In this document: positions 1 through 27,105 of the stretch, in pieces
Layout of the letters: each line of letters begins with the position of its first letter
How positions within the stretch are numbered: position 1 is the first letter of the stretch
Source of the DNA: a virus
Reading direction: 5' to 3' (one strand)
DNA: 27,105 bases
IMG/VR virus record: IMGVR_UViG_3300046327_000091
Span: 1 to 27,105 of that record
Notes under the pieces: generated by a model
Databases searched by the model: none
Told to the model about the DNA's origin: nothing
What the model saw: only the letters and a program-made list of their open reading frames with translations
Program-made: the position numbers and the translations under genes

Positions 1-234
1 GGAGAAGAAGATATGGCAGTAGCGCCTCAGCCAGCTCAGCCGGCCAGGCCAACCAGAAACAACAATCTTCCTAGTTATAATAACAATCAAGGAGGTGGTG
101 GGTCATCAACAATAAATGAAGAAACAGTAAAAGCTATACAAGACTTGCACAACACGGTTAGGCAAGGAGCTCCAGTGTATATGGATAGTGTCAAAGTAGG
201 AACTACTATGGCGATGAATAATCACACTAGATAG
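1..234 (+). CDS. C-terminal end of a tail structural protein (tape-measure-type?), truncated by the window edge
   Basis: The frame is open to base 1, so this is probably the end of a longer gene; an ATG at 13, eight bases after GGAG, would give a 73-residue protein instead. What is visible is a low-complexity linker rich in Pro, Ala, Asn and Gly (first ~30 residues after the ATG), then a short helix and a final segment reading VYMDSVKVGTTMAM. A short tail of the form 'hYhDGxxVGxxhA' is common at the C-terminus of phage tape-measure and related tail proteins, and the gene sits just upstream of baseplate genes, which fits. The tape-measure assignment is inference from this tail and the context. 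The true start cannot be decided from this window. Confidence 0.55.
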   Translation, partial: GEEDMAVAPQPAQPARPTRNNNLPSYNNNQGGGGSSTINEETVKAIQDLHNTVRQGAPVYMDSVKVGTTMAMNNHTR

Positions 235-261
235 GATATAATTATATAAAATAAGAAAAAC

Positions 262-2097
262 GTGCCATCATTACAAGACTTAGCAACCAACTTAGCAAAC
301 CACCAGTATTATAGTGGGGTAGGTGCGTTTAATGCAAATAAACTCCCTTTTGGTAGAGATACGCCAGGAGGAGGTGATAGCAGACAACCTTTTGTAGTAA
401 GGAAAATAGATCAGAGATGGTCTCCTTCTAATTTTAATGATGGTCTAACTCAATTTGGAGCAGTAACTACTGTAACTAGAACTGTAGCGGATGTAGAAAG
501 AATATCTAAATTTTTATATACTACTATAGAAGGTCCTATATTTCTTTTGAAACAAACAGGATTACAGAGAATGAATCCGGATACAGAACAATTAGGAAAT
601 AAAGTAGGTCCTTTGAGAACTTATAACCCTTTAGGATTGACAACATTGGCACAAGTAGGTGTTTCTGCAGCTGGAATACATTTTACCAAGCATGGAATAA
701 CTCCTAAACTTAGTGATCAAGAGTCATATCAAAACATGGTTATTAAAAGAGACAAAGATAATGTAAATAGATTATCTATATTAACTAGAGAACTAAGTAA
801 AGATAAAGATAGGTACATAGATAAGTATGTAGGAGGTCCTGGATCTTTCTTTGGCATAGGAGATACAACTATACGTAGATACGCCACTTTACTAAATACT
901 CAAAATGCAGATGAAAAAAGTGGATTTTTGTCAGTACCGGTAGCTAATTTAAATAGTATAGCCCCTACTATGTTCTATTCAGGAGTTCCTACTACTAGAT
1001 ATATAGTAGTAGATCCTACAAAAAATAGAGACGCTGAAGGAGAGAATTATAATAGACCTCCGGCAGGACCAGCTGATGTAGGGACAAATAATTATCAATT
1101 AAACAGTACCCAAGATTTTAGATCATATAAAAATGCTTTAAATAAAAAAAGCTCCCCTAAAGGATATGAATTACCAGAATCTAAATATGAAACATTAAAT
1201 CTAGAAAACAGAATAGGTGTAGCTAGGGTTAGAACTCCGGAACAAAGAGTAGACTATACCTCTGAGGCAAGTACTGCGGATAGAATAAATGCTATTGGTT
1301 TATATTATGCAGCAGGCCCAGCAGCAACAGCTACAGACGTAAACGGTAAACCGGTGAATACTGAAGGCAGTCCTGAAAGCTTCATTAGAGATATAATAAA
1401 GTTCCGTATAAAAATACTAGACAATGACGTTAGGCCGGAAGCCAAAGGTAACAATCTTGGAGTATATATAGTATTCAGAGCTTACATATCAAACATTAGA
1501 AGAAACGTTGTTTCTAAGTGGGACGCATACAAGTACGTAGGAAGGGGAGAGTCATTCTATGCTTATGATGGTTTCACAGAAACTATAACATACTCTTTTG
1601 TTATAGCCGCTTCTTCTCGTGCAGAGATGAAACCTTTATATCAAAAGCTAAACTATCTAATATCTTCAATGGCTCCTGACTATAAGGATCATTTGATGAG
1701 GGGAAACATTGCAGAATTGACCATAGGAGATTTTGTCTTGTATCAACCAGGCATTATCACTAACTTTGATATGAACATAGACGAGGATTCTAACTGGGAA
1801 ATAGCCCTACAGGAACCTGATACAGGACTAACAGGGACTGATACTGATATGCATGAATTGCCACAGCTAATAAAATGTAATATGACATTTATACCTATCT
1901 ACAATTTCTTACCTAGGAAATCTTCTGAGGCGCCATTTATAGGTATAGATGGATTATCTGAAAAGAAAGAAGGTAAGATGTGGTTAAAAGGAACTGGAGA
2001 TAGGCTTAAGGAGGGCAAAGAAAAAACATTAGCTGATATAGAAAGAGCAAGACAAGAAGCTAAAAAAGCAGAAGAAGCTGCTAAAAATAAAAAATAA
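262..2097 (+). CDS. Baseplate/tail-tube-initiator-like structural protein
   Basis: A 611-residue protein with a GTG start inside AAAAACGTG. No signal peptide or membrane segment is visible. Residues ~435-555 have the look of a tail-tube/baseplate tube-initiator domain: a beta-rich run with ETITYSFVIAASS, then PLYQKLNYLISSMAPDY, LTIGDFVLYQPGIITNF and a closing ELPQLIKCNMTFIPIYNFLP. Similar strings occur in tube and tube-initiator proteins of contractile-tailed phages. The last ~35 residues are a charged Lys/Glu/Ala helix. It overlaps the next gene by one base (TAATG), so the two are probably translationally coupled, and the neighbours are baseplate genes. Role as a structural baseplate or tube-end protein is inferred; the exact T4 counterpart (gp48/gp54 type) is uncertain. 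Ile is mostly encoded by ATA, unlike the replication genes. Confidence 0.6.
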   Translation: MPSLQDLATNLANHQYYSGVGAFNANKLPFGRDTPGGGDSRQPFVVRKIDQRWSPSNFNDGLTQFGAVTTVTRTVADVERISKFLYTTIEGPIFLLKQTGLQRMNPDTEQLGNKVGPLRTYNPLGLTTLAQVGVSAAGIHFTKHGITPKLSDQESYQNMVIKRDKDNVNRLSILTRELSKDKDRYIDKYVGGPGSFFGIGDTTIRRYATLLNTQNADEKSGFLSVPVANLNSIAPTMFYSGVPTTRYIVVDPTKNRDAEGENYNRPPAGPADVGTNNYQLNSTQDFRSYKNALNKKSSPKGYELPESKYETLNLENRIGVARVRTPEQRVDYTSEASTADRINAIGLYYAAGPAATATDVNGKPVNTEGSPESFIRDIIKFRIKILDNDVRPEAKGNNLGVYIVFRAYISNIRRNVVSKWDAYKYVGRGESFYAYDGFTETITYSFVIAASSRAEMKPLYQKLNYLISSMAPDYKDHLMRGNIAELTIGDFVLYQPGIITNFDMNIDEDSNWEIALQEPDTGLTGTDTDMHELPQLIKCNMTFIPIYNFLPRKSSEAPFIGIDGLSEKKEGKMWLKGTGDRLKEGKEKTLADIERARQEAKKAEEAAKNKK

Positions 2098-2402
2098 TGG
2101 CCAGATATTCAAACACAAAAATACTAAAAGATAGCCAGAATAGTCCTAGATACTATAGAGCATCCAAGTACCCAGATATAGCATTTTCAGATGCTGATAC
2201 GTATATAGAAGCAGCTTATGGAGACAGGCTTGATATAATAGCATATGACTACTATAAGTCTACAGAGTACTATTGGGTAATATTAGTAGCAAATAATCTC
2301 CCAGGAGATAGTATCTTTGTGCCCCCAGGCACACAATTAAGGATACCAGCAGACCTTGATCAAATATTAGCCGATTATGAATCTCTAAATAGTATACAGT
2401 AG
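2097..2402 (+). CDS. Baseplate wedge protein, gp53/LysM-like
   Basis: A 101-residue protein starting on the ATG that overlaps the upstream stop. Residues ~37-84 form a LysM-like unit: YIEAAYGDRLDIIAYDYY, then STEYYWVILVANN and PGTQLRIP. The pattern of a tyrosine-rich helix, 'YYWVILxANN' and a 'P-G-x-x-L-x-I-P' close is characteristic of phage T4 gp53-type wedge proteins and of tail protein X-like LysM domains. In contractile-tailed phages this protein helps build the baseplate wedge. It lies between two large tail genes and is two bases from the next start, consistent with one structural operon. The fold call is fairly secure; equating it with gp53 is inference from motif and position. Confidence 0.7.
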   Translation: MARYSNTKILKDSQNSPRYYRASKYPDIAFSDADTYIEAAYGDRLDIIAYDYYKSTEYYWVILVANNLPGDSIFVPPGTQLRIPADLDQILADYESLNSIQ

Positions 2403-2404
2403 TT

Positions 2405-5400
2405 ATGTCAATATTCAAAAGTACCTTCAAACCATATGTAGTACGCCAGATTAATACTAGACAGAATTTATTATCTGAAGTAAATAGGACTGGGACTGCT
2501 GCAGATTTTGCACATTACGTATCTAGTAAAGCTTCTTGGGTAAGAATGACCTCATTAGTAGACTACGGACCAGTAAATGAAGAAGGCCCAGAATTAGCAA
2601 AGAAGTATATACTAATGGGAGGCACACTATACAACAGGCCTGGGAAAGATAAGTATTTTGATAGGAGAGGAGTGGGAGGAAGAGGCGCTAGTTACGGAGG
2701 AGATCTAGGAACTAACCAATATGGCATACGACCTATGCCGGGAATAACTAGCCTTAAAACTAGATCACTAGGAGCATACGGATCCTTAACAGAAGCTACT
2801 GTAAAATTTTATGCGTGGGATGTAAAACAGTTAGAAGACTTGACTGTTTTATTTATGAGGCCTGGATATAAAGTAGTTTTAGAATGGGGGTGGTCAATGT
2901 ATCTAGACACATCTGTTAGTGGAGAAAACCACAGGGAAAAAATAACTACTAATGCTCTAAAATATTCAGCTAGTAGTTACAATACAAAAACTATGGTTTT
3001 TAATACTATAGATTGTTTTAATAGCGGTATAACTCAAGATGGTATATATAATCAATTAGATGTATTGAGACATAAGTACTCTGGAAACTATGATGGAGTT
3101 CTTGGATCAATAAGGAACTTTAGTTATACATTGATGCCTAATGGGGCGTATGAGTGCACTACAGTCCTTATAAGTATAGGAGATACTATTGATACTATAA
3201 GAATGAATGACACCGTAGGCATAAGCGTAGGACCTAGAGATATCGTTAAAGTTACCAATCCAAATATAGATGAACAATCTTTAGATACAATAGATTACAG
3301 CGAGATAAAAAGTCAGTTTGAATTATTAATGGATGAGTATTGCACTTTGAGTGACGATAATCCTAGAGCCAACTCTGAAAACATACTTGCTATTGATGGT
3401 GTTATTAAAGATGCGGATAAGCCGTACATAGACACTTTTATATACAAATACAAATCTGGATTTTCCACATCCCCTGCTAATACATTACTTAGTGGAGATG
3501 AGGGGCTAAGATCTCGTTTTCAAAAATCAGGAGTCTTTAACCCTAGAGATCAGTATCGAGATCCGTATGGAACACAGAAACCTGTAGCTACTAGCAATGG
3601 ATCTTCACTAGGAACAGGAGTTCCATATGTAAATAGAGATGCCGAACAAGCATCTCCAGTATCCCAAGATAATCCTGGAGACAAAAGATCTTATTATTAC
3701 ATTCAATTTGCGTACTTCTTACATATATTAAATGTGTTTAAAAACGTCTTTGCTTCAAAAGACCAGACACTAGTGGATATAGAAATCCCAGCGAACCCTA
3801 TAAAACCAGATTCTATATCTAATGGGTTGTGTCAAGCCTCTTATAATTCTATAAGTATAGACCCAAATATAGCAATAATAAGAAACAGCAGAGCAAATTT
3901 ATTCACAGACATAGAAGGAAATAAAGCGTTTAGACCAGAGATTTTTAAGACAGAAACAAAAGCTGTTACTGGTCAAGCCACACCAGATAATAATTTAAAA
4001 GAATACTTATACGGAAATACTAATTTTGGACAAATAGGAAACATTTACATTAATATAAAAGAGATAGTGTCTATATACAAACAAGAGTCTATGTCAAATA
4101 GAGGATATGTTTACTTAGGAAAAGTTATTAATGAAGTTTTATCAAGAGCTGCTTTTTCTTTAGGATCCATAAATGATTTTGATAAGTTTGTAAAAAATAA
4201 TAAGATTGTTATTATAGACAAGCATTATACAGAACTGCCAGAAGATTCTACATACAATTCTAAGTTTAAAATAAACGTATCAGGAGATAATAGCATTGTA
4301 AGAAGTCATAAAATAGAATCTAAAATATTCCCATCTCAAGCAACTATGATAGCTATAGCTGCTCAAGATAGAGAAAACGTATCAGCAATTCAAACATCTA
4401 CTTATAATTATTTAAATAGAGGTCTTAAAGATAGGTTGTTTGATAAACTAAGCAATACAAAAAAAGATATAACAAAAAATGAATCAGAATTAGCCGCAAA
4501 AAGAAAAAAACTATCATCAATACTTTTACTTATACAGTATGTAAATAATTATGTTATTGTAAATAAAAGTATAGGAACCTATTACAATTCTAATATTGTA
4601 GCCATGAATGGGTATTTAAATACTCTACTGGTAGAAATGGAAGGGGGAACAGACTATAAAGCAGTAGTTCCTATATCGGTAAACTTAACTATTGACGGAC
4701 TATCTGGATTAACTATAGGAGAAATTTTTACTGTAGACAAAAAAGTCCTTCCTAGAGATTATGAGTCAAAACATATTGGGTTTATAGTAACTGGCATAAC
4801 TAACGACATAGCTACAAATGGATGGACCACAGAGCTAAGCTCCCAGATGTGTATTTTAGATCAAGAAGAAAAACAAAAAATATCTAAGATAAAAGGAGAA
4901 GAAGTTTTAAAAGATATATTAGAAGAAGCAGAAAATAAAAAAATAGAAAACAGAACTGCTATTATATATTTTAACATAATGGCTGCTTTGGTTATGGATT
5001 GTATATTAAACAGATATCAAATTGGAACTAATGATGGTGTTATAAAAATAAGAAATACTTCAAATCCACTATATACAAAGACAGCGATTACAGAGTTTTC
5101 TGGTGGGTTAGTGGACTTTGATTATGTGTTAAAAGATCTTAATAGTGCATACTTGAAAGCTTTTCCCACACCACAATATGATGTAAATAGAAAAGCAAAT
5201 TTTAGAGTAGATAATTTAAATAACCCAGCAGTGCTAACCAAGGTTATATCGGAAATGTCTATTTATTTTGCCTTGTCAACTGCTAGTCAGGATGTGGGCA
5301 TTGCCTATAATAATGAGTATTCTAAAATTATGAAAGGCTATATTGACTATATAATACCCAGTACCAAATCAGATTTTTTCCATCCAACTGCTACTTGGGG

Positions 5401-5704
5401 ACAAGCTATAGAAAAAACTTTTAGGCCTATCTCAAATATACTAGGAGCGTTAGCACAAATACCAGATGTATTACAGGGAGAAAAGAACCCATTCAGCATA
5501 ACAATAAAACCGGAAGATGTAAAAAATAATCCGGATATTCAATATATTAACGCTGCTTCAACCGCTACTACTTTTTCTAAAATAGATATAAACAAAGCTG
5601 TTGATGTAAACACAGGATTACTTAACGGTCCTATAAAAAGTTTTTTTATTAGTGGATATAAGTATTATAAAACGCCAGGATCTAACGCAAATCAAGATCA
5701 ATAA
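2405..5704 (+). CDS. Large baseplate hub-like protein
   Basis: A 1099-residue protein starting in the context AGTTATG. The N-terminal ~270 residues include a beta-rich stretch (LTEATVKFYAWDVKQLEDLTVLFMRPGYKVVLEW) of tail-hub character. Residues ~755-820 contain SVNLTIDGLSGLTIGEIFTVD followed by HIGFIVTGITNDI and GWTTELSSQM. This 'fhV.Gi.h.i...gWtT.l' close is typical of baseplate hub proteins (gpD/gp44/gp27-like), where it caps the hub beta-barrels. Length is well above the classic hub, so extra domains are fused; the middle has a Lys/Glu-rich helical stretch around residues 680-720. It is flanked by the gp53-like gene and a small structural gene whose ATG overlaps its stop codon. Hub role is inference from motif and position. 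Ile codons are strongly ATA-biased. Confidence 0.6.
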   Translation: MSIFKSTFKPYVVRQINTRQNLLSEVNRTGTAADFAHYVSSKASWVRMTSLVDYGPVNEEGPELAKKYILMGGTLYNRPGKDKYFDRRGVGGRGASYGGDLGTNQYGIRPMPGITSLKTRSLGAYGSLTEATVKFYAWDVKQLEDLTVLFMRPGYKVVLEWGWSMYLDTSVSGENHREKITTNALKYSASSYNTKTMVFNTIDCFNSGITQDGIYNQLDVLRHKYSGNYDGVLGSIRNFSYTLMPNGAYECTTVLISIGDTIDTIRMNDTVGISVGPRDIVKVTNPNIDEQSLDTIDYSEIKSQFELLMDEYCTLSDDNPRANSENILAIDGVIKDADKPYIDTFIYKYKSGFSTSPANTLLSGDEGLRSRFQKSGVFNPRDQYRDPYGTQKPVATSNGSSLGTGVPYVNRDAEQASPVSQDNPGDKRSYYYIQFAYFLHILNVFKNVFASKDQTLVDIEIPANPIKPDSISNGLCQASYNSISIDPNIAIIRNSRANLFTDIEGNKAFRPEIFKTETKAVTGQATPDNNLKEYLYGNTNFGQIGNIYINIKEIVSIYKQESMSNRGYVYLGKVINEVLSRAAFSLGSINDFDKFVKNNKIVIIDKHYTELPEDSTYNSKFKINVSGDNSIVRSHKIESKIFPSQATMIAIAAQDRENVSAIQTSTYNYLNRGLKDRLFDKLSNTKKDITKNESELAAKRKKLSSILLLIQYVNNYVIVNKSIGTYYNSNIVAMNGYLNTLLVEMEGGTDYKAVVPISVNLTIDGLSGLTIGEIFTVDKKVLPRDYESKHIGFIVTGITNDIATNGWTTELSSQMCILDQEEKQKISKIKGEEVLKDILEEAENKKIENRTAIIYFNIMAALVMDCILNRYQIGTNDGVIKIRNTSNPLYTKTAITEFSGGLVDFDYVLKDLNSAYLKAFPTPQYDVNRKANFRVDNLNNPAVLTKVISEMSIYFALSTASQDVGIAYNNEYSKIMKGYIDYIIPSTKSDFFHPTATWGQAIEKTFRPISNILGALAQIPDVLQGEKNPFSITIKPEDVKNNPDIQYINAASTATTFSKIDINKAVDVNTGLLNGPIKSFFISGYKYYKTPGSNANQDQ

Positions 5705-6219
5705 TGTACTACCCTAAATCAGAAATATCATTAGTATCAAGTACCACAGGTACAGAACTTCTTGTAAAAAAAACTAAGAAGCCTTACACAGGGGATTATT
5801 ATGTAACTAATGATGGGAAGTTTTTTTCTGGCAAAGAATACACAATTACAACTCAAGAGTTAGTACCTATAATACAAAAAGCTATTCTACAAAATGAATC
5901 TATATCATACGGTTTTCACTATGCAATGCCGTCTGAAGATGATTATTCCAAAGGATCCTTTACCAGATACACAATAAAAAGAGTAAACAGTGGGTTTGAA
6001 ACCATATTGGAAGTAGATCAAGCAGAATACGAAAGGGCTGCCAAAGACCCACTATACTCAGCAGTAAAGTTTTTCTGGAAGATAACAGGTCCGTTATACA
6101 CAACCCCAGAAGGAATCCCAGGAATCGTAAACACCAATCAGAAAACTCTAGAAAATTTAGAGAAAACCATACCGGGTATATCAAATTATTTTACAAATTT
6201 GGCGCAGTACGCAAAATAA
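5704..6219 (+). CDS. Small structural protein of the tail module, function unknown
   Basis: A 171-residue soluble protein whose ATG overlaps the stop of the hub-like gene (TAATG), so it is likely co-translated with it. Residues ~26-48 read PYTGDYYVTNDGKFFSGKEYT, a 'YTG-x-Y-x-x-x-x-DGKxFxGxxxT' pattern that I recognise loosely from tail-module proteins of marine Bacteroidota phages but cannot name. No catalytic motif, signal peptide or transmembrane segment is visible. Being the last gene before a promoter-bearing gap and a change to replication genes, it probably closes the tail operon. A virion role is inferred from context only. Confidence 0.55.
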   Translation: MYYPKSEISLVSSTTGTELLVKKTKKPYTGDYYVTNDGKFFSGKEYTITTQELVPIIQKAILQNESISYGFHYAMPSEDDYSKGSFTRYTIKRVNSGFETILEVDQAEYERAAKDPLYSAVKFFWKITGPLYTTPEGIPGIVNTNQKTLENLEKTIPGISNYFTNLAQYAK

Positions 6220-6230
6220 CCCTATCTTTG
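6198..6230 (+). promoter_or_regulatory. Bacteroidota-type promoter for the 6247 gene
   Basis: TTTG at 6198-6201, a 21-base spacer and TATCTTTG at 6223-6230 fit the Bacteroidota housekeeping promoter (TTTG, N19-21, TAnnTTTG). Transcription would begin a few bases before the GTG at 6247, giving a very short leader. The -7 element lies inside an imperfect inverted repeat, ATAACC (6216-6221) against GGTTAT (6237-6242), with TTTGTACAAA in between, which might act as an operator. Confidence 0.65.
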
Positions 6231-6246
6231 TACAAAGGTTATAAAC

Positions 6247-7584
6247 GTGTATTACATAATAGAGACTGAAGAACAGCTTCAGAAGTTTTCTGCATACGAC
6301 TTCACCAATTGTATTGTTGATGTAATTCCATCAAACGATAACTGCCATCCTAAACTGGCAGACATCTCTCTGATCTATATAAAGCCTTTTAGATCCCGTA
6401 TGGGGTTTATGCTATGTCTTGATCATACAGAAGCCTTTTCCCTCCCTAAAGAAGCTGTAGAGGCCTTTATAATCAATAAGCTTGGCAATATCTACGCTAT
6501 CGATGGAAAGAGGATGAGGTATTTCACTAAAAGAGATAGCGCCTTATATTGCCTTAAAATGGCCAAGTATTTATCTACTGGAGAGATCATAGACGAGTCT
6601 AAGTTCAATACCACAGCACACAACTTCTTTTGTCAGAAGTATGAATACCGTCCTGACATAAATAAAATAATCCCAATAGCTAAACATTTTGAAAAGTATG
6701 AGAAACTAGCTGCTTCTATCAAGATAGATCAGGCCTGGTTCAAAACCAAATACTACAAACTGTATGGAGAGGTAGCTCCTAAAATATTTAATTCTATCGA
6801 ATCTAATGGAATTAGCATAGATAATGTAGGATTTTTCAGTCATTATACCCCAAAAGAGGCCTTAATGTCGGTTAAATCAGACAAAACATATACTCAATAC
6901 AACCTGTATACCACTACTGGCAGGCCTTCAAATGCCTTCAATGGTATCAATTATGGGGCCATGAATAAGACAGATGGCAGCAGGAAGTCTTTCATAGCCG
7001 GTAAAGACAGATTGGTTGAGTTTGATTACAGTTCGTATCACATTCGTATATTAGCGTATCATATCGGATATATTTTTGACGATGAGGATATTCATACTCA
7101 CTTAGCCAAGTACTATTTTGATAGTAAAGACATTACTAAGGAACAGTATGAAGAGAGTAAAGGATTGACTTTTAAGCTGCTGTATACAGATTCTATTGCT
7201 GAAGAGGTAAAAGATATACCATTTTTTGCAAAAGTCAAGCAATTTAAAGAATCATTATGGAATTTATATAGAAAACAAGGATATATTGAAAGTTTTCTAT
7301 CTAAAAGACCTATTAGAGGAATAACTTCTAAAACACAAGTACTGCCATTTATTTTACAAAACTATGAAACTGAGAGAAATATCTTTGTTCTTAATGAACT
7401 TATTGCCTATCTTTGTAATAAGAACACAAAATTAGTGTTGTATAACTACGATTCTTTCTTATTTGACTATAGTAAATTGGACGGAAAGCAGACGCTTTGT
7501 GACATACAGATGATTTTGGAACAAGACGGATACAAAACATCTTGTAAATACGGCCAGAACTATCAGGAAATGAAGAATTTATAA
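6247..7584 (+). CDS. Divergent stand-alone family A (Pol I-like) DNA polymerase
   Basis: A 445-residue protein with a GTG start. The C-terminal half carries family A palm and fingers motifs in order: TTTGRPSN at 222-229; motif A VEFDYSSYHIRILAYH with Asp260, Tyr261 and Arg267; DIHTHLAKYYF at 281-291, like T7 polymerase 'GDIHT'; a motif B-like SKGLTFKLLYTD with Lys305, Phe309 and Tyr313, but Thr in place of the usual Gly and Tyr301 where an Arg normally sits; and motif C LVLYNYDSFLF, with Asp402 kept but the usual His replaced by Tyr. Both metal-binding Asp residues are present, so activity is possible. Residues 1-150 look like a decayed 3'-5' exonuclease domain without the DEDD acids. The phage has a complete Pol I at 16251, so this is a second, probably specialised enzyme (repair, gap filling or priming are all guesses). 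It has its own promoter. Confidence 0.8.
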   Translation: MYYIIETEEQLQKFSAYDFTNCIVDVIPSNDNCHPKLADISLIYIKPFRSRMGFMLCLDHTEAFSLPKEAVEAFIINKLGNIYAIDGKRMRYFTKRDSALYCLKMAKYLSTGEIIDESKFNTTAHNFFCQKYEYRPDINKIIPIAKHFEKYEKLAASIKIDQAWFKTKYYKLYGEVAPKIFNSIESNGISIDNVGFFSHYTPKEALMSVKSDKTYTQYNLYTTTGRPSNAFNGINYGAMNKTDGSRKSFIAGKDRLVEFDYSSYHIRILAYHIGYIFDDEDIHTHLAKYYFDSKDITKEQYEESKGLTFKLLYTDSIAEEVKDIPFFAKVKQFKESLWNLYRKQGYIESFLSKRPIRGITSKTQVLPFILQNYETERNIFVLNELIAYLCNKNTKLVLYNYDSFLFDYSKLDGKQTLCDIQMILEQDGYKTSCKYGQNYQEMKNL

Positions 7585-7595
7585 ATTTTTAGCAC

Positions 7596-7627
7596 AATTA
7601 TTAGATATTTATATATGAATAATAATT
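7596..7627 (+). repeat. Inverted repeat around the start codon of the 7615 gene
   Basis: AATTATTA (7596-7603) and TAATAATT (7620-7627) are perfect 8-base inverted arms with a 16-base loop that holds ATATTTAT (7605-7612) and the ATG at 7615. In RNA the start codon would lie in the loop. All bases are A or T, so chance is a real alternative. Confidence 0.4.
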
Positions 7628-8049
7628 TTTTTGATTTAACTTACGATTACTTGAACAAGCTTTTTTGCACGTTTACCAAAAAGGAAGACCTTCAGGTCAC
7701 CATATCGGATATAAAATCCAGGTATGAAGTAATCTATTCTAAGATATTCATATTAGAGACAGATAACGACAACGAATACGTGTGCACATACAACATTGAT
7801 AGCGATAACATCAACAAAAACAATGTTCTCCCTAATACAATTCTTATGCATCGCCGTAAAGAATGCAATGTTCTTTACACTATAAACTCCCTAAACAAGC
7901 TTATCGAGTCACTTAATGGTGGTGTTAGGGATAACAGCTATAAGGTTAACTGGAAAGACTATGAGAATAGCATACTGCTTACTCAGAAGGACCAGTTCGT
8001 ACAACTTAAGACCAGGATCCACGATATAGTTAATGTGGATAAAAAATAA
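7615..8049 (+). CDS. Hypothetical protein
   Basis: A 144-residue soluble protein that I do not recognise. It opens with an aromatic-rich helix (FFDLTYDYLNKLFCTF) and continues as mixed alpha/beta without clear catalytic motifs, cysteine clusters or membrane segments. The ATG lies within an AT-rich inverted repeat and directly follows an ATATTTAT motif. The gene stands between the divergent polymerase and the SSB operon, which has its own promoter downstream, so it is either the second gene of the polymerase transcript (31-base gap) or separately expressed. Codon use is more C/T-ending than in the tail genes and resembles the replication genes. A DNA-related role is only suggested by position. 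Confidence 0.6.
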   Translation: MNNNFFDLTYDYLNKLFCTFTKKEDLQVTISDIKSRYEVIYSKIFILETDNDNEYVCTYNIDSDNINKNNVLPNTILMHRRKECNVLYTINSLNKLIESLNGGVRDNSYKVNWKDYENSILLTQKDQFVQLKTRIHDIVNVDKK

Positions 8050-8080
8050 TTTGGAGTAGTTAATATATTCCTTACTTTTG
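8050..8080 (+). promoter_or_regulatory. Bacteroidota-type promoter of the SSB-UvsX operon
   Basis: TTTG at 8050-8053, a 19-base spacer and TACTTTTG at 8073-8080 match TTTG-N19-TAnnTTTG. It lies in the 57-base gap before the SSB gene, leaving a leader of about 20 bases rich in T then A, and would drive the SSB, UvsX, 5' nuclease and helicase genes. Confidence 0.7.
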
Positions 8081-8106
8081 TTCTTCACTTTTTAAAAAAA
8101 CAAGTT

Positions 8107-8979
8107 ATGTCCAAGATTGATTTGATCAAAGAAAGACTGAATAAGCTACAGTCTAAAAACTCAGGCTCCGCATTCGAAAAGATCGACTTCACAACCATTT
8201 TCTGGAAACCAAAGTTGGGAAAACAAGTAGTCAGGATCCTCCCCAGGAAAACCAACAAAGACTTCCCATTTGCAGAAGTTAGCTTCCATCAGTACAACAT
8301 CTTCAAAAAGAACGTTTACAGTCTTGAAAACTTCGGTGAGAAAGATCCTGTAGTTCAATTGATGCGTGAACTCTATGATGAGAACACAGAGGAAAGCAAA
8401 GATTTGGCTCGTAAGCTTAGGCCTCGCACTAAATTCTTCGCACAAGTATTGGTTCGTGGAGAAGAAGGTATGGGTGCTAGACTTTGGGAGTTTAACAAAA
8501 CTACCTACGAGAAGTTGCTTAGCATTATGGCCGATGATGATTTCGGTGATGTATCAGATGTAACAGAAGGTACTGACCTTACTGTAGAAGGCTACAACGA
8601 TGTGATCAAGATTGGTAAGCGTGATGTCAACTACGTTGCAGTTAACGTAACTCCAAAGAGAAACATCTCTGCTATCTCTGAAGATGCTGCTCTGGTACAG
8701 AAAGTATTGGAAACTCAAAAAGAGATTACTGAAATCTACAAGAAGTATTCTTACGATGAAATTAAGAAAATGCTTCACGATTACATTAATCCACAAGAAG
8801 CGCAGTCTGAAGAAGTATCAACTCCTACAGTAGAAGCAGCAGCTCCGGTTGCAGCAAAGGATGACGAAGACACTCCTCCCTTCGATGGTCCATACAAAAC
8901 AGTAGCACCTGCAGCAACAGCTCCAAAACCTAGCTCAGTAGCATCTAAGTTTGACGATCTATTTGGAGAAGACAATTAA
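8107..8979 (+). CDS. Single-stranded DNA-binding protein, gp32-like
   Basis: A 290-residue protein that would coat single-stranded DNA in replication and recombination. The N-terminus (MSKIDLIKERLNKLQSK) resembles the basic cooperativity arm of T4 gp32. The core opens with WKPKLGKQVVRILPRK and continues through FHQYNIFKKNVY and RTKFFAQVLV, a gp32-type OB-fold pattern. After residue ~210 comes an Ala/Pro/Glu-rich linker, then a short acidic tip KFDDLFGEDN, the usual protein-recruiting tail. The protein has no cysteine, so it lacks the zinc finger of T4 gp32. It is first in an operon with uvsX, the 5' nuclease and the helicase, preceded by a good promoter and an AAGTTATG start context. Its codon use favours C-ending codons, as expected for high expression. 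Confidence 0.85.
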   Translation: MSKIDLIKERLNKLQSKNSGSAFEKIDFTTIFWKPKLGKQVVRILPRKTNKDFPFAEVSFHQYNIFKKNVYSLENFGEKDPVVQLMRELYDENTEESKDLARKLRPRTKFFAQVLVRGEEGMGARLWEFNKTTYEKLLSIMADDDFGDVSDVTEGTDLTVEGYNDVIKIGKRDVNYVAVNVTPKRNISAISEDAALVQKVLETQKEITEIYKKYSYDEIKKMLHDYINPQEAQSEEVSTPTVEAAAPVAAKDDEDTPPFDGPYKTVAPAATAPKPSSVASKFDDLFGEDN

Positions 8980-8989
8980 AAACTAACAT

Positions 8990-10063
8990 ATGGCAGAATC
9001 AAAGAACATTAAAGGTGCTGTAGCCAGCGCCTTAGGTAAGAGTGCGTCTTTTAACTTAGAAAGCTTTAAGAAATCAAAGAATCTAACTGAAGGCGTATCA
9101 TTTAAGAAGCAGGAGTGGATTCCACTTTCAGAAGCATTCCAAGAAGCAATCAGCTTACCAGGAATTCCACACGGTCATGTGATCACATTCAGAGGCCACA
9201 GTGATACTGGAAAGACTACAGCAATGATTGAAGCAGCGATGAATGTGCAGAAGATGGGTAAGCTACCAGTCTTTATCATAACTGAGATGAAATGGGATTG
9301 GCATCATGCTAAGATCATGGGATTTGAAGTAAATGAAACAGTGAATAAAGAAACTGGTGAGATTTCTTACGGAGGTAACTTTATCTACGTGGATAGGGAT
9401 CATCTCTCTACTATTGAAGATGTTGCCGGATTTATCATGGATCTTTTAGATGAGCAAGAGAAGGGTAATCTCCCACTAGACATTGTATTCCTTTGGGACT
9501 CTGTAGGATCCATCCCATGTAAAATGTCTGTTGAATCTAACAAGAACAACAACGAATGGAATGCAGGAGCAATGTCTGTTCAGTTTGGTAACTTTGTAAA
9601 CCAAAGAATCGTAAGATCAAGGAAAGAAAGCTCCCAGTATACCAACACTCTTATTATAGTAAATAAGGTATGGGTAGAAAAGCCTTCTGTTTATGGAGAA
9701 CTTCCTAAGTTGAAAAACAAAGGAGGGAACACAATGTTCTTAGACTCTACACTTGTGGTAACCTTTGGTAATGCTACCGGAGCAGGTACTAACAAGATCA
9801 AAGCAACCAAGAATGGTAAGGATGTTGAGTTTGCTAAGAGGACTAAGATCTCTGTAGATAAGAATCATATCACCGGAGTTACTACTACTGGAAAGATTAT
9901 TGCCACTCCCCATGGATTCATTATTGATGACAAGAAGTACATTGACGCATACAAGAAAGCACACTCAGCAGAGTGGTTGAAGATTCTTGGAAGTGAAGAT
10001 TACGATGTAATCGAAGAAGAAGACAACGGAAGTGTAGTGGATAATAATTCCGGAGATGAATAA
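8990..10063 (+). CDS. uvsX: UvsX/RecA-family recombinase
   Basis: A 357-residue ATP-dependent strand-exchange protein of the RecA/UvsX family, acting on SSB-coated DNA. The Walker A loop is GHSDTGKTT (residues 69-77, Lys75) and Walker B is LDIVFLWDS (163-171, Asp170). The catalytic Glu region is ITEMKWDW (97-104) and the C-terminus ends in an acidic tail (EEEDNGSVVDNNSGDE). RecA-type DNA-binding loop regions follow Walker B around the asparagine-rich NKNNNEWNAGAMSVQF stretch. It begins 10 bases after the SSB stop and overlaps the next gene by 8 bases. Size and pairing with a gp32-like SSB favour a UvsX role over a bacterial RecA. A UvsY-like mediator was not found in this window. Confidence 0.88.
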   Translation: MAESKNIKGAVASALGKSASFNLESFKKSKNLTEGVSFKKQEWIPLSEAFQEAISLPGIPHGHVITFRGHSDTGKTTAMIEAAMNVQKMGKLPVFIITEMKWDWHHAKIMGFEVNETVNKETGEISYGGNFIYVDRDHLSTIEDVAGFIMDLLDEQEKGNLPLDIVFLWDSVGSIPCKMSVESNKNNNEWNAGAMSVQFGNFVNQRIVRSRKESSQYTNTLIIVNKVWVEKPSVYGELPKLKNKGGNTMFLDSTLVVTFGNATGAGTNKIKATKNGKDVEFAKRTKISVDKNHITGVTTTGKIIATPHGFIIDDKKYIDAYKKAHSAEWLKILGSEDYDVIEEEDNGSVVDNNSGDE

Positions 10064-11093
10064 GGATAGACTCCTTGACATATTCTCTAGACTCAAAAAC
10101 GATGAGAAGCCTGTTAATCTACACTACAATAGTAAAGTGTTGATTATAGATGGAATGAATACATTCCTCAGAAGCTTCGCAGTAGTTAATCGAGTAAACC
10201 TAGCAGGTAATGACGTAGGTGGACTCATTGGATTTTTGAAATCACTTGGACATGCAATAAAACTGTTATCCCCGACTCGTGTAGTAATCGTCTTTGACGG
10301 TGAAGCCGGGTCGGGCAACAGGAAGTATCTCTACAGCCAATATAAAGGAAATAGAGATACCGGAAGGATTATGAACTATAAGTCCTTCCAGACAAAAGAT
10401 GCAGAAGATGATTCTAAATACAATCAGATAACCAGACTGATAGATTATCTACAGTTTTTACCTGTGTCTTTGTTATCTTTCGATAAGCTTGAGGCAGATG
10501 ATGTAATGGGGTATTTAGCAGGAAGGATCTACAAAGAGTATGACGATTCCCAAGTGTACCTAATGTCTTCAGACAATGACTTTATGCAGTTAGTAAATGA
10601 TAGAGTTAAAGTATACAGCCCAACTAAGAAAAAGATATATGGAGTTGAGAATGTGGTAGAAGATTTTGGTATACACCCGGATAACTTCTTATTGTATAAA
10701 GCCCTCGTAGGAGACACATCAGACAATATACCTGGAGTAAATGGATTAGGTGAGAAGAATGTAGTGAAGCTTTTTGAGTTTGTATCAAAGCCAGAAAGAA
10801 AAACATTACAGGACGTTTATCAGGTATGTGAAAACCCTCCTAAGAAGTCAGCACTATATGAAAGAATATTGAATGTTCGTAAACAAGTAGAGATTTTCTA
10901 TAAAATTATGAACATCATGGAACCTAATATATCTGAAGATACGATTGTAGATATTATGGAAAAGTATCATACTAAAGCTCCGGCTTTAAAGAAGTATGAT
11001 TTCATGAAACTATACAATCATGATAAGATGGGGGATGCTATACCGCATTTAGATCTATGGATAAATTTATATTCCACATTGAACAATTATTAA
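10056..11093 (+). CDS. 5'-3' exonuclease / flap nuclease (FEN, T4 RNase H type)
   Basis: A 345-residue structure-specific 5' nuclease for removing RNA primers and flaps from lagging-strand fragments. The metal-binding acids appear in order: LIIDGMN (Asp32), VIVFDGEAG (Asp81), LEADDVMGYLA (Glu146, Asp148, Asp149), MSSDNDFMQLV (Asp173, Asp175) and GDTSDN (Asp220, Asp223). The helix-hairpin-helix IPGVNGLGEKNVVKLF follows at ~225-240. The conserved Arg/Lys arch is in the YKGNR region (96-100). The main Pol I at 16251 lacks this domain, so the two genes split functions that cellular Pol I joins. It overlaps the uvsX 3' end by 8 bases, so translational coupling is likely. Confidence 0.87.
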   Translation: MNKDRLLDIFSRLKNDEKPVNLHYNSKVLIIDGMNTFLRSFAVVNRVNLAGNDVGGLIGFLKSLGHAIKLLSPTRVVIVFDGEAGSGNRKYLYSQYKGNRDTGRIMNYKSFQTKDAEDDSKYNQITRLIDYLQFLPVSLLSFDKLEADDVMGYLAGRIYKEYDDSQVYLMSSDNDFMQLVNDRVKVYSPTKKKIYGVENVVEDFGIHPDNFLLYKALVGDTSDNIPGVNGLGEKNVVKLFEFVSKPERKTLQDVYQVCENPPKKSALYERILNVRKQVEIFYKIMNIMEPNISEDTIVDIMEKYHTKAPALKKYDFMKLYNHDKMGDAIPHLDLWINLYSTLNNY

Positions 11094-11100
11094 AAAAGTT

Positions 11101-12453
11101 ATGACGCAGCAAAGATTAACCAGTTATGGACATCAATTTCAAATAAAAGTTCTATACTCCTTACTAAACGACAAACAGTTCCTTCAAAACATAGCAGATG
11201 TAATCACAGCTGAATATTTTGAATCTCCTGCACACAAGTGGATCATAGGTACTATTCTTGATTATTATGGAAAGTACAATACTTTTCCTACTATGGAAGT
11301 TCTTAAAATAGAACTTAAGAAGGAAAAGAATGAGGTACTCCAAATATCAATCAAGGAAGAACTTAAGCAGGCTTATACAGCAACACAAGATGATATTGAC
11401 TATGTAAAAGAAGAGTTCTTTAATTTCTGTAAAAACCAGAAGTTAAAAGACGCATTACTATCATCAGTGGATCTGCTTACAAGCGGAGAGTTCGAAGGAA
11501 TCAGAAAGATTATTGATGAGGCATTGAGGGCAGGTGCTACAAAGGAGATAGGACACGAATACGATAAAGATATCGAGTCCAGGTTTAGAGAAGAAGAAGA
11601 TAAAAAGATTCCATTCCCATGGAAAGTATTTAACGATATTACAGATGGAGGAATAGGGGGAAGCAATCTTATGCTCCTATTTGCACCTCCTGGTATCGGT
11701 AAATCTACTGTGGTTTGTAATATTGCATCCCATTGTCTTAAGATGGGGTACAATGTAATCTATTACACTTTAGAGTTGGATGAAAGGTATGTAGGTAAAA
11801 AGATTGACTCTATTCTGACCGGAGTAGAAGTTAAGATGCTAAAGTTCCATCGTAAAGAAGTGGAAGCTGCTGTAAAGAATCTTAAAGGAAAGATTGTTAT
11901 CAAGGAGTATTCACCTGGTAGGGCTTCACTAAGCACCATAGAATCTCATATAAAACAACTACAATCCAATAATGACTTCATCCCAGATCTAATCATTATA
12001 GATTACCCAGATCTTTTAAAGCCTCGTAAATCTAGGAAAGAAAGCAAAGAAGAACTAGATGACATCTATACTGATCTAAAAGGAATGGCCAAAGACCTTA
12101 AGATACCTTTTGTATGTCCTTCCCAGATTAATCGTATGGGAGCCAAGGATGAGATCATCGAGGGTGATAAGGTAGCCGGAAGTTTCCAAAAGATGATGAT
12201 TGCCGATCTAAGCGTATCATTGTCTAGGCGTAGGAAGGATAAGATAAATGGTACCGGTAGGTTCCACATCATGAAATCCAGACTAGGCCCAGATGGACAA
12301 ACATATGCTGCCAAAATAGATCTGAACAAAGGATTTATTGATATATCAGAAGATCTTTATGAGGAAGAGTCTGATGGTGAGGACATTGGGTCCAAAGGAG
12401 ATTTTAGTTCAGACGATATGTCTTTGCTAAAGAAAAAGTTCCTTAAAGCATAA
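11101..12453 (+). CDS. Replicative DNA helicase, DnaB/gp41 type
   Basis: A 450-residue hexameric 5'-3' helicase of the DnaB family. An N-terminal helical domain (residues ~1-140) precedes a RecA-like motor: Walker A APPGIGKST (195-203, Lys201), the catalytic Glu in YYTLELDE (Glu225), Walker B DLIIIDYPDLL (Asp301) and the Gln sensor in CPSQINR (Gln342). KSRLGPDG near the C-terminus fits the arginine-finger and beta-hairpin region. The C-terminal ~45 residues are acidic, with a final KKKFLKA. It starts in AAGTTATG seven bases after the nuclease gene and ends the operon; a hairpin terminator lies 26 bases after its stop. No primase gene is visible in the window. Confidence 0.87.
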   Translation: MTQQRLTSYGHQFQIKVLYSLLNDKQFLQNIADVITAEYFESPAHKWIIGTILDYYGKYNTFPTMEVLKIELKKEKNEVLQISIKEELKQAYTATQDDIDYVKEEFFNFCKNQKLKDALLSSVDLLTSGEFEGIRKIIDEALRAGATKEIGHEYDKDIESRFREEEDKKIPFPWKVFNDITDGGIGGSNLMLLFAPPGIGKSTVVCNIASHCLKMGYNVIYYTLELDERYVGKKIDSILTGVEVKMLKFHRKEVEAAVKNLKGKIVIKEYSPGRASLSTIESHIKQLQSNNDFIPDLIIIDYPDLLKPRKSRKESKEELDDIYTDLKGMAKDLKIPFVCPSQINRMGAKDEIIEGDKVAGSFQKMMIADLSVSLSRRRKDKINGTGRFHIMKSRLGPDGQTYAAKIDLNKGFIDISEDLYEEESDGEDIGSKGDFSSDDMSLLKKKFLKA

Positions 12454-12479
12454 TCCCATAAGCATCAAAAAAGTAGCAA

Positions 12480-12508
12480 AAAAAAAGCTGAGCAAGTCAA
12501 CTTTTTTT
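12480..12508 (+). terminator. Intrinsic terminator after the helicase gene
   Basis: A run of A ending in G (12480-12487) pairs with C followed by seven T (12501-12508). Inside, TGA (12489-12491) pairs with TCA (12497-12499) around the loop GCAAG, with one C/A mismatch. The T tract is part of the stem and exits as the U run. Placement between two operons supports termination. Confidence 0.65.
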
Positions 12509-12561
12509 CCCTTTCGAGTGGGTATTTATTTTTACCTTTACAAAAATTTAAAACAAAAAAC

Positions 12562-14415
12562 ATGGAATTAGGATCGGAGATACTAAGTCAGATAACTATT
12601 TTTTCTAAGTACGCCAAGTACATCCCTGAAGTAAAAAGAAGGGAAACATGGGAAGAAATAGTATCTAGATACGAGGTTATGTTAATGCAAAAGTTCCCAA
12701 ATCTAAAGAAAGAGATAATGGGAAACGCTAGTTATATTGTGGATAAGAAAGTACTCCCATCAATGAGAGCCCTACAGTTTTCAGGTATGGCCGCTGAAGT
12801 AAACAACGCACGCATCTACAACTGTTGCTATCTTCCAATGGATAGCGTACATTGTTTTTCAGAGTCTATGTTTCTTTTGCTTGGAGGTACTGGAGTAGGA
12901 TATTCCGTACAATCCCAACACGTAGAGAAGTTGCCAGAGATTATAAAGCCTGTAAAACAAAAAAGGTATTTAGTACAAGATAGTATTATTGGATGGGCTG
13001 ATGCTGTAAAGGTATTGATGAAATCCTATTTCGGTAAAGGAGCTAAGCCTACATTTGATTACAGAGATGTACGTCCTAAAGGATCTAGACTCATTACTGC
13101 AGGCGGTAAAGCCCCTGGACCAGAACCTCTTAAGATCTGTCTTACCCATATAGAAGCTATATTGGATCGTAAGCAAAATGGTGAGAAGCTGACTACCTTA
13201 GAAGTTCACGATATCATGTGTCATATTGCTAACAGCGTATTGTCCGGTGGTATTAGAAGGGCTGCTATGATTGCATTGTTTAGCCATGACGATGAAGAAA
13301 TGCTTACTTGTAAGTACGGTAATTGGTGGGAACTTAACGAACAAAGGGGAAGGTCAAACAACTCCGCAGTATTGGAAAGAGGCCAGATTACAGAAGAACA
13401 GTTCAAAGCTTTGTGGAAGAAGATTGAGTTGAGTAACTCTGGAGAGCCTGGGTTCTATTGGACAAAGAATGCTGAGTGGGGAACTAACCCGTGCTGTGAG
13501 ATAGCCCTGCGTCCATATCAATTCTGTAACCTGTGTGAGGTGAATGTATCTGATATCAAAGATGAACAAGATCTATTTGATAGAGTTCGTGTAGCTGCTT
13601 TCTTTGGAACTTTACAAGCTTCATTCACTGATTTTCATTATCTCCGTCCTATTTGGCAGAAGACTACTGAAAAGGATGCTTTGCTTGGAATAGGTATGAC
13701 AGGTATTGGAAGCGGTGAGATCATGAAGTATGATCTTGAAAAAGCTGCTGAGATTGCAAAAGAAGTAAATGCAGAGTACGCAGATTTGATTGGTATTAAC
13801 AGAGCCGCTCGCGTAACTTGTATAAAGCCTTCAGGAACAACATCTTGTGTATTGGGCACAGCTTCTGGAATACATGCATGGCATAACGATTACTATCTCA
13901 GAACAGTGAGGTTTAATAAGAGTGAGGACATTGCTAAGTATCTGATGGCAAACCATCCTGAAATGTGTGAGGACGATGTGTTGAGATCTCATGATACATT
14001 GTGTGCAAGGATTCCTATCAAAGCACCAGAAGGATCAATAATGAGAAGCGAAACTCCAATAGAGTTGTTGGAAAGGGTAAAGCATTTCTCAGTTAATTGG
14101 ATTAAGAGTGGTCATAGAAATGGATACAACACCCACAATGTATCAGCTACCGTATCTCTTAAAGAAGATGAATGGCTTCCAGTAGGAGAATGGATGTGGA
14201 AAAATAGGGAACATTATAACGGTTTGTCAGTATTACCTTATTGGGGAGGTACTTATCAACAAGCTCCTTTTGAAGATATTACTAAAGAGGAGTACGAAGA
14301 AAGAGTAAGCCGTCTTACTTCTATGGACTTGACTACTATTGTAGAAGAAGATGATACTGTAAACTTTGGGGCGATCGCAGCTTGCAGTGGTGCCAACTGT
14401 AGCGTAGAACAGTAA
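12562..14415 (+). CDS. Adenosylcobalamin-dependent (class II) ribonucleoside-triphosphate reductase
   Basis: A 617-residue monomeric class II ribonucleotide reductase of the Lactobacillus RTPR type, making dNTPs for phage DNA synthesis with coenzyme B12. The active-site pattern NPCCEI (Cys311, Glu313) and FCNL (Cys322) reproduces the Cys-x-Glu and +11 Cys spacing of RTPR (Cys408, Glu410, Cys419); the first redox cysteine is in YNCCYLP (Cys88/89). The C-terminus has CSGANC (Cys608, Cys613), the CX4C pair that accepts electrons from thioredoxin. KPSGTTS lies at ~422-428. It is shorter than the ~740 residues of the bacterial enzyme. No small radical subunit is encoded nearby, as expected for class II. 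It starts a new transcription unit after the terminator; the host must supply or import B12. Confidence 0.88.
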   Translation: MELGSEILSQITIFSKYAKYIPEVKRRETWEEIVSRYEVMLMQKFPNLKKEIMGNASYIVDKKVLPSMRALQFSGMAAEVNNARIYNCCYLPMDSVHCFSESMFLLLGGTGVGYSVQSQHVEKLPEIIKPVKQKRYLVQDSIIGWADAVKVLMKSYFGKGAKPTFDYRDVRPKGSRLITAGGKAPGPEPLKICLTHIEAILDRKQNGEKLTTLEVHDIMCHIANSVLSGGIRRAAMIALFSHDDEEMLTCKYGNWWELNEQRGRSNNSAVLERGQITEEQFKALWKKIELSNSGEPGFYWTKNAEWGTNPCCEIALRPYQFCNLCEVNVSDIKDEQDLFDRVRVAAFFGTLQASFTDFHYLRPIWQKTTEKDALLGIGMTGIGSGEIMKYDLEKAAEIAKEVNAEYADLIGINRAARVTCIKPSGTTSCVLGTASGIHAWHNDYYLRTVRFNKSEDIAKYLMANHPEMCEDDVLRSHDTLCARIPIKAPEGSIMRSETPIELLERVKHFSVNWIKSGHRNGYNTHNVSATVSLKEDEWLPVGEWMWKNREHYNGLSVLPYWGGTYQQAPFEDITKEEYEERVSRLTSMDLTTIVEEDDTVNFGAIAACSGANCSVEQ

Positions 14416-14424
14416 ATTTTTTAA

Positions 14425-14468
14425 ATAATGCATTTTCTGTATATTTATAAAGGAATAAAATGCATTAT
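14425..14468 (+). repeat. 12-base inverted repeat with the HNH gene start codon in its right arm
   Basis: ATAATGCATTTT (14425-14436) and AAAATGCATTAT (14457-14468) are perfect inverted arms around a 20-base loop, CTGTATATTTATAAAGGAAT. The first two bases of the ATG at 14467 are paired in the right arm and the AAGG-like ribosome-binding sequence lies in the loop. A TATTTATA element also sits in the loop. In a transcript reading through from the RNR gene the hairpin could hide the start codon. Confidence 0.65.
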
Positions 14469-15039
14469 GAAGAAAAAAGTAGAAATTGGAAATAAATTTG
14501 GTAAACTTCTTGCAGTAGAAGAAATTAAGGAAAGAAGATCTGGTGGGATAAGGTACAAATGTCTTTGTGATTGTGGTAACAGTCACGAAGCATTTGCAAC
14601 CCACTTAAGACGACTATTAATAACTCACTGCGGTTGTGAAAGAAAAGTAGGATCTAAGCACCATCAGTGGGGAGGAGTAGGAGACATATCGGGAGATTTT
14701 TGGTATAGTCATATATTGAGAAGTGCTAATGGCTCTAAAGGTAACAGAAGAATTAAACAACTGACTGTAACAATGGAGGAGGCTTGGAAACTTTTTTTGG
14801 ATCAAAATAAAAAATGTGCTTTGTCTGGTATAGAGTTGACATTTCCTAAAAAACACAAAGATAAACAGTGGACAGCGTCATTAGATAGAATAGATAGCAG
14901 CAAAGATTACACACCAGAAAATGTACAATGGGTACACAAGCATATTAATATTATGAAAAATTCTTTTGATCAAAGTTATTTTTTAGAAATGTGTAAAAAT
15001 ATAAACCAATGGCACAACAATACAAAAAAAAACCAGTAA
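14467..15039 (+). CDS. Free-standing HNH homing endonuclease with an N-terminal zinc ribbon
   Basis: A 190-residue DNA endonuclease. I chose the ATG at 14467 over the in-frame ATG at 14428, because MKKKVEIGNKFGKLLAVEE begins a standard domain and the upstream stretch is an inverted repeat. Residues ~5-57 form a zinc-binding unit (YKCLCDCG with Cys32, 34, 36, and CGC with Cys55, 57), common at the front of phage homing enzymes. The HNH nuclease follows: CALSG (Cys117), ASLDRIDSS (137-145) and NVQWVHKHINIMKN (152-165). It sits between the RNR gene and a conserved small gene whose ATG lies 31 bases inside its 3' end, the arrangement expected of an inserted homing gene. Codon use is more A/T-ending than in the RNR gene, also consistent with mobility. 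Confidence 0.8.
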   Translation: MKKKVEIGNKFGKLLAVEEIKERRSGGIRYKCLCDCGNSHEAFATHLRRLLITHCGCERKVGSKHHQWGGVGDISGDFWYSHILRSANGSKGNRRIKQLTVTMEEAWKLFLDQNKKCALSGIELTFPKKHKDKQWTASLDRIDSSKDYTPENVQWVHKHINIMKNSFDQSYFLEMCKNINQWHNNTKKNQ

Positions 15040-15290
15040 TAATTGAAGCTATTCAGTGGAATGGTAATAACTTTGATGATATTAAAAATTTTGCTAATAA
15101 TAAAGTACGCTACTACTCACATTATGATCATAACAAGTACTATGAAGATAAAAGTACCCTAAAAATAAACACATTAGAGGGTGATATGATAGCATCTAAA
15201 GGAGATTTTATCATCAAAGGAGTAAAAGGAGAATACTATCCTTGTAAGCCTGATATCTTTGAAGCAACATATGAAAGTGTTGAACAGTAA
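15009..15290 (+). CDS. Conserved small phage protein (KKPVIIEAIQW / YPCKPDIFE family)
   Basis: A 93-residue protein of a widespread phage family, recognisable from its opening (MAQQYKKKPVIIEAIQW), a central TLEGDMIASKGDFIIKGVKG and the closing YYPCKPDIFEATYE. The family is often annotated as hypothetical; members occur in phages of many hosts and no biochemical role is established to my knowledge. The start at 15009 is secure because family members begin with this 'KPVxIEAIQW' segment. It overlaps the HNH gene's end by 31 bases and the next gene's start by 20 bases. Confidence 0.75.
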   Translation: MAQQYKKKPVIIEAIQWNGNNFDDIKNFANNKVRYYSHYDHNKYYEDKSTLKINTLEGDMIASKGDFIIKGVKGEYYPCKPDIFEATYESVEQ

Positions 15291-15456
15291 ATTAAAAGAA
15301 GGGATTGATTATTATATAGATGAGCAGACTGGATACTTTGTATTCACTGCTCTCTATCTTTCCCAAAGAGGCAAGTGTTGCGGTAATAAATGTAAAGAAT
15401 GTCCTTACTATCCAAAATGGGTAAAAGGAAATAATAATTCGATAGAACAGGAATAG
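15271..15456 (+). CDS. Small cysteine-rich DUF5522-like protein
   Basis: A 61-residue protein starting at the ATG inside the end of the upstream gene. The sequence EGIDYYIDEQTGYFVFTALYLSQRG followed by KCCGNKCKECPYYP matches the pattern of DUF5522 proteins (a Tyr-rich opening, 'hVFT', then RGxCCGxxCxxCPY), small proteins frequent in Bacteroidota. The four-cysteine set suggests metal binding. Function is unknown. Its presence supports a Bacteroidota host or past gene exchange with one. Confidence 0.7.
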   Translation: MKVLNSKLKEGIDYYIDEQTGYFVFTALYLSQRGKCCGNKCKECPYYPKWVKGNNNSIEQE

Positions 15457-15468
15457 TTCCTATATTTG
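15438..15468 (+). promoter_or_regulatory. Possible Bacteroidota-type promoter before the 15483 gene
   Basis: TATATTTG at 15461-15468 matches TAnnTTTG. The upstream element, 19 bases away, is only TTCG (15438-15441). A short hairpin, AGGAA-TAG-TTCCT (15449-15461), overlaps it and includes the stop codon of the upstream gene. Moderate support only. Confidence 0.4.
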
Positions 15469-15482
15469 TTAAAATAATAGTT

Positions 15483-15680
15483 ATGGTTATATATGCTATC
15501 CTTATTGGTCTTAATCTTCTAGGAATGGGATTCCTGTTCTATATTTACGAGCAGCAGAAGATTATAAACACAGAGTTTTTAAAAAATGCTATTCTACATA
15601 ACGCAGTGCTGGAGATGCTAAAAGAAAAAACAGATGAGTTAGAAAATCTTATCGAAGAGTTAAAAACACAAAAAAAATAA
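15483..15680 (+). CDS. Small inner-membrane protein with coiled coil
   Basis: A 65-residue protein with one clear transmembrane helix (residues ~2-22, IYAILIGLNLLGMGFLFYIY) and no cleavable signal. A mostly charged heptad-like helix follows (LEMLKEKTDELENLIEELKTQ, ~40-62). The short N-terminus and long charged C-terminal helix fit a small anchored coiled coil. Such proteins in phages may be spanin- or holin-related or modify the host membrane, but nothing here shows which, and no lysis genes lie nearby. It starts in AGTTATG downstream of a possible promoter. Confidence 0.6.
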   Translation: MVIYAILIGLNLLGMGFLFYIYEQQKIINTEFLKNAILHNAVLEMLKEKTDELENLIEELKTQKK

Positions 15681-15685
15681 GGGTT

Positions 15686-15916
15686 ATGAAAGTAAATTCA
15701 TTAGTATTATGTGTCTTAGGACACCCAGGAGTAATAGAGCAAGATCAGATTTACACAGTAAGAGAGTTGACTTCCCAAGGAAATATCAATATTTTTGAAG
15801 TAGAGCCTCCACATCCTTACAGTTCTTTTTTCAAAGAAAGGTTTATAGAGATACAATCCCCCGATGAAATACCAGAGATACTAGCAGAAGTGCTGTTTGA
15901 TCAAATTGAAAATTAA
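15686..15916 (+). CDS. Conserved small phage protein, function unknown
   Basis: A 76-residue protein starting in GGGTTATG six bases after the preceding stop. It has the pattern GVIEQDQIYTVRELTSQG, then FEVEPPHPYSSFFKERFIEIQS. The spacing 'G-x-x-Y-T-V-x-E-L ... SFxxxRFxEI' recurs in small beta-rich phage proteins usually labelled hypothetical. No catalytic residues stand out. It ends five bases before the MazG gene and belongs to the same group of small nucleotide-metabolism-linked genes. Confidence 0.6.
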   Translation: MKVNSLVLCVLGHPGVIEQDQIYTVRELTSQGNINIFEVEPPHPYSSFFKERFIEIQSPDEIPEILAEVLFDQIEN

Positions 15917-15920
15917 TATC

Positions 15921-16235
15921 ATGCAATTTAAAGAATATCAAGAATTAGCAAAGACAACCGCCATATATCCAGAATCCGCTAGGATATTTTATCCTTGCTT
16001 AGGACTAGCTGGAGAAGTTGGTGAAGTATGTGAGAAGGTAAAGAAGCACGTAAGAGACGGTAGGGAGTTAGATAAAGACGATCTCAAGAAAGAACTGGGA
16101 GATATACTATGGTATCTATCAGCAGTAGCAACTGATTTAGGAATTGATCTAGATGATGTAGCTACTACTAATTACGAGAAGTTAAAATCTAGACAAGAGA
16201 GAAACGTTCTACAGGGATCAGGAGACAATAGATAA
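15921..16235 (+). CDS. MazG-like nucleotide pyrophosphohydrolase
   Basis: A 104-residue all-helical enzyme of the MazG/dUTPase superfamily, hydrolysing NTPs or dNTPs to monophosphates and pyrophosphate. The metal-binding pattern is present: GLAGEVGEVCEKVKK (Glu32, Glu35) and KKELGDILWYLSAVATDLG (Glu58, Asp61). The single-domain length is normal for phage MazG proteins. I chose the ATG at 15921 because it begins the conserved first helix (MQFKEYQELA). Neighbouring RNR and polymerase genes fit a role in the nucleotide pool; phage MazG has also been proposed to act on alarmones, which cannot be judged here. Confidence 0.82.
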   Translation: MQFKEYQELAKTTAIYPESARIFYPCLGLAGEVGEVCEKVKKHVRDGRELDKDDLKKELGDILWYLSAVATDLGIDLDDVATTNYEKLKSRQERNVLQGSGDNR

Positions 16236-16250
16236 TAAAAAATAAAGGTT

Positions 16251-18560
16251 ATGAGTGAGAAGCGGTACGTCACGGTGGAAACACCGGAGGCATTGAGGCA
16301 GATGGTAAAACATATTAGGGAGCATGACATTATTGCTTTCGATACAGAGACAACCAGCCTTAATGTCAGAAAGGGAAAAATAATAGGAATATCAGTATCA
16401 GGAGAAGTTGGAGTGGGATACTACATGCCAACCATGATATTAAAAGAAGGAGAATTAGTAGACGATACTATATACGGAGAAAGCTGCCACGATCTAGCAA
16501 AGAAAGTAATAACTCTCTTATGCAGTAAAAAACTAATAGGCCACAACTTATCTTTTGACTCTAGATTTGTAAAAGAGTTTTACGATATTGATATAGTACC
16601 AGCTATATACGCAGATACGATGTTACTAGTACACACAGTAGCAGAGGAAGGTGCAGGAGATGGCTTTGGTAGTTCTTTTGGTCTTAAAGACATTGCAAAG
16701 GCTATACAAGAACATATCGGCCTTGACATGGAGAAAGAGGCCAATGAAGAACAAGTAGAGCTTAAAGAGTCTATAAAAGCTAATGGTGGTACTACCACTA
16801 AAGAAAACTATGAGATCTGGAAAGCAGACCTGCCCATACTATCGAAGTATGCTTGTGCAGATACAGATCTTACCTTAAGAGTATACAACTACTATATAGA
16901 TAAACTAAAGTCAGAAGGGCTAGAAAAGTTCTTTTTTGAAGATGAGGTGATGCCGCTATACAAGGAAGTTACTATTCCTATGGAGAGCAACGGTATGAAG
17001 CTTGACATGGATCTTATAGTTCAATCTAGAGAAGAGATAGTAAAAGACCTTGAGGACTACAAAGTACTTGTAATCAAAACTCTTTTAAAAGATCCTAGAG
17101 TAAAAGAATGGGTTATAGACAAAGCATTAGAAAAATACCCTCCTACACATAAAGGAAGTTATGCACAGCAACTGATAACAGAATCAGGACATACTTTACC
17201 AAAGTCTGAGAAGACTGGTAAGTATACTATGAATGCTGCTACACTAAAGACTTTAGAAGACGGTCCTATTAAAGAGTTCTTAACAACTGGCAATATGGAT
17301 GTCCTTGATGCTGATCTGGCTGTAAAAGTCAGTATGAAGCTATGGAAAGAAAGCCAGGATGGAGACTTCTTCAATATTCAATCTAAAGACCACTTAGGCA
17401 GTATTGCATTCACAGCTTTAGGCATGGAACCTATATCCACTACTGATAAGGGTAAAGACAAGTTTGATGATGATTTCATTCAGTCTATTGCAGATAAACA
17501 CGAGTGGGCTAAGAATCTTCGCATTTATAATAAACTGCTAAAGATAAAGTCTACATACATGGATAGGTTCCTGGATAAACAGGAAGACGGCATGTACTAC
17601 TTTTACTACAAACAACACGCTACTGTATCAGGTAGGTATGGATCTGATGCACAACAATTACCAAGACCTAAAGAAGAAGGGGAAGAGGATCCAATTGTTC
17701 TTAAATATAACAACATGATCCGTGCGTTCTTTGTTTGCAAACCGGGAACAGTGTTCATAGATAATGACTACTCTTCTCTTGAACCTAGAGTGTTTGCACA
17801 CGTATCAGGGGATAACAATCTAAAGAAGATATTCAGCGATAATTTAGATTTTTATTCACACATAGCCATACAAACCGAGAAGTTGGAGGGAGTTAGTGCT
17901 AATCCAAAAGATTCTAACTTCCTTAAGAAAGTACAACCTAGTAAAAGGCAATCCGCAAAAGCTTATTCTCTGGGTATTGCATATGGTCTAAAGGCATACG
18001 CATTGTCCAAGACTTTGGACATAAGCGTAAAAGAAGCGGATAGGCTGGTGAAGGGGTATCTGGAAGGATTTCCGGAATTGGCTAAGTGGATGAAAGATAC
18101 TGAAGCATTTGTAAAAAAATATGGATACGTTAGGATTGAAACAGGTCGTATAAGGCACTTGCCTAAAATACCCTATCTGTATGAAAAATTCGGAGATAAA
18201 TTAACAGATTGGAAAACACAAAGGACATTGGAAGATACTCTAGGAAAAGAACTTGTGTTAAATATGGTTAGGGATTATAAAAATGGGATCAACAATAGTT
18301 TTAATGTAAAAATACAAGGACTGGCAGCATCAATAGTGAACCGTGCAGCTATTAGAATAAACCGGCTTTTTAAAGAGAAAGGCATAGACGGAAAGGTGGT
18401 GGCTAATATTCATGATCAGTTGGTGATAGAGGTGGGAGAAGATAAGGTAGAAGAAGCAAAATACATAGTACAGGATTGTATGGAGAATACTACTAAATTG
18501 AATGGAGTGGAGTTAATAGCGGTGCCCTCTATCGCAAAGAATCTCAAAGACGGCCATTAA
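16251..18560 (+). CDS. polA: DNA polymerase I-type replicase (3'-5' exonuclease plus polymerase)
   Basis: A 769-residue family A polymerase, the probable main replicase. The proofreading domain has FDTETTSL (Asp31, Glu33), GHNLSFDSRF (Asp103) and YACADTD (Tyr200, Asp204), the DEDDy set. The polymerase domain has VSGRYGSDAQQLP, motif A DNDYSSLEPR (Asp506), motif B KRQSAKAYSLGIAYG (Arg566, Lys570, Tyr578) and motif C NIHDQLVIEVG (His721, Asp722). There is no 5'-3' exonuclease domain; that activity is encoded at 10056. The residue aligned with E. coli Phe762 is Leu574, a variant reported as common in virioplankton polymerases. It starts in AAAGGTTATG after the MazG gene and is followed by an HNH gene. 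Confidence 0.92.
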   Translation: MSEKRYVTVETPEALRQMVKHIREHDIIAFDTETTSLNVRKGKIIGISVSGEVGVGYYMPTMILKEGELVDDTIYGESCHDLAKKVITLLCSKKLIGHNLSFDSRFVKEFYDIDIVPAIYADTMLLVHTVAEEGAGDGFGSSFGLKDIAKAIQEHIGLDMEKEANEEQVELKESIKANGGTTTKENYEIWKADLPILSKYACADTDLTLRVYNYYIDKLKSEGLEKFFFEDEVMPLYKEVTIPMESNGMKLDMDLIVQSREEIVKDLEDYKVLVIKTLLKDPRVKEWVIDKALEKYPPTHKGSYAQQLITESGHTLPKSEKTGKYTMNAATLKTLEDGPIKEFLTTGNMDVLDADLAVKVSMKLWKESQDGDFFNIQSKDHLGSIAFTALGMEPISTTDKGKDKFDDDFIQSIADKHEWAKNLRIYNKLLKIKSTYMDRFLDKQEDGMYYFYYKQHATVSGRYGSDAQQLPRPKEEGEEDPIVLKYNNMIRAFFVCKPGTVFIDNDYSSLEPRVFAHVSGDNNLKKIFSDNLDFYSHIAIQTEKLEGVSANPKDSNFLKKVQPSKRQSAKAYSLGIAYGLKAYALSKTLDISVKEADRLVKGYLEGFPELAKWMKDTEAFVKKYGYVRIETGRIRHLPKIPYLYEKFGDKLTDWKTQRTLEDTLGKELVLNMVRDYKNGINNSFNVKIQGLAASIVNRAAIRINRLFKEKGIDGKVVANIHDQLVIEVGEDKVEEAKYIVQDCMENTTKLNGVELIAVPSIAKNLKDGH

Positions 18561-18602
18561 AAATAATATAAACAATTCTATTAATTTCCAACTTATATCA
18601 TA

Positions 18603-18633
18603 TTTATTATATATAGAACGTAAATATAATAAA
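18603..18633 (+). repeat. 10-base inverted repeat just upstream of the second HNH gene
   Basis: TTTATTATAT (18603-18612) and ATATAATAAA (18624-18633) are perfect arms around ATAGAACGTAA. The ATG at 18635 follows one base later. An ATATTTAT motif (18600-18607) overlaps the left arm. All arm bases are A or T, so chance must be considered, but the placement mirrors the other HNH gene. Confidence 0.5.
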
Positions 18634-18634
18634 C

Positions 18635-19501
18635 ATGGATTATAGGAAACATTATGACTTATTAATCAAGAAGGCTAGAGGAAGGGATTGGAGATCGTTA
18701 CCATATTTTGAAAGGCATCATATAGTGCCTAGATCGGAAGGAGGTGGAAATGAAGACACTAATCTAATAAGACTCACTGCTAGAGAGCATTTTTTAGCTC
18801 ACTGGTTTTTATATAGAGAAAACCCAAGCATAAAAAGCAGAGTATTCTCTTTTTGGAGAATGTGTAATGGAAGAGGATCGACTCCTCCTGAACATTGGTT
18901 GACAATATCTTCAAGGTGCTATGAAGAAGCTAGAAAGGCACATTCTGAGGCTATATCGAAGGCATTAAAAGGCAAGAAGAAAAGCCCTGAACATGTTAAG
19001 AAAGTAGCTGATAAAGTACGAGGTTTAAAAAGAACAGAAGAACAGAAGGCCAAATTTAGAAAACCTCATAAGTATTCAGAAGAAGGTTTGTATAGAAAGA
19101 GAGCCTCTATGATAGGAAAGACTCCTCGTAATATAAGAAAGGTCGATATGTTAGATGTTGATACATATGATACTATAAGGTCGTTCAGTTCTATTAAAGA
19201 AGCTGCTAAATTTGTAAATTTGGTAGGATCTAATATACAAGTAGCAGCCAAAACAGGTTCTATATCAGGAGGACATAGATGGAAGTACTCAGAACAAGTG
19301 GACTATAAATCAAAAGAAAAGAAGACATTAGCAAAGAAGATAAAAGCATATAGAATAGAAAGCCCAGATCAAATAATAATATTTGATTCTATGAGAGAGG
19401 CGTTTGAATACACTGGAATAAGTAAAAGTGCTATACACACTAGATGTAATAGAAAAGACAATGAGTATAAAGGATGGTGTTTTGAATACGTAGAAAAATA
19501 A
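18635..19501 (+). CDS. Free-standing HNH homing endonuclease with NUMOD-type DNA-binding modules
   Basis: A 288-residue modular endonuclease. The N-terminal HNH domain reads FERHHIVPRSEGGGNEDTNL then LTAREHFLAHWFL (His28, His29, Asn43, His52, His56). Residues ~95-130 (SEAISKALKGKKKSPEHVKK, RGLKRTEEQKAKF) match the NUMOD3 helical DNA-binding motif. Two later segments look like NUMOD1 helix-turn-helix modules: DTIRSFSSIKEAAKFV with GGHRWKY, and IIIFDSMREAFEYTGISKSAI with GWCFEYV. It lies 75 bases after polA, so the likely homing target is the polA region of related phages, by analogy with other free-standing homing genes. Codons are A/T-ending (AGA, ATA), consistent with an insert. No intron is evident, since polA is intact. 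Confidence 0.85.
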   Translation: MDYRKHYDLLIKKARGRDWRSLPYFERHHIVPRSEGGGNEDTNLIRLTAREHFLAHWFLYRENPSIKSRVFSFWRMCNGRGSTPPEHWLTISSRCYEEARKAHSEAISKALKGKKKSPEHVKKVADKVRGLKRTEEQKAKFRKPHKYSEEGLYRKRASMIGKTPRNIRKVDMLDVDTYDTIRSFSSIKEAAKFVNLVGSNIQVAAKTGSISGGHRWKYSEQVDYKSKEKKTLAKKIKAYRIESPDQIIIFDSMREAFEYTGISKSAIHTRCNRKDNEYKGWCFEYVEK

Positions 19502-19532
19502 TTTTATTTTTGGCACGATTTTAGTATCTTTG
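19502..19532 (+). promoter_or_regulatory. Bacteroidota-type promoter of the chaperonin operon
   Basis: TATCTTTG at 19525-19532 is a perfect TAnnTTTG element 24 bases before the GroES ATG. At 19-base spacing the upstream element is only TTTT (19502-19505). A TTG within the -7 element is in frame with GroES but is rejected as a start. Confidence 0.6.
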
Positions 19533-19556
19533 TTCATAGCAAAAACAAATAAAACA

Positions 19557-19853
19557 ATGAGTAAATTAATTGCATTACATGACAAAGTCATTCTAAAGAA
19601 GATTGACTCAGAAGACAAAACGGTAGGTGGTATTATTGTACCAGACATGGGAGCTGAAAAATCAAACTACTTTGAGGTAGTTAGCGCAGGTCTAGGTATG
19701 TACGATACTCAAAATGGTAAGTACTTTCCTATGCACGTAGAAGCAGGGGATACAGTTATTGTGCCAAAAGCAGTAGTAACACAAATCATTGTAGACGGTG
19801 ATGAGTACTATGTATGCCGTGAAGTAGAAATCCTTTCAATTATTAAAGATTAA
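19557..19853 (+). CDS. groES: Co-chaperonin GroES (gp31-like role)
   Basis: A 98-residue lid protein that would form a heptamer on GroEL. MSKLIALHDKVILKKI corresponds to the GroES opening strand. The mobile loop is ~17-34, with the GroEL-binding hydrophobic triplet in GGIIVPD (26-28). The roof and core strands follow (FEVVSAGLG, VEAGDTVIVPK, EYYVCREVEILSII). I chose the ATG at 19557 because the upstream in-frame TTG lies in the promoter. The length is normal for GroES and shorter than T4 gp31. The stop overlaps the next start (TAATG), so the groES, 83-residue gene and groEL chain is translationally coupled. Confidence 0.88.
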   Translation: MSKLIALHDKVILKKIDSEDKTVGGIIVPDMGAEKSNYFEVVSAGLGMYDTQNGKYFPMHVEAGDTVIVPKAVVTQIIVDGDEYYVCREVEILSIIKD

Positions 19854-20104
19854 TGGATATAGTATATTCTATAACACAATTTGTATGGGTTAAGAAAGAT
19901 AATTCTTTCTATGCCGATGCGGATAAATTGTATCCTGATGGAGATTACAAATGTACTTTTCCAAACGGTAGGAAGAAGTTTTACATTAAGAATCATAACA
20001 CAAAAGGATTTAGAAGATTCACATTAAATAAAGAATGTGATGCCATTTTACAGTTTATAAGTGAAGATGGTATATTATGTAACATACAAACAAAAACAAA
20101 ATGA
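19853..20104 (+). CDS. Unknown small protein encoded between groES and groEL
   Basis: An 83-residue soluble protein that I do not recognise. Its ATG overlaps the groES stop by one base and its own stop overlaps the groEL ATG (ATGA), so the three are probably translated as a coupled set. Visible pattern: a beta-rich fold with YPDGDYKCTFPNGRKKFYI and FRRFTLNKECDAILQFISEDG, two cysteines, and a basic middle followed by a neutral end. There are no catalytic or membrane signatures. Strict coupling suggests a stoichiometric partner or modulator of the chaperonin, but that is inference from position alone; it may simply be a passenger. Confidence 0.65.
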   Translation: MDIVYSITQFVWVKKDNSFYADADKLYPDGDYKCTFPNGRKKFYIKNHNTKGFRRFTLNKECDAILQFISEDGILCNIQTKTK

Positions 20105-21756
20105 TAAAGACAGAATTTGGAACAGACCTCAAAAAGAAACTCCTAGAGGGAGTAAACAAGATTAATGCAAGCGTATCCTCGACACTGGGACCTGCAGGTA
20201 GAAACGTAATCATTAGAGGTGCTGATGGTGCTATTAAGATCACAAAAGACGGTGTTACAGTAGCACAATCATTTACCAAGCTTGAAGATCCTATTGAGGA
20301 TATCGGAGCTCAAATGATTAAAAGCGTATCAGTAAGATCAGCAGATAAAGCTGGGGATGGTACAACAACTTCTACACTGCTTGCATCTGTAATGGTGAAC
20401 GAAGGTATTAAAGCTATTACACAGGGATCTAATGCAGTAGAAGTAAAGAAAGGTATTGACAAAGCTGTATCAGCAGTAGTGGCCGGTTTAAAATCAATCT
20501 CTAAGGATATCTCCTCAGAAGATCAGATTAAACAAGTAGCAACTATTTCTGCTAACAATGATACTGAGATTGGTACATTGATCGCAACTGCTTTGGATAA
20601 AGTAGGTACTGATGGTGTAGTAGCTATTGAAGAGTCAAAGTCTGGTGAGACTTCTTTGGAAGTCGTAGAAGGTATGATGTTTGACAGAGGTTTCAAATCT
20701 CCATACTTCGTTACAGACAACTCAACAATGCAGGCTATATTTGATAAGCCGTTGATCTTCTTGTATGATGGTAGACTTACTAGCACTGCACAGGTATTAC
20801 CTTTGTTGCAAGCAGCTCACGCAGAAAGTCTTCCTTTGCTTATCGTTGCTGAAGACATCGAGCATGAGGCATTGGCTATCTTGGTAGTTAACAAAGCAAA
20901 CGCCACTATTAAAGTATGTGCTGTTAAGGCTCCTGACTTTGGTGATCGTAGGACTGCTATCTTAGAAGATATCGCAATCCTTACTGGTGGTACTGTTGTA
21001 TCTCCTACTAAAGGCAATAAGATTGAAAAGATGAAGCCTGATGAGTTTAAGCCATTGTTCGGTAAGGCCCGTATGGTAAATGTATCATCTAAAGATACCA
21101 CTATCATTGATGGTAAAGGATCAGTAGAAGGTATTGAGCAGAGGTTGAATGATATTAAAAAACAAATCGAGATTGCTAAATCTAACTTTGAAATTGAAAA
21201 ACTCCAAGAGAGATTGTCAAAACTTACTGGTGGTGTTGCTATTATCAATGTTGGTGGTATGAGTGAGATTGAAATGAGAGAGAAGAAGGATCGTGTAGAC
21301 GATGCATTACACGCTACTAAAGCTGCCTTAGATCAAGGTATTGTTCCTGGAGGGGGTATGGCATTGATCAACTGTATAGACTTGCTTAAAGAAGCTGTAT
21401 TGGATTGTGATAACGATGATCAAGAACTCGGTGTACGTATTGTTACTAAGGCTTTGTATGCACCGTTTAAAACCATTCTTACCAATGCTGGTATTGAGAA
21501 TGCATATGAGATTCTAAGCAGTGTAAAAAACTATGCTGTTGATGAAGATGACAGCACATGGTATGGATATAATGCAAAGACCGGAGAGATTCAAAACTTC
21601 TTCACAGCAGGTATCTTAGATCCTACTAAAGTAACAAGGACGGCTATTGAGAATGCTGCCAGTGTAGCAGGAACTATTCTTACTACAGAATCAGTAGTGT
21701 ACTTTACAGGAGACGAGAAGAAAGATGATATCGATTATAGTCAATTCATGCAATAA
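20101..21756 (+). CDS. groEL: Chaperonin GroEL
   Basis: A 551-residue group I chaperonin, nearly the length of the bacterial protein. The nucleotide-binding signatures are present: [33 protein letters not shown] (85-96, Asp86) and [21 protein letters not shown], with Asp401 matching the catalytic E. coli Asp398. [20 protein letters not shown] closes the equatorial domain. The C-terminus ends [14 protein letters not shown] instead of the GGM repeats that line the cavity of many bacterial GroELs. Codons favour GGT, ATT/ATC and CGT, as in the SSB gene, suggesting strong expression. Having both GroEL and GroES would free virion assembly from host chaperonins. Confidence 0.93.
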
Positions 21757-21767
21757 AAATAAATAAT

Positions 21768-22043
21768 ATGCAACAACAAAACCCCTTAGCAAATGTAAGA
21801 TTCGATCAGACTACTGGAGTAGTATGTGAAAAATGTGGCAGTAATCTATTCACTGAAGGTTTGTACCTTCGTAAAGTTTCTAAATTCCTTGTAGCTGCTA
21901 CTAGCGATAAGGACCAAGTTATCCCAGTTCCAACATTCTTTTGTGTAAAGTGCAAGCATGTAAACAAAGAGTTTTCACCACTAGGAATGGAAGAAGAAAC
22001 AAAACCAGATTTTGAAGAAGATAATTACCATCCTGTTTTCTAA
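21768..22043 (+). CDS. Zinc-ribbon protein, conserved in T4-like marine phages
   Basis: A 91-residue protein with two cysteine pairs, CEKCGSN (Cys20, Cys23) and CVKCKH (Cys59, Cys62), bracketing a LYLRKVSKFL segment and VIPVPTFF, which together make a zinc ribbon. A very similar layout ('CxxCG...LRKVS...PxPTFxCxxCxHVN') is found in small proteins of T4-like marine phages, usually unnamed. The C-terminus is acidic. It starts 11 bases after groEL, probably in the same transcript. A nucleic-acid or protein-binding role is plausible but unproven. Confidence 0.7.
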   Translation: MQQQNPLANVRFDQTTGVVCEKCGSNLFTEGLYLRKVSKFLVAATSDKDQVIPVPTFFCVKCKHVNKEFSPLGMEEETKPDFEEDNYHPVF

Positions 22044-22054
22044 AAATAAAGGTT

Positions 22055-22249
22055 ATGACATTGGATGAAATAAATGAAGCAGTAGAACACTGCAACAAAA
22101 AGCTAGATGATTACAATATTCAGATAGAAGCCTTATCTAATAAGGACGATCTAATGTCTGAAGATGTACAGGCACAGTTTGACTATTTGATAAGAGAGAT
22201 AGAAAAGACAACAGGAGAGCTAGAAGATTTGATAAAACAAATACAATGA
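22055..22249 (+). CDS. Small coiled-coil protein
   Basis: A 64-residue acidic protein that is almost entirely helical with heptad spacing of Leu and Ile (LDEINEAVEHCNKKLDDYNI; FDYLIREIEKTTGELEDLI), so probably a coiled-coil dimer or hairpin. It starts in AAAGGTTATG, the same leader seen before polA, and its stop overlaps the next gene's ATG (ATGA), suggesting coupling to the nuclease gene. It might be an accessory subunit of that nuclease; this rests on coupling only. Confidence 0.6.
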   Translation: MTLDEINEAVEHCNKKLDDYNIQIEALSNKDDLMSEDVQAQFDYLIREIEKTTGELEDLIKQIQ

Positions 22250-23187
22250 AAGAAGCAATCGCTTTATCAGAAAGCTTAGCTCCAAGAATCAGAAGAGAAA
22301 AGGGAGAAGGACAAAAACAAATATCCTTCTCCCAATACTCTGTTTATGAATCGTGCCCCCACCGTTGGTACCTTACTTACGCTCAGGGACATTATTTATT
22401 CTCAGCAAGTATCAACACTGTTTTTGGTACAGCTATACACGAAGCCATACAAAAGTACTTGGCTATATTATTTAATGAGTCTGTTAAAGCATCGGATTCT
22501 TTTGATATGGTAGAACACTTCGAGAAAGTATTCAGAGATGAATACATTAGAGAAGTTACTAATAACGGAGGCGCACACTTCTCTACAAAACAAGAGATGG
22601 CAGAGTTTTATCAGGATGGAGTAGAGATACTTAATTACTTTAGAAAGAAGAGAGTTGCTTATTTTTCTACAAAGGATATGGAACTACTTGGTATGGAAAT
22701 ACCCTTACTAACAGAGATCCGTGATATAACAGATACTTTCTTGTTTAATGGGTATATAGATTTAGTTCTTAGAGATAAGACTGACGGTACCATTTATATT
22801 GAGGATTTCAAAACATCTACTAAAGGCTGGAGAGATTACGAAAAGAAAGATGAGATTAAACAAGCTCAGATTCTTTTGTACAAGAAATACTTTGCAAAAC
22901 AATTTGCAGTAGATGAATCTAAGATTGTTCCTAGGTTTCGTATTCTTAAAAGAAAGCTGTATGAAAATGCTGACTTTCCTCAATCAAGAGTACAGGTACA
23001 TGAGCCTGCTAACGGAAAGGCTAAAGTACACCAAGCTGGACAACGCCTTATCAACTTCATAAATGAGTGTTTTAATGAAGATGGTACTGCTAAGGAGAAG
23101 TATCATACTAAAATATCATCCGGTAATAACTGTAGATTCTGTCAGTTTAAAGACAGGCCGGACCTTTGTGATAAAAAAAATATGTGA
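22246..23187 (+). CDS. PD-(D/E)XK nuclease, Cas4/RecB-like, with probable iron-sulfur cluster
   Basis: A 313-residue nuclease of the RecB/Cas4 superfamily. Motifs in order: ISFSQYSVYESCPHRWYL (Cys37); GTAIHEAI (His65, Glu66); GYIDLVLRD (Asp172); YIEDFKTSTK (Asp187, Lys189); and QAQILLY (Gln208, Tyr212), the QxxxY motif. Three cysteines near the end (CRFCQF Cys296, Cys299; Cys308) with Cys37 make the four-cysteine set that holds a 4Fe-4S cluster in Cas4 and AddB. It would process DNA ends for recombination or degrade host DNA. No cas1/cas2 or CRISPR array is nearby, so a recombination role is more likely. Its start overlaps the coiled-coil gene. Confidence 0.82.
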   Translation: MKEAIALSESLAPRIRREKGEGQKQISFSQYSVYESCPHRWYLTYAQGHYLFSASINTVFGTAIHEAIQKYLAILFNESVKASDSFDMVEHFEKVFRDEYIREVTNNGGAHFSTKQEMAEFYQDGVEILNYFRKKRVAYFSTKDMELLGMEIPLLTEIRDITDTFLFNGYIDLVLRDKTDGTIYIEDFKTSTKGWRDYEKKDEIKQAQILLYKKYFAKQFAVDESKIVPRFRILKRKLYENADFPQSRVQVHEPANGKAKVHQAGQRLINFINECFNEDGTAKEKYHTKISSGNNCRFCQFKDRPDLCDKKNM

Positions 23188-23215
23188 TAGGTTTAATTTT
23201 AATGTAATTTTTATA

Positions 23216-23234
23216 TATTTATTATATATAAATA
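23216..23234 (+). promoter_or_regulatory. Palindromic site upstream of the ribbon-helix-helix gene
   Basis: TATTTAT (23216-23222) and ATAAATA (23228-23234) are inverted arms around TATAT, five bases before the ATG at 23239. The right half contains TATAAATA, the T4 late-promoter -10 sequence. Either an operator for the encoded repressor-like protein, a hairpin or an AT-rich coincidence. Confidence 0.4.
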
Positions 23235-23238
23235 CATT

Positions 23239-23433
23239 ATGAAAGATAAATTAAAACTAACAAGTGTTAAAATACACAAAGATCTATCTGAAAATTTTAA
23301 GGTAGAAAGCGCAAGGACAGGGTTATCATTACAAAAATTTGTAAATAGAACTATTCATCTGTACTTAACCGATCCGGAATTTCAAGTTAAAATGTTGACT
23401 TACAACAACTTAGCAACTAGTGGAAGTCTATAA
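23239..23433 (+). CDS. Ribbon-helix-helix (Arc/MetJ-type) DNA-binding protein
   Basis: A 64-residue protein with the pattern of a ribbon-helix-helix dimer: a beta strand with alternating residues (LKLTSVKIHKDL, ~5-16), helix A (SENFKVESARTG), a turn, and helix B (SLQKFVNRTIHLYL, ~30-43). Such proteins bind operators as dimers, often repressing their own gene, and a palindrome lies directly upstream. The C-terminal ~17 residues are an extra tail. No toxin gene is adjacent, so a toxin-antitoxin role is not supported. Confidence 0.65.
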   Translation: MKDKLKLTSVKIHKDLSENFKVESARTGLSLQKFVNRTIHLYLTDPEFQVKMLTYNNLATSGSL

Positions 23434-23449
23434 CAAATAAAAACAAATA

Positions 23450-24889
23450 ATGAAAGCAGGTTATATTAAAAAAGAAGACAGGAAGAAAATCCTCTTCATA
23501 GGGGATGATATTAGGTTTTTCTCAGGTATCGCAACTATCTCTAGGGAGTTAGTATTAGGGACAGCTCATTCATTTAACTACGCTTGTATAGGTGGAGCCA
23601 TAGATCATCCAGATAAGAATAAGAGGATGGATCTATCTGAATCTACAAACGAGATCTCAGGAGTCCCAGATTCATCAGTTATACTGTACCCTACTAACGG
23701 ATATGGAACCCCAGATCTGATAAGACAGTTAATTAGTATAGAAAAACCTGATTTACTTGTATTCATTACGGATCCTAGATACTACGAGTGGTTATTCAAA
23801 ATAGAACAGGAAATTAGGAAGACTATTCCCATGGTCTATATAAACATCTGGGATTGTGAGCCGGCTCCATTATACAACAAGAATTACTACAGGTCTTGTG
23901 ATACACTGCTATCTATCTCTAAGCAAACAAAGATCCTAAACGAAGTTGTTTTAGGAGAGTATGCTAAGGATAAGACTATCAAATATTTTCCACATGGTAT
24001 TAATGAGAACAACTTCTTTCCTATAAAAGAATGGCATGATCTATATCCTAAGCTGGTAGAGTTTAAAACAAGTTTGCTTAAAGGAAAACCTTACGAATTT
24101 GTATTGCTATTCAATAGTAGAAACATTAGGAGGAAGTCCATTCCAGATACTATATTAGCGTTCAGACATTTTTTAGATCAGTTGCCTTCGGAGAAAGCAG
24201 ATAAGTGTTGTTTAGTACTCCATACTCACAAAGTAGATGATAACGGTACAGACTTACCAGTAGTAATTGATTTATTTATGGGAGACAGGAAAGATCAGGT
24301 AATCTTCTCTGATCCTGGAGCAGGAGTAGAGTATATGAATATGCTATACAACTCTGCAGATGCTACAATACTTTTATCCTCCAATGAAGGATGGGGACTG
24401 TCTCTTACTGAATCAATGATGTGTGGTAGGATGATTATTGCAAATGTAACCGGTGGCATGCAAGATCAAATGAGGTTTGAAGATGAGAATGGAAAATGGA
24501 TCGAGTTTGATGAATCCTTTTGCACTAATCACTTGGGAAGATATAAGAAGTGTGGAGAGTGGGCTATACCAGTATTCCCTGCCGGTATTAGTATCCAAGG
24601 ATCTCCTCCAACACCGTACATCTCAGATGATAGAGTAGACTTTAGAGATGCCTCTAAAGCAATCATGGATATGTACAATATGGGAGCAGAGGAGAGAGAT
24701 AGTAAAGGATTGAAAGCAAGGGAGTGGGTAACATCTTCTGAATCTATGATGAGCGCTAGCAGCATGTCAAAGAACTTCATTGAAGCTATTCAGGAAACTT
24801 TAAACAACTGGAAACCTAGGGGCAGATTCCATATTAAAAAAATAGAGGATAGGCCATTGAAAACTCTAAAACATTATATATCTTTGTAA
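23450..24889 (+). CDS. GT-B glycosyltransferase (family 4-like)
   Basis: A 479-residue sugar transferase with two Rossmann-like halves. The N-terminal half begins KKILFIGDDIRFFSGIATISREL, with the Gly-rich acceptor-side loop. FPHGINENNFFP (~180) and VLLFNSRNIRRKS mark the linker and donor-binding half. NEGWGLSLTES carries the EX7E pair (Glu313, Glu321) that contacts the nucleotide-sugar, followed by CGRMIIANVTGG. The substrate cannot be read from sequence; DNA-base, virion or host-surface glycosylation are the options. It starts 16 bases after the ribbon-helix-helix gene and is followed by a second, different glycosyltransferase. Confidence 0.8.
   Translation: MKAGYIKKEDRKKILFIGDDIRFFSGIATISRELVLGTAHSFNYACIGGAIDHPDKNKRMDLSESTNEISGVPDSSVILYPTNGYGTPDLIRQLISIEKPDLLVFITDPRYYEWLFKIEQEIRKTIPMVYINIWDCEPAPLYNKNYYRSCDTLLSISKQTKILNEVVLGEYAKDKTIKYFPHGINENNFFPIKEWHDLYPKLVEFKTSLLKGKPYEFVLLFNSRNIRRKSIPDTILAFRHFLDQLPSEKADKCCLVLHTHKVDDNGTDLPVVIDLFMGDRKDQVIFSDPGAGVEYMNMLYNSADATILLSSNEGWGLSLTESMMCGRMIIANVTGGMQDQMRFEDENGKWIEFDESFCTNHLGRYKKCGEWAIPVFPAGISIQGSPPTPYISDDRVDFRDASKAIMDMYNMGAEERDSKGLKAREWVTSSESMMSASSMSKNFIEAIQETLNNWKPRGRFHIKKIEDRPLKTLKHYISL
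24856..24886 (+). promoter_or_regulatory. Possible Bacteroidota-type promoter for the second glycosyltransferase
   Basis: ATTG (24856-24859), 19 bases, then TATCTTTG (24879-24886). The element overlaps the last codons of the first glycosyltransferase and lies 12 bases before the next ATG. Because it is inside coding sequence, chance occurrence is possible. Confidence 0.45.
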
Positions 24890-24898
24890 TCAATTGTT

Positions 24899-26164
24899 AT
24901 GAATAAACTTACATGTGTTGTTTCTTGTCCGATAGATATTATTTCAGGATATGGATCCCGTAGCCGTGATTTTGTAAAAGCTTTGATCAAAGCCAAGGGA
25001 GATGAGTGGGATGTACGTATACTTTCTCAGAGATGGGGTGAATGCCCTTATGGAGCTTTAAGCAGAAGTATACCTGAAGATTTAGATTTAATCAATAGGG
25101 TAATCACTCAAATGGATGCACAGCCTGACATTTGGTTTCAGATTACAGTTGCTAATGAATTTCAGCCTGTAGGAAAGGTTAGCATTGGGGTATCTGCATT
25201 GGTAGAAACTACAATACTGCCAGCTGAACTACTAGAAGGTTTGAATAGAATGAACTTTAATATTGTGTCTTCTAACTTTGTTAGAGACGTAGCTAGGAAT
25301 ACTAGCTTTGATAAGCTTGATTCTAACACCAAGCAAAAGCAAGAAACTATTAATTTAACTAAACATATTGAAGTTTTATTTGAAGGTGTAGACACAAACA
25401 AGTATAAAAGATTAGAAACTTCTAACTTTGATCTATCTGAAATAAAAGAAGAGTTTTGTTTCTTGACTGTGGCACACTGGTTGACTGGAGATGTAGGTGA
25501 GGATAGGAAACAATTAACTACTCTTATTAGGGCATTCCTTACAGCCTTTAAAGATAAAAAGAAACGACCAGCTCTTATTCTTAAGACTAGTCTAGCAGGA
25601 TTTAGTATTATAGAAGAAGAGAAAATACTAGACAATCTAGATATTATTAGGAAGAGTGTTGGAGGAGATATGCCAAACATTTATCTATTGTATGGTGAGT
25701 TGACTGAGGAAGAGATGAATCATTTATACAACCATGAGAAGGTAAAAGCCTTTGCCCTGGTAGGCAACGAAGGATTTGGCAGACCATATCTAGAGTTCTC
25801 AGCAGCATCTAGCAAACCTATCATAGCATCTCCTTTTAGTGGACATACTGATTTTCTAAACGAAGAGTATAATATTTTTGTACAGGGCAGAGTGGAGCAG
25901 ATACACCCGTCAGCAGCTAATCAATTTTTAATAAAGGAGGCTAGCTGGTTTAAAGCAGATCATAAATCAACAGAAGATTCTTTAAAAGCTGTGTATGAGA
26001 ACTATAATAAATACGTAGACAATGCAAAACGCCAAGGACACCAATCAAGAACTCAGTTTAGTTTTGATAAGATGGTAGAAAAACTATCTGAGATACTTGA
26101 GAAGAACGTTCCCAAGTTGAGCGTTCCTCAAATGATAAAACTTCCAAAGCTTAAAACTTTATAG
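24899..26164 (+). CDS. Second GT-B glycosyltransferase
   Basis: A 421-residue protein with a family 4-like donor-binding half: VLFEGVDTNKYKRL (~162-175), FLTVAHWLTGDVGEDRKQL, the EX7E motif in NEGFGRPYLEF (Glu291, Glu299) and PIIASPFSGHTDFL. The N-terminal half opens CPIDIISGYGSRSRDFVKALI, an acceptor-side glycine loop. It differs clearly from the enzyme at 23450, so the two probably act in sequence or on different sugars. It starts in TTGTTATG ten bases after the first enzyme, under a possible promoter. The acceptor is unknown. Confidence 0.8.
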   Translation: MNKLTCVVSCPIDIISGYGSRSRDFVKALIKAKGDEWDVRILSQRWGECPYGALSRSIPEDLDLINRVITQMDAQPDIWFQITVANEFQPVGKVSIGVSALVETTILPAELLEGLNRMNFNIVSSNFVRDVARNTSFDKLDSNTKQKQETINLTKHIEVLFEGVDTNKYKRLETSNFDLSEIKEEFCFLTVAHWLTGDVGEDRKQLTTLIRAFLTAFKDKKKRPALILKTSLAGFSIIEEEKILDNLDIIRKSVGGDMPNIYLLYGELTEEEMNHLYNHEKVKAFALVGNEGFGRPYLEFSAASSKPIIASPFSGHTDFLNEEYNIFVQGRVEQIHPSAANQFLIKEASWFKADHKSTEDSLKAVYENYNKYVDNAKRQGHQSRTQFSFDKMVEKLSEILEKNVPKLSVPQMIKLPKLKTL

Positions 26165-26165
26165 T

Positions 26166-26642
26166 ATGACAAGTAAAGAATTTGTAATATGGATGAAGGG
26201 TTTTACAGAAGCTTGTAATGATTATACTGCTACACCAAAGCAATGGGATCGCATCAAGGAAGTATTAGAAGAGGTAGATGATAATCCTGGAATAGATGTT
26301 GAGATTGATGATTGGAAACCAGAACGCGATATATTTAGAAACCCTTCTTACCCTCCTCCTATGGGCCCTTATACAGCCCCTTATTGGCCATTGGGGACTC
26401 CAGGATGGATACAAAATCCAGGAACTACTTCAGCTACAGTAATCTCAGGATCAGGCTCTATAACAACCTCAGGATCAAGTAACACGTTCACAACCACTGA
26501 TGGAGCCCATTCAGTAACAGTATGGAACGATAAGATGGGGAACTGGCATTATACCAACTACCCAGAAGGGTTCGGATATTTTACAAACAGCACATTGAGT
26601 AAAACAACTCCAGACGATACAAAAAAACAATTATTAGATTAA
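26166..26642 (+). CDS. Phage protein with conserved N-terminal helix domain and Ser/Thr/Gly-rich region
   Basis: A 158-residue protein. Residues 1-38 (TSKEFVIWMKGF, TPKQWDRIKEVLEEV) are a short helical domain I recognise from many phage genomes but which has no assigned function. Then come a Pro/Tyr-rich linker (~52-80), a stretch rich in Ser, Thr and Gly (~87-120) and a beta-like HSVTVWNDKMGNWHYTNYP. The lower-complexity C-terminal part resembles a surface-exposed or structural appendage. It begins one base after the second glycosyltransferase stop, so its Ser/Thr region could be a glycan acceptor, which is speculative. Confidence 0.6.
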   Translation: MTSKEFVIWMKGFTEACNDYTATPKQWDRIKEVLEEVDDNPGIDVEIDDWKPERDIFRNPSYPPPMGPYTAPYWPLGTPGWIQNPGTTSATVISGSGSITTSGSSNTFTTTDGAHSVTVWNDKMGNWHYTNYPEGFGYFTNSTLSKTTPDDTKKQLLD

Positions 26643-26643
26643 T

Positions 26644-27087
26644 ATGCAAGATCAATTAACAACCTGCCGAAAATGTAAGAGTCCATTATGTTACGAACGT
26701 CATAATGATGGAGTAGTGAGCTGGGACTGTTTACAATGTGGATTTACCACAAATACTTTACTGCTTCAAAATACAGAAACTGTAGTATCATATGAATCCA
26801 TGATTCCAAATTTGTTTAGGGACATCAAGTATCTAGACGAGGATGGGTTTGTATGGTATCCAACAACTATAACTAAAGAAGGTATAGGTATTGTATTTGC
26901 AGATGGTAGCTCTAAAGATAATTGGAAGTGGGCTTTTGCTCCTCATATTCCTGTGACTGAGGAAGAGAAGGAAAGATTTAAGAAAGCGGATGGAACATAC
27001 CACCAATACAAAACAGATATGAAACATGTTCTTCATTTTGATCAAGAATATTTCTCAAGGGCTTTAGAAGCCGCAGGATTAATTTAA
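26644..27087 (+). CDS. Zinc-ribbon protein conserved in T4-like marine phages
   Basis: A 147-residue protein. The N-terminal zinc ribbon is TCRKCKSP (Cys8, Cys11) and DCLQCGF (Cys29, Cys32). The remainder has GFVWYPTTITKEGIGIVFADG, SKDNWKWAFAPHIPVTEEEKE and a final helix DQEYFSRALEAAGLI. This two-part architecture recurs in cyanophage and other marine T4-like genomes as an unnamed protein. It starts one base after the preceding stop. No enzymatic residues stand out; binding nucleic acid or protein through the ribbon is plausible only. Confidence 0.7.
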   Translation: MQDQLTTCRKCKSPLCYERHNDGVVSWDCLQCGFTTNTLLLQNTETVVSYESMIPNLFRDIKYLDEDGFVWYPTTITKEGIGIVFADGSSKDNWKWAFAPHIPVTEEEKERFKKADGTYHQYKTDMKHVLHFDQEYFSRALEAAGLI

Positions 27088-27091
27088 TTTT

Positions 27092-27105
27092 ATGGTACCT
27101 ATATC
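27092..27105 (+). CDS. Possible start of a further gene, cut by the window end
   Basis: An ATG at 27092, four bases after the previous stop, opens M-V-P-I before the window ends. The spacing fits the tightly packed layout, but nothing can be said about the product. Confidence 0.25.

Follow-up and report, generated by a model that had tools for sequence, protein, structure and literature searches.

Yutin et al. (2024; PMC11348598) named divPolA1 from 14 phages as an extra family A DNA polymerase (PolA). Their text describes a truncated thumb, an inactivated exonuclease and replication genes downstream, reports in these phages an additional regular polymerase, which may belong to family A, B, or C, and arrives at an accessory, exonuclease-dead polymerase. 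In the literature searched, the name occurs only in that paper and its preprint, and no demonstrated activity of divPolA1 was found. A second thumb-altered phage PolA without exonuclease, divPolA2 of the barbaviruses and relatives (AUR84708), differs from divPolA1 in keeping, as judged by eye, the Glu at D+5 and the R-xxx-K helix. We discarded kinship between the two, as hhalign detected no match between divPolA1 and AUR84708 (Prob 0.5%, E 0.11, a weak comparison against a single-sequence target). The closest described counterpart of the protein studied here is divPolA1 itself, for example gp001 of Flavobacterium phage immuto, a full-length homologue with a truncated thumb and replaced exonuclease acids. 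Both phages carry the second polymerase beside a regular one, with the same replication genes downstream of it and the regular polymerase near GroES/GroEL.

The window analyzed here is the whole stretch of 27,105 nucleotides of IMG/VR virus record IMGVR_UViG_3300046327_000091 (table 1). An initial annotation had read its ORF 6247-7584 as a divergent family A polymerase, second to a Pol I, had pointed to the Pfam DNA_pol_A profile and had staked its view on a polymerase palm in the predicted fold. The product does pass the gathering cut-off of that profile (PF00476; E 7.7e-9, 35.4 vs 34.3 bits), and its AlphaFold model (pLDDT 92.5, pTM 0.90) resembles Klenow most closely among PDB structures (1kfd; TM 0.78 by query length, E 3.9e-18), a result that does not refute the annotation's view. 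The ORF, a real family A homologue, is under purifying selection, with dN/dS of 0.02-0.09 against five relatives. A full Pol I with exonuclease and polymerase domains does lie in the same phage fragment; it retains the exonuclease acids and the main polymerase residues, including E710 and R754 (Klenow numbering), and is 55% identical to the immuto Pol I. Near it are GroES (19560-19850) and GroEL (20101-21753), which match those of immuto at 38% and 55%. The two polymerases of the window are too diverged from each other for BLASTP (best E 0.15).

Table 1. Features of the window that bear on divPolA1 and its neighbors
Feature	Position	Strand	Basis or remark
Bacteroidota-type promoter, TTTG-N21-TATCTTTG	6198..6230	+	Consensus match only
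divPolA1 ORF, 445 aa, GTG start	6247..7584	+	PF00476, AF2 fold, hhalign, dN/dS
Parts of divPolA1, as predicted (residues)			Degenerate exonuclease domain ~1-155; truncated thumb ~190-210; palm/fingers ~211-445
Motif A, D260-Y-S-S-Y-H265	7024..7041	+	D705 (catalytic Asp) and E710 positions; ungapped profile alignment
Motif B helix, Y301-xxx-K305-xxx-F309-xxx-Y313	7147..7185	+	Positions R754, K758, F762, Y766
Motif C, Y401-D402-S403 ... D407	7447..7467	+	H881, D882, E883
Companion protein, 144 aa, no known family or fold	7615..8049	+	Constant divPolA1 neighbor
gp32-type single-strand DNA-binding protein	8107..8979	+	PF08804 E 4.4e-19
RecA/UvsX-like recombinase	8990..10063	+	PF00154 E 7.6e-8; immuto gp005 recombinase in same place
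5'-3' exonuclease (flap/RNase H type)	10056..11093	+	PF02739 E 3.6e-30, PF01367
DnaB-type replicative helicase	11101..12453	+	PF03796 E 3.4e-20
Full Pol I, 769 aa, exonuclease + polymerase, presumed replicase	16251..18560	+	PF00476 E 9.4e-64, PF01612 E 1.1e-12

The immuto divPolA1 (MW353175-7) matches the window protein at 33% identity over 98% coverage (E 7e-70). In a tblastn search of 50,697 phage records, the four immuto records had full-length relatives, and Microcystis phage Mel-JY01 and an uncultured phage of 484 kb had partial matches to family members; the other matches listed were in Microbacterium phages and are annotated as ordinary Pol I. IMG/VR scans added at least 588 relatives, and a genome scan found six in metagenome-assembled genomes. 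Every checkable divPolA1 feature was found in the window protein, which on its sequence is therefore a member of this already known kind rather than of a new class; the membership list also includes a genome of 155-190 kb, and the window record has 27,105 bases.

Klenow and divPolA1 share the exonuclease-palm-fingers order as well as the fold, and a divPolA1 profile aligned to eight canonical PolA sequences with hhalign (Prob 99.6, E 1.6e-22) without a gap in motif A. About 84 Klenow thumb residues are unmatched in this profile alignment, by which the divPolA1 thumb is truncated. The N-terminal ~155 residues keep the strand and helix order of the exonuclease domain, and H34 and K88 are conserved there wherever aligned. 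Placement by eye and profile found neither Exo I nor Exo II to carry a conserved acid, and the mostly conserved E152 may occupy the position of the Exo III Asp. The annotation's exonuclease domain without catalytic acids is thus borne out by profile alignment and column inspection, and inactivity is the best reading of the domain.

The polymerase motifs named by the annotation (TTTGRPSN with R226, D260, K305/F309/Y313, and Y401-D402) fall at the same positions in the profile alignment and the fold. Structure and residue counts were based on alignments of 19, 64, and 61 members. Among 234 distinct divPolA1 sequences, corresponding to 161 at 90% nonredundancy with a median pairwise identity of 0.34 among the 90% representatives, R226, D260, H265, F309, Y313, E374, T375, D402, and D407 are invariant and Q371 is near-invariant. 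Y401 is present in 233 of the 234, as is K305, the one remaining sequence having an unreadable residue at the latter position. Klenow R668, D705, K758, F762, Y766, Q849, and D882 accordingly have their counterparts in divPolA1. Position 403 holds either Ser or Ala; at position 301 Tyr predominates, and Arg is absent among the residues listed. Profile alignment upheld Y301 in place of R754 and Y401 in place of H881. The loss of the Gly after Y313, also noted by the annotation, holds for the window protein but not for the family, 54 of 64 aligned relatives keeping Y-G; as aligned, the loss is confined to the window's own clade and sets it apart from immuto gp001.

The annotation's list of substitutions was correct as given but left out the one that says most, the replacement of the steric-gate Glu710 by His265. 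Glu at the E710 site and Arg at 754 are shared by all eight of the canonical enzymes compared, among them the Pol I of the window itself; divPolA1 lacks both, with His at the gate in 234/234 sequences. The Glu steric gate and the O-helix Arg are traits of canonical family A members and not of the fold family. In Pol I, E710 blocks ribonucleotides and helps to form a stable ternary complex (PMC9324360), and a change of the equivalent Taq residue, E615G, is among those in engineered variants that make RNA (PMC4215692). The invariant His suggests that divPolA1 sets its sugar selection differently from ordinary Pol I, possibly to the extent of tolerating ribonucleotides.

Carried further, this substitution would make divPolA1 a ribonucleotide-using polymerase that lays down short RNA or mixed RNA/DNA stretches. 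T7 RNA polymerase, also a single-subunit, family A-related enzyme, likewise lacks a Glu at the corresponding site (D537+5) and has H-D-S as motif C. Its gate residue, however, is Gly (G542) rather than His, it keeps R627 and H811, and its N-terminal part is not known to be an exonuclease relative. The His of divPolA1 is bulky and could itself serve as a gate, while F309 is the ordinary Pol I residue. We set aside an RNA-polymerase-like motif C as evidence, since Ser, Ala, or Gln is found there in ordinary phage Pol I enzymes too, the loss of E883 being nondistinctive (Q, A, and S occupy that site in canonical phage enzymes). Nor is a primase missing, since each of the nine tested records of at least 129 kb has a DnaG homologue, and we consider ribonucleotide synthesis as the role of divPolA1 distinctly improbable.

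The replacement of R754 and H881, both of which the canonical enzymes compared conserve, together with the part that E710 plays in the ternary complex, means that the activity of divPolA1 could be weak or altered. With the thumb truncated as well, the protein might even be a catalytically inert structural or regulatory paralogue. We regard this as very unlikely, as the equivalents of both metal-binding Asps, K758, Y766, and R668 vary little or not at all among sequences that are themselves very divergent.

Among the records surveyed, a full PolA accompanies divPolA1 in the window and 10 other virus records and a PolB in 23, the two never occurring together. The co-occurrence with a full Pol I that the annotation proposed to survey is therefore real in 11 records, but in 23 the partner is PolB instead. 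PolC (PF07733) was absent from 40 IMG/VR records; the record of 484 kb, which has a PolB too, gave one match. In that record (LR756508, which holds locus L004; 260623-266900 and 47415-48068), PolB matches fall in two open frames of 1022 and 625 aa, and a DNA polymerase III alpha match is also present. Mapped on the divPolA1 tree, replicase type switches three times, and supported branches force two or more of these switches.

Every tested record of 129 kb or more has a full replicase. With a separate PolA or PolB and with DnaG in 9/9 long records, divPolA1 serves these phages neither as main or sole replicase nor as a primase or its substitute, and we rejected these readings. It could still be a second replicase that shares the leading and lagging strands with the regular polymerase; its constant presence in the replication operon would fit, and Yutin et al. 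(PMC11348598) place the regular polymerases in less conserved company. A replicative share is nonetheless hard to reconcile with an enzyme that has no proofreading and almost no thumb beside a full replicase, and we think it highly improbable.

The ORF immediately downstream of divPolA1 (7615-8049) matches no Pfam family, no PHROG of assigned function, and no sequence in the PDB. Its AlphaFold model is fairly confident (pLDDT 87.6), and the fold has no match in the PDB below E 0.14. A homologue of this companion lies downstream of divPolA1 in each of the 100 loci that leave 500 bases or more of room, and divPolA1 lies upstream of the companion in 51/51 homologues with room and, in two distant clades, in a further 122/122 (173/173 in total); the loci share common descent and so do not count as independent cases, and the "best 80" relatives used favor near kin. 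Within the 50,697 phage records, the companion is confined to the six that also carry divPolA1. The two genes lie about 0.5-2.4 kb apart in the distant clades; a gene of ~360-410 aa was observed in between (11271-12500 in locus L016, 13001-14074 in L004).

This gene pairing suggests that the companion may bind divPolA1, and it is a ready candidate for a subunit with a fold unlike any in the PDB search. A bolder version, in which divPolA1 and the 144-aa protein form a dedicated two-subunit polymerase, the small protein with its new fold replacing the thumb and the His gate tolerating ribonucleotides, filling gaps or making mixed RNA/DNA patches whatever the replicase, seems to us quite unlikely.

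The annotation had also assigned divPolA1 a promoter of its own, for which there is support. The TTTG-N21-TATCTTTG consensus matches the window eight times against 1.08 expected (as many in 0/100 shuffles), the element upstream of divPolA1 is at the same place in two relative loci (L006 and L011), and TAnnTTTG precedes the start by 15-18 nt in 12/12 other loci from the window's clade. In most other clades examined, a Bacteroidota-type promoter was not evident upstream of divPolA1. A second element, AAAGGTTAT, occurs in the window at 6234, just before the divPolA1 start, at 16244, before the start of the full Pol I, and at a third site, 22048 (three against 0.64 expected; as many in 3/100 shuffles). 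It is possibly a shared expression signal. A similar AAAGGTT precedes divPolA1 in several other clades.

Downstream, the order of the operon is kept in most loci. Beyond it, the window has a single 617-aa ribonucleotide reductase with a weak match to a B12-dependent insertion domain (12562-14415), where immuto has a class I NrdA/NrdF pair. HNH/homing-endonuclease-like genes follow this reductase (14428-15039) and, directly, the full Pol I (18635-19501).

divPolA1 could also be a translesion or error-prone repair polymerase, in which missing proofreading, a small thumb, and altered dNTP contacts permit lesion bypass in the manner of Pol nu and Pol theta among family A or, by analogy, the Y-family enzymes. 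The loss of exonuclease and thumb and the accessory position beside PolA or PolB would suit such a role, and human Pol nu is among the top fold matches, though all family A enzymes score alike. The place of divPolA1 is, however, fixed in a replication and recombination operon and not among repair genes, and no lesion-bypass insert was identified. On balance we judge lesion bypass unlikely.

The fold, the unvarying catalytic Asps, purifying selection, and the presence of a separate family A or B replicase support the annotation's overall proposal of a nonproofreading, specialized polymerase or altered paralogue. The account we favor, and consider fairly probable, is an accessory DNA polymerase of family A, with its thumb truncated and its exonuclease dead, that fills gaps with the help of partners within a recombination and replication operon. 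Such an enzyme would be catalytically active and template-directed, and by itself probably distributive because it has almost no thumb; the companion, the gp32-type single-strand DNA-binding protein, or both would hold it on DNA. The operon company of single-strand DNA-binding protein, RecA-like recombinase, 5'-3' exonuclease, and DnaB helicase, which may act together with divPolA1, suggests the filling of short gaps in recombination-dependent or lagging-strand synthesis.

The text of Yutin et al. (PMC11348598) makes no mention of the steric gate, of ribonucleotides, or of the companion gene, and the His gate and the constant companion appear to be additions to it. The invariant exchange of E710 for His offers a natural experiment on the choice between deoxy- and ribonucleotides by family A enzymes. 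A stripped-down second polymerase, kept in hundreds of phage contigs while the replicase is exchanged, points to a replication step outside the T4 and T7 textbook systems.
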